In this document: positions 1-64,000 of the stretch, one piece after another
How positions within the stretch are numbered: the stretch's first letter is position 1
Layout of the letters: each line of letters begins with the position of its first letter
From: Streptomyces sp. SLBN-31
GTDB lineage: Bacteria; Actinomycetota; Actinomycetes; Streptomycetales; Streptomycetaceae
Assembly (NCBI RefSeq): GCF_006715395.1
Contig: NZ_VFNC01000002.1
Location: 3,782,001 to 3,846,000, forward strand
Length of the DNA: 64,000 nucleotides
Direction of reading: 5' to 3'
Translations under genes and position numbers: made by a program
Notes under the pieces: model-generated
The model's database searches: none
Told to the model about the DNA's origin: nothing
Seen by the model: only the letters and a program-made list of their open reading frames with translations

Positions 1-1
1 G

Positions 2-894
<893 letters not shown>

Positions 895-895
<1 letters not shown>

Positions 896-2205
896 TGGCC
901 CTCACCGGACGCACCGCACTCCTCGCGGCACTCGGCTCCGTACCTGTCGGCATCTGGGACCCCGGCTGGGCCGGCATCCTCGCCGTGAACGCCCCGCTGG
1001 CGGTGGCCTGCGCCTGCGACTTCGCCCTGGCAGCGCCGGTACGACGACTCGGCCTGACCCGCTCCGGCGACACCAACGTGCGCCTGGGCGAGACCGCCGA
1101 CGTCACCCTCACGGTCACCAACCCGTCCCGTCGCGTGCTCCGGGCACGCCTGCGCGACGCCTGGCCGCCCAGCAGCTGGCAGCCCGGTACCGAGGTCGAT
1201 GCATCCCGCCACCGTCTGACGGTCCCCGCGGGCGAACGCCGCCGCGTCACCACGCGCCTGCGCCCGACCCGCCGCGGCAACCGCCAGGCCGACCGCGTGA
1301 CGATCCGCTCCTACGGCCCCCTCGGCCTGTTCACCCGCCAGGGCACCCACAAAGTCCCCTGGACGGTCCGCGTCCTACCGCCCTTCACCAGCCGCAAGCA
1401 CCTTCCGTCCAAGCTGGCCCGCCTACGCGAACTGGACGGCCGCACCAGCGTGCTCATCCGCGGCGAAGGAACGGAATTCGACAGCCTCCGCGAGTACGTC
1501 CCCGGCGACGACACTCGCTCCATCGACTGGCGCGCGACAGCCCGCCAGTCCACCGTCGCCGTACGCACCTGGCGCCCGGAGCGCGACCGCCACATCCTCC
1601 TGGTCCTCGACACCGGCCGCACCGCGGCAGGCCGCGTGGGCGACGCCCCGCGCCTCGACGCCTCCATGGACGCGGCCCTGCTCCTGGCAGCCCTCGCATC
1701 CCGCGCCGGCGACCGCGTGGACCTACTGGCATACGACCGCCGAGTCCGGGCCATCGTCCAAGGCCGCACGGTCCGTGACGTCCTCCCCTCCCTGGTGAAC
1801 GCCATGGCCACGCTCGAACCCGAGCTGGTCGAACTGGACGCTCGCGGCCTGACAGCCACAGCCCTCCGTACGGCCCCTCGCCGCTCCCTGATCGTCCTGC
1901 TGACCAGTCTCGACGCGGCCCCCGTGGAAGAGGGGCTGCTCCCCGTCCTGTCCCAACTCACCCAGCGGCACACGGTCCTGGTGGCATCCGTGGGCGACCC
2001 GCACATCGCACGCATGGCGACAGCCCGGGGAAACACGGACGCGGTCTACGAGGCCGCGGCCGCCGCCCAGGCCCAGAGCGAACGTCACCGCACGGCGGAA
2101 CAACTCCGCCGACATGGCGTCACCGTCGTCGATGAGACACCCGACGAACTGGCGCCGGCGCTGGCGGACGCGTACCTGGCCCTCAAGACCGCAGGCCGTT
2201 TGTAG
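895..2205 (+). CDS. DUF58 domain-containing membrane-associated protein
   Basis: 436 residues starting at the ATG that overlaps the MoxR stop. The N-terminus has two hydrophobic stretches (about residues 5-50), then a beta-rich region, and then the DUF58 signature REYVPGDDTRSIDWRATAR near residues 198-216. A VWA-like segment beginning LLVLDTGR follows. The MoxR plus DUF58 pair is a widespread bacterial module of poorly defined function, probably assembling or maturing an envelope-associated complex. In other actinomycetes a transglutaminase-like or DUF4129/DUF4350 gene normally sits upstream; that would lie beyond the left edge. Confidence 0.9.
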
Positions 2206-2240
2206 CTCAAGGGGTTCTCCGACATGGAGCACCCCTTGAG
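2206..2240 (+). terminator. Stem-loop after the DUF58 gene
   Basis: A perfect 10-bp inverted repeat (CTCAAGGGGT / ACCCCTTGAG) with a 15-nt loop starts one base after the stop codon. There is no T-run, which is common for Streptomyces terminators. It probably ends the moxR-DUF58 transcript before the converging rRNA operon. Confidence 0.7.
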
Positions 2241-2266
2241 GAGCGGACTTGACTACCCCGGAACGC

Positions 2267-2306
2267 AGAAAACCCCCGGACCGGTATCCCCGGCCGGGGG
2301 TTTTCT
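2267..2306 (-). terminator. rRNA operon terminator
   Basis: A 13-bp inverted repeat (AGAAAACCCCCGG / CCGGGGGTTTTCT) about 10 bases past the 3' end of 5S rRNA. A-rich and T-rich flanks lie on both sides, so it can act in both directions, and it separates two converging transcripts. Confidence 0.85.
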
Positions 2307-2315
2307 CAAAATTTG

Positions 2316-2433
2316 TTCGGCGGCGTCCTACTCTCCCACAGGGTCCCCCCTGCAGTACCATCGGCGCTGTAAGGCTTAGCTTCCGGGTTCGGAATGTAAC
2401 CGGGCGTTTCCCTCACGCTATAACCACCGAAAC
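2316..2433 (-). rRNA. rrf: 5S ribosomal RNA
   Basis: About 118 nt. The complement reads GTTTCGGTGGTTATAGCG at the 5' end and closes with GGCGGCCGAAC-like complementarity, the standard 5S helix I pairing. The internal CCCGGTTACATTCCGAACCC loop region is typical of 5S. It is the last gene of the 16S-23S-5S operon, about 70 nt after 23S. Ends are placed by pairing and may be off by one or two bases. Confidence 0.95.
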
Positions 2434-2503
2434 ACTATGAAGTTAGACCGGAAAAAACACGGTCGTTGCCTCAGAACTAACACAGTGGACGCGAGCAACT
2501 GAG

Positions 2504-7452
<4,949 letters not shown>

Positions 7453-7702
7453 ATGTTTTCCCGTAATCGGGATGAACACCACGAGAGCGGAACAGTCAGG
7501 CGGAATGAGCCCGACCGTTCACAGCGTCCTCGCTGTGTTTTCTTCAAAGGAACCTCGCCACCAGGAAATCCCGGTGTCGGGGTATCAACATATCTGGCGT
7601 TGACTTTTGGCACGCTGTTGAGTTCTCAAGGAACGGTCGCTTCCTTTGTACTCACCCTCTCGGGCTTTCCTCCGGGCGCTTCCCTTCGGTCTTGCGTTTC
7701 CG

Positions 7703-7708
7703 ACTCTA
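7703..7708 (-). promoter_or_regulatory. Proximal rRNA promoter -10 box
   Basis: CTGATAGAGTCGG on the minus strand contains the -10 hexamer TAGAGT. A near-identical context, CTGATAAAGTCGG, occurs 87 bases upstream (-10 at 7790-7795), suggesting duplicated promoters. Neither has a convincing -35 hexamer at 17-18 nt. Confidence 0.55.
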
Positions 7709-7934
7709 TCAGATCTTTTTCCGATCCGATTTCCTCGGTGCTTTCCAGGTTCCCGCTTTTGTTTCGCGGTTTCCTTTCCGGCGGATCCGACTTTATCAGA
7801 AGTTCCGAGCCGGTCCGACCGGCCGTTAATTTCCGATTTGATCGGGAGTGGCTTCGTCGGAATCGATGTTCCGAGAAGCAGACAGACACTCACTGCTGCC
7901 GACCGGTTGAGACCCAGTTCCAGGCAACTGTTCG

Positions 7935-7963
7935 AATCTACCTCCCCTAGCGGTCCGTGTCAA
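7935..7963 (-). promoter_or_regulatory. Distal rRNA promoter, consensus-like
   Basis: On the minus strand TTGACA (7958-7963) is followed by a 17-nt spacer and TAGATT (7935-7940). This is nearly ideal for the principal sigma factor HrdB. Transcription should start near 7928, about 475 nt upstream of 16S. Confidence 0.75.
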
Positions 7964-8016
7964 CGGCTCCGTTGGGGCGAGGAAGAGAGTAACAGCTCAG
8001 CGGGCTCGTATGCACA

Positions 8017-9024
8017 TCAGGCCGCCGTCGGCACCGTGGCGCTGCGCTCGGCCGCTTCGACGTCGCCCGTCTCGCCGACGCGGGCCGCTCGGCCGCCCAG
8101 GACGAAGACGTAAGCGAGGAAGGTCAGCTCGGCGACGACGCCGATGCCGATACGTCCCCAGGTGGGCAGGCCGGAAGGGGTGACGAAGCCTTCGATGGCA
8201 CCCGAGACGAAGAGGACCAGGGCGAGGCCGATCGCCATGCCGATGGCGGCACGGCCTTCCTCGGCCAGGGCCGTGCGGCGGGAACGCGGCCCCGGGTCGA
8301 CGACGGTCCAACCGAGGCGGAGACCGGTTCCGGCGGCCACGAAGACCGCGGTCAGTTCGAGCAGGCCGTGGGGCAGGACGAGGCCGAGGAAGGTGTCGAG
8401 GCGGCCGGCGGACGACATCAGGCCGAAGCCGACGCCGAGGTTGAGCATGTTCTGGAAGAGGAGCCAGAGCACCGGCAGGCCGAGGAAGACACCGAGGATG
8501 AGGCACAGGGCGGCGGCCCAGGCGTTGTTCGTCCACACCTGGGCGGCGAAGGACGCCGCGGGGTGGCTGGAGTAGTACGTCTCGTACTGGCCCCCGGGGC
8601 GCGTGAGCTCCCGCAGCTCGTTGGGGGCCGCGATGGTGGCCTGGACGTCGGGGTGGGTGCCGATCCACCAGCCCAGGAGGACGGAGACAAGGGTCGACAG
8701 GAGAGCGGTGGGCACCCACCAGCGGCGCGACCTGTAGACGGCCGACGGGAAACCGTGGGTGAGGAAGCGTGTGACGTCTCTCCAGGAGGCGCGCCGGGTT
8801 CCCGTCACCGCGCTACGCGCGCGTGCCACGAGTTGGCTCAGTCGTCCGGTGAGCTGGGGGTCGGGGGCGCTGGACTGGATCAGGGAGAGATGGGTCGCCG
8901 TGCGCTGGTAGAGCGAGACGAGTTCATCGGCCTCGGCGCCGGTGAGACGGCGTTGACGTCCCAGGAGCGCGTCGAGGCGGTCCCATTCGGCCCGGTGGGT
9001 CGTGACGAAGACGTCGAGATCCAT
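8017..9024 (-). CDS. Stage II sporulation protein M-like (SpoIIM/DUF95) membrane protein
   Basis: 335 residues. A soluble N-terminal part (about residues 1-105, rich in R, T and L) is followed by about six membrane segments, beginning with one near residues 106-125. The central GLPVLWLLFQNMLNLGVGF and the HGLLELTA motif are typical of the SpoIIM/DUF95 family. In Bacillus SpoIIM joins the engulfment machinery, but the actinobacterial members usually lie beside RDD, MoxR and DUF58 genes and are not proven sporulation proteins. Here it is divergent from the RDD gene. Confidence 0.85.
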   Translation of the reverse strand: MDLDVFVTTHRAEWDRLDALLGRQRRLTGAEADELVSLYQRTATHLSLIQSSAPDPQLTGRLSQLVARARSAVTGTRRASWRDVTRFLTHGFPSAVYRSRRWWVPTALLSTLVSVLLGWWIGTHPDVQATIAAPNELRELTRPGGQYETYYSSHPAASFAAQVWTNNAWAAALCLILGVFLGLPVLWLLFQNMLNLGVGFGLMSSAGRLDTFLGLVLPHGLLELTAVFVAAGTGLRLGWTVVDPGPRSRRTALAEEGRAAIGMAIGLALVLFVSGAIEGFVTPSGLPTWGRIGIGVVAELTFLAYVFVLGGRAARVGETGDVEAAERSATVPTAA

Positions 9025-9151
9025 CGGTTCGGCTGCTCCTCGGCTGTCGTCACTGGCCCGTCGTTGATGTCAGCTTGTCGTACTGCGGCGCGATGCGCCC
9101 TCAGCTTGGCAGACTGGCCGCTGCGAGGGCAGACCAGGAAGGGCGGCGGGC

Positions 9152-10087
9152 GTGAGTGAGCTGGTGACGGGCGAGGCGGTGGCGCTTGAGTTGCGCCCCG
9201 CGAGGCTGCCCAGCAGGGCGCTCGCGGTGTTGCTGGATCTGGTGGTGGCCGTGGCCGCCTACGTCGTCGTGACCATCGCGCTGGTCGCCGCAACGGCTTC
9301 TCTGGACGAAGCGGCGCAGTTCGCGGTGTCGATCGCGACCTTCGTCCTGTTGCTGGTGGGAGCGCCGATCGCGGTCGAGACCCTCAGTCATGGGCGGTCC
9401 CTCGGGAAGCTGGCGTGCGGGCTGCGGGTGGTGCGCGACGACGGCGGGCCGATCCGGTTTCGGCATGCGCTGGTCCGTGGAGCGATCGGCGTGGTGGAGA
9501 TCCTGATGACCTTCGGTGTCATCGCCTGTATCGCGTCGCTCGTGTCGTCGCGCGGGCGGCGGCTCGGGGACGTCTTCGCCGGGACTCTGGTCGTACGGGA
9601 ACGGGTACCTGCCGCGCGGACCGGGTTTCTGCCTCCTCCGCCGCCGTGGCTGGCCGGACGGTTCTCGGAGCTCGATCTGTCCGCGGTTCCCGACGGGCTG
9701 TGGCTGGCGGTGCGTCAGTACCTGACCCGGATGTATCAGCTCGACCCGCAGGTGGGCTGGGCCATGGCGGAACGGCTCGCGTCCGATGTGGCCGCTCGTA
9801 CGGGTACTCCTGTTCCGCAGGGGGTGCCGCCGACGGCCTATCTCGCCGCCGTGCTGCAGGAGCGGCAGACCCGCGAGGTGCGGCGGACCTTCGGCAACGG
9901 TGCGGTGGCGGGCCATGCTCCGACGGCGCCGTACGAGACCCGGCCCGCCGCGCCGGCGTACGAGTCCCGGCCCGCCGCGCCGGCGGACTCGCCGCGCGCC
10001 ATGCCGGCGGACGCGCCGCCTGCGGAGCGTCCCGCGTCGGGGGCCACTGGGAAGGCCCGGCCGACAGGGTTCGTGCCGCCGGCCTAG
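9152..10087 (+). CDS. RDD family membrane protein
   Basis: 311 residues from GTG, with AGGAAGGG about 12 bases upstream. Three hydrophobic segments (about residues 28-48, 55-72 and 110-130) carry the family pattern: an early Arg in LPSRALAVLLDLVVA and an Asp in RGRRLGDVFAGTLVV. After about residue 240 the protein is an Ala/Pro-rich tail with a repeated YE(T/S)RPAAPA unit, probably unstructured. RDD proteins are membrane proteins of mostly unknown function. Its stop overlaps that of the convergent next gene by three bases (CTAG). Confidence 0.85.
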   Translation: MSELVTGEAVALELRPARLPSRALAVLLDLVVAVAAYVVVTIALVAATASLDEAAQFAVSIATFVLLLVGAPIAVETLSHGRSLGKLACGLRVVRDDGGPIRFRHALVRGAIGVVEILMTFGVIACIASLVSSRGRRLGDVFAGTLVVRERVPAARTGFLPPPPPWLAGRFSELDLSAVPDGLWLAVRQYLTRMYQLDPQVGWAMAERLASDVAARTGTPVPQGVPPTAYLAAVLQERQTREVRRTFGNGAVAGHAPTAPYETRPAAPAYESRPAAPADSPRAMPADAPPAERPASGATGKARPTGFVPPA

Positions 10088-10701
10088 TCGGCGAAGGTCG
10101 ACGGCGGTGACTCGAGGTTCTCCAGCTCGATTCCGGGCGCCGCGAGGACCACGTCTCCCGCAATGTGCACGGAGTGCTGCTCGCCCGTGTCCAGGGCTGT
10201 GACCTGGTATTCGTCCACGGTCAGAGGGCCGTTGTCAGTGGCGTGTGCTTCTCTGTTCAGCAAGGTCCAGGACTGGTCCACGGTGCGGGGGGCGAGGACG
10301 GGGTCCGTGAAGGCGACGAGGCGTACGCGGGTTGCTGAGGCAGAAGGGGTGAGGCGCAGGAGACGGGTGGTGGCGACGAGGAACGCGGGGGACGTGCCGG
10401 TGAAGGCGTGGGCGCGCACATTGCCTTCGGTGGCATGAGTTCCGCTGGAGTCCGTACGGACCCAGGTGACGCCGTCCAACGCGGCGCCGCGCACCTGCCA
10501 TCCGGCGGAGTGGAGCTCCAGGCGGATGGGGCGGCCGAGTTCGTCGAGGGCGAGGTCGACCGAGCCGCGGTGGTCGCCCGCGGGGGTGGTCAGTTGGGAG
10601 ACGTAGCGCCAGCCGGAGGGGCCGGGGGCGCAGTGGAAGTGTTCTTCTGCGAGGGGGGTGTGGTCGTGCGGATCGTGGAGCGAATAACGGCCGCGGGGCA
10701 T
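10084..10701 (-). CDS. Hypothetical protein, conserved-looking, beta-rich
   Basis: 205 residues starting at MPRGRYSLHDPHDHT. The start was chosen because the longer frame adds only low-complexity Pro/Arg residues. I do not recognise the family. There is no signal peptide or membrane segment. Alternating hydrophobic strands and a GWRYVSQLTTPAGDHRGSVD region suggest a soluble beta-sheet protein, possibly lipid-binding-like, but this is a guess from composition. It lies downstream of ahcY, separated from it by a strong terminator, and its stop codon overlaps the RDD stop on the opposite strand. Confidence 0.65.
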   Translation of the reverse strand: MPRGRYSLHDPHDHTPLAEEHFHCAPGPSGWRYVSQLTTPAGDHRGSVDLALDELGRPIRLELHSAGWQVRGAALDGVTWVRTDSSGTHATEGNVRAHAFTGTSPAFLVATTRLLRLTPSASATRVRLVAFTDPVLAPRTVDQSWTLLNREAHATDNGPLTVDEYQVTALDTGEQHSVHIAGDVVLAAPGIELENLESPPSTFAD

Positions 10702-10752
10702 GGGGGTCCTGGATCTTGACGGGCTGGTCCGGCCGACGGGCCACGGGGCCGA

Positions 10753-10793
10753 AGGGGCAGGCCCCCGACACGGGGGTGCGGGGGCCTGCCTCT
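10753..10793 (-). terminator. Terminator downstream of ahcY
   Basis: A 12-bp GC-rich inverted repeat (GGCAGGCCCCCG at 10756-10767, CGGGGGCCTGCC at 10779-10790), 50 bases after the ahcY stop. Outer bases extend the stem imperfectly. Confidence 0.8.
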
Positions 10794-10843
10794 GAGGACT
10801 CACCGGCGGTGGGCGCGTCGGCCCACCGACCCGGTGGCGGTGC

Positions 10844-12580
<1,737 letters not shown>

Positions 12581-13561
12581 TCAGTGGCCGGCCGGGTGGG
12601 CGGCGGGGCCTCCTGGCGTCGCCTCCCGGTCCGGGCCCTTGGCGGCCTCGGCGTCGCTGTAGATGTCGGGCTCGAGGTAGATCACGCGGGCGATGGGGAC
12701 AGCGGCGCGGATGCGGGCCTCGGCGGCGTTGATGGCGAAGGCGATCTCGGCGGCCGTGTCGTCGTGCTGGACGGCGATCTTGGCGGCGATCAGGAGTTCC
12801 TCGGGGCCGAGGTGGAGCGTGCGCATGTGGATGATGCCGGTGACCGTCTCGCCGTCGACGACGGCGGTCTCGATCTTCTTGACGTCCTCGACGCCCGCGG
12901 CCTCGCCGAGCAGGAGCGACTTGGTCTCGGCGGCGAGGACGAGGGCGATGGAGACGAGCAGGATGCCGATGCAGACCGTGCCGATGCCGTCCCAGACGCC
13001 GTCGCCGGTGAGCAGGGCCAGGCCGACGCCGCCGAGGGCGAGGACCAGACCGATCAGCGCGCCGAAGTCCTCCAGCAGGACGACGGGCAGCTCGGGCGCC
13101 TTGGCGCGGCGGATGAACTGCGACCAGGACAGCTTGCCGCGCAGTTCGTTGGACTCCTTGATGGCCGTCCTGAAGGAGTAGCCCTCGGCGATGATCGCGA
13201 AGACGAGGACGCCCACCGGCCAGTACCAGTGCTCCACTTCGTGCGGGTGGCGGATCTTCTCGTAGCCCTCGTAGATGGCGAACATGCCGCCGATCGAGAA
13301 CAGGACGATGGACACCAGGAAGGCGTAGATGTACCGCTCGCGGCCGTAGCCGAAGGGGTGCTGCGGGGTCGCCTCGCGCTGGGCCTTCTTGCCGCCGACC
13401 AGCAGCAGGAACTGGTTGCCGGAGTCGGCGAGGGAGTGGACGCCCTCGGCGAGCATCGAGGACGAGCCACTGAACGCGAACGCCACGAACTTCGATGCCG
13501 CGATCGCGAGGTTGGCGCCGAGTGCCGCCACGATCGCCCTGGTGCCGCCTGACGCGCTCAT
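12581..13561 (-). CDS. Cation diffusion facilitator family transporter
   Basis: 326 residues with about six membrane segments and a C-terminal cytosolic domain. The metal site HSLAD (residues 42-46, HxxxD) in the second membrane helix is typical of CDF proteins that exchange Zn, Fe or Mn for protons at the plasma membrane. The C-terminal domain (after about 210) has the usual beta-alpha fold with IIHMRTLHLGPEELLIAAK. The metal cannot be assigned from sequence. The gene is upstream of ahcY on the same strand, 279 bases away, so probably transcribed separately. Confidence 0.9.
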   Translation of the reverse strand: MSASGGTRAIVAALGANLAIAASKFVAFAFSGSSSMLAEGVHSLADSGNQFLLLVGGKKAQREATPQHPFGYGRERYIYAFLVSIVLFSIGGMFAIYEGYEKIRHPHEVEHWYWPVGVLVFAIIAEGYSFRTAIKESNELRGKLSWSQFIRRAKAPELPVVLLEDFGALIGLVLALGGVGLALLTGDGVWDGIGTVCIGILLVSIALVLAAETKSLLLGEAAGVEDVKKIETAVVDGETVTGIIHMRTLHLGPEELLIAAKIAVQHDDTAAEIAFAINAAEARIRAAVPIARVIYLEPDIYSDAEAAKGPDREATPGGPAAHPAGH

Positions 13562-13683
13562 GTGTCCGCGTTGTCCCTTCGCCTTCGTACGTGTACGCCG
13601 TCCAGGCCTTTGCCCGTCCTTTGCCGGTGGGCCATTCTTGCAGCCCGGACCGGCGACAGCGCGTCAGGTACCCACAACCCCGG

Positions 13684-14835
13684 TCATACGATCACAGTGG
13701 CCCGGAAGACCGTTCCCGCCCCGGACACCTCTGCCTTCTCGCCTGCGGGGACGAACACGGATGTGCCTGGGGTCAGTTGCTCCTCCCCCGCTCGCACCGA
13801 ACCGGCCGTGCACAGCAGGATCTGCGGGGTCTCGCGGGTGAGGTCGTGCGTCGTACCGCCCTTGGGAAGCACGTACCGCGAAAGCCGGAACTCGTCGATC
13901 GGGGTGTCGTAGACCTCCTCGCCGTCCGGGGAGGCCTCGGGGCGCAGGACGCCCGGGTCGCTCGCCTCGAAGCGGACGATGCGCAGGAGTTCGGGGACGT
14001 CGACGTGCTTGGGGGTGAGGCCGCAGCGCAGGACGTTGTCGGAGTTGGCCATGATCTCGACGCCGAGGCCGTTGAGGTAGGCGTGCGGGATGCCGGCGCC
14101 GAGGAAGAGCGCCTCGCCGGGCTGCAGACGCACGTGATTGAGGAGCATCGCGGCGATCACGCCTGGATCGCCCGGGTAATGGTGGGCGATGTCGGCGTAG
14201 GGGGCGTACGCGCCGCCCAGGCGGGTGCAGGCGGACGCGGCCTCGGTGACCGTGTGGCGCATCTCCCCGGGGTCGGCGGTGAGGATCGCCGTGAGGACCT
14301 CGCGCAGGGCCGCGTCCTCGGGGTGGGCGTGGAGCAGGTCGACGTAGGGCTTGAGGGAGTCGACACCGAGGCCGTCGAGCAGTTCGGCCGCCTGCAGCGG
14401 ATCACGGAAGCCGCACAGGCCGTCGAACTCGGTGAGCGCGCAGATCAGTTCGGGCTTGTGGTTGGCGTCCTTGTAGTTGCGGTGGGGGGCGTCGACGGGG
14501 ATGCCCCGGCGCTCCTCGTCCTCGTAACCCTCCTTGGCCTGCGCCAGGTCGGGGTGGACCTGGAGGGAGAGCGGGGCTCCCGCGGCGAGGACCTTGAGGA
14601 GGAAGGGCAGGTGGGGGCCGAACTTGGCGACGGCCGCGGAGCCCAGTTCCCGCTCCGGGGCCGCGTCGATCACCTCCACCAGGGTGCCGCGTGCGGTGCG
14701 CGAGGGGGCACCGGGGTGGGCGCCCATCCACAGCTCCGCCTGGGGTTCACCGCTCGGTTCGACTCCGAGGAGGGCGGGGATGGCGGTGGTGGAACCCCAG
14801 GCGTAGGGGCGGATGGTGTTGTCCAGGCGGTCCAT
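13684..14835 (-). CDS. manA: Mannose-6-phosphate isomerase, class I
   Basis: 383 residues. Interconverts fructose-6-phosphate and mannose-6-phosphate, the first step towards GDP-mannose. Zinc-site motifs of the type I family are visible: LQVHPD, HNYKDANHKPELICALT with its glutamate ligand, and GAGIPHAYLNG with the distal histidine. The cupin-like C-terminal half ends near the stop. It is last in a minus-strand series manB, Trm112-like, SIS protein, manA, the same arrangement as around the mycobacterial manA. Confidence 0.95.
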   Translation of the reverse strand: MDRLDNTIRPYAWGSTTAIPALLGVEPSGEPQAELWMGAHPGAPSRTARGTLVEVIDAAPERELGSAAVAKFGPHLPFLLKVLAAGAPLSLQVHPDLAQAKEGYEDEERRGIPVDAPHRNYKDANHKPELICALTEFDGLCGFRDPLQAAELLDGLGVDSLKPYVDLLHAHPEDAALREVLTAILTADPGEMRHTVTEAASACTRLGGAYAPYADIAHHYPGDPGVIAAMLLNHVRLQPGEALFLGAGIPHAYLNGLGVEIMANSDNVLRCGLTPKHVDVPELLRIVRFEASDPGVLRPEASPDGEEVYDTPIDEFRLSRYVLPKGGTTHDLTRETPQILLCTAGSVRAGEEQLTPGTSVFVPAGEKAEVSGAGTVFRATVIV

Positions 14836-14905
14836 GCGGTTCTCTCTGCCGGTCGATCGGTACGCGCGTGCGTGTGCGGCTGTTCTCAGTGCGCAGGCGT
14901 CAAGA

Positions 14906-16033
14906 TCAGGCCCCTGAGGCGAGCGCCAGGTAAACGGCGGCGAAATCCGTGATGGCGATCAGTTCGGCGAGGGTCTCCAGCTCGTCGCCGGCCTCCGGCT
15001 CGAGTTCGCTGATCGGTGTGTCGTGGCTGAGGGCCAGGTCGCGGGCGGCCGGGGCGGCGGTGAGGCCGCCGATCGGTCGGTCGCGCAGCAGCACCACGCG
15101 CGCGTGCAGAGCGGGCGGTTCCTCCACCCGGTCGCGGAAGAAGTCGTCCGGGTCGGCGCTCGCGGCGAGCGGTCCGGCGAGCAGCGCGCTGTGCGCGGCG
15201 AGGGCCTCGGGGAGCTCGGCGACGACGGCGGGGGTGCCGGAGAGCTCGGCGAGGGCCGCGGCGAACCGGCGGCCGGCGGGGCCCGCGGAGACGCCTTCGG
15301 TCCAGACGACCGGCAGGGCGTCGGCGAGTTCGGCGGCGAGCGTCTTGGCGGGGTTGCTGTAGGTCGCGATGGCGGGGCCGCAGCGCTCGGCGACCTGGTC
15401 GAGGCGGTCGGCGACCTTTTCGACGGCGTCCGGCGGGGCGGAGAGCAGGCCGGTGCGGTCCAGCAGCGCGAGGAGGGGTGTGAGCAGCGCCCACAGCACG
15501 CCGGGGGCGGACGCGGCGAGCGGTTCGTCCTGCTCGTACGGGGCCGTCGCCATCGGTACGAAGAGGCCGTGGGCGCCGGCCACCGCCTCCACGAGCGGGG
15601 TGTGGGAGGGGGCGACCGCGACGACGGCGCAGCCGCGGCGGTAGGCCGCGTCGGCGAGCAGGGACAGGCCCGGCTCGCTGCCGTCGGGGGTGGTGATCAG
15701 GAGCAGGTCGACCGAACCGGCCCAGCCCGGGAGTTCCCAGCGCAGTGCGCCTGCCGCGGGGGCCACGCCGGTGGGTGCGAGGCGGATGACGGGGCTGCCG
15801 GGGCCGGCGAGGGTGCCGAGGAGGTCGGCGGCGCAGATGGCCGCGGCGCCGGGGCCCGCGATGAGGACGGCGCGGGGGCGGCCGTCCGGCTTGAGGTCGT
15901 TGACGCCTGCCTCGGCTGCGTGCCGGGCGGCGGTGCGGACCCGGGCGCCCGCTTCGGCGGCGCCGCGCAGAAGGCCGCGGCGGTCGGCCTCGGAGAGGGC
16001 CTCGGGGGTGTCGAGCAGCGATTCGTCGAGCAT
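14906..16033 (-). CDS. SIS domain protein related to phosphoglucose/phosphomannose isomerase
   Basis: 375 residues starting MLDESLLDTPEALSEADRRG. The central part (about 65-190) reads as a SIS phosphosugar-binding fold: VLIAGPGAAAICAADLLG, then VDLLLITTPDGSEPGLSLLADAA. The C-terminal portion resembles the C-terminal PGI/PMI module. Neighbouring manA and manB suggest a role in hexose-phosphate isomerisation or sensing, but catalytic residues could not be confirmed. The mycobacterial counterpart (Rv3256c, from memory) sits in the same place between manA and manB. Confidence 0.8.
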   Translation of the reverse strand: MLDESLLDTPEALSEADRRGLLRGAAEAGARVRTAARHAAEAGVNDLKPDGRPRAVLIAGPGAAAICAADLLGTLAGPGSPVIRLAPTGVAPAAGALRWELPGWAGSVDLLLITTPDGSEPGLSLLADAAYRRGCAVVAVAPSHTPLVEAVAGAHGLFVPMATAPYEQDEPLAASAPGVLWALLTPLLALLDRTGLLSAPPDAVEKVADRLDQVAERCGPAIATYSNPAKTLAAELADALPVVWTEGVSAGPAGRRFAAALAELSGTPAVVAELPEALAAHSALLAGPLAASADPDDFFRDRVEEPPALHARVVLLRDRPIGGLTAAPAARDLALSHDTPISELEPEAGDELETLAELIAITDFAAVYLALASGA

Positions 16034-16128
16034 GGGGCGGCAGCCTCCGATCGCCGGTCCCTGAGGACGGCGGGCTTGGGGGGTGCGTGCGGCGGACGGT
16101 GTCCAGATGTGGGGTCTGCTGGGTCGGC

Positions 16129-16222
16129 GGTGCCTCAGGGCGGGCCGCGCGGGTGGGGCAGGGCCTCGGGGCGGGCCGCGCGGGTGAGGCGGTGCCTCGG
16201 CAAGTGCCGCGCGGGTGAGGCA
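16129..16222. repeat. Three tandem copies of a 30-32 bp GC-rich unit
   Basis: Units at about 16129-16160, 16161-16190 and 16191-16222 share the pattern GCCTC(A/G)G...GCCGCGCGGGTG(A/G)GGC. They lie between the Trm112-like gene and the SIS gene. Copies 1 and 2 are most alike, and copy 3 differs in its middle. No terminator hairpin was identified in it. Confidence 0.7.
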
Positions 16223-16234
16223 ATGCCCCCTGTG

Positions 16235-16405
16235 TCACGCGGGGCGGCGGGCCTCGTCGACGAGGAGGACGGGGATGCCGTCGCGGACGGGGTAGGCCAG
16301 GCCGCAGTCCTGGCCTGTGCAGATCAGCTCGGTGTCCTGCTCCTTGAGGGAGGCGTGGCAGGCCGGGCAGGCGAGGATCTCCAGGAGGCCGGATTCCAGC
16401 GGCAT
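16235..16405 (-). CDS. Trm112-family small zinc protein
   Basis: 56 residues, beginning [19 protein letters not shown]. Four cysteines at positions 13, 16, 29 and 34 form a zinc ribbon, and the [14 protein letters not shown] stretch after it is the standard Trm112/YcaR ending. In eukaryotes Trm112 activates methyltransferases; bacterial versions are mostly uncharacterised. The ATG was preferred because it starts exactly at the family N-terminus. It sits between manB and the SIS gene, as in other actinomycetes. Confidence 0.9.
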
Positions 16406-16528
16406 GGGGTGTCCCTTCGGGGTACGCGTGCGGGTGCCTGTGCGGCGCCTTGTGCGGATGTGCCTGGTCAGGGTACCGCCGTGGGGGGCGGCTCGGCGGG
16501 GTTGGGGCGGGGTGGGTGGAGGGGTCTG

Positions 16529-16603
16529 CCCCCTGGACCCCCGTCGGCCCTGAACCGCCCCTCGTCCTCGAACGCCGGACGGCCTTGTCGGGTCCGCCGG
16601 ACG
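16529..16603. repeat. Intergenic repeat, copy 1
   Basis: The 27 bases at 16529-16555 (CCCCCTGGACCCCCGTCGGC and seven more) recur exactly at 31276-31302. Both copies are followed by a related GTCCTC(G/A)AACGCCGGACGG element. Both lie just after the 3' ends of genes. Copy 1 is downstream of manB. Confidence 0.8.
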
Positions 16604-16616
16604 GGCCGAAGAGCGT

Positions 16617-17981
16617 TCACGCCCGGATGATCGCCAGCGCCTCGTCCCGTACCTTCCTCATCGTCGCCTCGTCGCGGGCCTCCGCGTTGAGGCGGAGGAG
16701 GGGTTCGGTGTTGGACGGGCGGACGTTGAACCACCAGTCGGTTGAGGTGACCGTCAGGCCGTCGAGCTCGTCCAGGGTGATGTCCTCGCGGCCGGCGTAC
16801 GCGGCCTTGATGGCGGCCACGCGGTCCGCCTGGTCGGCGACCGTGGAGTTGATCTCGCCCGAGCCCACGTAGCGGTCGTACTCGGCGACGAGGGCGGACA
16901 GCGGGCCGTCCTGGCCACCCAGGGCCGCGAGGACGTGCAGGGCCGCCAGCATGCCGGTGTCGGCGTTCCAGAAGTCCTTGAAGTAGTAGTGGGCCGAGTG
17001 CTCGCCGCCGAAGATCGCGCCGGAGGTGGCCATCTCGGCCTTGATGAAGGAGTGGCCGACCCTGGTGCGGACGGGGGTGCCGCCGTGCTCCCGGACCACC
17101 TCGGGGACCGACCACGAGGTGATCAGGTTGTGGATGATGACGCCCTTGCCGCCGTTCCTCGCCAGTTCGCGTGCGGCCACGAGCGCCGTGACGGCGGACG
17201 GGGAGACGGGCTCGCCGCGCTCGTCGACCACGAAGCAGCGGTCGGCGTCGCCGTCGAAGGCGAGGCCGAGGTCGGCGCCCTCCGCGCGGACCCGCTGCTG
17301 CAGGTCGACGAGGTTCGCCGGGTCCAGGGGGTTCGCCTCGTGGTTGGGGAACGTGCCGTCGAGTTCGAAGTACATCGGGACGACGGTCAGGGGCAGGCCG
17401 TCGAACACCGTGGGGACGGTGTGGCCGCCCATGCCGTTGCCCGCGTCGACGACGACCTTCATAGGGCGGACGGAGGTCAGGTCGACGAGGGAGCGGAGGT
17501 GGGCCGCGTAGTCCGACAACGTGTCGCGCCGGGTGATCGTTCCCGGGTCCGCGGCCTGCTGCGGAGCGCCCGAGTCCATCCATCGCTCGGCGAGTTCGCG
17601 GATCTCGGACAGGCCCGTGTCCTGGCCGACCGGCGCCGCGCCGGCCCGGCACAGCTTGATGCCGTTGTACCGCGCCGGGTTGTGCGAGGCCGTGAACATC
17701 GCGCCTGGCAGGTTCAGCGCGCCGGAGGCGTAGTACAGCTGGTCGGTCGAGCACAGGCCGATCTCGGTCACGTCGGCGCCCTGCCCGGCCGCCCCGCGCG
17801 CGAAGGCCCGCGACAGGCCGGGGGACGAGGGCCGCATGTCGTGGCCGACGACGATGGCACGCGCCCGGGTCACCTGGACGAAGGCCGCCCCGAAGAGTTC
17901 GGCCAGTGACTCGTCCCACTGGTCCGGGACCACCCCGCGCACGTCGTACGCCTTCACGATCTGTGACAGATCAGCAGCCAC
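16617..17981 (-). CDS. manB: Phosphomannomutase/phosphoglucomutase
   Basis: 454 residues. Interconverts mannose-6-phosphate and mannose-1-phosphate (probably also the glucose forms). The phosphoserine loop TASHNP carries the catalytic serine at residue 99, and the metal-binding loop is DGDADRCF; a C-terminal phosphate-binding region [20 protein letters not shown] is present. I chose GTG at 17981 rather than the TTG six bases upstream because GGAGG lies 7 nt before the GTG and only 1 nt before the TTG. It supplies mannose-1-phosphate to the pyrophosphorylase at 31493-32575. Confidence 0.95.
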
Positions 17982-18102
17982 GGCCAACCCTCCTGGAGTC
18001 CTGTCGGTGGCCCCAAACTACCCGTACCGGATGGCCGTGCGGTGCGCGGACGCCGAGCGGATGCCGCAGTCGTAACCTCAGGTCAGAGCAGGGTAAGAAC
18101 GC

Positions 18103-19719
18103 TCAGGGCAGCATCCACTCCAGAACCGGCGAGCTCTGGCCGACGACGATCACGCACATCACCAGCAGCAGCCCCGCGCTCCAGGGCAGCACCTTGCGCA
18201 GCAGGTCTCCCTCGCGGCCGGCGAGGCCCACGGCCGCGCACGCGATGGTGAGATTCTGGGGCGAGATCATCTTGCCCAGGACGCCGCCGGAGCTGTTGGC
18301 CGCCGCCAGTAGTTCGGGCGACAGCCCCGACTCGCGGGCGGCGGTGACCTGCAGGGCCCCGAAGAGGGCGTTCGCCGAGGTGTCCGAGCCGGAGACGGCC
18401 ACGCCGAACCAGCCGAGGACCGGCGACAGGAAGGCCAGCCCGGCGCCCGCGGCCGCCACGAAGTGGCCGATGGTCGCGGCCTGTCCGGAGAGGTTCATGA
18501 CGTAGGCGAGGGCCAGCACGGAGGTGACGGTCAGGATCGCGAAGCGAAGTTCGTGCACGGTCGCCAGCCACTCCCTGACGGCCACGCGCGCGTGCACCCC
18601 GAGTACGGCGGCCGTGCACAGCCCGGCGAGCAGCACGAGGGTGCCGCCGGTGGACACGACCTGCCAGGTGAAGACGTTGCCGCCGACCGGTTCGCCGTTC
18701 GGGGCGACGACGTCCAGGAAGGGCCAGTCGTACGTCTGTGTGGCCCCGGCCAGCCAGTCCTTGACCGCGGGGATCTGAGCGACCGAGAAGATCACGACGA
18801 TCAGGGCGTACGGGGCGTAGGCGCGCACGACCTCGTGGCGCGGGTCCTGCTCGTCGAGCTCCTCGCTGCGCGCACCGGTCAGCACGGACGCGCGTACCTC
18901 CTCGGCGGCGGCCACGCGCGCGTGCGGTACGGCGACCAGAGCGCCCGCGCCCGCCAGTGAGGCGGCGATGTCGGCGAGTTGCGCGGAGACGTAGTTGGAG
19001 GCGGCGAACTGGGCGACGGCGAAGGCGACTCCGCACACCAGGGCCGGCACCCAGGTCTCGCGCAGCCCGCGCCGCGCGTCCACCAGCCACACCAGCACGA
19101 GCGGCACCACGAGGGCGAGCAGCGGCGTCTGACGGCCCACCACCGAGGCCACGGTGTCCAGCGGCAGCCCGGTGACCTGAGCGAGCGTCACGACCGGTGT
19201 GCCCATGGCGCCGAAGGCGACCGGCGCGGTGTTGGCCACCAGGGCGACCACGGCGGCGCGCACCGGGTCGAAGCCGAGGGCGACGAGCATGACCGAGCAG
19301 ATCGCGACCGGCGCGCCGAAGCCGGCGAGTGCCTCCAGGAGCGCGCCGAAGCAGAAGGCGACGACGAGCGCCTGGATGCGCGGGTCGTCGGAGAGACGCC
19401 CGAAGGAGCGGCGCAGGATGTCGAAGTGCCGGGTGCGGACGGTCATCCGGTACACCCAGAGGGCGTTGACGACGATCCACAGGATGGGGAAGAGGCCGAA
19501 GACGGCGCCCTGGGCGGCGCTGGAGAGCGTCTGGCCGAGGGGCATGCCGTAGGCGAGCCGGGCGACCAGAACGGCCGCCAGAAGGCCTGTCAGGCCCGCG
19601 AGGTGGGCTTTCATGCGGACGCCGCCGAGCAGGATCAGGACGATCACCAGGGGCAGGGCGGCGACGAGGGCGGACAGGCCGAGCGAGCCGGCGACGGGTT
19701 CGAGTTTCTGGACGTACAC
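18103..19719 (-). CDS. L-lactate permease
   Basis: 538 residues with 12-14 predicted membrane segments. Family features of LctP/LldP (TC 2.A.14) are visible: GGVRMKAHLAGLTGLLAAVL near the N-terminus, LLEALAGFGAPVAI, and GSDTSANALFGALQ near residue 430. It imports lactate or glycolate with protons. The GTG at 19719 is used because GGGGAGG lies 5 nt upstream; a longer frame has no such site. A perfect palindrome just upstream of the ribosome-binding site may be an operator. No lactate dehydrogenase gene is adjacent. Confidence 0.92.
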   Translation of the reverse strand: MYVQKLEPVAGSLGLSALVAALPLVIVLILLGGVRMKAHLAGLTGLLAAVLVARLAYGMPLGQTLSSAAQGAVFGLFPILWIVVNALWVYRMTVRTRHFDILRRSFGRLSDDPRIQALVVAFCFGALLEALAGFGAPVAICSVMLVALGFDPVRAAVVALVANTAPVAFGAMGTPVVTLAQVTGLPLDTVASVVGRQTPLLALVVPLVLVWLVDARRGLRETWVPALVCGVAFAVAQFAASNYVSAQLADIAASLAGAGALVAVPHARVAAAEEVRASVLTGARSEELDEQDPRHEVVRAYAPYALIVVIFSVAQIPAVKDWLAGATQTYDWPFLDVVAPNGEPVGGNVFTWQVVSTGGTLVLLAGLCTAAVLGVHARVAVREWLATVHELRFAILTVTSVLALAYVMNLSGQAATIGHFVAAAGAGLAFLSPVLGWFGVAVSGSDTSANALFGALQVTAARESGLSPELLAAANSSGGVLGKMISPQNLTIACAAVGLAGREGDLLRKVLPWSAGLLLVMCVIVVGQSSPVLEWMLP

Positions 19720-19733
19720 GGGCGCCTCCCCGA

Positions 19734-19775
19734 TTCCGCCATGCGGAAAGCGATTTCTCACTTCGGCTTACGGAA
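19734..19775 (-). promoter_or_regulatory. Operator-like palindrome upstream of lactate permease
   Basis: TTCCGC-CAT-GCGGAA (19734-19748) is a perfect 6-3-6 palindrome 15 bases before the start codon. A degenerate second copy (CTTCGGCTTACGGAA, 19761-19775) has its centre 27 bases further upstream. TTCCGCnnnGCGGAA-type sites are, as I recall, bound by IclR-family regulators in Streptomyces, so repression near the promoter is plausible. Confidence 0.5.
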
Positions 19776-19894
19776 TGGTCGTGTCCGCGCCAAGTCCGCG
19801 TCAATGGCCGTGCACCACCCGCATCGGCACATGCATCAATCGCGTCGGTGAACGCGACTCACTCGCTTCGATGACGCACGCGTGGGAACGCGGA

Positions 19895-20317
19895 TCAGTT
19901 GTCCGGCGAGCGCAGCACCCGCAGGTGGCCGCGGCGCGCGACCTCCATGGGGTCCGCCGAGCGTGCCCCGCCACCGGCCCCGGCCGCTCGCTCCTGCGGA
20001 CGGGCCGCCTCGCGCACCGCGTTGGCAAGCGCCTCCAGGTCGTCGCCGCTCGGCCGGGCCGGGGCGGAGCCGTCGAGGAGCCGGACGACCTCCCAGCCGC
20101 GCGGCGCGGTCAGGCGCTCGGAGTGCTCGGCGCACAGGTCGTAGCAGTGGGGTTCGGCATAGGTGGCGAGCGGGCCGAGGACCGCGGTCGAGTCGGCGTA
20201 GACGTACGTCAGCGTCGCGACGGCGGGTCGGCCGCAGGCGGTGCGCGAACAGCGACGTACAGGGCTCACGACGTTGGACGGTACCGCACTCTTGAGCGGG
20301 CCGCGACGACTCTCCAC
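19895..20317 (-). CDS. DUF3499 family protein
   Basis: 140 residues from GTG at 20317 (MESRRGPLKSAV); a shorter start (SPVRRCSRTACGR) is possible. The protein carries paired cysteines, RRCSRTACGRPAVATLTYVY and later HCYDLCAEHSERL, consistent with a small metal-binding module, and ends in a charged tail. Function unknown. From memory the mycobacterial counterpart lies between whiB2 and manB (Rv3258c), the same place as here, next to the zincin-like gene with which it is divergent. Confidence 0.82.
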   Translation of the reverse strand: MESRRGPLKSAVPSNVVSPVRRCSRTACGRPAVATLTYVYADSTAVLGPLATYAEPHCYDLCAEHSERLTAPRGWEVVRLLDGSAPARPSGDDLEALANAVREAARPQERAAGAGGGARSADPMEVARRGHLRVLRSPDN

Positions 20318-20613
20318 CAGGTCACTCCACCGTGTCGGGGTGTGAATCACCCCACACGCCCCTTTCGCCACACCTTGCTGACCTGGGCGGACGCCCCGCC
20401 CGCACGCCGTCGCGCGACCGGCCGTCCGATCAACACTCCGTACAAACACCGTCATTTGCCTCGACGTCGACGGTCTCGGAGAGATACGGAATCGAGCCCA
20501 ACCTTGGCTGGAATGGTCAACCTGTGACATGCCGTCGCCGGTGGCCGAACGGCGTCCGGGATGCCGTGTGGGGCCGGGCGGGCGGGCTCGGCGGGGACTA
20601 CGCTTCACCAGTG
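20318..20613. other. Divergent intergenic region, no gene seen
   Basis: 296 bases between the DUF3499 gene and the zincin-like gene. It must hold promoters for both directions. I see no convincing -35/-10 pair, no RNA gene and no repeat. Confidence 0.5.
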
Positions 20614-21066
20614 ATGGACAACCCCGTACCGCACCGTGCCGCCGGCCGCCCCGGGCCCCGCCGTCGTGACCGCCACGGCCGGGGCATGCGCGGCCCGATC
20701 GCACCGCCCCAGGTGCCGCTCGCCGCGAGCCGCGCCGACCTGTTCGCGGACCTGGTCCAGGACTCCGTGGAGCGGCTGGAGCGGCGCTGGCCACAGCTCG
20801 CCGACATCGATTTCCTGGTCCTCGAGGTGCCGCGGCTGGACGGGCCCGGGCAGACGTGGAACGACGAGGCGGTGCCTCTGGGCGGCACGATCTCCGCGCA
20901 CGACGGACGCCCCGCGCGCGTGGTCGTCTACCGGCGGCCGGTGGAGATCCGCACCAAGGGGCGCGACGAGCGGGCCGCCCTGGTGCACGAGGTCGTCGTG
21001 GAACAGGTCGCCGAGTTGCTGGGGCTGACCCCGGAGACGGTGGACCCGCGGTACGGCGAGGACTGA
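20614..21066 (+). CDS. Metallopeptidase-like (minimal zincin family) protein, degenerate zinc motif
   Basis: 150 residues from the ATG at 20614 (GTG at 20611 is also possible). A basic, disordered N-terminus of about 35 residues is followed by the small domain found next to whiB and manB in actinomycetes, from DLFADLVQDSVERLERRWPQ to ETVDPRY. The expected HExxH zinc motif is replaced by HEVVV (near residue 126), so the second histidine is missing. It is probably not an active protease. Convergent with the DUF5719 gene, 16 bases away. Confidence 0.8.
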   Translation: MDNPVPHRAAGRPGPRRRDRHGRGMRGPIAPPQVPLAASRADLFADLVQDSVERLERRWPQLADIDFLVLEVPRLDGPGQTWNDEAVPLGGTISAHDGRPARVVVYRRPVEIRTKGRDERAALVHEVVVEQVAELLGLTPETVDPRYGED

Positions 21067-21082
21067 GCCCCGCCGGCCGCGC

Positions 21083-22603
21083 TCACTTCTGCAGGACGGA
21101 GAGGTCCTCGTCCGCCTGCGGCACCGACACCAGCCCCCGGTCGTCCGGCAGCGTCTGGATCGTGAAGCCGGGGACGCCGCCCTCCGTGGCGGACAGCGTC
21201 CGGGACGCGTACACCGGGCCGCCCGAGAGCGTCTCGACCGTCAGCGCGTACGTGCCCTTCGCGCCGTTCGGCACCGGGGCGTCGACGTCCTGGGTGGTAC
21301 CGGCCTTGACGGTGTACGTCTTCGACACCGCCGAGCCGCCGTCGCTGCCGGCGGACGCGGTGACCTTCACCCGGGCGGTGCGGGTCGGCGCCGTGATCGA
21401 CAGGGTGGAGCCCTTGCCGCTGTTGTCCGCAGACGTCGCGCGCGTGCCGACCGGGGCCGTGGCCGGGAGGAACGCCGTCTCCTGCTTGCCGGGCTTGCCG
21501 CGTACGACCTTCAGTGCCGCCACGACCGGCACCGACCGGTTCGTGGGGGTCAGGACCAGCGAGCCCGCCTCGCCGCGGGTGACGGCACCGAGGTCGACCG
21601 CGCTCGTCATCCCTGCCTTGACGTGCAGCGTCTCGTTGCCGGCGGGCGTGATCGGCCCGGACGGGGAGGCGAGGCGCACCTTCAGGTCGGCGTCCGTGTC
21701 GCCCGCCGTGAAGGCGATCAGACGGACCGCCGTGGCGTCCTTGGGGATGCCGGGCAGGACGAGGCTGCCCGCCGCGTCGGCGGCGGCGGCCAGCCAGTCG
21801 CCGCCCGTCTTGTCGTCCAGGGCCTGCACGGCGGCGCCCACCCGCCCGCTGCGCACGTTCACGTGCACGGTGAGGTCGGTCTGCTTCTCGTCGGTCAGCG
21901 TGGACAGCAGGACCGGGTCGCTGGAGTGCGGCGCGACGGTGACGCCCTCCCCCACCGTCGACTTCAGGACACCGTCCTTGCCGTAGAGCTCGATGTCGAC
22001 GACGGCGGCCGAGTCGTCCGGGTTGGTCAGGTGGACGTAGTCGGTGCGGTCGGCGGCCGTGCTGGCGCCGGGGAACCAGAACTCCGTGTCCGGCGCGGTG
22101 CAGTTGACGCCCAGCAGACCGCGTCCGGTGCCCGCCGCGACCTCGGTGGTCTCCTGCACCGCCCAGCCGGGCGCGAACTTGCCCTCGGCGGTGCCGATCA
22201 GCGCGGGCGTGTCGGCACCGGAGGTGTCACCCGTGACCGGGGTGCCGGGCTCCTTGGGCGTGAGGACCGGCTTGGCGGCCGTCTTCTTGCCCTTGCCCTT
22301 CTTGTCCTTCGTGCCCTTGCCACCGCTCGTCGCGCCGTCCGACTGCTCGGTCGCGGCCTGGAGTTCGGCCTTGCCGTCGCCCGCCGTGCCCTTGGTGAGG
22401 GGCGTGTACGAGGTGTACGACGTGTCGGCTAGGTCGGAGGCGCTGGGCTCTGGGCACAGCAACGTGGTGCGCTCCACGGGCAGTTCGGCGGCCGCCTTGG
22501 CGGTGTGCGCGCCGGAGGCGCCCGGCGCGGTGAGCGAGGCGATGCCCGTGATGGCGGCGAGGGCGGCCGTGCCGGCGATCAGGGAGAGGGTGGTGCGGTT
22601 CAC
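21083..22603 (-). CDS. DUF5719 family secreted protein
   Basis: 506 residues from GTG. A hydrophobic N-terminus (TLSLIAGTAALAAITGIASL) looks like a signal peptide or anchor. Beyond about residue 95 comes a Lys/Gly/Thr-rich linker and then beta-rich, probably Ig- or FlgD-like, extracellular domains. Its start overlaps the stop of the large glycosyltransferase gene (GTGA), so the two are translated together and may act in the same envelope process. No catalytic motif was recognised. Confidence 0.8.
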   Translation of the reverse strand: MNRTTLSLIAGTAALAAITGIASLTAPGASGAHTAKAAAELPVERTTLLCPEPSASDLADTSYTSYTPLTKGTAGDGKAELQAATEQSDGATSGGKGTKDKKGKGKKTAAKPVLTPKEPGTPVTGDTSGADTPALIGTAEGKFAPGWAVQETTEVAAGTGRGLLGVNCTAPDTEFWFPGASTAADRTDYVHLTNPDDSAAVVDIELYGKDGVLKSTVGEGVTVAPHSSDPVLLSTLTDEKQTDLTVHVNVRSGRVGAAVQALDDKTGGDWLAAAADAAGSLVLPGIPKDATAVRLIAFTAGDTDADLKVRLASPSGPITPAGNETLHVKAGMTSAVDLGAVTRGEAGSLVLTPTNRSVPVVAALKVVRGKPGKQETAFLPATAPVGTRATSADNSGKGSTLSITAPTRTARVKVTASAGSDGGSAVSKTYTVKAGTTQDVDAPVPNGAKGTYALTVETLSGGPVYASRTLSATEGGVPGFTIQTLPDDRGLVSVPQADEDLSVLQK

Positions 22604-25600
22604 TGCTGGCTCCCGTCGGGGCGCTCAGGGGCGTGCGGATGCTGCTGCTGCGCCGGGTCGTACCCGGGGTCGTAGCCCTGCTGCTGATAGGCCGTCGGGT
22701 CGTACGTCTGGTCGTACGCGCCCTGGGAGTTGCCGTAGGCGTACGGGTCGTACTGGCCTGACTGGTACGGGTCCGCCTGGTACGTCTGGTCGTACTCGCC
22801 CGCCGGGTACTGCTGGGCGCCCTGGTACTGCTCGTTGCCATAGGGGTCGTACGCGGCGCCCTGGTAACTCGCCTGGTCCCAGTCCCCGTACGACTGCTGC
22901 TGCGGGACCGCGACCGGTGTCTCCTCCTCGGCAGGGGCCGGGAACTCCTCCTCCGGCGCGCCTTCCTCGGCCTCAGTCTGGGCGCGCAGGCGGCGGGCGC
23001 GGCGGCCCTCGCCCGCGACGGCCTGGGCGGGGATCGACGGCTCCTCGGGGAGGTCGTCGTCGACGTCGCGGCGCCGGCCGGGCAGGGCCATGATCACGAG
23101 GACGACGGCGAGGGAGCCCTGCGCCCACAGCCAGGCGGTGTGGGTGACCGGGTCGTCGTAGGTGACGTCCAGCCTGCCGCCGGAGGAGCGCAGTTCGAAG
23201 CCCTGGGCCCAGCCGTCGACGGTGGTGCGGGTCAGCGGCCTGCCGTCCAGGGTTGCCGTCCAGCCCTCGGCGGCGGTGTCGGCCAGCCGCAGGACGCGGC
23301 CGTCGGCGCCGGCCGGGACGGTGGTGTGGATGTCGACGGGGCCGGCGGCCACGGGCCGCGGGGTGCCGGAGCCCGAGGCGGTCACGATCGTCGCGCGGGC
23401 GACCTCGTGGTCGACCCGCCACAGGGCGCTGCCGTCCTGCTGGCTGAGGCGGGACAGGCCCGGGGTGGCGTCCAGGACGCGGGTGACCTCGCGCGGGGCG
23501 CCCTTGTGCACCAGGACGTAGCGCACGGCGAACTTGCCGAGCTGGTCGGACTGGTCGGCGCCGGAGCCGGCGACCAGGTTGGCGACGACCTTGTCGAGCG
23601 CGCTGTTCTCGCCGTCGGCCGCGGCGGCCTCGGCGTCGCCCAGACGGGCCCCGGAGCCGCGGACCAGGGTGTATCCGACGTGGGCGGCGGAGTCGCTGTC
23701 CAGGACGAGGGTGCGGGCCTGGTCGCTGGTACCGCTCTCCTCGGCGACGAACGCGGGCACCTGTGTGGGGTCGCGTCGCTCCACCGGTCCGTCGGCGCCG
23801 CGGATCATCCAGCCCGCGGCGACCAGCAGCGGGCCGGCGAGCGAGGCGAAGGCGATCAGCGCGGCCACCGGCTGGCGCCAGCCGAAGCTCTGCTCGGCCA
23901 CACGCGCGCGTGCGCCGTCGGCGCCGAGTGCGGCGGCGGCGAGCAGGGCGATGCCGTAGACGAGGGTGGCCGGGCCGGCCCAGGTGGACCGGTTGGACAG
24001 CACGGCGAAGACCAGACCCACCAGGGCGACCGCCCAGGCCGCCCGGATCGCGGACTGGCGTTCCGAGCGCATCAGGGCGGCCAGCGCGGCCAGCACGACG
24101 CCGATGAGCATCAGCCCGTCGACCGTGCCGGGCCCGCCGGGGCTCATGCCGAGCAGGTCGAGCGCGGTGGCGGCCGAGGGGCCGTAGCCGAGCCCGGCCT
24201 CCTTGAAGAAGCCGAACGGCAGCAGCGTCAGGGACCAGGGCGCGAGCACCAGGAGGGGCGAGCCGAGCTGGGCCAGGAAGCGCAGGCCGTAGGCGGTGAT
24301 GTCGGCGCGGCGCAGCACCAGTACCGCGATGCCGAGGATCAGCGCGATCGGCCACACGATCGGCGTGAAGGCCGTGGTGATGGTCAGCAGCAGTGCGTAC
24401 GCCCAGGTGGCGCGCCAGCTGCCGCGGGCTCCCGAGGCGTTCGTGACACCGCTCGCGGCGACGCCCGCGCGCGCGATGAGCGGCAGCAGGACGGCGAGGA
24501 CGGCGGTGCCGATGCGGCCGCCGGCGAGCGCGCCGGTGGCGGCGGGCAGGAAGGCGTAGACCACGGCCGCCCACGCGCGCAGCAGGCGCGACTCGACGAG
24601 CGGGCGGGAGGCGAAGTAGGCGGTGAAGCCCGCCAGGGGCACCGAGCCGACGAGCAGGACCGTCACCGCGAGTCCGGTCGAGCCGAACAGCACGGAGGCC
24701 AGCGCCGCCACGATCGCCAGGTACGGCGGCGCGGACGGGGTTCCACCGGCGCCGACGGCGTGCCAGGAGTCGGTGTAGCGCGACCACAGTTCACCGGCGT
24801 CGGCCGGGGCGGGCAGCAGGGCGCCGCCCGCGAGGGCGCCGCCGCCGAGCAGGGCGCGGCAGGCGACGAGGGAGACGAACAGCAGCACCAGGAAGAGCAT
24901 CGGGCCGGGCTTGCGGGCGATGCGCTTGAGCCGGGCGAACTGCTCGATCTCCAGGAAGTCGGCGTCGTCCCCGCCCGGCCCGGACTCGACGGCGCCGCCG
25001 TGCCGTCCGGCGCCGGAGGTGGCGTCGGCGTCGGAGTCGCTGAAGAAGTTGCCGGCGACCTGTTCGATGGTGGCGCGCACGGTCGCGCCGGGCGGCGGGA
25101 ACAGGGCGCGCAGTTCTCCCTTGTCGATCTGCGGGGCGCCGCGTCTGCGCCGGCCGGCGATGATCCGCTCGGGCCGCAGCAGGGTGCCCAGCAGGCCGCG
25201 GATCTCGTCGACGGCCTGTCCGGGGACCTTGCCGACGAGATAGGCGAGGGTGCGCAGGAGCGTGCCGAACACGACGCGCAGCAGCACCCACGGCAGGACG
25301 GCTGTGCGCGAGTTGACGAACAGGGTGTAGACGGCGCCGGCCTTGTCGACCATGTGCGGGGAGGCGGCGCTGCGGCCCACGCAGTCGACGGTGCGGCGTT
25401 CCCGGGAGGCGGCCTCGGCGTGCCGTACGACCGCCTCGGGGGCGATCAGGACGCGCTGCCCGGCGGCGGTGGCGCGCCAGCACAGGTCGACGTCGTCGCG
25501 CATCAGCGGCAGCCGCTTGTCGAAACCGCCGAGCCGCTCGAAGACATCGCGCCGGATCAGCATGCCGGCGGTGGACACCGACAGCACCGGGCGGACGTGG

Positions 25601-26247
25601 TCGTGCTGGCCCTGGTCCTGCTCGCGGCGGTCAAGGCCGGTCCAGCGGCGGCCGGAGTGGGCGATGGAGACACCGACCTCCAGCAGCTGCCTTCTGTCGT
25701 ACCAGCCGCGCAGTTTGGGGCCGACGACCGCCACGTCGTCGCGGCCGAGCTCCAGTTCGTTCTCCACGACCCGCAGCAGCTGGGCCAGGGCGTCGGGGTC
25801 CGGGGCGCAGTCGTCGTGCAGCAGCCACAGCCACTGGACCGGCTCCCCGTGGGGCAGTTCCGGCATGTCGTAGGCGTCGTCGCGCCAGGTGCGCGTGACG
25901 GGGTCCCAGCCGCTCGGCCGCTTCAGGTACGGCAGCTCCTCCGGGGTCAGCACGGGCGCGGTCCGCACCGCCTCCTCGACGGCCTGGCCGAAGCCGGTGC
26001 GGCGGGCGAGGTGCAGCACGCGGTCGGCGCCGAGGGCCTCGGTGACCAGCTGGGCGGAGGCGTCCGCGCTGCCGGTGTCGGCCGCCACCACGTTCTGGAC
26101 GGGGCGCTCCTGGCCGAGCAGCCCGGCGAGCGCGTCGGGCAGCCAGCGGGCGCCGTCGTGGGAGACGAGCACCGCCGTCACCACGTGACGCGGGAACTCT
26201 GGAGTGGCAGCGGAGTCGTGGGCTGCCGTGTGGCTGTGCACGGACAT
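22600..26247 (-). CDS. Large membrane glycosyltransferase, GT2 domain plus multi-TM region
   Basis: 1215 residues. Residues about 22-290 form a GT2 domain: VSHDGARWLPDALAGLL, the nucleotide-sugar loop VVAADTGSAD, LLHDDCAPDPDAL, and MRDDVDLCWR near the acceptor site. About 12 membrane segments follow (roughly 310-880), then an extracellular stretch, a final membrane segment near 1060, and a Tyr/Gln/Asp-rich low-complexity tail of about 110 residues. Probably transfers a sugar to a lipid-linked or wall polymer. It is coupled to DUF5719 downstream and follows whiB, 173 bases away. The acceptor is unknown. Confidence 0.88.
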   Translation of the reverse strand: MSVHSHTAAHDSAATPEFPRHVVTAVLVSHDGARWLPDALAGLLGQERPVQNVVAADTGSADASAQLVTEALGADRVLHLARRTGFGQAVEEAVRTAPVLTPEELPYLKRPSGWDPVTRTWRDDAYDMPELPHGEPVQWLWLLHDDCAPDPDALAQLLRVVENELELGRDDVAVVGPKLRGWYDRRQLLEVGVSIAHSGRRWTGLDRREQDQGQHDHVRPVLSVSTAGMLIRRDVFERLGGFDKRLPLMRDDVDLCWRATAAGQRVLIAPEAVVRHAEAASRERRTVDCVGRSAASPHMVDKAGAVYTLFVNSRTAVLPWVLLRVVFGTLLRTLAYLVGKVPGQAVDEIRGLLGTLLRPERIIAGRRRRGAPQIDKGELRALFPPPGATVRATIEQVAGNFFSDSDADATSGAGRHGGAVESGPGGDDADFLEIEQFARLKRIARKPGPMLFLVLLFVSLVACRALLGGGALAGGALLPAPADAGELWSRYTDSWHAVGAGGTPSAPPYLAIVAALASVLFGSTGLAVTVLLVGSVPLAGFTAYFASRPLVESRLLRAWAAVVYAFLPAATGALAGGRIGTAVLAVLLPLIARAGVAASGVTNASGARGSWRATWAYALLLTITTAFTPIVWPIALILGIAVLVLRRADITAYGLRFLAQLGSPLLVLAPWSLTLLPFGFFKEAGLGYGPSAATALDLLGMSPGGPGTVDGLMLIGVVLAALAALMRSERQSAIRAAWAVALVGLVFAVLSNRSTWAGPATLVYGIALLAAAALGADGARARVAEQSFGWRQPVAALIAFASLAGPLLVAAGWMIRGADGPVERRDPTQVPAFVAEESGTSDQARTLVLDSDSAAHVGYTLVRGSGARLGDAEAAAADGENSALDKVVANLVAGSGADQSDQLGKFAVRYVLVHKGAPREVTRVLDATPGLSRLSQQDGSALWRVDHEVARATIVTASGSGTPRPVAAGPVDIHTTVPAGADGRVLRLADTAAEGWTATLDGRPLTRTTVDGWAQGFELRSSGGRLDVTYDDPVTHTAWLWAQGSLAVVLVIMALPGRRRDVDDDLPEEPSIPAQAVAGEGRRARRLRAQTEAEEGAPEEEFPAPAEEETPVAVPQQQSYGDWDQASYQGAAYDPYGNEQYQGAQQYPAGEYDQTYQADPYQSGQYDPYAYGNSQGAYDQTYDPTAYQQQGYDPGYDPAQQQHPHAPERPDGSQQ

Positions 26248-26420
26248 CGAGGTACGGGCCCCGGTTCGATGGACTGCGGTGGACGTCTGTGGCCCTTGGG
26301 GGCGGCGAGGCGTCTCGGACGAGCGACCACACTATCGGCTGGGCAGCAGGGCGGCCCGCCGCCTGTGGATAACCCACTTGCGACGGGCCGTTCGTTGGAT
26401 GTGGAGCGGAGGGTTCGGGG

Positions 26421-26684
26421 TCAGACGGCCGCCTTCTTCAGCCTGCGCCGCTCGCGTTCGGACAGACCGCCCCAGATGCCGAAGCGCTCGTCGTTGGCGA
26501 GGGCGTACTCGAGGCACTCGGAGCGCACCTCGCAGGCGAGGCAGACCTTCTTGGCCTCCCGGGTGGAGCCGCCCTTCTCGGGGAAGAAGGACTCGGGGTC
26601 GGTCTGGGCGCACAGCGCGCGCTCCTGCCAGCCGAGTTCCTCGTCCGCGTCGTCGACCAGCAGTTGCTGCACCAGCTCGGTCAT
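26421..26684 (-). CDS. whiB: WhiB, Fe-S sporulation regulator
   Basis: 87 residues, matching the length and, from memory, nearly all of the sequence of Streptomyces WhiB. Four cysteines at 25, 48, 51 and 57 bind a [4Fe-4S] cluster, and FGIWGGL (68-74) plus the basic tail ERERRRLKKAAV is the sigma-factor and DNA contact region. WhiB works with WhiA to switch aerial hyphae to septation. The gene is head-to-head with cysteine dioxygenase across about 450 bases up to the leader ORF. A promoter-like TTGACT-18-TGTAAT lies 74 bases upstream. Confidence 0.95.
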   Translation of the reverse strand: MTELVQQLLVDDADEELGWQERALCAQTDPESFFPEKGGSTREAKKVCLACEVRSECLEYALANDERFGIWGGLSERERRRLKKAAV

Positions 26685-27138
26685 GTGCGCCCCTCGTCTG
26701 TCTTTCGCGTCCCCGTGATGTAGCCGTTACCGATTCCGGCTGAACGACACGAGTGAAATTACAAGTGTGCTGCTCCGGGCGAGTCAAGCCGAGATCTGCT
26801 ATTGGGCCCCTTATTCACTCTGCGGAACCAAGGCCATGCGGAAAGTGTTCAAATCGGCATAAACCTTGACACGCGGACGAGGCCCGGGAGGGCCTTGGAC
26901 CCATTGCGGAGCCTCTACGGGAAAGGACGCCCGGATGTTCGATCCCGTTCCACGCGCCCCACGAAGCAAACCGGATCACGTTCGGATCACGGGATCGCAA
27001 CGAGGCCTGAGCGCGCGGTTGTGCGCCTTGTGTCCCGGTCCCCCTCTGAACAAACCTTTCATCACCCAGATGGACCGGATGAGGTGAAACCCGTCCCACA
27101 TACCGGGTGTCGAGTTGACAGTGAAGGTGTGAACCGGT
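26685..27138. other. Long divergent control region between whiB and the cysteine dioxygenase leader
   Basis: 454 bases without a supported gene. It holds the whiB promoter (26758-26787) and presumably the promoter of the cysteine dioxygenase leader. A TTGACA at 26866-26871 has no clear -10 partner. GACAC words, the core of WhiA sites, occur at 26746-26750 and 26868-26872. Short frames here are shadows. Confidence 0.55.
26758..26787 (-). promoter_or_regulatory. Candidate whiB promoter
   Basis: Minus-strand TTGACT (26782-26787), 18-nt spacer, TGTAAT (26758-26763). Transcription would start about 65-70 nt before the whiB ATG. whiB is known to have more than one promoter, one of them developmentally controlled; which one this would be is not clear. 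Confidence 0.55.
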
Positions 27139-27243
27139 GTGCTTGTGGGCATGCTCGCGAACTTGGCACCGACCTCGATCCGCACCGCCGGGTCCCACGG
27201 TGCTGCCCGCGCTCGCTGTAGCTGTTGCTGTTCCAGCTGTTGA
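27139..27243 (+). CDS. Cysteine-rich leader peptide upstream of cysteine dioxygenase
   Basis: A 34-codon ORF beginning GTG at 27139 (AAGGTG 9 nt upstream); GTG 27145 and ATG 27151 are alternative in-frame starts. The last eight codons (27217-27240) encode CSCCCSSC, five cysteines, directly before the TGA at 27241-27243. The final codons run into the left arm of a hairpin (27234-27265), followed by a terminator-like hairpin (27268-27291). The arrangement resembles leader peptides that sense aminoacyl-tRNA supply, here for cysteine. Five of the final eight codons being Cys in GC-rich DNA is unlikely for a random frame. Expression is unproven. Confidence 0.7.
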   Translation: MLVGMLANLAPTSIRTAGSHGAARARCSCCCSSC

Positions 27244-27265
27244 GCCTGCCCGATCGCTCCAGCTG
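27234..27265 (+). promoter_or_regulatory. Leader hairpin 1 overlapping the end of the Cys-rich peptide
   Basis: CAGCTG (27234-27239) and GAGC (27242-27245) pair with GCTC (27256-27259) and CAGCTG (27260-27265), with a 2-nt bulge and a 10-nt loop. A ribosome at the last Cys codons or at the stop would cover its left arm, so its folding should depend on leader translation. Confidence 0.6.
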
Positions 27266-27267
27266 AG

Positions 27268-27301
27268 ACCGAGTCGCCCCCGCGGCTCGGTTTCGTGTTT
27301 C
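27268..27301 (+). terminator. Candidate attenuator terminator before cysteine dioxygenase
   Basis: ACCGAGTCG (27268-27276) pairs with CGGCTCGGT (27283-27291), giving 9 bp with one G-T pair and a CCCCCG loop. TTCGTGTTTCT follows directly. It lies 54 bases before the dioxygenase ATG, inside the leader, where a terminator makes sense only as a regulated one. The T-tract is interrupted, so strength is uncertain. Confidence 0.6.
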
Positions 27302-27354
27302 TCCCCCGCTGCTCGTTCCCTCTGACCTTCTTTCACCGAGGAACCACCGCACCC

Positions 27355-27873
27355 ATGAACAGCGACAACGACCTCCAGATCGCCGGCGACATCCTCGAGG
27401 TCCCGCACCTGCTGCAGCCGCCGCGCGAGCACCCGGCCACCGTGGCCGAGTTCGTGGGTCTCGCCCGCTCCGTCGCCGCGGACCGCTCCGAGTGGGAGCA
27501 CCTCGTCCGCTACGACGCCACGACCCGCTGGTACCACCGGCTGCGTACGGGCCCCGGCTACGAGGTGTGGCTGCTGTCCTGGGTGCCGGGCCAGGGCAGC
27601 GGACTGCACGACCACGGGCGTTCGTCGGGCGTGCTGACCGTGCTGGAGGGGACGCTGACCGAGCGGACCGAGCGGGGCACGCGCGCGCTGGCGGCCGGTG
27701 CGCAGCGCGTGTTCGCGCCGGGCTATGTGCACGAGGTCGTCAACGACACGCTGGAGCCGGCCATAAGCCTGCACATCTACTACCCCGGACTGACCGACAT
27801 GCCGATGCACACGTCCCCGCACTGCGAGGCGCGGACCGAGCCGGCGGCGCGGACGCGTCCGGTGACTGCCTGA
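27355..27873 (+). CDS. Cysteine dioxygenase
   Basis: 172 residues from ATG at 27355, with GAGGAA about 12 nt upstream. Oxidises cysteine to cysteine sulfinate with O2, using a cupin-bound Fe(II). Iron-ligand histidines are seen in GLHDHGRSSGVLTVLEG (HxH) and PGYVHEVVND, and the length is typical of bacterial CDO (about 170-200). It degrades excess cysteine towards sulfite and pyruvate. It is preceded by a long leader with a cysteine-rich peptide and two hairpins. fbiA follows after 34 bases on the same strand, so read-through is possible although the functions are unrelated. Confidence 0.92.
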   Translation: MNSDNDLQIAGDILEVPHLLQPPREHPATVAEFVGLARSVAADRSEWEHLVRYDATTRWYHRLRTGPGYEVWLLSWVPGQGSGLHDHGRSSGVLTVLEGTLTERTERGTRALAAGAQRVFAPGYVHEVVNDTLEPAISLHIYYPGLTDMPMHTSPHCEARTEPAARTRPVTA

Positions 27874-27907
27874 CGCGTTGTCGTACCCGCCTGCAACACT
27901 GAGAGAC

Positions 27908-28867
27908 ATGCGCATCGTGGTTCTGGCAGGCGGCATCGGTGGTGCCCGGTTCCTGCGCGGTCTGAAGAAGGCCGCGCCGGACGCGGACATCACCGTCATC
28001 GGCAACACCGGGGACGACATCCACCTCTTCGGGCTGAAGGTCTGCCCGGACCTCGACACGGTGATGTACACGCTCGGCGGCGGCATCAACGAGGAGCAGG
28101 GCTGGGGACGGGCCGACGAGACCTTCCATCTGAAGGAGGAGCTCGGGGCGTACGGCGTCGGCCCGGAGTGGTTCGGGCTCGGCGACCGCGACTTCGCCAC
28201 GCACATCGTGCGGACCCAGATGATCGGCGCCGGATATCCGCTCAGCGCGGTGACGCAGGCCCTGTGCGACCGGTGGAAGCCGGGCGTACGGCTGATCCCG
28301 ATGACCGACGACCGCGTCGAGACGCACGTGGCCGTGGAGGTGGACGGGGAGCGCAAGGCGGTCCACTTCCAGGAGTACTGGGTGCGGCTGCGGGCCTCGG
28401 TGCCGGCCGAGGCGGTGGTGCCGGTGGGCGCCGAGCAGGCGAAGCCGGCGCCGGGTGTACTGGAGGCGATCGCCGAGGCGGACGTCGTGCTGTTCCCGCC
28501 GTCCAACCCGGTCGTGTCGGTGGGCACCATCCTCGCCGTGCCCGGCATCCGGGAGGCGATCGCCGACGCCGGGGTACCGGTCGTGGGCCTGTCCCCCATC
28601 GTCGGGGACGCGCCCGTGCGGGGCATGGCCGACAAGGTGCTCGCGGCCGTGGGAGTGGAGTCGAGTGCCGCGGCGGTGGCCGAGCACTACGGCTCCGGAC
28701 TGCTCGACGGCTGGCTCGTCGACACCCGGGACGCGGACGCCGTGCAGCGCGTGGAGTCGGCGGGCATCCGGTGCCGCGCGGTGCCGCTGATGATGACCGA
28801 CGTGGACGCGACCGCGCGGATGGCGCGGGAGGCGCTGACGCTGGCCGAGGAGGTGCGGGAGTCTTGA
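27908..28867 (+). CDS. fbiA: 2-phospho-L-lactate transferase (F420 biosynthesis)
   Basis: 319 residues from ATG at 27908. Transfers the phospholactyl- or phosphoenolpyruvyl-type side chain from its GDP-activated form onto the deazaflavin Fo, making F420-0 or dehydro-F420-0. The N-terminal [16 protein letters not shown] and the NTGDD motif ([18 protein letters not shown]) are diagnostic of CofD/FbiA. Its stop overlaps the TTG start of fbiB. The Fo synthase gene (fbiC) is not in the window. Confidence 0.95.
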
Positions 28868-30174
28868 GCGCAGCGTCTGCCGACGGGTACCGCGTCTGGG
28901 CCGTGCCGGGACTGCCCGAGGTGCAGCGCGGGGACGACCTCGCCAAGCTGATCGCAGACACCGAGCCGGGGCTGGCCGACGGGGACGTGCTGCTGATCAC
29001 CTCGAAGATCGTCTCCAAGGCCGAGGGGCGCCTCGTCGCGGCCGACGACCGGGAGGCGGCGATCGACGCCGAGACCGTGCGGGTCGTGGCGCGGCGCGGG
29101 GCGCTCCGGATCGTCGAGAACCGGCAGGGCCTGGTCATGGCCGCGGCCGGGGTCGACGCCTCCAACACCCCCGCGGGCACCGTGCTCCTGCTGCCCGAGG
29201 ACCCCGACGCCTCCGCCCGAGCGATCCGCGACGGCCTGCGGGACGCCCTCGGCGTGCGGGTGGGCGTCGTCGTCACGGACACCTTCGGGCGGCCCTGGCG
29301 CTCCGGTCTCACCGATGTCGCGATCGGCACCGCCGGGGTGCGGGTGCTGGACGATCTGCGCGGGGGCACGGACGCGCACGGCAATCCGCTGGGCGCGACC
29401 GTCGTGGCCACGGCCGACGAACTCGCCGCCGCCGGCGACCTGGTCAAGGGCAAGGCGGCCGGCAGGCCGGTCGCCGTCGTGCGCGGGCTGCCGCATGTCG
29501 TGGCCGACGAGCACGGGGAGGGGGCGCGGGCCATGGTGCGCGGCGCGCGCGACGACATGTTCCGGCTGGGGACCTCGGAGGCGGTACGGGAGGCGGTGGC
29601 CCAGCGGCGTACCGTACGGGCCTTCACCGACGAGCCCGTCGACCCCGGGGCGGTGCGGCGGGCGGTCGCGCTGGCGGTCACCGCGCCGGCGCCGCATCAC
29701 ACAACGCCGTGGCGGTTCGTGCTGCTGGAGTCCGAGGAGTCACGGGTCCGGCTGCTGGACGCCATGCGGGAGGCGTGGATCAGTGATCTGCGGCGCGACG
29801 GCAAGAGCGAGGAGTCCATCGCCAAGCGGGTGCGGCGCGGCGACGTGCTGCGCAACGCGCCGTATCTGGTCGTGCCGTGCCTGGTGATGGACGGGTCGCA
29901 CACGTACGGGGACGCGCGGCGGGACGCGGCCGAGCGGGAGATGTTCGTGGTCGCCGCGGGCGCCGGCGTGCAGAACTTCCTGGTCGCGCTGGCCGGGGAG
30001 CGGCTGGGTTCGGCATGGGTGTCGTCCACGATGTTCTGCCGGGACGTGGTGCGCGAGGTGCTGGGACTGCCCGAGGGCTGGGACCCGATGGGAGCGGTGG
30101 CGATCGGACATCCGGCGGAGGAACCGAGGCCCCGGCCGGCCCGGGAGGCGGACGCTTTCATCGAGGTGCGGTGA
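28864..30174 (+). CDS. fbiB: Bifunctional F420 glutamate ligase / FMN-dependent reductase
   Basis: 436 residues; the TTG start at 28864 overlaps the fbiA stop (TTGA). The N-terminal half (to about 245) is the CofE-like gamma-glutamyl ligase, with [17 protein letters not shown]. The C-terminal half (about 255-436) is a nitroreductase fold beginning [20 protein letters not shown], which in actinomycetes reduces dehydro-F420-0. Together it finishes the polyglutamylated cofactor. This fused form is the normal actinobacterial FbiB. Confidence 0.95.
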
Positions 30175-30233
30175 GGGGCGCGTGACTGCGCCTACCCTCG
30201 TGGGGACACCCAGGGACCTCTAGGACAACTTTC

Positions 30234-31238
30234 GTGGCAGGACGGTTTTCTCCGCGGCCCACTCGTACGACCGTGCGGGGCGGGCATGTCGGCGTGCCCG
30301 CGGGGGTGCCCCGGCAGGCCGAGGCGGGCGGACGGGTACGGACCGTGGTGCCCGACGGGCCGCTCGACCTCGGGCTGGTGCTGGGGCCGCTGCGGCGCGG
30401 GCCCGGCGATCCGACGTTCCGGGCCATGCCCGACGGGTCGGTGTGGCGGGCCACCCTCACGCCCCTCGGGCCCGGGACGCTGCGGGTCTCCGTGGCGGGC
30501 GGGGCCGTGCGCGGGGAGGCCTGGGGGTCCGGCGCCGAGTGGCTGCTGGACCGGTTGCCCGAGCTGCTGGGCGGTGCCGACGAGCCGGAGGCGTTCGTGC
30601 CCCGGCACCGGGTCGTGGCGTCGGCGTGGCACCGGCGGCGGGGGCTGCGGCTGACGCGGACCGGGCTGGTGCTCGAGTCGTTGATCCCGTCCGTGCTGGA
30701 GCAGAAGGTCACGACCGACGAGGCGTATCGGGCGTGGCGGTCGCTGGTGCGGAAGTTCGGGGAGCCGGCACCCGGGCCCGCGGCCGGGGGGCGGCTGTGG
30801 GTGATGCCGGCTCCGCGGACATGGGCGTTGATCCCGTCGTGGGAGTGGCATCGGGCGGGCGTCGACAACAAGAGGGCGTCGACCATCCTGCGCGCTGTTC
30901 GGGTCGCGGGACGGCTGGAGGAGGCCGTCGGGATGTCGCCCGAGAAGGCGCAGGCGCGGTTGGAGGTCGTGCCGGGGATCGGGCCGTGGACGTCGGCGGA
31001 GGTCGTGCAGCGCAGTCATGGGGCGGCGGATGCGGTGACCGTGGGGGATCTGCATCTGCCGGGGATCGTGGGGTGGGCGCTTGCCGGGGATCGGGATGCG
31101 GACGACGGCGTCATGCTGAAGCTGCTGGAGCCTTATGCCGGGCAGCGGCATCGGGCCGCTCGGTTGATTCTGCTGAGTGGGCGTACGCTGGCTCGGCGGG
31201 CGCCGAAGATGCCTCGCGGGGACATCGGGAAGTTGTGA
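30234..31238 (+). CDS. DNA-3-methyladenine glycosylase II family (HhH-GPD) protein
   Basis: 334 residues from GTG. The helix-hairpin-helix LEVVPGIGPWTSAEVVQRSH (about 242-261) is followed by DAVTVGDLHLPG, whose aspartate is the expected catalytic residue of AlkA-type enzymes. It should excise alkylated bases in base excision repair. The N-terminal approximately 100 residues are not strongly conserved. It lies 59 bases after fbiB and could be co-transcribed. It ends at a strong hairpin shared with the convergent nucleotidyltransferase gene. Confidence 0.88.
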   Translation: MAGRFSPRPTRTTVRGGHVGVPAGVPRQAEAGGRVRTVVPDGPLDLGLVLGPLRRGPGDPTFRAMPDGSVWRATLTPLGPGTLRVSVAGGAVRGEAWGSGAEWLLDRLPELLGGADEPEAFVPRHRVVASAWHRRRGLRLTRTGLVLESLIPSVLEQKVTTDEAYRAWRSLVRKFGEPAPGPAAGGRLWVMPAPRTWALIPSWEWHRAGVDNKRASTILRAVRVAGRLEEAVGMSPEKAQARLEVVPGIGPWTSAEVVQRSHGAADAVTVGDLHLPGIVGWALAGDRDADDGVMLKLLEPYAGQRHRAARLILLSGRTLARRAPKMPRGDIGKL

Positions 31239-31260
31239 GGGGCGGTGCCGTCAGCTCCAG

Positions 31261-31285
31261 GTCCAGGGGGCTCCGCCCCCTGGAC
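31261..31285. terminator. Perfect 10-bp terminator hairpin, bidirectional
   Basis: GTCCAGGGGG / CCCCCTGGAC with a CTCCG loop, 22 bases after the glycosylase stop and between two convergent genes. Its right arm is part of the intergenic repeat. Confidence 0.8.
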
Positions 31286-31332
31286 CCCCGTCGGCCCTGA
31301 ACGGGCCTGGTCCTCAAACGCCGGACGGGCTG
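31276..31332. repeat. Intergenic repeat, copy 2
   Basis: The first 27 bases are identical to 16529-16555, and the following GTCCTCAAACGCCGGACGGG matches the second part of copy 1 with few changes. In this copy the repeat overlaps a terminator. From 31335 to 31492 I see nothing but GC-rich spacer with short CGGAC/CCGG direct repeats. Confidence 0.75.
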
Positions 31333-31492
31333 AATCGGCGGGCCTGCGCCCAGCCCGGACCGTCGGATCACCTGAATGAGCGGGCCCGCACCCAGCCGCA
31401 CCCGGACAAGCCGAGTCGCCTGGGCCGGCGCCCAGCCGGACCGCCGGACCGGGCAAGTGATGTGCGCACGCGCCAGCCGTGCCGCGCCGCAG

Positions 31493-32575
31493 CTACTGGT
31501 CCGATGAGAAGCGGAGCGCTCCTGCTGGGATTCGGGCGTCGCACCAGACTCGGACTCCGTCGCGGAGTTCGTTGTCGGGGCCGATGATCGCGCCGTCGCC
31601 GATGACCGTGCCGGTGAGGACGGAGCGTTCGCCCACGCGGGCGCGGGTGCCGATGAGGGAGTCGGTGATGACCGCGCCGGGTTCGATGACGGCGCCGGGC
31701 AGGATGGTCGAGCCGAAGACGCGGGCGCCCTCGGCGACGAAGGCGCCCTCGCCGACGACCGTGCCGCCGGTCAGCTTGGCGTCGGGGGCGACCCTGGCCG
31801 TGGGCAGGACGAGGCGGTCGCCGCAGCGGCCGGGGACGGCGGGCGACGGGGCGCGGCCGAGGACCAGGTCCGCCGAGCCCCGTACGAAGGCGGCCGGGGT
31901 GCCCAGGTCCAGCCAGTAGGTGGAGTCGACCATGCCCTGGAGGTGGGCTCCGGCGGACAGCAGACCGGGGAACGTCTCGCGCTCCACCGAGACGGGGCGG
32001 CCCGCCGGGATTGTGTCGATCACCGAGCGGCGGAAGACGTACGCCCCGGCGTTGATCTGGTCGGTGACGATCTCCTCGGGGGTCTGCGGCTTCTCCAGGA
32101 AGGCGAGGACGCGGCCGGTGTCGTCGGTGGGGACCAGGCCGTAGGCGCGCGGGTCCGTGACCTTCGTCAGGTGCAGGGAGACGTCCGCTCCGGAGGTCTC
32201 GTGGGTCCGCACCAGCCGGCGGATGTCCAGCCCGGTCAGGATGTCGCCGTTGAAGATCAGCACCGGGTCGTCCGGGCCGGAGTGGAGGCGGGCGGCGACG
32301 TTGCGGATGGCGCCGCCGGTGCCCAGAGGCTCTTCTTCGGTCACGTACTCGATGTGCAGGCCCAGCGAGGAGCCGTCGCCGAAGTACGGTTCGAAGACCT
32401 CGGCCAGGTAGGAGGTGGCGAGGACGATGTGCTCCACGCCCGCCGCTCTGGCTCTCGCCAGTTGGTGTGTGAGGAAGGGGACGCCCGCCGCCCGGACCAT
32501 GGGCTTCGGCGTGTGCACCGTGAGCGGACGCAGCCGCGTTCCCTTGCCGCCGACCAGGAGGATCGCTTCTGTCAC
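31493..32575 (-). CDS. manC: Mannose-1-phosphate guanylyltransferase-like NDP-sugar pyrophosphorylase
   Basis: 360 residues from GTG. The N-terminal nucleotidyltransferase domain has LVGGKGTRLRPLTVHTPKP, with signature and catalytic Lys, and the metal site FNGDILTG. After about residue 265 a left-handed beta-helix of hexapeptide repeats follows (TVVGEGAFVAEGARVFGSTI and on). In actinomycetes this gene beside fbiAB is called manC or mannose-1-phosphate guanylyltransferase, completing the route manA-manB-manC to GDP-mannose. Glucose-1-phosphate specificity cannot be excluded from sequence. Confidence 0.85.
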   Translation of the reverse strand: MTEAILLVGGKGTRLRPLTVHTPKPMVRAAGVPFLTHQLARARAAGVEHIVLATSYLAEVFEPYFGDGSSLGLHIEYVTEEEPLGTGGAIRNVAARLHSGPDDPVLIFNGDILTGLDIRRLVRTHETSGADVSLHLTKVTDPRAYGLVPTDDTGRVLAFLEKPQTPEEIVTDQINAGAYVFRRSVIDTIPAGRPVSVERETFPGLLSAGAHLQGMVDSTYWLDLGTPAAFVRGSADLVLGRAPSPAVPGRCGDRLVLPTARVAPDAKLTGGTVVGEGAFVAEGARVFGSTILPGAVIEPGAVITDSLIGTRARVGERSVLTGTVIGDGAIIGPDNELRDGVRVWCDARIPAGALRFSSDQ

Positions 32576-32729
32576 CTGTCGTCTCTGCTTCCTGCCGGGA
32601 CCGGCCGAAATGTCCTTCGGCCGGCCAGTGTATGCAGATCGTCGTGCGACGCCTTCGACGGCTCGGCGGTGTTTCGTGGTTCCGCCCCTCGTCCCCCGAC
32701 GGCGGTGAATGCGACCCTCTGGCCCCGCC

Positions 32730-34208
32730 TCACCTGCCCTGGTAGCGGGCGGCGGTCGTGCGGGCGGTGCCGAGCTTGCGGTAGAGCTGCCGGCCCGGGC
32801 AGTCCGTGGCGAAACCGTCACGATGCCCGGAGATCACATTCATGAGTACGTTCTTTCCCTTTCGGTAGAGATTGCCACCGCCCGACTTCAGATATGTCTT
32901 GCCGCGCGGGTTGGCTCCGTACAGACCGAGCTTCCAGGCGGTGAGCCGGGCGATGGCCTTGAGGGCCGCAGCCGGCGGCTTCGCGGAGCCGAAGGTTCCG
33001 AGGACCGCGATCCCCATGCTGTTGGTGTTGAAACCGCGGGTGTGCGCGCCCAGTACGGGCTTGGCCACACCCCCGGCGCGGCCCTCGTAGATGCTTCCGC
33101 ACTTGTCGACGAGGAAGTTGTAGCCGATGTCCCGCCAGCCCATGCTCTTGACGTGGTAGCGGTAGATACCGCGGATGACCGAGGCAGCCTGTGAACAGCG
33201 GTACCCGTTGCCGGAGGCCGTGTGGTGCACGAAGGCCGCCTTGACCTTCTTCGTGTAGACGAACCCGCGCTCGCGCAGGCTCTCGTTGGCGCCCCAGCCG
33301 CGGCGCGTGATGATGCGCGGGCGCGGCCCGATGAAGGGGTTGGCCCGCTGGACCTCCGTCAACTCGGCACCCCGCAGGGTGCGTTGTTCGCTTTCCGTCG
33401 CGGCCCTGCCCAGCGCCGGGATCTCCGTGGCACCGAGCGGGGCGAGCTCGGCGTTGGCGGCGGAGGCGGTCAGCGACCCGGCGCCGAGGCCGCGGGCGCC
33501 GAAGGCGTCTGGGGTGTCGGCCTCGATGCCGCCCCGGGCGGGCGGGGGCACGGCGCGCGGCGCCGCCTGGGAGCCGGGGTCCACCAGTTCGAGGCGGAGT
33601 CCGGCGGGGAGCGCGGCGAAGGCGGTCACGGTGCGGGTGCCGCGGGCGGTCTCGTCCGTACGGCGTTCGCCCTCGGCGCGTACGCGGACGTCGACGCCGT
33701 CGGAATCGCCCACCCACAGCGGTGCGGTGGAGCCGCGGACGTGTCCGGAGGTGCGCTCGGCGGCGTCCGGGTCGGCGTCGTCGTCGTTGTGCGTCTGCAG
33801 GTCCTGCCAGCCGGACCAGGTGCCGGTGCCGGCCACACGGGTGCGGACCTGGACGCGGCCGTGCAGCGTGACGTCCGGGTCGTCCCAGACGACACCGACG
33901 AGCGAGAAGTGCCGTACGTGGTCGCGGGACAGGCCCTGTTCGGGGACGGCCGGGCCGATGACGCGGTCGCGGGTGAGGGGGGCGAGGGGAAGGGACTGGG
34001 TGCTGCCGGGGACGGAGGAGGTGTCCTGGGCGGCCTGTCGGACCGCCGGCGGCGCGGGTCTGGCTCCGCTGTTCGCTCCGCTCGGCGACGCCGCGACCGC
34101 GGGCGGGGCGAGCGGGAGGACGAGGGCGGCCGCGCAGGTGACGCCGATCGAGGAGGCGAGGGAGGAGGCAAGGAATCCACGCATGTCCCTGATGTTGGAC
34201 ATGGTCAT
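32730..34208 (-). CDS. Secreted peptidoglycan-recognition protein / N-acetylmuramoyl-L-alanine amidase
   Basis: 492 residues from ATG at 34208; ATGs at 34202 and 34184 are alternatives. A signal peptide with a hydrophobic core (ASSIGVTCAAALVLPLA) ends near an AVAA cleavage site. A beta-rich region of about 250 residues precedes a C-terminal PGRP/amidase-2 domain (about 300-480) with FVHHTASGNGY, GYNFLVDKCGSIYEGRAGG and GHRDGFATDCPG, giving the His, His and Cys zinc ligands. It probably cuts stem peptides from glycan strands outside the cell. Confidence 0.9.
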   Translation of the reverse strand: MTMSNIRDMRGFLASSLASSIGVTCAAALVLPLAPPAVAASPSGANSGARPAPPAVRQAAQDTSSVPGSTQSLPLAPLTRDRVIGPAVPEQGLSRDHVRHFSLVGVVWDDPDVTLHGRVQVRTRVAGTGTWSGWQDLQTHNDDDADPDAAERTSGHVRGSTAPLWVGDSDGVDVRVRAEGERRTDETARGTRTVTAFAALPAGLRLELVDPGSQAAPRAVPPPARGGIEADTPDAFGARGLGAGSLTASAANAELAPLGATEIPALGRAATESEQRTLRGAELTEVQRANPFIGPRPRIITRRGWGANESLRERGFVYTKKVKAAFVHHTASGNGYRCSQAASVIRGIYRYHVKSMGWRDIGYNFLVDKCGSIYEGRAGGVAKPVLGAHTRGFNTNSMGIAVLGTFGSAKPPAAALKAIARLTAWKLGLYGANPRGKTYLKSGGGNLYRKGKNVLMNVISGHRDGFATDCPGRQLYRKLGTARTTAARYQGR

Positions 34209-34313
34209 ATTTGTCTGTCCATTCGGGAGCTGACGGGCCGTCGGCTGCCGTTCCGCCGAACCGGTGGTGCCACCGCGCGCCGCGCGGGGTGGTGCCCGCG
34301 TACGCTTGCGCGG

Positions 34314-35081
34314 GTGAACGCCACCGATCGCACCCCCGCCGACCTGCTGTCTTCCGCGCTCGCCGCCGACCCCGGACGCCCCCTGGTCACCTTCTACGAC
34401 GACGCCACGGGCGAGCGTGTCGAACTGTCCGTGGCCACCTTCGCCAATTGGGTGGCCAAGACCGCGAATCTCCTCCAGGGCGACCTCGCGGCCTCGCCGG
34501 GCGACCGGGTCGCCCTGCTGCTGCCGGCGCACTGGCAGACGGCCGTGTGGTTGCTGGCGTGCGCGTCGGTGGGGGTCGTGGCGGACATGGACGGGAACGC
34601 GGGCGCGGCCGACGTGGTGGTGAGCGGGCCCGACACGCTGGAGGCCGCGCGGGCGTGCCGGGGTGAGCGGGTCGCGCTCGCGCTCCGGCCGCTGGGCGGG
34701 CGGTTCCCGCGGACCCCGGACGGCTTCGTCGACTATGCCGTCGAGGTGCCGGGGCAGGGCGACCGGTTCGCGCCGTTCGCGCCGGTGGACCCCGCGGAGC
34801 CGGCGCTGATCGTGGCCGGGCGGGAGTTCAGCGCGGCCGAGGTCGTGGAGCGGGCCCGGGAGGAGGCGACGGGGCTGGGGCTCACCGGGCCCGGCTGCCG
34901 GATCCTGTCGGGGCTGTCGTACGACACCTGGGACGGGCTGAACGCCGGGCTGTACGGGCCGCTCGCCACCGGGGGGTCCGTGGTGCTGTGCCGGAACCTG
35001 GACCGGCTGGGCGAGGAGGCTCTGGCCAGGCGGATCGAGAGCGAGCGGGTGAGCGCGGTGCGACGGGCGGACGGCGGCTGA
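34314..35081 (+). CDS. TIGR03089 family protein (AMP-ligase-like fragment)
   Basis: 255 residues from GTG. It resembles the start of acyl-CoA synthetase or adenylation domains (TFYDDATGERVELSVATFANW, then DRVALLLPAHWQTAVWLLAC), but stops before the AMP-binding core and lacks the usual P-loop and catalytic Lys. The family is actinobacterial and of unknown function. In Mycobacterium it lies next to an LCP gene (Rv3268 beside Rv3267, from memory), as here. Divergent from the amidase gene. Confidence 0.85.
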   Translation: MNATDRTPADLLSSALAADPGRPLVTFYDDATGERVELSVATFANWVAKTANLLQGDLAASPGDRVALLLPAHWQTAVWLLACASVGVVADMDGNAGAADVVVSGPDTLEAARACRGERVALALRPLGGRFPRTPDGFVDYAVEVPGQGDRFAPFAPVDPAEPALIVAGREFSAAEVVERAREEATGLGLTGPGCRILSGLSYDTWDGLNAGLYGPLATGGSVVLCRNLDRLGEEALARRIESERVSAVRRADGG

Positions 35082-35247
35082 CCGTCGAGGGGCGGCCGCG
35101 GGCCGTCCGTGGCCGGTGGCGCGGCTCCTCACACCCCTGAGGTGCCGCGCTCACCCGTTCGGATCAGCCGGGCCCGCCTCCCCCATCGCTTCCGGGGCAT
35201 GGTCGTAACAGCACTACGTCCGTACGGCATGAGGGGTGGGCCGGCCC

Positions 35248-36537
35248 GTGAGCGACACCGCAGGCACGCTCGGGCCCGGCGCCGGCGCGTCCGCCACCGG
35301 CCGGGGGCTCGCCCGGCGGCGCCGGCGGCGGTGGCTGCGCGGCGGCGGACTCGGCCTCGCACTGGCGGTCCTGGCCGCCGCCGGGGCCGGGTGGGCGGTG
35401 TACGCGAAGCTGGACGGGAACATCACGGCCGACGACGCGGCCGCCGCCGAGCTGGCGCGGTACGAGAAGGAGCGGCCCACCGCGCTCGTCAAGGACGCGC
35501 AGAACATCCTGCTGATCGGGTCGGACTCACGGTCGGGGGACGGCAACTCGCGCTACGGGCGGGACTCCGGGACGGAGCGGTCCGACACGACGATCCTGCT
35601 GCATCTTGCGGCGGGGCGGCGGACCGTCACCGCCATGTCCCTCCCGCGCGACCTGATGGTGGACGTGCCCGCCTGTCTGCGACCCGACGGGACCCGCTCC
35701 GATCCGGCGTTCACGATGTTCAACTCCGCCTTCGCCACGGGGGGTTCGGCCTGCACCATCCGGACCGTGGAGCAGCTGACGGACATCCGCGTCGACCATC
35801 ACGTGGTGGTCGACTTCCAGGGCTTCAAGGAGATGGTCGACGCCGTCGACGGGGTGCGGGTGTGCCTGGCGGAGCCGATCGACGACAAGGCCGCGAGGCT
35901 GAGGCTGCCGGCCGGGCGGGTGACGCTTGACGGGGAGCAGGCCCTGGGATACGTGCGGGCGCGCAAGTCGCTCGGGGACGGCAGCGACACCGAGCGGATG
36001 GACCGTCAGCAGCAGTTCCTCGGCGCGCTGGTCAACAAGGTGCGCGGCAACGACGTACTGCTGAACCCGGTCAAGCTCTATCCCCTGCTGGACGCCGCCA
36101 CGTCGTCCCTGACGACCGATCCGGCCCTGGCGAGCCTGCGCGGGCTGTACGACCTCGTGCGCGGGCTGCGTGACGTCCCCGCGGAGAATGTGCGGTTCCT
36201 CACTGTCCCCCGCGAGCCGTACGCCTACGACTCCAACCGCGACCAACTGGTGGAGCCCGAGGCGCGGAAGCTGTTCGAACGGCTGCGCGCGGACCTGCCG
36301 GTCCAGGTTGCCGGAGACGTCCCGGCCAAAGCCCCGCAGGAACTCCCGCAGGAATCTCCCGCAAAAAGCGGCAATTCGACTACCGGGAGCGAGGCACCCC
36401 AAGACCCGTACGACTACGGGGAGTACGGAAGCCGCGACGGAAAGTCCGGCGGAAACGAACCCGGGTACCCGTCGAACGGAGTTTCACCCGCGCCCACGTT
36501 CCGGGGGAACTCGGCCGCCGAGGACGCCTGTAGGTAA
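35248..36537 (+). CDS. LCP family protein 1 (LytR-CpsA-Psr)
   Basis: 429 residues from GTG at 35248; a GTG 12 bases earlier sits against the ribosome-binding site and is unlikely. A single membrane anchor (GLGLALAVLAAAGAGWAVYA, about residues 33-52) precedes the extracellular LCP domain: ILLIGSDSR, SDTTILLHLA, SLPRDLMVDVP and LGYVRARKSLGDGSDTERMDRQQQF, with the Asp and Arg residues that bind the polyprenyl pyrophosphate. LCP proteins move wall glycopolymers from the lipid carrier to peptidoglycan. The tail is Pro/Ser/Gly-rich and there is no LytR C-terminal domain. Confidence 0.92.
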   Translation: MSDTAGTLGPGAGASATGRGLARRRRRRWLRGGGLGLALAVLAAAGAGWAVYAKLDGNITADDAAAAELARYEKERPTALVKDAQNILLIGSDSRSGDGNSRYGRDSGTERSDTTILLHLAAGRRTVTAMSLPRDLMVDVPACLRPDGTRSDPAFTMFNSAFATGGSACTIRTVEQLTDIRVDHHVVVDFQGFKEMVDAVDGVRVCLAEPIDDKAARLRLPAGRVTLDGEQALGYVRARKSLGDGSDTERMDRQQQFLGALVNKVRGNDVLLNPVKLYPLLDAATSSLTTDPALASLRGLYDLVRGLRDVPAENVRFLTVPREPYAYDSNRDQLVEPEARKLFERLRADLPVQVAGDVPAKAPQELPQESPAKSGNSTTGSEAPQDPYDYGEYGSRDGKSGGNEPGYPSNGVSPAPTFRGNSAAEDACR

Positions 36538-36763
36538 AGCGATCGCCAAATCACCGCACTTATGTCCGAGAAAAAGGACGAATTGCCCCGCCCTTGGGCG
36601 TGGAATTTCTCACCGTCGTCACTGGGTGCTGAACAGGGCGGATAGTGTGAGCGGTCCGGTGCATCCCGCCGCGAGGTCCGTCCTGGCGTCGAGCACTGTG
36701 AGACCGAGACCGAGCGCCTTGAGGGGGGAAGGCGCCGCGCCCCGACGGAGGATTCGGACAATC

Positions 36764-38488
36764 GTGGACGCGACAGGCCGTGGGCGGGCGGGCGACATCG
36801 ATCCCGCAGACCAGTGGGTGCTCAATCCGAACACCGGTGAATACGAACTGCGACTGAGCACTTCCGCTCCGCAGTCGGCAGTGCCCGGTCCGCGCCGGGC
36901 GGCCTCGCGTTCCGCGGGGGGTGCCGTGCGCAGTCGTACGGCCGCCCCCGAGCGCGCGCCGGGCCGTGACGTTCCGCCGCCGCGCCGTCGTCGCGGTGTG
37001 CCCGAGGAGCCGCCGCCGGGCCGGCGCGGGCGCCGGCCGGTGAAGAAGAACAAGGCGAAGAAGGTCCTGCTGTGGACGGGCGGCACGATGGCGTTCGTGC
37101 TGGTCGCCGCCGCCGGGGGCGCCTACCTCTACATCAAGCACCTCAACGACAACATCACGGCCGTCTCCGACGACGGCGCGAGCACCGGTGGCTTCAGCAA
37201 GGGCAAGGCGATCAACATCCTGCTGATCGGCACCGACAAGCGCACCGGCAAGGGCAACACGAAGTACGGCGACAAGGACAGCGTCGGGCACGCCGACACC
37301 ACGATCCTGCTGCACGTCTCCAAGGACCGCTCGAACGCGACGGCGCTGAGCATCCCGCGCGACCTGATCACCGACATCCCGGACTGCCCGACCAAGCTGG
37401 ACGACGGCAGCGAGAAGGTCATCACCGGCACGGACAACGTCCGCTTCAACACCAGCCTCGGCCAGGACGACCGCACGCCCAGCTGCACCGCGCGCACGGT
37501 CACGGAGCTGACCGGGATAACGCCGGACAACTTCATGGTCGCCGACTTCAACGCGGTCAAGACGCTGACCACCGCGGTCGGCGGCGTCGACGTCTGCCTC
37601 GGCAAGGACATCAACGACCCCGACTCGCACCTGAACCTGAAGAAGGGCATGCAGCACATACAGGGCGAGACCGCGCTGGCCTTCGTGCGCACCCGGCACG
37701 CGGTCGGCTTCGGCGGCGACCTGAGCCGGATCGCCCTGCAGCAGCAGTTCCTCAGCGCGCTGATGCGGAAGCTGAAGTCGAACGACACCCTCACCAACCC
37801 GTCGAAGATGCTCAAGATCGCCGAGGCGGGCACCAAGGCGCTGACGGTCGACTCCAACCTCGACAGCATCGGCAAGCTGAAGGACCTCGGCCTGGAGCTG
37901 GGCAAGCTCAACCCGAAGAACCTGACGTTCACCACCGTGCCGGTGATCGACAACCCGGCCGAGAAGGTGAAGGCAACGGTCGTGCTGAAGCCGGGCGCGG
38001 CGCAGCAGGTCTTCGACGCCATCAAGGACGACGTCTCCTTCACCGCCGTCAAGGCGCAGAAGAAGAAGGAGGCGGCCGCCGTCGCCGCCCGCCTCAAGGG
38101 CAGCAAGTCCGCCGCCTCCGAGGTGCGGGTGCGCATCCTCAACGGCGGGGCGGACGCGGGCAGCGCGCAGGCCGAACTCAGCTACCTGCAGAACGACGCG
38201 GGCGTGCTGAAGTCCGAGAACGCGGGCAACGCGGACGCCTCCCAGGCGAAGACCAGCCTCGAGTACGCCCCCGACCAGGCCGACCAGGCCCGCCGGCTGG
38301 CCGCCATCCTCGGTCTGTCCGGCTCGGCGATGAAGCCGGGCAAGAGCGTGACCAACGACCAGGGGCTGCCGACGATGACGCTGACCCTGGGCAAGGACTT
38401 CCCGGGGGCGGGGGAGAAGTTCACCGCGCCGTCCAAGGCGCCGGACGTCGACAAGACGACGGCCGACAAGGTTGAGTGCGCCAAGTGA
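36764..38488 (+). CDS. LCP family protein 2 with LytR C-terminal domain
   Basis: 574 residues from GTG (GGAGGA 12 nt upstream). A cytosolic Arg/Pro-rich N-terminus of about 95 residues contains the motif DQWVLNPNTGEYELRL. Then come a membrane anchor (VLLWTGGTMAFVLVAAAGGA) and the LCP core with NILLIGTDKR, ADTTILLHVS, SIPRDLITDIP and RTRHAVGFGGDLSRIALQQQF. After about residue 445 a LytR_C domain (VRVRILNGGADAGSAQAELS) follows. A strong hairpin ends the gene. Likely a wall-polymer ligase. Confidence 0.92.
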   Translation: MDATGRGRAGDIDPADQWVLNPNTGEYELRLSTSAPQSAVPGPRRAASRSAGGAVRSRTAAPERAPGRDVPPPRRRRGVPEEPPPGRRGRRPVKKNKAKKVLLWTGGTMAFVLVAAAGGAYLYIKHLNDNITAVSDDGASTGGFSKGKAINILLIGTDKRTGKGNTKYGDKDSVGHADTTILLHVSKDRSNATALSIPRDLITDIPDCPTKLDDGSEKVITGTDNVRFNTSLGQDDRTPSCTARTVTELTGITPDNFMVADFNAVKTLTTAVGGVDVCLGKDINDPDSHLNLKKGMQHIQGETALAFVRTRHAVGFGGDLSRIALQQQFLSALMRKLKSNDTLTNPSKMLKIAEAGTKALTVDSNLDSIGKLKDLGLELGKLNPKNLTFTTVPVIDNPAEKVKATVVLKPGAAQQVFDAIKDDVSFTAVKAQKKKEAAAVAARLKGSKSAASEVRVRILNGGADAGSAQAELSYLQNDAGVLKSENAGNADASQAKTSLEYAPDQADQARRLAAILGLSGSAMKPGKSVTNDQGLPTMTLTLGKDFPGAGEKFTAPSKAPDVDKTTADKVECAK

Positions 38489-38492
38489 CCTG

Positions 38493-38534
38493 ACGGGCCT
38501 GTCGTGCGTCTAACAGGACGCATGGCAGGCCCGT
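38493..38534 (+). terminator. Strong terminator after LCP protein 2
   Basis: An 18-bp stem with two G-T pairs (38493-38510 with 38517-38534) and a 6-nt loop, followed by TTGACGG. It begins five bases after the stop codon, so the next LCP gene likely has its own promoter or relies on read-through. Confidence 0.85.
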
Positions 38535-38564
38535 TTGACGGCGCAAGGGTGGGGAGGACGGGGA

Positions 38565-40214
38565 ATGACGCAGAGCAGTGTGCGTGGGGAGGGAACGCGA
38601 CCGGGGGTTCGGCCGGCTTTCGGCGGCCAGGAGACCGCCGAGGGCGCGGACGGCTCGGGCAGATCGGGGACGGGGGCCACGGGGGCGGGCGGGCACCGCA
38701 GGGGCGGGCCGCGGCGGGGACGGCGGGTGCTGCGCTGGTCGGCGGTCACCCTGTCGGTGCTGATACTCGGCACGGCCGGCGCCGGTTACCTGTACTACGA
38801 GCACCTCAACGGCAACATCCACAAGGGCGAGCGCAGCAGCGGCGACGCCAAGGCGCTGAAGGCCAAGGCGAACGCGGCCGGGCAGACACCGCTGAACATC
38901 CTGCTGATCGGTTCGGACAGCCGCAACTCCGACGAGAACGTCAAGCTGGGCGGCGCCAAGTACGACCGCGGCAGCCCGCCGCTGGGCGATGTGCAGATGC
39001 TGATCCACCTCTCCGCGGACCGCAAGAGCGCCGCGATGGTGAGCATCCCGCGGGACACCCGCGTCGACATCCCCAAGTGCACCGACCCCAAGACCGGCAA
39101 GGTCTACCCGCCGACCAACCGCATCATCAACGAGTCGCTGGCCCGCGGCGGCGCCGGCTGCACGCTGGCCACCTGGGAGAACCTCACCGGGGTCTACATC
39201 GACCACTGGATGACGATCGACTTCTCGGGCGTGGTGCGCATGGCCGACGCCATCGGCGGCGTCGACGTGTGCGTCAAGCAGAACGTGTGGGACCACCCGA
39301 CGGCCGCGGTGCCCGGCGGTTCCGGACTGAAGCTGACGGAGGGCACCCACAAGGTCCAGGGCAAGCAGGCCCTGCAGTGGCTGCGCACCCGGCACGCCTG
39401 GGGCAGCGACCTGATGCGGGCCCGCGCCCAGCACATGTACCTGAACTCGATGATCCGCAAGCTGAAGGGCCAGAACGTCTTCACCGACACCGGCCGGCTG
39501 ATGGACCTGGCCGAGGCGGCCACCAAGTCGCTGTCGGTGTCCGAGGAGATCGGCACCGTGAAGAAGCTGTACGACCTGGGCACGCAGCTGAAGTCGGTGC
39601 CCACCGACCGCATCACCTCGGTGACGATGCCCAACGTCCAGGACCCGCAGAACCCCGACCACGTGGTGCCGAGCGGCGCGAGCGCCGACCGGCTGTGGCA
39701 GATGCTCCGCGACGACGTGCCCCTCGACGACAAGGGCAAGGCGTCGGGCTCGAAGAAGCCGTCCGCCAAGTCCGAGGCCACCAAGGCCCCTTCGGCCCCC
39801 GACGCCCAGATCGGCGTTCTCGTGCAGAACGCCACCCGCAGCTCCACGCTGGGCCCGGTCAGCGGGCGCGCGGGCGTCATCGCCCAGGAGCTGGTGGCGA
39901 AAGGGTTCACCAGGGCGTCCAAGGACGCCTCGGCCGGCCTGGCCGAGGACGCCACCATCGTGCGCTACCCGAGCGCCGACCTGGAGGGCGACGCCCAGCG
40001 GGTCGCCAAGTCGCTGGGCATACCCCTGAGTTCGGTGAAGCGGTCCACGGACGTCTCCGGCGTCACCGTCGTCGTCGGCGCCGACTGGCGCACCGGCACG
40101 GCGTATCCGAAGCAGTCCGCGCCCAAGGCGGGTCAACTGCCCAGCGGCACCGACGCCATCAACGGCTCGGACAAGAGCCAGTGCATGGACGTGTACGCGC
40201 CCTACCGCTGGTAG
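38565..40214 (+). CDS. LCP family protein 3 with LytR C-terminal domain
   Basis: 549 residues from ATG at 38565 (GGGAGG 8 nt upstream; N-terminus MTQSSVRGEG). A short cytosolic tail, a membrane anchor (SAVTLSVLILGTAGAGYLYY, about 62-81) and the LCP core: NILLIGSDSRNSD, GDVQMLIHLSAD, SIPRDTRVDIP, LRTRHAWGSDLMRARAQHM. The C-terminal LytR_C region (about 420-510) includes YPSADLEGDAQRVAKSLG. It is very similar to the next LCP protein throughout, indicating tandem duplication. Confidence 0.93.
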   Translation: MTQSSVRGEGTRPGVRPAFGGQETAEGADGSGRSGTGATGAGGHRRGGPRRGRRVLRWSAVTLSVLILGTAGAGYLYYEHLNGNIHKGERSSGDAKALKAKANAAGQTPLNILLIGSDSRNSDENVKLGGAKYDRGSPPLGDVQMLIHLSADRKSAAMVSIPRDTRVDIPKCTDPKTGKVYPPTNRIINESLARGGAGCTLATWENLTGVYIDHWMTIDFSGVVRMADAIGGVDVCVKQNVWDHPTAAVPGGSGLKLTEGTHKVQGKQALQWLRTRHAWGSDLMRARAQHMYLNSMIRKLKGQNVFTDTGRLMDLAEAATKSLSVSEEIGTVKKLYDLGTQLKSVPTDRITSVTMPNVQDPQNPDHVVPSGASADRLWQMLRDDVPLDDKGKASGSKKPSAKSEATKAPSAPDAQIGVLVQNATRSSTLGPVSGRAGVIAQELVAKGFTRASKDASAGLAEDATIVRYPSADLEGDAQRVAKSLGIPLSSVKRSTDVSGVTVVVGADWRTGTAYPKQSAPKAGQLPSGTDAINGSDKSQCMDVYAPYRW

Positions 40215-40348
40215 CGGCCTCGGCTTCCGCGCCGAACCGGTTGAGGCCCCAGGGCAACCTCTCGGGCCCGTCGTATGTCTCCAGGACGTACGGCGGGCCC
40301 GTGCCGTGGGGACGGCGGGTGCGCCGACCGGGATTCACATGGTGACCC

Positions 40349-40367
40349 ACAGCTGAAACCAAGCTGT
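40349..40367. promoter_or_regulatory. Inverted repeat upstream of LCP protein 4
   Basis: ACAGCT-GAAACCA-AGCTGT, arms of 6 bp and a 7-nt gap, 66 bases before the LCP 4 start. The rest of the 219-base gap holds no gene. It could be an operator; no promoter is clear around it. Confidence 0.35.
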
Positions 40368-40433
40368 CTGCAGAATGATGAGGCGCGCTCACGTCCGAGG
40401 GCCCGGGGCGCAGGGGTGGGAAAGGACAGGGAG

Positions 40434-42023
40434 TTGCCGCAGAGCAGCGTTCCCGCGGTCGAGGACACGATGTCCCTCGCGCCGCGGGGCACAGACGTAC
40501 GTCCCGGAGGTCGCCACGACGGTGGTGGCCGCGGGCGCCGCAGACGCCGGATACTGCGCTGGTCGGCGACGGTCCTGGCGGTGGTGATAGTCGGCACGGC
40601 GGGCGCCGGCTACCTCTACTACCAGCACCTCAACGACAATCTCCGCAAGGACGACCTCAACATCGGGGACGAGAAGGACCGCGCGGCCGCGCCGAAGGCC
40701 AACTCCGCGGGACAGACCCCGCTGAACATCCTGCTGATCGGCTCCGACGCCCGCGACTCCAAGGAGAACCAGAAGCTCGGCGGCGCGAAGGACACGTACA
40801 ACACCGCCCCGCGCGCGGACGTCCAGATGCTGCTGCATGTCTCCGCCGACCGCAGTGACATGTCGGTCGTGAGCATGCCCCGCGACACCCTGGTCGACAT
40901 CCCCGAGTGCACCGACCCGGACACCGACAAGACGTACGCCGCGTCCACCTCGACGATGACCAACGCGTCCCTGGAACGCGGCGGCCCCGGCTGCACGGTG
41001 GCCACCTGGGAGAAGCTCACCGACATCCACATCGACCACTTCGTCATGGTCGACTTCGCGGGCGTGGTCTCCATGGCGGACGCCGTGGGCGGCGTCCCGG
41101 TCTGCGTGGACGCCGACATCTACTCGCACACCTCCTCCGGCCACGGCTCGGGCCTGAAGCTGAAGAAGGGCACCACGTCCGTCCAGGGCAGGCAGGCCCT
41201 GCAGTGGCTGCGCACCCGCTACGGCTTCGAGGACGGCAGCGACATCGCGCGCACCAAGGCCCAGCACATGTACATGAACTCGATGGTCCGCCAACTGCGC
41301 GCCAACGCCACGCTCAGCAACCCGGGCAAGCTGCGCGCGCTCGCCGAGACCGCCACCGAGGCGCTGACAGTGGACGACGGCCTCGGCAGCGTCGCCAAGC
41401 TCTACGACCTGAGCAAGGAGCTGAAGAAGGTCCCCACCGAGCGCATCACCATGACGACGATGCCCTGGGTGTACTCCTCCGACGGCAACCGGGTTCTGCC
41501 CAAGCCCACCGACGCGGCGAAGCTGTTCCGGCTGGTGCGCGAGGACATCGCGCTGGACGGCAAGGACAAGAAGAAGACCCCGACGGCCACGCCCACCGCG
41601 GAGCCCGCCGACACCGACGACAAGATCGCCGTACAGGTGCAGAACGGCACGCGCACCAGCACCCTCGCCCCGGTGAGCGGGCGGGCGGGCGCGGTCGCCG
41701 GGCTGCTCGTCGGCAAGGGCTTCGAGGAGGCCGTGGCGGACTCCTCCACGCTGACCGGCCGGGACGAGACGGTGATCCGCTACCCGAGCGCCGACCTGGA
41801 GGGCGACGCCCAGCGGGTCGCCAAGGCGCTCGGCATCCCGGCCGACCAGGTGAAGAAGTCCACGGACGTCGACGGCGTCACCCTGGTCGTCGGCGCCGAC
41901 TGGCGCTCCGGCAGCAAATACACCCCGGCGGAGGACGACGACACGACCCCGGAGTCGGCGAGCGCCCTCAACGGCGCGGACACCAAGGCCTGTATGCACG
42001 TCGACCCGGACTACACCTGGTAG
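40434..42023 (+). CDS. LCP family protein 4 with LytR C-terminal domain
   Basis: 529 residues. TTG at 40434 was chosen because AAAGGA lies 7 nt upstream and the result (xPQSSVPAVED) aligns with the MTQSSVRGEG start of LCP 3; GTG at 40416 is an alternative. Membrane anchor SATVLAVVIVGTAGAGYLYY, then the LCP core with NILLIGSDARDSK, ADVQMLLHVSAD, SMPRDTLVDIP and LRTRYGFEDGSDIARTKAQHM. The LytR_C domain contains the same YPSADLEGDAQRVAK string as LCP 3. Convergent with the glycosyltransferase gene. Confidence 0.92.
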   Translation: MPQSSVPAVEDTMSLAPRGTDVRPGGRHDGGGRGRRRRRILRWSATVLAVVIVGTAGAGYLYYQHLNDNLRKDDLNIGDEKDRAAAPKANSAGQTPLNILLIGSDARDSKENQKLGGAKDTYNTAPRADVQMLLHVSADRSDMSVVSMPRDTLVDIPECTDPDTDKTYAASTSTMTNASLERGGPGCTVATWEKLTDIHIDHFVMVDFAGVVSMADAVGGVPVCVDADIYSHTSSGHGSGLKLKKGTTSVQGRQALQWLRTRYGFEDGSDIARTKAQHMYMNSMVRQLRANATLSNPGKLRALAETATEALTVDDGLGSVAKLYDLSKELKKVPTERITMTTMPWVYSSDGNRVLPKPTDAAKLFRLVREDIALDGKDKKKTPTATPTAEPADTDDKIAVQVQNGTRTSTLAPVSGRAGAVAGLLVGKGFEEAVADSSTLTGRDETVIRYPSADLEGDAQRVAKALGIPADQVKKSTDVDGVTLVVGADWRSGSKYTPAEDDDTTPESASALNGADTKACMHVDPDYTW

Positions 42024-42032
42024 TCCGGGTCG
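42002..42032. terminator. Terminator built around the LCP 4 stop codon
   Basis: A 12-bp perfect stem (CGACCCGGACTA at 42002-42013, TAGTCCGGGTCG at 42021-42032). The last codons form the left arm and the TAG stop starts the right arm. It serves LCP 4 and perhaps the convergent glycosyltransferase. Confidence 0.75.
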
Positions 42033-42051
42033 CGGCAGGGCTCGCGGGGGT

Positions 42052-43080
42052 TCAGTCGGCGGTGAGCACCGCGGGCCGCCGTGACGCGATGACCTTCCTG
42101 GCCAGCGACTTCGGGCTGGTCAGGAAGCCCCAGCCCCAGCACATGTGCATGGTGGCGAGGGCCACCGGGATCTGCAGCCGGGCCTTCAGCGGCAGCCCCT
42201 TGCCCGCCGGAATCGACCCGAGGACGATCGCCGCGAGGTAGCCGCCGGGGACGACGAAGCCCCAGGGCGTCACCAGGGCGCCCACCAGGACGCCCGCCGC
42301 GATCGCGAGGACCGCTGTCGGCGGGGCCAGGTAGCGCAGGTTGATGGAGCCCTCGTGGTAGCGGGCGACGACGTGCCGCCAGCGGCCGTAGTCCTTGTAC
42401 TGCTTGGCCAGCGCCTTCACGCTCGGCCGCGGTCGGTACGACACCCGCAGCTCCGGCGAGAACCAGATCAGCCCGCCGGCCTCCCGGATGCGGAAGTTCA
42501 GCTCCCAGTCCTGGGCCCGGATGAACTCCTCGTTGTATCCGCCCTGCCGCTCCAGCGCCTCGCGCCGGAAGACCCCGAGGTAGACCGTCTCGGCCTGCTG
42601 CGCCTCGCCGCCCGTGTGGAAGGCGGCGTTGCCGACGCCGATCTTCGAGGTCATCGCGGCGGCGACGGCGTGCTCCCAGTCGTTCTCGCCCTCGGCGTGC
42701 ATGATGCCGCCGACGTTCTGCGCGCCGGTCTCCTGCAGCAGCCGTACGGCGGTGGCGATGTAGTTCGGCGAGAGCATGCCGTGGCCGTCGACACGGACCA
42801 CGATCGGGTGCCGGGAGGCCTTGATCGCCGCGTTGAGGGCGGCGGGGGTGCGGCCGGTGGGATTGGGGACGGTGTGGACGCGCGGGTCCTCCCGTACGAG
42901 CTCGGCGGCGATCTCGTCCGTGCGGTCCGTGGACGGACCGAGGGCGATGACGACCTCCATCTCGCCGGCGTACTCCTGCGCGAGGATCGCTTGGACGGCT
43001 CCGCGCAGATGCCGTTCCTCGTCGAGGACGGGCATGATCACAGATACGGCGGGGAGCTGCACGTCGGAATTGGCGTTCAT
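42052..43080 (-). CDS. Glycosyltransferase family 2 membrane protein
   Basis: 342 residues. The GT2 fold starts at VSVIMPVLDEERHLRGAV, with VVRVDGHGMLSPNYIATAV holding the DxD-like metal site and RAQDWELNFRIREAGG the acceptor-side motif. Two or three membrane segments lie at about 250-290. The fold resembles ExoA-type succinoglycan glucosyltransferases and other cps enzymes, so a role in building an envelope polysaccharide for the adjacent LCP ligases is likely. Its sugar and acceptor are unknown. Divergent from LCP 5 across 127 bases. Confidence 0.88.
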   Translation of the reverse strand: MNANSDVQLPAVSVIMPVLDEERHLRGAVQAILAQEYAGEMEVVIALGPSTDRTDEIAAELVREDPRVHTVPNPTGRTPAALNAAIKASRHPIVVRVDGHGMLSPNYIATAVRLLQETGAQNVGGIMHAEGENDWEHAVAAAMTSKIGVGNAAFHTGGEAQQAETVYLGVFRREALERQGGYNEEFIRAQDWELNFRIREAGGLIWFSPELRVSYRPRPSVKALAKQYKDYGRWRHVVARYHEGSINLRYLAPPTAVLAIAAGVLVGALVTPWGFVVPGGYLAAIVLGSIPAGKGLPLKARLQIPVALATMHMCWGWGFLTSPKSLARKVIASRRPAVLTAD

Positions 43081-43207
43081 CGGTGCTCACGTTACCGCGA
43101 ACGGGGGACAGCTCCGCGCCCCGCCGGGGCGGCGGACCGGGCCGCAGATCGTATCGGCCTACGGTGCTCACGATCCCACGTACGGCCGTAGCCCGGAGGT
43201 GTCCCCC

Positions 43208-44683
43208 ATGCCCACGCAGCCCCGGTCCGCCGCCCCCGCCCGCCCGCAGCGCCGCACCCGGCCGCATCGCACCCCGCAGCAGCGCGGCGGCGGCGCACCG
43301 CGGCCCCCGGTGCGCCGCAAGAAGCCGCGCTGGGCCATGCGGGCAGTGACGACCCTCTCCGTCGTCGTCCTCGCCTCGGCCGGGATCGGGCACGCGGTGG
43401 TCACCAGCCTCGACGCGGACATCGCCCGCGTGGACCCCTTCAAGGACATGAAGAACCGCCCGCGGGCCGGAAACGGCATGAACGTCCTGCTGGTCGGCAC
43501 GGACGGCCGCGACCGGATCACCACGCAGGAGAGGCAGCAGTACCACCTGGGCGGCGCGCCCTGCCACTGCACCGACACGATGATGATCGTGCACATCTCG
43601 GAGGACCGGGAGCGGGCGAGCGTGGTCAGCCTGCCGCGCGACTCCTACGCGCAGGTGCCGAACGCCCACGGCAGGGGGACCCACCCGATCAAGCTCAACG
43701 CGGCGTACGCGGAGGGCGGCCCCAACCTCACCGTGCGGACCGTCGAGAACATGACCCACGTGAAGATCGACCACTACCTGGAGGTCGACTTCACCAGCTT
43801 CATGAGGACGGTCGACGTCCTGGGCGGGGTCAAGGTCTGCACCACCGCACCCCTCAAGGACACCTACACCGGCCTCGACCTGCCCGCCGGCACCCACACC
43901 CTGAGGGGCGGCCAGGCCCTGCAGTACGTCCGCGCCCGGCACGTCGACGGCGCCTCCGACCTGGGCCGCATGAAGCGTCAGCAGCGTTTCCTGGCCGCCC
44001 TCGTCGAACGGGCCACGTCCTCCGGGATCCTGCTGAACCCCATGAAGTTCCGGGACGTGACCCGGGCCGTGCTGGGCTCCGTACGGGCGGACAAGGGCTT
44101 CGGCACCGACGAACTCCTCGACCTCGGCCGCGCGATGCGCGACTTCTCCCCCTCCTCCTCGGAGTTCACCACGGTCCCCATCGGGCAGATGGGATACGCC
44201 GTCAAGGGCATCGGCTCGACCTTGAAGTGGGACACCGCCAAGGCCGACGCCCTGTTCGCCGACCTCCGTGACGACAAGCCCCTGACCGTGCACCGCGCCG
44301 GCGGCCCCAAGGTGGTCCGCGTGGAGATCGCGCCCCGGCAGATCCGGGTACAGGTCGAGAACGGCACCGCCACCGGAGGCCTCGGGCGGCGCGTGGACGC
44401 CGCCCTGGCCGGCGCCGGCTTCAGCACGACCCACGTGCCGGCGAACGCGGCCGACCGCAAGGTCGCCCGCACGGTCGTCGCCTACGACCCCCGGTGGGAC
44501 CGCTCCGCCAGGTCACTGGCGGCCGCGCTGCCCGGCAGCGAACTGCGGGCCGTCAAGGGACTGGGACCGACGCTGAAGGTGATCGCCGGGGCCGACTTCA
44601 AGGGCGTGCGGAAGGTACGGGCGGAGGACGCGACCCAGGGCCGCTTCGAGACCGTGACCGGGGACCAGGTGGTGTGCTCGTAG
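43208..44683 (+). CDS. LCP family protein 5 with LytR C-terminal domain
   Basis: 491 residues from ATG at 43208, with GGAGGTG 7 nt upstream. A basic, Pro-rich cytosolic tail (1-45), a membrane anchor (VTTLSVVVLASAGIGHAVV) and the LCP core: NVLLVGTDGRDR, CTDTMMIVHIS, SLPRDSYAQVP, VRARHVDGASDLGRMKRQQRF. A short insert has two cysteines (GGAPCHCTD) not seen in the other LCP proteins here. The LytR_C domain lies near residues 380-460. Its divergent neighbour is the GT2 gene, perhaps making its substrate. Confidence 0.92.
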   Translation: MPTQPRSAAPARPQRRTRPHRTPQQRGGGAPRPPVRRKKPRWAMRAVTTLSVVVLASAGIGHAVVTSLDADIARVDPFKDMKNRPRAGNGMNVLLVGTDGRDRITTQERQQYHLGGAPCHCTDTMMIVHISEDRERASVVSLPRDSYAQVPNAHGRGTHPIKLNAAYAEGGPNLTVRTVENMTHVKIDHYLEVDFTSFMRTVDVLGGVKVCTTAPLKDTYTGLDLPAGTHTLRGGQALQYVRARHVDGASDLGRMKRQQRFLAALVERATSSGILLNPMKFRDVTRAVLGSVRADKGFGTDELLDLGRAMRDFSPSSSEFTTVPIGQMGYAVKGIGSTLKWDTAKADALFADLRDDKPLTVHRAGGPKVVRVEIAPRQIRVQVENGTATGGLGRRVDAALAGAGFSTTHVPANAADRKVARTVVAYDPRWDRSARSLAAALPGSELRAVKGLGPTLKVIAGADFKGVRKVRAEDATQGRFETVTGDQVVCS

Positions 44684-44701
44684 CCGGGCCCGGCCCGCGG
44701 A

Positions 44702-45259
44702 TCAGTCGTCCAGGCCCTCCGCCGCCCGCTTCTCCCGCAGCTCCATGATCGCCCGGCGGCGGGCGAGCCGGTGGGTGCGGCGGATCTGGGCCTCCTGGTA
44801 GCGGCGTCTGTCCTTCTCCGTCTCCGGGAGGACCTGCGGCACCCGGCGGGGCTTGCCGTCGGAGTCGACGGCGGCGAAGACGAGGTAGGCGGAACCGACC
44901 TGGGTGGGCGGGGTGGACTCGTTCCAGCGCTCGGCGAGGACGCGGACGCCGACCTCCATGGAGGTCCGGCCGGTCCAGTTGACCTGCGCCTTGACGTGCA
45001 CCAGGTCGCCGACGCGGACCGGCTCCAGGAACGCCATCTCGTCCATGGACGCGGTCACCGCGGGCCCGCCGCTGTGCCGGCCGGCCACGGCACCCGCCGC
45101 GTCGTCGACGAGCTTCATGATCACACCGCCGTGCACCGTGCCCAGCAGGTTGGTGTCGTTGTGGGTCATGATGTGGCTGAGCGTGGTCCGGGACGCCGAG
45201 GTGGGCTTGCCCGGGATACCCGCGGTGTCCGATTCCGTGGCCGTGGCCTGGTCTGTCAT
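44702..45259 (-). CDS. Acyl-CoA thioesterase (hotdog fold)
   Basis: 185 residues. A single hotdog domain contains the family motif LLGTVHGGVIMKLVDDAAG (about 38-56), in which the conserved Asp is the likely catalytic residue, and the ending SAYLVFAAVDSDGKPRRVP. It resembles YciA/BFIT-type cytosolic acyl-CoA hydrolases. An Arg/Lys/Glu-rich helical tail follows. It is located between two LCP genes but has no evident link to them. It is divergent from LCP 6. Confidence 0.9.
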   Translation of the reverse strand: MTDQATATESDTAGIPGKPTSASRTTLSHIMTHNDTNLLGTVHGGVIMKLVDDAAGAVAGRHSGGPAVTASMDEMAFLEPVRVGDLVHVKAQVNWTGRTSMEVGVRVLAERWNESTPPTQVGSAYLVFAAVDSDGKPRRVPQVLPETEKDRRRYQEAQIRRTHRLARRRAIMELREKRAAEGLDD

Positions 45260-45378
45260 GGCGTCCACCTTATGCCGACGTGACATTCGCGGACTTTGTG
45301 TTGGGTTCGCAACAGCAGTGCCCTGATTTTTCGACGACCCTTGTAAAGGGCATGCCCACTGCCTGCACACTGGGGCCC

Positions 45379-46686
45379 ATGAACGAGTGGCCTCAGGGTT
45401 GGTCCGACGACAACCGCGACAACCGCGACAACCGGTACGGACGCGGCAGCGCCAGCGCACAGCCCGAGGGCGCGCGGGTGATGCGGCAGGTCCGGCGACC
45501 GGCCCCGGGCGCGTACGGGGGCTCCGGCCCGTCCGCGCCGCCGTACGGCGGCGGGGTGCCCCAGCAGCCGTCGTACGTGAACGGCCAGGGCCACGGCGGC
45601 TACGCCGACGATCCGGCGGCCGGCGACTACGACGGCTACAACACCGGGCAGGTGTACGGCGGGGGCGGCCACGGCGGTCCCGGCGGACCGGGTGAGGGCC
45701 GGCCGCGGCCGAACTGGCGGCGCCGTATCAAGTGGACGGCGATCACCGTCGTGACCGTGCTCGTGGTGACGTCCGTCGCCACGTACTTCTGGGCCGACTC
45801 CAAGCTGCACCGGGACGTCGACCTGTCCAAGGTCATCGACAGACCGGCGACGGGCGACGGCACGAACTACCTGATCGTCGGCTCCGACAGCCGCGCCGGG
45901 ATGTCCGCCGAGGACAAGAAGAAGCTCCACACCGGCTCGGCCGAGGGCAAGCGCACGGACTCGATGATGATCCTGCACGTCGGCTCCAACGGCGACACGC
46001 TGATCTCCCTGCCGCGCGACTCGAACGTGGCGATCCCCTCGTACAAGGGATCGACCTCCGGCAAGACCTACCCGAACACGGGCCGGCAGACCAAGCTGAA
46101 CGCCGCCTACGCGGAGGACGGGCCGACGCTGCTGGTCCGCACCATCGAGTACAACATGGGCCTGCACATCGACCACTACGTGGAGATCGGCTTCGCCGGC
46201 TTCGCGAAGATCGTGGACGCGGTGGGCGGCGTGACGATCGACATCGACAAGGGCTTCAAGGACAAGTACTCGGGCGCCGACTTCAAGGCGGGCAAGCAGA
46301 CACTCAACGGCGAGCAGGCCCTCGCCTTCGTCCGCACACGGCACGCCTTCGCCGCCTCCGACCTGCAGCGCACCAAGAACCAGCAGAAGTTCCTGTCGGC
46401 CCTGGCCCACCAGGTGGCGACCCCGTCGACGGTCCTCAACCCCTTCAAGTTCTATCCGACGATGGGCGCGGGCCTGGACTCCCTCACCGTCGACAAGGAC
46501 ATGAGCCTGTGGGACCTGGCGTCCATGTTCTGGGCGATGAAGGGTGTCAGCGGCGGTGACGGCACGTCGATGAACATGCCGATCTCCGGCTCCACCGGCG
46601 GCAACCTGGTCTGGGACAAGGCGAAGGTGAAGACGCTGGTGAACGAGTTGAACAACGACCAGAAGGTCACGGTGTCGGGTGACTGA
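45379..46686 (+). CDS. LCP family protein 6
   Basis: 435 residues from ATG at 45379 (MNEWPQGWSDDN); two upstream in-frame ATGs have weaker support. A long Gly/Tyr/Asp-rich cytosolic tail (to about 112) precedes the anchor (IKWTAITVVTVLVVTSVATY), then the LCP core: NYLIVGSDSRAG, TDSMMILHVGSN, SLPRDSNVAIP, FVRTRHAFAASDLQRTKNQQKF. There is no LytR_C domain. The stop overlaps the start of the HAD gene by eight bases. Confidence 0.92.
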   Translation: MNEWPQGWSDDNRDNRDNRYGRGSASAQPEGARVMRQVRRPAPGAYGGSGPSAPPYGGGVPQQPSYVNGQGHGGYADDPAAGDYDGYNTGQVYGGGGHGGPGGPGEGRPRPNWRRRIKWTAITVVTVLVVTSVATYFWADSKLHRDVDLSKVIDRPATGDGTNYLIVGSDSRAGMSAEDKKKLHTGSAEGKRTDSMMILHVGSNGDTLISLPRDSNVAIPSYKGSTSGKTYPNTGRQTKLNAAYAEDGPTLLVRTIEYNMGLHIDHYVEIGFAGFAKIVDAVGGVTIDIDKGFKDKYSGADFKAGKQTLNGEQALAFVRTRHAFAASDLQRTKNQQKFLSALAHQVATPSTVLNPFKFYPTMGAGLDSLTVDKDMSLWDLASMFWAMKGVSGGDGTSMNMPISGSTGGNLVWDKAKVKTLVNELNNDQKVTVSGD

Positions 46687-47316
46687 CGGCAGCAACGGCA
46701 GACCGCCCCTCGGGGCGGTTCTGTGCGATGTGGACAATGTGGTCCGCTCCTTCGACTCCTCGCGCCTGCAGGCCCTGGAGCGGGCCGCGGGGATCGCCGA
46801 GGGGTCCACCAAGAAGGTGGCGTTCGCGCCGGAGACGGTCGCGCCGCTGGTGCTGGGCGAGATCACCTCGCAGGAGTGGGCGGAGTCGATCGCGGCGGGC
46901 CTCGCCGGACTGGTGCCCGACTCCGATCCGCAGACGGCGTACGAACTGGCCCTGGCGCTGCTGGAGTCGCCCTTCCACGCCGACGACGAGGTGGTGGCCC
47001 TGCTGCGCCGCGCCCGTATCCGGGTGCCGGTCGTCCTCGTCTCCAACGCGGCCCTGGAGCTGGAGGCCGACCTCGACTCCCTCGGCCTGGGCGACCTCGC
47101 CGACCACGTCGTCAACAGCGCCCGGGTGGGCCTGGCCAAGCCGGACCCCCGCATCTACCGCCTGGCTGCGGACCTGGCGGGCGTCCACCCGAGCGCTGCC
47201 TGTTCGTCGACGACAGCGAGGAGAACGTCGGCGCGGCGGCCGCCCTGGGCATGAACGCGGTGCACTACCGCGACCCGGCGGACCTGGAGCGGGCGCTGGA
47301 GCCCCTGTTCGCCTGA
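46679..47316 (+). pseudogene. HAD-family hydrolase gene with a -1 frameshift
   Basis: The first 170 codons from GTG 46679 read as a HAD hydrolase: motif I LCDVDNVVRSF, motif II VVLVSNAA, motif III LAKPDPRIY. Near 47190 the frame changes; the expected motif IV (RCLFVDDSEENVGAAAALGM) and C-terminus ending at TGA 47314-47316 lie in the +2 frame. Inserting one G (CACCCG-G-AGCGC) restores a 212-residue protein. This is either a recent one-base deletion or a sequencing error. The substrate is unknown. It is coupled to LCP 6 by overlap. Confidence 0.85.
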
Positions 47317-47322
47317 CGCGGC

Positions 47323-47347
47323 GGGGGCACCCGTGGCGGGTGCCCCC
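47323..47347. terminator. Bidirectional terminator between the HAD and Cys-rich genes
   Basis: GGGGGCACCC / GGGTGCCCCC, a perfect 10-bp stem with a 5-nt loop, between two converging genes. Confidence 0.8.
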
Positions 47348-47366
47348 TGTCACGCTCCGGTGAGGG

Positions 47367-47729
47367 TCACATCGTGGCGCCCGCCATGGTCCGGCACATC
47401 TGCGCGCAGCGGCGACACGCCTCGGCGCAGCGCATCATCTGGGGATCGTCCGGCATGGACATACACGCCTCGGCGCACATGTCGCAGGCCTTGGCGCACA
47501 TCGCGCACATCTCGGCCGACATGGGCGAGCGGCGCATCATCATGTCCGCGCACATGCGGGTCATCTCGGAGCAGTCGATGAGCGCGCGCATGATCTGCAT
47601 CTGGGCCTGACCGCCCATCTGCATGCAGGAGCTCATGGTCTCCTCGCACATGCTGTGGCACGACATGCACGCCTCGACGCAGTCCTGCATCTCCTTGGAC
47701 ATGGCGGCCGCGGGTCCGGTCTGGGTCAT
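47367..47729 (-). CDS. Cysteine-rich four-helix protein, copper-storage (Csp)-like
   Basis: 120 residues from ATG, with AGGAGGA at a good distance. Sixteen cysteines occur mostly at i, i+3/i+4 spacing (DCVEACMSCHSMC, EMCAMCAKACDMCAEAC, MMRCAEACRRCAQMC), plus about 20 methionines. This pattern fits the DUF326 four-helix bundle family, whose Csp1/Csp3 members fill the bundle core with Cu(I). There is no signal peptide, so it would be cytosolic like Csp3. No copper regulator or pump gene is nearby. Copper is inferred from the family. Confidence 0.85.
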   Translation of the reverse strand: MTQTGPAAAMSKEMQDCVEACMSCHSMCEETMSSCMQMGGQAQMQIMRALIDCSEMTRMCADMMMRRSPMSAEMCAMCAKACDMCAEACMSMPDDPQMMRCAEACRRCAQMCRTMAGATM

Positions 47730-47856
47730 GGCTCCTCCTGGGAGGGAGAGGGGCCCGGGGCGGGCCCCGTGTGGTACCCGTCCTACGCCCGCCGGGCGCG
47801 ACGCGCCATCGGGCGGACACGAACAATCCGCTACGAATCGCCCCACGGGGATGACA

Positions 47857-47885
47857 GAAGCCCCCGGATTCCCTCCGGGGGCTTC
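47857..47885 (-). terminator. Terminator downstream of acyl-CoA dehydrogenase
   Basis: A perfect 12-bp stem (GAAGCCCCCGGA / TCCGGGGGCTTC) with a 5-nt loop, 36 bases after the stop codon. Confidence 0.85.
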
Positions 47886-47920
47886 GTGCCGCTACGCCGA
47901 TCGGCGCGAGCCGCCGGGCG

Positions 47921-49078
47921 TCACGGCAGGTTGCGCGCCATGACGATGCGCTGGACCTGGTTGGTGCCCTCGTAGATCTGGGTGATCTTGGCGTCGCGCA
48001 TCATGCGCTCGACCGGGTAGTCGCGGGTGTAGCCGTAGCCGCCGAGGAGCTGTACCGCGTCCGTGGTGACCTCCATGGCGACGTCCGAGGCGAAGCACTT
48101 GGCCGCCGCGCCCTGGAAGGTCAGGTCGGCATCGCCGCGCTCGGAGGCGGCCGCTGCCTGGTAGGTCAGGGCGCGGGCCGCGGCGATCTTCATGGCCATG
48201 TCGGCGAGCATGAACTGGATGCCCTGGAAGTCGGCGATCGGCTTGCCGAACTGCTTGCGCTCCTGGACGTAGCCCTTGGCGTAGTCGAGGGCGCCCTGGG
48301 CGACACCGAGGGCCTGGGCGGCGATGGTGATGCGGGTGTGGTCGAGGGTCTTCATCGCCGTGGCGAAGCCGGTGCCCTCCTCGCCGATCATGCGGTCGGC
48401 GGGGATGCGGACGTTGTCGAAGTAGACCTCGCGGGTCGGGGAGCCCTTGATGCCGAGCTTCTTCTCCGGGGCGCCGAAGGAGACGCCCTCGTCGGAGCGC
48501 TCGACGACGAAGGCGGAGATGCCCTTGGAGCGCTTGGCGGGGTCGGTGACCGCCATGACCGTGTAGTACTCGGAGACGCCAGCGTTGGTGATCCAGCGCT
48601 TGACGCCGTTGAGCACCCAGTGGTCGCCGTCGCGGACGGCCTTGGTCTTCATGCCGGCCGCGTCCGAGCCCGCCTCCGGCTCGGAGAGGCAGTACGAGAA
48701 CATCGCGTCGCCCTTGGCGAGCGGGCCCAGGTATTTCTTCTTCAGCTCCTCGGAGCCGGAGAGGATGACCGGCAGGGAGCCGAGCTTGTTCACGGCCGGG
48801 ATGAGGGAGGAGGAGACGCAGACACGGGCGACCTCCTCGATCACGATGACCGTGGCGAGGGCGTCGGCGCCGGCGCCGCCGTACTCCTCGGGCACGTGGA
48901 CGGCGGCCAGCTCGTTGGCGACGAGCGCATCGAGGGCCTCCTGCGGGAAGCGGGCCTCCTCGTCCACCGCCGCGGCGTACGGTGCGATCTTCGCCTCGGC
49001 CAGGGAGCGGACGGCGTCACGGAGCATGTCGTGCTCCTCGGACGGGCGGTACAGGTCGAAGTCAGCCGATCCGGCCAA
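47921..49078 (-). CDS. Acyl-CoA dehydrogenase
   Basis: 385 residues from a TTG start that gives the usual N-terminus (MAGSADFDLYRPSEEHD). FAD flavoenzyme of the short/branched-chain type: the middle has CLSEPEAGSDAAGMKT, and the C-terminus has YTRDYPVERMMRDAKITQIY followed by EGTNQ, whose glutamate is the probable catalytic base. It oxidises acyl-CoA esters to enoyl-CoA. The same gene lies next to purE/purK in mycobacteria (fadE25). An AT-rich region with a TTAC-N6-GTAA palindrome lies upstream. Confidence 0.92.
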   Translation of the reverse strand: MAGSADFDLYRPSEEHDMLRDAVRSLAEAKIAPYAAAVDEEARFPQEALDALVANELAAVHVPEEYGGAGADALATVIVIEEVARVCVSSSLIPAVNKLGSLPVILSGSEELKKKYLGPLAKGDAMFSYCLSEPEAGSDAAGMKTKAVRDGDHWVLNGVKRWITNAGVSEYYTVMAVTDPAKRSKGISAFVVERSDEGVSFGAPEKKLGIKGSPTREVYFDNVRIPADRMIGEEGTGFATAMKTLDHTRITIAAQALGVAQGALDYAKGYVQERKQFGKPIADFQGIQFMLADMAMKIAAARALTYQAAAASERGDADLTFQGAAAKCFASDVAMEVTTDAVQLLGGYGYTRDYPVERMMRDAKITQIYEGTNQVQRIVMARNLP

Positions 49079-49118
49079 GGTCTCTCACGCTCCAAAACGC
49101 TGCGATTGCCGACGCTAA

Positions 49119-49132
49119 TTACCGTTAAGTAA
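49119..49132. promoter_or_regulatory. AT-rich palindrome between acyl-CoA dehydrogenase and the UDP-glucose dehydrogenase gene
   Basis: TTAC-CGTTAA-GTAA, 41 bases before the dehydrogenase start, in an unusually AT-rich stretch for this genome. It may be a TetR-type operator controlling the fatty-acid gene. No regulator gene is adjacent. Confidence 0.35.
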
Positions 49133-49257
49133 CTCAAATTTTAGAGGGCGGCTCACCGGACTGATACGTGAGCTTGGCGACAGCGGGAAAACTGCCCGGC
49201 GATCAGCCCGACTATGCTCGGCTCCGCATCGCCCACGTCCCCACTCTGGAGCATCCC

Positions 49258-50601
49258 ATGGCCCTCAGGATCACCGTGATCGGCACCGGCTATCTCGGCG
49301 CGACGCATGCCGCCGCCATGGCGGAGCTGGGTTTCGAGGTGCTGGGGCTGGACGTGGTGCCGGAGAAGATCGCGAAGCTGGAGCGGGGCGAGGCGCCCAT
49401 GTTCGAGCCCGGCCTCGAAGAACTGCTGCGCAAGCACGTCGCCGGGATCGAGGGCTCCACCGGGCGACTGCGCTTCACCATGGACTGGGCCGAGGTCGGC
49501 GCCTTCGGCGACGTGCACTTCCTGTGCATCAACACCCCGCAGAAGCACGGCGAGTACGCCTGCGACATGTCGTACGTGGAGTCCGCGTTCGCCTCTCTCG
49601 CCCCGCATCTGGCCGGTCCCGCGCTGGTCGTCGGCAAGTCGACCGTGCCGGTGGGGTCCGCCGACCGGCTGGCCCGCTACCTCGCCGAGCACGCCCCCGC
49701 CGGACAGGACGCCGAGCTGGCCTGGAACCCCGAGTTCCTGCGCGAGGGCTTCGCCGTCGAGGACACCCTGCGTCCGGACCGGATCGTGGCCGGCGTGCGC
49801 AGCGATCGGGCCGAGAAGCTGCTGCGCGAGGTGTACGCGACGCCCATCGCCGAGGGGACGCCGTTCGTCGTGACGGACTTCCCGACGGCCGAGCTGGTGA
49901 AGACCTCCGCGAACTCCTTCCTGGCCACCAAGATCTCCTTCATCAACGCGATGGCCGAGATGTGCGAGGCCTCCGGCGGCGACGTGGCCAAGCTGGCCGA
50001 GGCCATCGGGTACGACGACCGGATCGGCAAGAAGTTCCTGCGGGCGGGGATCGGGTTCGGCGGCGGCTGTCTGCCCAAGGACATCCGGGCGTTCATGGCG
50101 CGCGCCGGTGAGCTGGGCGCCGACCAGGCGCTGACGTTCCTGCGGGAGATCGACTCCATCAACATGCGCCAGCGCGGGCAGATGGTGGAGCTGGCCCGGC
50201 AGGCGCTGGGCGGCGGCCCGTTCCTGGGCAAGCGGGTCGCGGTGCTCGGCGCGACGTTCAAGCCGGACTCGGACGACGTACGCGACTCCCCCGCGCTGAA
50301 CGTGGCGGGGCAGATCCACCTCCAGGGCGGCCAGGTGACCGTCTACGACCCGAAGGGCATGGACAACGCCCGCAAGGTCTTCCCCACCCTCGGTTACGCG
50401 GATTCTGCGACCGAGGCGGTGCGGGGCGCGGACGTCGTCCTGCACCTGACGGAGTGGCGGGAGTTCCGCGAGCTGGACCCGGCGGCGCTGGGCGAGGTGG
50501 CGACGGCCCGGGTGATCCTGGACGGGCGCAACGCCCTCGATCCGGCGCTGTGGCGCAAGGCGGGGTGGACGTACCGGGCGATGGGCCGGCCCACCGCGTA
50601 A
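49258..50601 (+). CDS. UDP-glucose/GDP-mannose dehydrogenase family (likely UDP-glucose 6-dehydrogenase)
   Basis: 447 residues from ATG at 49258 (MALRITVIGTGYLGATHAAA, with the NAD-binding GxGYxG). The catalytic cysteine is in GFGGGCLPKD and the substrate lysine in NSFLATKISFINAMAE. The C-terminal domain has VAVLGATFKPDSDDVRDSPA. It oxidises a UDP-hexose twice, giving UDP-glucuronate, an envelope-polymer precursor. GDP-mannose as substrate is possible but less likely. It ends at a very strong terminator. Confidence 0.9.
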   Translation: MALRITVIGTGYLGATHAAAMAELGFEVLGLDVVPEKIAKLERGEAPMFEPGLEELLRKHVAGIEGSTGRLRFTMDWAEVGAFGDVHFLCINTPQKHGEYACDMSYVESAFASLAPHLAGPALVVGKSTVPVGSADRLARYLAEHAPAGQDAELAWNPEFLREGFAVEDTLRPDRIVAGVRSDRAEKLLREVYATPIAEGTPFVVTDFPTAELVKTSANSFLATKISFINAMAEMCEASGGDVAKLAEAIGYDDRIGKKFLRAGIGFGGGCLPKDIRAFMARAGELGADQALTFLREIDSINMRQRGQMVELARQALGGGPFLGKRVAVLGATFKPDSDDVRDSPALNVAGQIHLQGGQVTVYDPKGMDNARKVFPTLGYADSATEAVRGADVVLHLTEWREFRELDPAALGEVATARVILDGRNALDPALWRKAGWTYRAMGRPTA

Positions 50602-50611
50602 CCGCGCGGAC

Positions 50612-50655
50612 GACGCCGGTTCGGCCGAGGCTCAGTCGGCCGAACCGGCGTCTTG
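50612..50655 (+). terminator. Very strong terminator, 17-bp perfect stem
   Basis: Bases 50612-50628 pair without mismatch with 50636-50652, with a GGCTCAG loop, and TTGTTGCATTC follows. It lies 10 bases after the stop and faces the convergent CGNR gene. Confidence 0.9.
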
Positions 50656-50694
50656 TTGCATTCTGCCCCACCGGTGCGGGTGGTGGCCGGGGAA

Positions 50695-51195
50695 CTACCT
50701 GGCCCGGTAGCGGCGCATCTTGGCGCGGGCCCCGCAGACCTGCATCGAGCACCAGCGGCCGCGTCCGGCGGGGCTGCGGTCGTAGTACGCCCAGTGGCAG
50801 GTGTCGGCCTCGCAGGCCTTCAGGCGCAGCCAGGTGCCCGCGATGAGGGATTCGGCCACGGCGGCGGCGACACGGGAGAGCAGCGGGCGTCCGTCGGCGG
50901 GGGTGAGGGCGGCGGAGCCGTCGGTGGCGTCGACGGTGACCCGCAGCGGGGCGGCCGCCAGCAGCTCGTCCAGGGGGACGACGCGGGTGTGCGGCGGGTG
51001 GCCGGCGTGGGCGAGCAGTGCCGCGCGCAGGGACTCGCGCAGCTCGCGGGCGGCCGGCACCTGGTCCTGGGTGAGTCCGAAGCGCGCCCGGCCGTCCTCG
51101 GTGTCGAGGGCGTCGGCTCCCGACGCGATGTCCAGCGTGTTGACCAGGGACTCGACCAGTGCGAGGCCCCCGGGCGCGGCCGATCTCTCCGTCAT
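50695..51195 (-). CDS. CGNR zinc-finger transcription regulator
   Basis: 166 residues. The N-terminal part (LALVESLVNTLDIASG through DLDELLA-like helices) is the ABATE-type ligand domain. The C-terminal CGNR zinc finger shows CEADTCHWAYYDRSPAGRGR followed by WCSMQVCGARAKMRRYR, two Cys pairs for zinc and the basic tail for DNA. Here the hallmark CGNR is CGAR. It is divergent from two VOC genes, with repeated GTTAC/GTAAC words between, so it may control them and itself. Confidence 0.9.
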   Translation of the reverse strand: MTERSAAPGGLALVESLVNTLDIASGADALDTEDGRARFGLTQDQVPAARELRESLRAALLAHAGHPPHTRVVPLDELLAAAPLRVTVDATDGSAALTPADGRPLLSRVAAAVAESLIAGTWLRLKACEADTCHWAYYDRSPAGRGRWCSMQVCGARAKMRRYRAR

Positions 51196-51230
51196 GACTG
51201 CACGCTACCTCCGGGAATTCCTCTTGCGAC

Positions 51231-51290
51231 GTTACCGCCAATGGGGGAGCATGCGGTAACGGTTACTCCTTGACCGCATCTACAGGTAAC
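51231..51290. promoter_or_regulatory. GTTAC/GTAAC operator-like cluster between CGNR and VOC genes
   Basis: GTTACCGC (51231-51238) and GCGGTAAC (51253-51260) form an inverted repeat with 8-bp arms. GTAAC-G-GTTAC (51256-51266) is a second, tight palindrome sharing the same bases, and GGTAAC recurs at 51285-51290. All lie in the 108-base divergent promoter region. Confidence 0.55.
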
Positions 51291-51303
51291 ACAGGAGGAA
51301 GTC

Positions 51304-51663
51304 ATGGCCATCGCCAAGCTGGGCGCCGTCGTCCTGGACTGTCCCGACCCGAGCGCGCTCGCCGGTTTCTACGCCGAGGTGCTGGGCGGCACGGTCGAGG
51401 GGGAGGGCGACTGGGTGGACCTCACGACCCCCGACGGCCGGGCACTGGCCTTCCAGGCCTCCCCCGGCTTCGTCGCCCCCGAGTGGCCCTCGCCGGACCG
51501 CTCGCAGCAGTTCCATCTCGACCTGACCGTCGAGGACCTGGACACGGCCGAGGCCGGCGTCCTGGCGCTCGGCGCGAAGCCGCTGGACGCGGACGACCGT
51601 TCGCGCACCTTCCGTGTGTACGCCGACCCGGCAGGGCACCCGTTCTGCCTCTGTGCCTGCTGA
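51304..51663 (+). CDS. VOC family protein 1 (glyoxalase-like)
   Basis: 119 residues from ATG with AGGAGGAAGTC upstream. It has the beta-alpha-beta-beta-beta repeat of the vicinal oxygen chelate fold: AKLGAVVLDCPDPSALAGFYAEVL, then QFHLDLTVEDLDTAEAG and YADPAGHPFCLC. Subtype resembles glyoxalase-like domains with unknown substrates, often in resistance or detoxification. It forms a pair with the next gene, 13 bases away. Confidence 0.88.
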   Translation: MAIAKLGAVVLDCPDPSALAGFYAEVLGGTVEGEGDWVDLTTPDGRALAFQASPGFVAPEWPSPDRSQQFHLDLTVEDLDTAEAGVLALGAKPLDADDRSRTFRVYADPAGHPFCLCAC

Positions 51664-51676
51664 TCAGGAGGACACC

Positions 51677-52066
51677 ATGGCCGTGGCCCGTTTCCGTTCC
51701 GTCGTGGTCGACTGCCCCGACCCGCACGCGCTGGCCGACTTCTACGCACAGGTCGTCGGCGGCACCCCGCGGGCCGAGGACGACGACTGGGTCGTCCTGC
51801 GCGTCCCGGACGGGCCGCGGCTCGCCTTCCAGCGGGCGGAGGGTTTCACTCCGCCCGAGTGGCCGCGCGCGGACCGCAACTCGCAGCAGTTCCACCTCGA
51901 CTTCGACGCCGGTTCGACGTGGGAGGAGATGGACGCGGCGCACGAGCGGGTGCTGGCGCTGGGGGCGACGCCGCTGGACCTGGAGGACCGCAAGGAGAAG
52001 GACTTCCAGGTGTACGCCGACCCGGCGGGGCATCCCTTCTGCCTGTGCCGGATCGACGAGCCTTAG
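51677..52066 (+). CDS. VOC family protein 2 (glyoxalase-like)
   Basis: 129 residues from ATG at 51677 (CAGGAGGACACC upstream). It is clearly homologous to VOC 1 over its whole length: VVVDCPDPHALADFYAQVVGG, PEWPRADRNSQQFHLDF, YADPAGHPFCLCRID. The pair arose by tandem duplication. A short insert (GSTWEEMDAAHERV) distinguishes it. Metal ligands resemble those of VOC 1 (His of QFHLD). Substrate unknown. A stem-loop follows the stop. Confidence 0.88.
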   Translation: MAVARFRSVVVDCPDPHALADFYAQVVGGTPRAEDDDWVVLRVPDGPRLAFQRAEGFTPPEWPRADRNSQQFHLDFDAGSTWEEMDAAHERVLALGATPLDLEDRKEKDFQVYADPAGHPFCLCRIDEP

Positions 52067-52114
52067 GCCCTGTCGGCGCCTCCGGGCAGGCGGGAATTTG
52101 ACGCCAGGGCCTAA
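52063..52114 (+). terminator. Stem-loop after VOC 2
   Basis: TTAGGCCCTG (52063-52072) pairs with CAGGGCCTAA (52105-52114); the left arm includes the TAG stop. The loop is about 32 nt, so it is only a moderate terminator candidate. Confidence 0.55.
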
Positions 52115-52141
52115 GACCCGACCTTCGCAGGACCCCCTCCG

Positions 52142-53260
52142 TCACCCGTCCAGGTCGGCGATCTTCGCCGTCGACGGCTCGCGGCGCTGCTGGGCGGCGC
52201 GGGCCGTGAAGTCGGCGTTGCGCAGCACGCGCTGGACGTTGCCCCAGGTCAGCAGCGCCACGTCGGGTTCGGCCCAGCCGCGGTGCAGGAGCTCGGCGAT
52301 CAGCAGCGGGTAGCAGGAGGCGTCGGCGAGGTCCTGGGGGTGGGCGGTGCCGGCGTCGTAGGTGCCGGACAGGCCGACGCACTCGGGCCCGGCGATCTCG
52401 CGGACGTGATCGAGGTGGTCGGCGACGTCCCGGATCGACGGACCGGCCTGCTCCGCCGTCAGCGGCACCATGCACAGGCCCCTGGCGCCGCCGAGCTCGG
52501 CCAGCAGGTCGTCGGGGAGGTTGGCCGGGTGGGGGCGCAGGGCGCGGGCCGCGGAGCGGGTGAACAGCACCGGCGCCTTGGAGACGGCGAAGGCGCGGCG
52601 GATGGTGTCGGCGGAGGCGCCGGAGAGGTCGGCGAGCACGCCGAGCCGGTTCATCTCCCGCACGACCTCCTCGCCGAACCGCGTCAGCCCGGCCTCGCTG
52701 GCCCAGGACGCGCCCGTCAGGGTGAGGACGCGCAGCCCGAGGGAGCGCAGGGAGCGCAGGATGCCGAGGGAGTCGCCGAGGGCGGCGGCGCCCGCGGGGC
52801 CGAGCAGGACGGCGACGCGGCCGCAGTTGCGGGCGTCGGTGACCTGTCCGGCCGCGCCGGCCAGCCGCAGGCCCTCGGGGTGGGCGTGGACGACCGTCTT
52901 CACCAGGTCCAGCTGCTCCATGGTGGCTCCGACGGCCCGGTCGCCGGCCAGCCCCTCCGGCAGGTGCAGCGACCAGAACAGCGCGCCGACGTGGCCTTCC
53001 CGCAGCCGCGGCACGTCGGTGTCCACGGCGCTCTCGCCGAGCTCCAGGTCGTACCAGGGCAGATGCCTGAGCGCCCAGGGCAGACCGCTGTAGCCGTCCG
53101 CGACGGGATGCGCGGCGAGGATGGCGTGGGCCCGCTCCAGCGGAGCGCCGTCCGGGTCGGAGACGGGGGTGTACGGCTCCGCGGTCTCGAAGGGGTCCGG
53201 CAGGCCGTCGAGCTCGCCGACCTCGGTCGTCGTGTCCAGTTCGTCCTGGAGATCTGCCAT
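52142..53260 (-). CDS. Catalytically degenerate M19 dipeptidase paralogue
   Basis: 372 residues, aligning end to end with the intact dipeptidase upstream but lacking its metal ligands. HND becomes YSG (57-59), GAEGG becomes GPAGA (Ala at 156 for the bridging Glu), DLSH becomes DLSG (Gly 214), and FSHS becomes FTRS (Arg 235). A 20-40 residue acidic N-terminal extension precedes the homologous part. The fold is probably intact, so this looks like a non-enzymatic binding or regulatory protein, not a decayed gene, since its frame and codon use are clean. Confidence 0.88.
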   Translation of the reverse strand: MADLQDELDTTTEVGELDGLPDPFETAEPYTPVSDPDGAPLERAHAILAAHPVADGYSGLPWALRHLPWYDLELGESAVDTDVPRLREGHVGALFWSLHLPEGLAGDRAVGATMEQLDLVKTVVHAHPEGLRLAGAAGQVTDARNCGRVAVLLGPAGAAALGDSLGILRSLRSLGLRVLTLTGASWASEAGLTRFGEEVVREMNRLGVLADLSGASADTIRRAFAVSKAPVLFTRSAARALRPHPANLPDDLLAELGGARGLCMVPLTAEQAGPSIRDVADHLDHVREIAGPECVGLSGTYDAGTAHPQDLADASCYPLLIAELLHRGWAEPDVALLTWGNVQRVLRNADFTARAAQQRREPSTAKIADLDG

Positions 53261-53357
53261 GGCGGGCTCCGTACGTCATGATCGTCCCGAAGGATCCCGA
53301 AGATGTACGGTCACCGTCGCACGGAGCCGGTGGGGCTTCCTGGTGGGTGGGGCGTTC

Positions 53358-53383
53358 GGGGGTCGGCCGGTCCAGCGACCCCC
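53358..53383 (-). terminator. Stem-loop between the two dipeptidase-family genes
   Basis: GGGGGTCG / CGACCCCC, an 8-bp stem with a 10-nt loop, 15 bases downstream of the intact dipeptidase stop. It may reduce, not abolish, read-through into the paralogue. Confidence 0.65.
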
Positions 53384-53397
53384 GCCGCCGCGCCGCT

Positions 53398-54585
53398 TCA
53401 GCCGTCCAGTTCCCCGATCGTGGCGTTCGACGGCCCCCGCGTCCCCTGGAGCTCCCGCGCCGCGTCCTCCGCGGCGCCCAGCACCCGTACCGCGTTCTGC
53501 CAGGTCAGCTTGGCCAGGTCGGACCTGGACCAGCCGCGGTCGAGGAGCTCGGCGATCAGGTTCGGGTAGCCGGAGACGTCGTGCAACCCGTCCGGGGTGA
53601 AGGCCGTGCCGTCGTAGTCGCCGCCGATGCCGAGGTGGTCGACGCCCGCGACCTCGCGCATGTGGTCCAGGTGGTCGGCGACCGTGGAGACCGTCGCGAC
53701 CGGGCGCGGGGTGCGTTCCTCGAAGGCCCGGTGGATCTTCATCGCCTCCGGGCTGGTGTCGAGGTGGTGCAGGCCGTGGGCGCGCATGTTCTCGTCGGCC
53801 GCGGCCGTCCAGTCGACGGCGGCCTGGAGGACGAACTTCGGCACGAAGGTCACCATGGCCATGCCGCCGTTGCCGGGCAGGCGTTCCAGGACGTCGTCCG
53901 GGATGTTGCGCGGATGGTCGCACACGGCCCGCGACGAGGAGTGGGAGAAGATCACCGGCGCGCTCGTGGTGTCGAGCGCGTCCCGCATCGTCGTCGCCGC
54001 CACGTGCGAGAGGTCGACGAGCATGCCGAGCCGGTTCATCTCCCGCACGACCTCACGGCCGAAGGCCGACAGCCCGCCGACGTTCGGCTCGTCGGTCGCC
54101 GAGTCCGCCCAGTCGTTGTTGTCGTTGTGGGTGAGCGTCATGTAGCGCACGCCCAGCGCGTACAACCCCCTCAGCGTGCCGAGGGAGTTGGCGATGGAGT
54201 GGCCGCCCTCGGCGCCCATCAGGGAGGCGATACGGCCCTCCCGCCGGGCCGCCTCCATGTCCGCGGCGGTCAGCGCTGGCGCCAGGTCCGCCGGGTGCCG
54301 CGCCAGCAACTGCCGTACGCAGTCGATCTGTTCCAGCGTCGCCGGCACCGCGTCCGGCAGGTCCGAGCGCACGTACACCGACCAGTACTGCGCGCCGACC
54401 CCGCCCTCGCGCAGCCGCGGGATGTCGGTGTGCAGATGCGCGTTCTGGTGTACGGCGATGTCGCGGGCGGCGAGGTCGTAGCGGACCTGCTCGCGCAGGG
54501 CCCAGGGCAGGTCGTTGTGGCCGTCGACGACCGGGAACTCGGCGAGGAGCTCCCGGGCCTGCTCCAGTGAGCTCACGGGCGTCAC
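53398..54585 (-). CDS. Membrane dipeptidase family (M19) metallopeptidase
   Basis: 395 residues from GTG. All renal-dipeptidase zinc ligands are present: VVDGHND (His23, Asp25), MGAEGG (Glu126, bridging), VDLSHVA (His194) and IFSHSSSR (His215), with GGDYDG further on. It probably hydrolyses dipeptides, perhaps those with a C-terminal D-residue. The start overlaps the purE stop (GTGA), so it is read with purK-purE. No signal peptide is visible, so it is likely cytosolic despite the family name. Confidence 0.92.
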
Positions 54586-55106
54586 TTCCCGAAGCCGAAG
54601 CCGCCACCGTTGCCGTCGACCTTGGCGCGCAGGCGCTTGCCCTTCTCGGCGGCCTGGTCGTTCAGGTCCTGCTGGAAGTCGCGCATCTTCTGCAGCAGGT
54701 CCTCGTCGTGGGCGGCGAGGATGCGGGCCGCGAGCAGGCCGGCGTTGCGGGCGCCGGCGACGGAGACGGTCGCGACGGGGACACCGGCCGGCATCTGCAC
54801 GATCGACAGCAGCGAGTCCATGCCGTCGAGGTACTTCAGCGGCACGGGGACGCCGATGACCGGCAGCGGGGTGACGGAGGCGAGCATGCCGGGGAGGTGG
54901 GCCGCGCCCCCGGCGCCCGCGATGATCACCTTCAGGCCCCGCTCGGCCGCCTGCTCGCCGTACGTGATCATCTCGCGCGGCATGCGGTGCGCGGAGACGA
55001 CGTCGACCTCGTATGCGATCTCGAACTCGTCCAGGGCCTTGGCGGCGGCCTCCATGACGGGCCAGTCGCTGTCCGAACCCATGACGATGCCTACAACGGG
55101 GCTCAT
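54582..55106 (-). CDS. purE: 5-(carboxyamino)imidazole ribonucleotide mutase
   Basis: 174 residues. Converts N5-CAIR to CAIR in purine synthesis. Class I PurE motifs are visible: [31 protein letters not shown] with the essential His, and [16 protein letters not shown]. Start overlaps the purK stop (ATGA). A Lys/Gly-rich tail ends the protein. It makes the substrate of the next pathway step together with PurK. Confidence 0.96.
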
Positions 55107-56242
55107 TCGGTGATCGTGCCTCTCAGGTAGCCGGCTGCGTGACGCGCGCGCTCGAGAACGTCGTCCAGGTCGTCGCCGTAGGTGTTGACGTGGCCGACCT
55201 TGCGGCCGGGCTTCACGTCCTTGCCGTACATGTGGATCTTCAGCTGGGGGTCGCGGGCCATGCAATGCAGGTACGCGGAGTACATGTCCGGGTAGTCGCC
55301 GCCGAGGACGTTGACCATGACCGTCCACTTCGCGCGCGGGCGCGGGTCGCCGAGCGGGAGGTCGAGGACGGCGCGGACGTGGTTGGCGAACTGGGAGGTG
55401 ATCGCGCCGTCCTGGGTCCAGTGGCCCGAGTTGTGCGGGCGCATCGCCAGTTCGTTGACGAGGACGCGGCCGTCGCGGGTCTGGAACAGCTCCACGGCGA
55501 GATGGCCGACGACACCGAGCTCCTTGGCGATGGTCAGGGCCATCTCCTCGGCCCTGAGCGCGAGGGCCTCGTCGAGGTCGGGGGCGGGTGCGATGACCGT
55601 GTCGCAGACGCCGGCCACCTGATGGGACTCGACCACCGGGTAGGCGACGGCCTGGCCGTGCGGGGACCGGACGACGTTGGCGGCGAGCTCGCGGACGTAG
55701 TCCACCTTCTCCTCGGCCAGCACGGGGACGCCGGCGCGGAAGGGGTCCTCGGCCTCCTCCGCGCTGTCCACGACCCACACGCCCTTGCCGTCGTAACCGC
55801 CGCGGACGGTCTTGAGGACGACGGGGAAGCCGTCGCCCTCCGCCGCGAACGCGGCCACGTCGGCCGGGTCGCTGACGATCCTGTGCCGCGGGCACGGGAT
55901 GCCGAGCGCGTCGAGCCTCGCGCGCATCACCCCCTTGTCCTGGGCGTGCACGAGCGCGTCGGGGCCGGGGCGCACGGGGATGCCGTCCGCCTCCAGGGCC
56001 CGCAGGTGCTCGGTGGGCACGTGCTCGTGATCGAAGGTGATCACGTCACAGCCCTGCGCAAAGGCACGCAGCGTGTCCAGGTCGCGGTAGTCGCCGACGA
56101 CGACGTCGCCGACGACCTGGGCCGCGGAGTCCTGGGGAGTGTCACTGAGGAGCTTGAACCTGATGCCGAGCGGGATGCCTGACTCGTGTGTCATACGAGC
56201 GAGCTGGCCTCCGCCGACCATGCCGACTACCGGGAACGTCAC
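55103..56242 (-). CDS. purK: 5-(carboxyamino)imidazole ribonucleotide synthase
   Basis: 379 residues from GTG. An ATP-grasp enzyme that carboxylates AIR with bicarbonate and ATP. The N-terminus [17 protein letters not shown] and [20 protein letters not shown] (ATP loop) are typical, as are [20 protein letters not shown] and its partner residues. First gene of the purK-purE-dipeptidase operon; it is divergent from gtrA. Confidence 0.96.
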
Positions 56243-56480
56243 GCCCCTAGGGTATCGGCCGCGCCGCGGGGACCGATTTCCGGCCGTTTCCGGAGGCTCT
56301 TACCGGGCTCTTCCCGGACTTTTCCCTCGTCTCCCCCGCTCTTGGCGACCTCTTTCCGACCTGTTTCCGACCTGTGAGCTCATGCACGGGCTATCGCCAC
56401 GGGCGGTGGTTAGCATGGCTGGGTTGGCGAAAACGACGAAATACGACGGCGAGACCTACCGGATGGGAGCCTTAAGGACC

Positions 56481-57005
56481 ATGGAACAGGGTTCCTCCGG
56501 GCTGCGAAGGCTCACTCAGGAGATCGCCAAGTTCGGGGCGGTGGGTGCGCTCGGCACCGTCGTGAACTTCGGCGTCTCCAACCTGCTGTGGCATGTGACC
56601 AGCCTGCAGGCGGTGCGCGCCAACGTGATCGCGACCGTCGTCGCCATCGGGGTCAACTATCTGGGCTTCCGCTATTTCACCTACCGCGACCGCGACAAGA
56701 GCGCCAGGGCCAGGGAACTGACGCTTTTCCTCGCGTTCAGCCTGGTGGGTCTGGTGATCGAGAACGGCGTCCTGTACGCCGCCATCTACGGTTTCGGCTG
56801 GGACAGCTCGTTGCAGCGGAACATCTTCAAGGTCGTCGGTATCGGGCTCGGGACGCTGTTCCGGTTCTGGTCGTACCGCACATGGGTGTTCAAGGCGCTG
56901 CCGGCCCGGGAGGCCGTCGCGGACGCGGAGGCCTTTCTGGAGGCCGAGGCGCAGGCGGCCTCGGCCCAGCTGGGGCGACGCAAGGCGCGACAGCGGGTCG
57001 GCTGA
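56481..57005 (+). CDS. GtrA family membrane protein
   Basis: 174 residues from ATG at 56481 (AAGGA 4 nt upstream); ATG at 56463 is also possible. Four membrane segments carry GtrA motifs: KFGAVGALGTVVNFGVSNLLW, NYLGFRYFTYRD and GTLFRFWSYRTWVF. GtrA proteins flip or present polyprenyl-phosphate sugars such as undecaprenyl-phosphate glucose. An Ala/Glu-rich tail follows. In mycobacteria a homologue lies at the same place beside purK (Rv3277, from memory), which supports a link with envelope glycan synthesis. Confidence 0.9.
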   Translation: MEQGSSGLRRLTQEIAKFGAVGALGTVVNFGVSNLLWHVTSLQAVRANVIATVVAIGVNYLGFRYFTYRDRDKSARARELTLFLAFSLVGLVIENGVLYAAIYGFGWDSSLQRNIFKVVGIGLGTLFRFWSYRTWVFKALPAREAVADAEAFLEAEAQAASAQLGRRKARQRVG

Positions 57006-57048
57006 CCCCGACTGACGGCCGCCGGGGAGCCGCACGGCACCCCAGGAC

Positions 57049-58323
57049 TCAGCGGACCGTCGGCTCGTCGTCCGTCTGGTGCCGCTTCAGGTGCGGAGTC
57101 CGGGACAGGAACAGACCGAAGACCGGCGGCTTCGTCTGGAGCATCTCCAGGCGACCGCCGTCCGCCTCCGCGAGGTCGCGGGCCACGGCCAGGCCGATGC
57201 CGGTCGAGTTGCGGCCGCTGATGGTCCGCTCGAAGATGCGCGCGCCGAGGTCGGCGGGGACGCCCGGGCCCTCGTCCGTCACCTCCACCACCGCCTGGTT
57301 GCCGGTGACCCGCGTGCGCAGGGCCACCGTGCCCCCGCCGTGCATCAGCGAGTTCTCGATCAGGGCCGCCAGGACCTGGGCCACGGCGCCGGGGGTGCCC
57401 ACGGCCTGCAGGTGCCGCTTGCCGGAGCTGACGATCGCCCGCCCGGCGCTGCGGTAGGCGGGCCGCCACTCCGCCAGCTGCTGCTGGATGACCTCGTCGA
57501 GGTCGAAGGAGACGGCGTTGGCGGTGCGGGGGTCGCGGGAGTTGGTGAGCAGACGTTCCACCACGTCCGTCAGGCGCTCGACCTGGGTCAGGGCGACGTT
57601 GGCCTCCTCCTTCACCGTGTCCGGGTCGTCGGTGAGGGTGATCTCCTCCAGCCGCATCGACAACGCGGTCAGCGGTGTACGGAGCTGGTGGGAGGCGTCG
57701 GCGGCCAGGCGCCGTTCGGCGGTGAGCATCCGGGCGATGCGCTCGGCGGAGGAGTCCAGGACGTCCGCGACGCGGTCCAGCTCGGGGACCCCGTACCGCT
57801 TGTGGCGGGGGCGCGGGTCACCCGACCCCAGCCGCTCGGCGGTCTCCGCGAGGTCGGTGAGCGGGGAGGCGAGGCGGTTGGCCTGTCGGATCGCGAGGAG
57901 TACGGCGGCCACGACCGCGAGCAGCGCGACCAGGCCGATGATCAGCAGCGTCCGGCCGACCTCCCGGCTGACGGTCGAGCGGGGCTCCTCCACGACGACC
58001 GTCTCGCCCTCCTCGCCGGCGGCATGGCCCCGGATGACCTCGCCGTCGGGCTTGGTGCCGAGAGTGAAAGAGGACTGCCCGGGGATCGTGACCACGGCGT
58101 AGCGGTCACCGGTGACCTGACCGTGCAGCACGTCCGGGTTGACCGCGCCGGCCCCGATCAGCCGGCTGTCCACGATGCTGGCCAGCCGCTGCGCCTCGGA
58201 ACTCACCCTTTCCTGGGCGCTGTTGCTGATGGTCCGCGTCTCGACGATGACGAGGGAGACGCCGAAGACGGCGATGACCACCAGCACGACGGCGAGGGTG
58301 GACTGAATGAGACGACGACGCAC
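57049..58323 (-). CDS. Sensor histidine kinase
   Basis: 424 residues from GTG. Two membrane helices (about 6-26 and 125-148) flank a short extracellular sensor of about 100 residues, followed by a HAMP domain. The phosphoacceptor is in DASHQLRTPLTALSM (H-box). N-box EVTDEGPGVP and G-box NSTGIGLAVARDL complete the ATPase domain. The partner regulator gene is upstream, 124 bases away. No stimulus can be read from the sequence. Convergent with gtrA. Confidence 0.93.
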   Translation of the reverse strand: MRRRLIQSTLAVVLVVIAVFGVSLVIVETRTISNSAQERVSSEAQRLASIVDSRLIGAGAVNPDVLHGQVTGDRYAVVTIPGQSSFTLGTKPDGEVIRGHAAGEEGETVVVEEPRSTVSREVGRTLLIIGLVALLAVVAAVLLAIRQANRLASPLTDLAETAERLGSGDPRPRHKRYGVPELDRVADVLDSSAERIARMLTAERRLAADASHQLRTPLTALSMRLEEITLTDDPDTVKEEANVALTQVERLTDVVERLLTNSRDPRTANAVSFDLDEVIQQQLAEWRPAYRSAGRAIVSSGKRHLQAVGTPGAVAQVLAALIENSLMHGGGTVALRTRVTGNQAVVEVTDEGPGVPADLGARIFERTISGRNSTGIGLAVARDLAEADGGRLEMLQTKPPVFGLFLSRTPHLKRHQTDDEPTVR

Positions 58324-58350
58324 GGGGCCCTCCGAGCCAACGGTTCTACA

Positions 58351-58407
58351 ACGCCCTCAGGGGCACGGGGAACTGCGCGACCGGCCCCCGCACGCCCGCG
58401 GCCGCAC
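58351..58407. repeat. Common Streptomyces intergenic repeat element
   Basis: The CCCTCAGGGGCACGGGGAAC sequence followed by TGCGCGACCGGCCCCCGCACG, between the regulator and kinase genes. From memory, near-copies of this element are scattered through intergenic regions of many Streptomyces genomes. It could form an RNA structure, but its role is unknown. Confidence 0.6.
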
Positions 58408-58447
58408 TACTCGGCGACACCGCCCCTGCGCAACGCGCGTAGCCGGG

Positions 58448-59125
58448 CTAGCTCTTCTCGAAGCGGAAGCCGACACCCCGCACCGTCGCGATGTACCGGG
58501 GGTTCGCCGCGTCGTCGCCCAGCTTCTTGCGCAGCCAGGAGATGTGCATGTCGAGCGTCTTCGTGGACGACCACCAGGTGGTGTCCCACACCTCGCGCAT
58601 CAGCTGGTCGCGGGTGACGACCCGTCCCGCGTCCCGCACCAGCACCCGCAGCAGGTCGAACTCCTTGGCGGTCAACTGGAGTTCCTCGTCGCCCATCCAC
58701 GCCCGGTGCGACTCCACGTCGATCCGCACGCCGTGCGTGGCGGGCGGCTGCGCCGGCTCGGCGGCGCCGCGCCGCAGCAGGGCCCGCACCCGGGCGAGCA
58801 GTTCGGCGAGCCGGAAGGGCTTGGTGACGTAGTCGTCGGCGCCCGCGTCGAGTCCGACGACGGTGTCCACCTCGTCGGCCCGCGCGGTCAGGATGAGGAT
58901 CGGCACGGTGTGGCCTTCGGCACGCAGTCGGCGGGCCACCTCGAGGCCGTCCATGCCGGGCAGACCGAGGTCCAGCACGACCAGGTCGACGCCGCCCTGC
59001 ATTCCGGCGTCGAGCGCGGTGGGTCCGTCCTCGCGCACCTCGACCTCGTAACCTTCCCGGCGCAGTGCGCGGGCCAGCGGCTCCGAGATGGACGCGTCGT
59101 CCTCGGCGAGCAGTACACGGGTCAT
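58448..59125 (-). CDS. OmpR-family response regulator
   Basis: 225 residues. The receiver domain has the phosphorylatable Asp in VVLDLGLPGMDG (Asp 53 approx), LILTARADEVDTVVGLDAGA and DYVTKPF with Lys and Thr switch residues. The winged-helix C-terminal domain (about 125-225) includes LLRVLVRDAGRVVTRDQLMR. It works with the kinase gene that follows. An upstream promoter region is shared with the POT transporter. Confidence 0.95.
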   Translation of the reverse strand: MTRVLLAEDDASISEPLARALRREGYEVEVREDGPTALDAGMQGGVDLVVLDLGLPGMDGLEVARRLRAEGHTVPILILTARADEVDTVVGLDAGADDYVTKPFRLAELLARVRALLRRGAAEPAQPPATHGVRIDVESHRAWMGDEELQLTAKEFDLLRVLVRDAGRVVTRDQLMREVWDTTWWSSTKTLDMHISWLRKKLGDDAANPRYIATVRGVGFRFEKS

Positions 59126-59320
59126 GAGGTGATGGTAGTCCGCTCCCGACAGGTGCTGGGGTGTGATCGACGCGCATGATTCTTACCTTCGTACGCACCG
59201 AAACGAACCTGTGTATCAATGGGGCGATCTTGTAAAGGACCTTGGAAAGCGGGTGTACGGTTCCTTGGTCACCTGTGATTCGCGTCTCAAGTCCCTCCAT
59301 TTCCGGCACTACTCTGCCGT

Positions 59321-59344
59321 ATGGTGAAAAAACAACGCCTGTAG
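59321..59344 (+). CDS. Possible short leader ORF before the POT transporter
   Basis: ATG-GTG then Lys, Lys, Gln, Arg, Leu, TAG (MVKKQRL). It has no clear ribosome-binding site, so it may be fortuitous, but it ends 10 bases before a terminator-like hairpin. Confidence 0.3.
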   Translation: MVKKQRL

Positions 59345-59353
59345 CACTGCGGG

Positions 59354-59391
59354 GACCTTTGGCGGCACCGACGCCGAAGGTCTCTTTTGTG
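59354..59391 (+). terminator. Terminator-like hairpin in the POT transporter leader
   Basis: GACCTTTGGCG (59354-59364) pairs with CGCCGAAGGTC (59372-59382), 11 bp with one G-T pair and a 7-nt loop, followed by TCTTTTGTG. It lies 40 bases before the transporter ATG, so it may attenuate the gene. The rest of the 296-base divergent region holds only promoters I cannot define. Confidence 0.65.
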
Positions 59392-59421
59392 TGCGGTAAC
59401 CCCCACCAGCAAGGAACGACC

Positions 59422-60918
59422 ATGGCGTCCAGCCTGACGAAGGACTCGGTCCGCCCGGAGACCCCCGGCACCGGGAAGACCTTCTTCGGCCACCCCCGCG
59501 GACTGGCCACTCTGTTCATGACCGAGATGTGGGAGCGCTTCTCCTACTACGGCATGAAGGCCCTGCTCCCGCTGTACCTGGTGGCCCCGGGCGGCCTGCA
59601 CCTGAGCGCGGCGACCGCGACCGCGATCTACTCGGTGTACCTGTCGCTCGTGTACCTGCTCGCCCTCCCCGGCGGCTGGTTCGCGGACCGGGTCCTCGGC
59701 CCCCGCAAGACCGTCGCCGTCGCCGGCGCGGTCATCATGCTCGGCCACCTCACCCTGGCCCTGCCGAGCGCCGGCACCTTCTACGCGGGCCTCGGCCTGG
59801 TGGCCATCGGTTCCGGCCTGCTCAAGGCCAACATCTCCACGATGGTCGGCCACCTCTACGACGGCCCCGAGGACCCGCGCCGGGACGGCGGCTTCACCGT
59901 CTTCTACATCGGCATCAACCTCGGCGCGTTCGCCGCGCCGCTGGTCATCGGCACCGTCGGTGAGAACGTCAACTGGCACCTTGGCTTCGCGCTCGCCGCG
60001 GTCGGCATGGCGCTGGGCCTGGCCCAGTTTCTGCTCGGCAGCCGTCATCTGGACGCCCGCTCGAACGTCGTCCCGACCCCGCTGTCGGCCGAAGAGAAGG
60101 CCAGGACGCTGCGCAAGTCGGCCTTCTGGGCCGCCGTGGCCGTCGTCTTCTACGCGATCGTCGGCTTCTCCGGCCACTACACCCTGAACTGGCTGCTGGT
60201 CCCGATCACGATCGCCGGCCTGCTCATCCCGGTGATGGTCATCGCCCGCATCAAGCGCGACCGGGAGCTGAACCGGGTCGAGCAGTCGAAGATGTCCGCG
60301 TACATCTGGTTCTTCGTCGCCGCCGCCGTGTTCTGGATGATCTACGACCAGGGCGGTTCGACGGTGTCGCTGTTCGCCGAGTCCTCGGCGAAGAACACGG
60401 TCTTCGGCTGGGACTTCCCGGTCTCCTGGTACCAGTCGGTCAACCCGGTCATGATCATGGCGTTCGCGCCGGTCTTCGCCTGGATGTGGCTGGCCCTGGC
60501 CCGGCGCGGCAAGGAGCCGAGCACGGCCGTGAAGTTCGCAATGGGCCTGGTGCTGATCGGCGCCTCGTTCTTCCTGTTCCTCGCGCCGCTGGGCATCGCG
60601 GACGGCGGGCACAAGGCCGCGGCGATGTGGCTGGTCGGCATCTACTTCGTGCAGACCGTGGGTGAGCTGACGCTCTCGCCGGTCGGCCTGTCGGTCACCA
60701 CGAAGATGGCCCCGGCGAAGTACGCCTCGCAGATGATGGGCGTCTGGTTCCTGGCCGTCACCGCCGGTGACGCCACGACCGGCCTGCTCTCCATCGCCGG
60801 TGTCGACCTCAACAAGACGGGCATCGTCGGCCTCCAGGCGGTCCTCGCCGTCCTCGCGGGCGCCGCGGTGTGGATGTACCGCAGGAAGGTCAAGGAGCTC
60901 ATGGGCGACGTCCACTGA
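59422..60918 (+). CDS. Peptide MFS transporter, POT/PTR family
   Basis: 498 residues with about 14 membrane segments. The PTR2 motif EMWERFSYYGMKALLPLYL (about 35-53) with the ExxER-like proton-coupling residues and FTVFYIGINLGA near 155 identify a proton-coupled di-/tripeptide importer. ATG follows AAGGA. The gene ends in a strong terminator. Its leader holds a terminator-like hairpin. The neighbouring two-component system might regulate it. Confidence 0.95.
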   Translation: MASSLTKDSVRPETPGTGKTFFGHPRGLATLFMTEMWERFSYYGMKALLPLYLVAPGGLHLSAATATAIYSVYLSLVYLLALPGGWFADRVLGPRKTVAVAGAVIMLGHLTLALPSAGTFYAGLGLVAIGSGLLKANISTMVGHLYDGPEDPRRDGGFTVFYIGINLGAFAAPLVIGTVGENVNWHLGFALAAVGMALGLAQFLLGSRHLDARSNVVPTPLSAEEKARTLRKSAFWAAVAVVFYAIVGFSGHYTLNWLLVPITIAGLLIPVMVIARIKRDRELNRVEQSKMSAYIWFFVAAAVFWMIYDQGGSTVSLFAESSAKNTVFGWDFPVSWYQSVNPVMIMAFAPVFAWMWLALARRGKEPSTAVKFAMGLVLIGASFFLFLAPLGIADGGHKAAAMWLVGIYFVQTVGELTLSPVGLSVTTKMAPAKYASQMMGVWFLAVTAGDATTGLLSIAGVDLNKTGIVGLQAVLAVLAGAAVWMYRRKVKELMGDVH

Positions 60919-60935
60919 CGCCCGGACACACGAGA

Positions 60936-60976
60936 GAAGAGCCACCTCGTCCTGCGGGGCGAGGTGGCTCTTTCTC
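60936..60976. terminator. Bidirectional terminator
   Basis: AGAGCCACCTCG (60938-60949) and CGAGGTGGCTCT (60960-60971), a 12-bp perfect stem, with TTCTCGTT after it. It ends the POT gene and the convergent surface-protein gene. Confidence 0.9.
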
Positions 60977-60987
60977 GTTCCCGCGTG

Positions 60988-62286
60988 TCACCGGGTGCGT
61001 CGGCCCGGCATGAACGTGAAGACCGCCGCGCCCAGGAGGACCGAGGTGCCCGCCACCAGGCCGAGGGCCTTCAGGGCGCCGTGGTCGCTCGAGCCCGTTT
61101 CCGCCAGGCCGCCGCCGGACGACGAGGACGTGCCGCCGGACGACGAGGTGCCGCCCGAGGCGCCGCTCGCCTGCTGGGTGGTGTCCAGGGTCAGGGAGAC
61201 CGCCGTCCTGTCCGGCTTGCAGGTGGTGGTCGTGCCCAGGGCGTTGATCGTCAGGACGCCCGGGGAGAGGGTCGAACTGCCGCTGGCGCCGGGCTTGTAG
61301 GTGCCCGTCAGGTCCGGGATCTCGATCGGGTCGCCCGACTTGATGGCCTTGGAGTTGGTCGGCCCCTCCACATGCACCGTGCCCTTGTCGGCGCCGCCGA
61401 GGACGACCTCCATGGAGGGCTTGACCGATCCCGCCGGGATGTCGGCGGGGCTCTCCATCACCGACTTCTTGAACTGCACGGTGAGGCCGAAACTGCCGCC
61501 GTCCTTCTTAGCGTTGATCTGGATGGGCGAGGTGGCCTTCTTCTCGCCGATCGGGGACTGGCAGGTGTAGGGGATGTCGACCTCCTTGCCGGTGAAGTCG
61601 GTCTGGCCGTCACCGGTGCCGTCGCTCGGGGACGCGGAGGCGGAGGCCGAGTCGGTCGCGGACGGCGTGTCCGTGGGAGTCGCCGAGGAGGTGTCCGTCG
61701 GCGTCGCGGACGTCGTACCCCCGTCGCCCGGCGCCACCTCGATCGTGGCCGCCTTCTGCACCGTCTCCTTCGGCGTGCACTTGGTGTCCGTCGACATGGC
61801 GTTGACCGTGTACGCGTCCGGCGTCAGCGTCACCTCGCCGGTCGTCGTCAGCTTCAGGGTGCCCTTCATGTCGGACAGCACCATGTTGCCGCCCTTGGGG
61901 ATCGCCGGGTTCTCCCGCGGCCCCTGCATCGCGATGTCCGCGGTCTGCGCACCGGCCGCCTTCAGGGTGCCGGACGGCTGCACGGAGTTGGCGGGCAGGT
62001 CGATGATGTCCGGGTTCTTGGAGGCGGCCTGGACGAACTTCCACACGACGTTCACGGTGTCGCCGACCTTCGCGGTGGCCGGCGCGGTGATCTCGACCTT
62101 GGTGGTGCCGTCGACGGGATCGATGCCGGCGGGCGGCACGCAGTGCGTCGCGAACGACACCTCCGCGGCCTGCGCGGACCCGGCGGCCAGCCCCAGCAGG
62201 GCCCCGGCGCCGCCGACCACCAGCGCGACACCCGCCGCGAGCGGCCTCCCTCTGCCGGCCGGTGTGACTCTCCTTCGCTTGCTCAC
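60988..62286 (-). CDS. LAETG-motif surface protein, predicted class E sortase substrate
   Basis: 432 residues from GTG (GGAAGGG 6-8 nt upstream). A signal peptide of about 40 residues, then two homologous beta domains (about 42-175 and 215-355) joined by a Ser/Thr/Asp/Pro linker rich in SATPTDT repeats, a Gly/Ser-rich stretch, the sorting signal LAETG near residue 390, a membrane segment, and the basic tail GRRTR. LAxTG is the class E sortase motif in Streptomyces. Each domain has a paired cysteine. Start overlaps the stop of the next gene upstream. Confidence 0.88.
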   Translation of the reverse strand: MSKRRRVTPAGRGRPLAAGVALVVGGAGALLGLAAGSAQAAEVSFATHCVPPAGIDPVDGTTKVEITAPATAKVGDTVNVVWKFVQAASKNPDIIDLPANSVQPSGTLKAAGAQTADIAMQGPRENPAIPKGGNMVLSDMKGTLKLTTTGEVTLTPDAYTVNAMSTDTKCTPKETVQKAATIEVAPGDGGTTSATPTDTSSATPTDTPSATDSASASASPSDGTGDGQTDFTGKEVDIPYTCQSPIGEKKATSPIQINAKKDGGSFGLTVQFKKSVMESPADIPAGSVKPSMEVVLGGADKGTVHVEGPTNSKAIKSGDPIEIPDLTGTYKPGASGSSTLSPGVLTINALGTTTTCKPDRTAVSLTLDTTQQASGASGGTSSSGGTSSSSGGGLAETGSSDHGALKALGLVAGTSVLLGAAVFTFMPGRRTR

Positions 62287-63371
62287 GTCGTTCCCTTCCT
62301 GGTGGGAGTCGTGGGACTCGTCGGACTGTCGTCGTGCGGTGCGGAGAGCCGACCGGCCGTGTTCGGATCGGAGTCCGGGGTGAACCACGGCAGGGTCGAA
62401 GGGGTCGGGGGCGCCGCGTGGGCGCCCGGCTTCTGGTTGCCCAGACCCGGCAGGCGCAGGGCCAGTTCGGGCAGGCGCAGCCCGCGGTGCCGCAGGCCCC
62501 CGGCACGGCGGGGCCGCACCCGGTCCACGATCGCCATCCCGGCGCGGAAGAGCGCCGCCGGCACCACCAGGCAGACCAGGACCCAGAACAGGGTCACGCC
62601 CCAGGGCCGGCCCACGCCCCAGGGCTTCTCGGCGAGGACCTTCCCGCCGTACCTCAGGGAGACCGTGTAGTCGCCGTGCGCGCCCGCCGCGAGTTCGACG
62701 GGCAGCTTGATCTGCGCCTTCTTCCCGGAGCCGAGGGTGCCGCGCCACTCCTGGTCCTCCCACTGGGGCGCGAACACGCCGTGGGAGGTGCCCACCTGGA
62801 AGACCGGGTTCCTGATCGGGGAGGTGCCGACGTTGCCGACGGTGAAGACGAGGGTGCGCGAGGGCGGTGCGCCGAACCAGGTGAGCAGGCCGCTGGAACC
62901 CTCGAGCCGGGTGTCGGTCAGGATCGACAGGCGCCCGCCGGAGGGCTGGGCCGGCAAGGGCTCCACGGCGTGCCCGGCCACCTTCAGGACGGCGTCCGCC
63001 TGCGCCTTCGCGCCCTCCACGGTCGCCACGTGCACCACGCACGGGCAGGGCACCGGCGGCTCGGCGACGGGCAGTTTCCTGGTGAAGCCGCCCTTGGCGT
63101 CGGTGGTGACGGCCCGCCCGTCGCCGTTGGCACAGGAGTTGGTGCCGCCGATCACACCGCGCGAGGGCGTGGACTGTCCGCAGACCAGCATCATCAGCAG
63201 CGCGTGCGGCCGCCAGCCGCTGCCGCCGACGGTGACCGAACCCCCGGTCCCGGCCTGGGACTTGGAGAGCTTCACGCTCGGTCCGTCCGCCGCCGCCGTC
63301 CCCGCCGTCAGCGGCAGCAGGAGCAGCGCGAACACCGCCAGCAGCGCGACCGTCCTCACCTTGCCGTTCAC
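62283..63371 (-). CDS. Secreted/membrane protein with Ig-like domain (function unknown)
   Basis: 362 residues from GTG. A signal peptide (VRTVALLAVFALLLLPLTAG) precedes a domain of about 110 residues with VKLSKSQAGTGGSVTVGGSG and paired cysteines (SCANGDG, VPCPCVV), which recalls an Ig-like fold such as neocarzinostatin or DUF11-type. A second extracellular domain follows, then one membrane helix (LFWVLVCLVVPAALFRAGMA, about 280-300) and a cytosolic tail. It overlaps both neighbours by 4 bases. Confidence 0.75.
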   Translation of the reverse strand: MNGKVRTVALLAVFALLLLPLTAGTAAADGPSVKLSKSQAGTGGSVTVGGSGWRPHALLMMLVCGQSTPSRGVIGGTNSCANGDGRAVTTDAKGGFTRKLPVAEPPVPCPCVVHVATVEGAKAQADAVLKVAGHAVEPLPAQPSGGRLSILTDTRLEGSSGLLTWFGAPPSRTLVFTVGNVGTSPIRNPVFQVGTSHGVFAPQWEDQEWRGTLGSGKKAQIKLPVELAAGAHGDYTVSLRYGGKVLAEKPWGVGRPWGVTLFWVLVCLVVPAALFRAGMAIVDRVRPRRAGGLRHRGLRLPELALRLPGLGNQKPGAHAAPPTPSTLPWFTPDSDPNTAGRLSAPHDDSPTSPTTPTRKGTT

Positions 63372-64000
63372 GTCACCGCTCCCGTCAACTCGACATGCGC
63401 GTGCGGGCGTTCGGGGGCTTCCTCGGCCGGACGACGCCTGCGCCGCAGCAGTCGTACGAGGAGCAGCGCGCCGCCCGCCGTCACGCCGCCCGCGGCCCCC
63501 GCCACCCCGCTCCAGGGCACGAACCGGGCCGACGCGGCGGCCGAGCCCTTCGCGCCGCCGGGTGCCGTCGCCGTCACCCGGACGTCGACCGCGTCCAGGG
63601 CGGGGTGGTCGCGCCAGGGCTCGGTCAGGCGCAGCCGGCGGCCGGGCGCGAGGCGGACCGGCAGGGTGCGCGGAGCACGGTCGAGGACCGGGCCGAGCAG
63701 GCCGTCCGCGTGCACGGCGAGGGTCGGTACCAGGGTGGTCGTACCCCGGTTGACCAGGTCGTACGTGATGCGGTCGGCGTGCACGGCGACATGCTCGACG
63801 GTCACCGCGGACAGCCGCGGTCCGCCCGCCCGCAGGCGGAGCGCGGCCGTGACCGTGCGGCCGTCCTGGTCGCGGGCGACGATCTCGCCGCTGCGGTCGC
63901 CGCGCGCGCTGACGGTGAAGGGGATGTCGGCGCGGGTGCGGGCGGGCACGCGGACGCGGCTCCACGCGAACACGGCCCGGACACCCCGGCCGCTGAGCCG
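63368..64000 (-). CDS. Membrane-anchored extracellular protein (5' end outside window)
   Basis: The frame runs through the right edge, so the N-terminus is missing. The visible 210 residues form beta-rich domains (VSARGDRSGEIVARDQDG, LAPGRRLRLTEPWRDHPA), a single C-terminal membrane helix (VAGAAGGVTAGGALLLVRLL) and a basic tail. The layout recalls DUF916/WxLIP-type proteins of Firmicutes, without proof of homology. It is first in the three-gene coupled set and overlaps the next gene by GTGA. Confidence 0.7.
   Translation of the reverse strand, partial: RLSGRGVRAVFAWSRVRVPARTRADIPFTVSARGDRSGEIVARDQDGRTVTAALRLRAGGPRLSAVTVEHVAVHADRITYDLVNRGTTTLVPTLAVHADGLLGPVLDRAPRTLPVRLAPGRRLRLTEPWRDHPALDAVDVRVTATAPGGAKGSAAASARFVPWSGVAGAAGGVTAGGALLLVRLLRRRRRPAEEAPERPHAHVELTGAVT

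Follow-up and report, generated by a model that had tools for sequence, protein, structure and literature searches.

Why should a gene whose product degrades cysteine be preceded by a short reading frame ending in a run of cysteine codons, and would such a frame raise or lower the enzyme when cysteine runs short? The question arises in a stretch of 64,000 nucleotides from Streptomyces sp. SLBN-31 (the window; coordinates in Table 1). A sequence-only reading had described here a 34-codon ORF ending in CSCCCSSC right before its stop, followed by two hairpins and a gene for cysteine degradation, and had proposed control by charged Cys-tRNA through a terminator-like hairpin, with plentiful cysteine allowing expression. 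The ORF is present as described (27139-27243 from GTG 27139, tail RCSCCCSSC, then TGA), and the assignment of the downstream gene is borne out by a profile search against Pfam (CDO_I, E 6.8e-20); the substrate-binding Arg of this cysteine dioxygenase (CDO) could not be placed from the sequence. In this genome (G000, 9.47 Mb) the CDO gene is flanked by a whiB-like gene, divergently oriented on the minus strand at 26421-26684, and by cofD; its nearest relatives are from Streptomyces. An Rfam search at the gathering score returned no family; two miRNA matches, both inside the next gene, were far below threshold.

Table 1 Features of the leader–CDO locus in the window and of related leaders discussed in the text (L numbers denote loci)
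Feature	Position	Strand	Basis or remark
−35-like TTGACA	27115..27120	+	36 nt upstream of leader ATG
−10-like TGTGCT	27138-27143	+	
Leader ORF MLANLAPTSIRTAGSHGAARARCSCCCSSC	27151..27243	+	30 codons, probably leaderless; alternative start GTG 27139
Cys-codon tract TGT AGC TGT TGC TGT TCC AGC TGT	27217..27240	+	
Long-range helix, 5' arm (anti-start strand inside Cys codons)	27223..27233	+	
Hairpin 1, CAGCTG + GAGC (stop codon region) with GCTC + CAGCTG	27234..27265	+	
Hairpin 2, terminator-like in the window	27264..27295	+	terminator scan
SD-like GAGGAAC of CDO	27338..27344	+	mostly paired in fold models
Cysteine dioxygenase family gene (CDO1)	27355..27873	+	Pfam CDO_I PF05995
Long-range helix, 3' arm (last base of CDO ATG to first base of codon 5)	27357..27367	+	
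Leader of second CDO, tail GCVCRPSC	L082 1888-2010	-	NCBIfam NF042934, 37.1 bits
Leader before presumed cysI operon, motif HVDL, few Cys codons	L121 ending 8031	-	NF042934
Leader before cysO-cysM, motif HVDL, few Cys codons	L122 ending 2487	-	NF042934
Leader before metNIQ, end GARCMCRMCAF	L123 3645-3731	-	

We fetched 80 CDO loci by protein similarity (79-97% identity), which, being chosen in this way, are close kin, and compared them together with the window. All 81 sequences carry upstream of CDO an ORF with at least three Cys among its last ten codons, and at least four Cys in the last 12 codons were found in 80/81 leaders versus 13/1171 random 400-nt windows from the same loci. The codon directly before the leader stop is Cys in 80/81, the stop is TGA in 81/81, and the bases after it are GCC in 75/81; the spacer to CDO measures 87-193 nt. 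Such an alignment had been suggested with the sequence-only reading, and a cluster of Cys codons ahead of a TGA stop proved conserved throughout (81/81). By this comparison the leader ORF upstream of CDO is confirmed as real.

A class-wide CDO search, in which 159 genomes gave no match, extended the survey. A Cys leader precedes CDO in 25/27 further Streptomyces loci, with an N-terminal part that is sometimes quite different; no leader was found within 320 nt upstream in L141 and L147, and in L143 the start was not found in one scan and the Cys leader was counted from another. Sixteen other genera of the family contributed 20 loci, of which 18 have a tail of at least three Cys; the corresponding figures are 3/20 for the opposite strand and 11.9% for random windows. 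No leader was found in L242 and L247. Forty other CDO-family loci, 38 of them outside Streptomyces, yielded such a tail in nine, versus 11.9% of random windows of similar length, so several of the nine are probably due to chance and Cys leaders beyond the family are weakly indicated. In the further Streptomyces and family loci, the Cys tail is kept and the peptide body is not.

The in-frame ATG at 27151 appears the more likely leader start than GTG 27139. TTGAC lies at −36 from this ATG in 76/81 sequences (at 35 nt in two, at 37 in one, absent in two), and a hexamer TGTCCT, TGTGCT or TGTTCT occupies −13 to −8 in 74/81. Because TTGAC keeps its 36-nt spacing, transcription would begin at or near the leader ATG, and the mRNA is probably leaderless. 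A strict sigma-70 consensus scan of the leader region in the window found no promoter, since the −10-like hexamer there is TGTGCT. GCACCG occurs twice within the leader ORF (27166-27171 and 27182-27187), and either copy can pair with CGGTGC at 27198-27203; the predicted fold uses the first.

In the folding models the Cys codons themselves pair with the start of CDO, a feature absent from the earlier reading. UGUUGCUGUUC, inside the Cys codons, forms 11 bp with GAACAGCGACA. RNAalifold recovered the same helix on three alignments split by spacer length (26, 19 and 36 sequences), and the minimum-energy structure of the window contains it with a probability of 0.99 (z −2.67 for the leader). Over the 81 sequences its probability averages 0.74 (median 0.99; >0.5 in 61), and at least eight uninterrupted pairs, G-U included, form in one fixed register in 76/81. 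When tested against shuffles with ordinary codon use as the null, the helix was significant at p 0.05 in 92/104 sequences (window p 0.03; L131 left out because of its length), compared with only 10/104 (window p 0.18) when the leader's own TGT bias served as the null. A duplex test that permits internal loops did not reach significance in the window (p 0.43; 37/105 at p below 0.05) and gave nearly equal energies for cognate and non-cognate pairs (−25.3 vs −24.6 kcal/mol); because this test is insensitive, uninterrupted stems were used. L170 has a good Cys tail and no significant stem (p 0.20). Codons 2-4 of CDO, AAC AGC GAC, are invariant in 81/81. The start helix is nearly invariant and therefore shows little covariation of its own, with no two-sided changes among 26 short-spacer relatives.

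Codon choice provides a separate view of this pairing. The Cys codons of the CDO genes are TGC in 70/70 cases, whereas those of the leaders are TGT 351 times and TGC 79 times. Counting codons back from the leader stop, the third base opposite an A is T by 76:1 at codon −4, 77:4 at codon −6 and 39:0 at codon −8, and at codon −5 the base opposite a G is C by 60:2. At codon −7, T stands opposite A in 26:0, and opposite G there are 14 T and 2 C. As judged from these counts, the third bases of the leader Cys codons track their pairing partners in the CDO start. TGT is also preferred at codon −1, outside the helix and with no such partner (80/80 Cys codons). In 17/81 sequences codon −5 is CGC (Arg), so that Cys is lost and a U-G pair becomes C-G. 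Codon −7 and nucleotide 14 of CDO are associated (Fisher p 3.8e-7); on the tree there are 14 and 4 changes at the two sites, none sharing a branch, and a test on independent pairs gave no decision.

To model the effect of a leader ribosome, we placed the first Cys codon in its A site and restricted the fold to the RNA 3' of it. The mean unpaired fraction of CDO nucleotides 2-13 was 0.16 without and 0.53 with this ribosome (0.09 and 0.39 in the window), and the CDO start opened by >0.2 in 66/81 models and closed by >0.2 in none. In these models, the initiation region is sequestered by leader RNA and released by a ribosome on the Cys codons. Placing the ribosome at the stop codon opened the CDO start as much (unpaired fraction 0.57), and the sign of control given below therefore assumes quick release. 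Exposure of the SD was considered as the switch and discarded, its mean accessibility being 0.177 in the free RNA, 0.178 with the ribosome at the first Cys codon and 0.174 at the stop.

The conserved Cys-codon leader very probably senses charged Cys-tRNA and controls CDO, and in this respect the earlier proposal is supported; a terminator as the switch is not supported. We propose that the leader mRNA begins at the ATG and that a ribosome translates the 30-codon leader. With charged Cys-tRNA at hand, the ribosome would clear the Cys codons and depart, and the freed codons would pair with the CDO start, hairpins 1 and 2 being folded in between, so that initiation is blocked. With charged Cys-tRNA short, the ribosome would wait on the tract and prevent the helix, and CDO would be translated. 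Rho may then remove untranslated leader RNA and pass the effect to the mRNA level. Since the helix links the Cys codons to the CDO start, a waiting ribosome would raise CDO under cysteine scarcity, and on the strength of the models we lean towards a translation attenuator that responds to charged Cys-tRNA and turns CDO on at low cysteine. The opposite sign, expression in plentiful cysteine, is probably wrong, as the conserved helix predicts the reverse. It is odd physiology for an enzyme that degrades cysteine to be raised in cysteine shortage, and this counts against the proposed sign.

Published expression data point both ways. In RNA-seq of S. coelicolor treated with H2O2, SCO3035 rose 6.5-fold and SCO5772 8-fold, metNIQ rose 2.3- to 5.2-fold, and cys and ssu genes rose up to 18.5-fold (PMC4991794). 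No gene rose in a mutant lacking HbpS-SenS-SenR, which the authors took to be the cause (PMC4991794). SCO3034 is whiB (PMC4255298) and SCO5772 a putative cysteine dioxygenase (PMC3087709); we presume that SCO3035 is the orthologue of the window CDO and SCO5772 that of a second CDO described below. The co-induction of SCO3035 with cysteine-biosynthesis genes fits CDO being on when cysteine is low, as a hint rather than proof, the variable being H2O2 and not cysteine. In feather medium, which is rich in bound cysteine, two cdo genes rose 50- and 8-fold (PMC7181669), and in a second study cdo genes rose 22- and 6-fold at 96 h (PMC12763843), which counts against a simple reading of this kind. The literature consulted for the sign contained no measurement of Streptomyces CDO against cysteine supply.

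The hairpins between leader and CDO bear on the alternatives. Hairpins 1 and 2 both exist, as the sequence-only reading had it, and compensatory changes, sought in both, occur: in an alignment of the 26 short-spacer relatives, 95.7% of cells pair and the two-sided changes sit in these hairpins. Five pairs have two-sided changes, a number reached by 1/500 shuffles and also by sliding the alignment by −1 column; the covariation score of 0.115 was reached by 0/500 shuffles. Long-spacer species have an extra hairpin, and all three elements are probably folded spacers. The T-rich flank that had been described for hairpin 2 is not conserved across the 81 sequences, and only 13/81, the window included, have a terminator-like site in the interval from the leader stop to CDO, for which reason a conserved intrinsic terminator was rejected as the switch. 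Pairing of GAGCC in the stop region with the 3' arm of hairpin 2 was also set aside; its register is not conserved and hairpin 1 explains GAGC better.

If transcription attenuation were at work, hairpin 2 would terminate, and fast translation of the Cys codons in cysteine plenty would let polymerase through, making CDO cysteine-induced. The window does have a terminator-like hairpin with a T-rich tail, the logic suits a catabolic gene, and the rise of cdo genes in feather medium agrees with it. We nonetheless judge this unlikely given the scarcity of terminator-like sites among the 81 sequences, the failure to find an antiterminator in the alignments or the window fold, and a conserved helix that predicts the reverse sign. 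Rho control, in which the translation state of the leader gates Rho access to pyrimidine-rich spacer RNA and the helix acts mainly through lost CDO translation, seems to us likewise improbable as the principal explanation. A C- and T-rich unstructured stretch ahead of the SD would suit it, as would the fact that the SCO3035 change was seen at the RNA level (PMC4991794), but on its own it leaves the conserved anti-start helix unexplained. Rho control can coexist with translation attenuation.

The same translation switch could also run in reverse, with frequent leader translation in plentiful cysteine keeping the tract covered and CDO open. In its favor, the CDO start opens in the models for a ribosome at the stop as well; it requires slow release or very frequent initiation, and the stop codon lies within hairpin 1, yet nothing indicates arrest there, so that we hold it to be quite unlikely. 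That the leader exists for its product, a small Cys-rich protein with a metal- or redox-binding function, and that CDO control is secondary, is very improbable: the N-terminal part is well kept among the 81 close relatives, but distant relatives replace it while keeping the Cys tail and its pairing, and the change of Cys to Arg at codon −5 preserves the pairing.

The proposed kind of control has precedents. Polycysteine leaderless short ORFs of Mycobacterium smegmatis were reportedly described by Canestrari et al. (2020). Cys-responsive polycysteine leader peptides are known in mycobacteria (PMC13236596, PMC9031893, PMC9094748). Like the window, the M. smegmatis systems reportedly have a short ORF, in the window probably leaderless, in which Cys codons run up to the stop, and RNA that conceals the start of the next gene until it is freed by a ribosome waiting at those codons, in the window according to the folding models. 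The window differs in its peptide, in its target, a cysteine-degrading enzyme, and in that its Cys codons base-pair with the beginning of the target's coding sequence. NCBIfam models NF042934 (cis_reg_atten), NF042933 (Ms5788A) and NF042936 (Ms4527A) describe Cys-bearing leaders before sulfur genes, as in the window, whose own leader matched none of the NCBIfam leader models up to E 5 (NF042934 threshold 27 bits).

The LEU element of leuA in actinobacteria is comparable in that consecutive regulatory codons of its leader base-pair with the target's initiation region; that element differs in concerning leucine, pairing with the Shine-Dalgarno box and forming a pseudoknot, and leader translation as its sensor has been doubted (PMC1262725). 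The accessible part of the same source describes cys-operon leaders of Mycobacterium, Propionibacterium acnes and Bifidobacterium that resemble the window in having Cys runs near the stop and no conserved terminator, but their targets are biosynthetic and Streptomyces CDO is not among them (PMC1262725). Classical trp and ilv attenuators also have leader peptides with codons for the relevant amino acid, whereas the type found in the window has no conserved terminator (13/81) and no antiterminator in the alignments or folds, and its target degrades the amino acid. Of the eight leader peptides given in the accessible part of an S. lividans reannotation, not one precedes CDO (PMC8079986). Our search of the literature, mostly outside subscription journals, agrees with the earlier reading in that none of the titles listed describes a leader before CDO. 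The kind of mechanism is known from mycobacterial polycysteine leaders; the target and the design are new. The proposed design is compact: the sensor codons would double as the repressing RNA strand, and they persist where the remainder of the peptide has been replaced.

Cys-bearing leader ORFs precede further sulfur genes in the genome of the window, namely a second CDO, metN, the cysI operon and cysO-cysM, and all of these leaders except that of metN are members of NF042934. The names cysI and cysO-cysM were assigned by operon position around Pfam hits. The second CDO (G000:C1:1326764-1327318; L082 1240-1800, minus strand) adjoins a rhodanese-like ORF. In the last codons of its leader, CCGTCCTG is complementary to the SD region CAGGACGG over 8 bp (p 0.04), and a GCVCR-type tail was found before the second CDO in 29/30 Streptomyces loci examined (30 of 37 loci; L216 was cut by the scan window, and in L199 another frame ranked first). 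In L212, a run of >40 C separates the second CDO leader from the gene, odd enough for an assembly artefact. No leader–RBS stem stood out for metN or cysI (p 0.68 and 0.69). An S. lividans relative of the metNIQ leader has been called methionine-dependent (PMC8079986), but its last stretch holds equal numbers of Cys and Met codons, so cysteine may be sensed too. In the H2O2 experiment, induction grew from SCO2912 to SCO2911 and SCO2910 (PMC4991794), a rise that a leader between mec and cysO would predict.

Taken further, Streptomyces might make CDO on cysteine shortage, with the anti-start Cys run placing both CDO genes in one ribosome-read regulon with sulfate reduction, sulfonate uptake and metNIQ, an extension that we offer tentatively. 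If it were true, CDO enzymes would serve sulfur acquisition or sulfite supply, for example in opening keratin or other disulfides or in using other thiols, and not the disposal of excess cysteine. A textbook catabolic enzyme would then be under biosynthetic-type control, changing the view of Streptomyces CDO and bearing on its reported part in feather keratin breakdown, and ribosome-read cysteine control would extend from mycobacteria to Streptomycetaceae.

Leaders with other peptides occur in other genera. In g120, another genus of the family, an anti-start stem of 11 bp persists in L249 (p 0.03), whose peptide is different, and L238 shows an anti-SD stem of 8 bp (p 0.007). Outside the family, 12 genomes of genus g37 were searched and eight matched; in 8/8 of these a Cys-bearing leader is immediately followed by CTCCGG, the complement of the SD CCGGAG. 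Taken alone, a 6-bp match does not reach significance (L225, p 0.40; L231, p 0.07); the g37 leader looks real from its recurrence in these sequences. The leaders (L225-L232) read MRCCC in five genomes, MQSCR in one and MRRHIDLKRTCTAICR in two, and among them the peptide body is exchanged while the Cys end and the anti-SD sequence stay.
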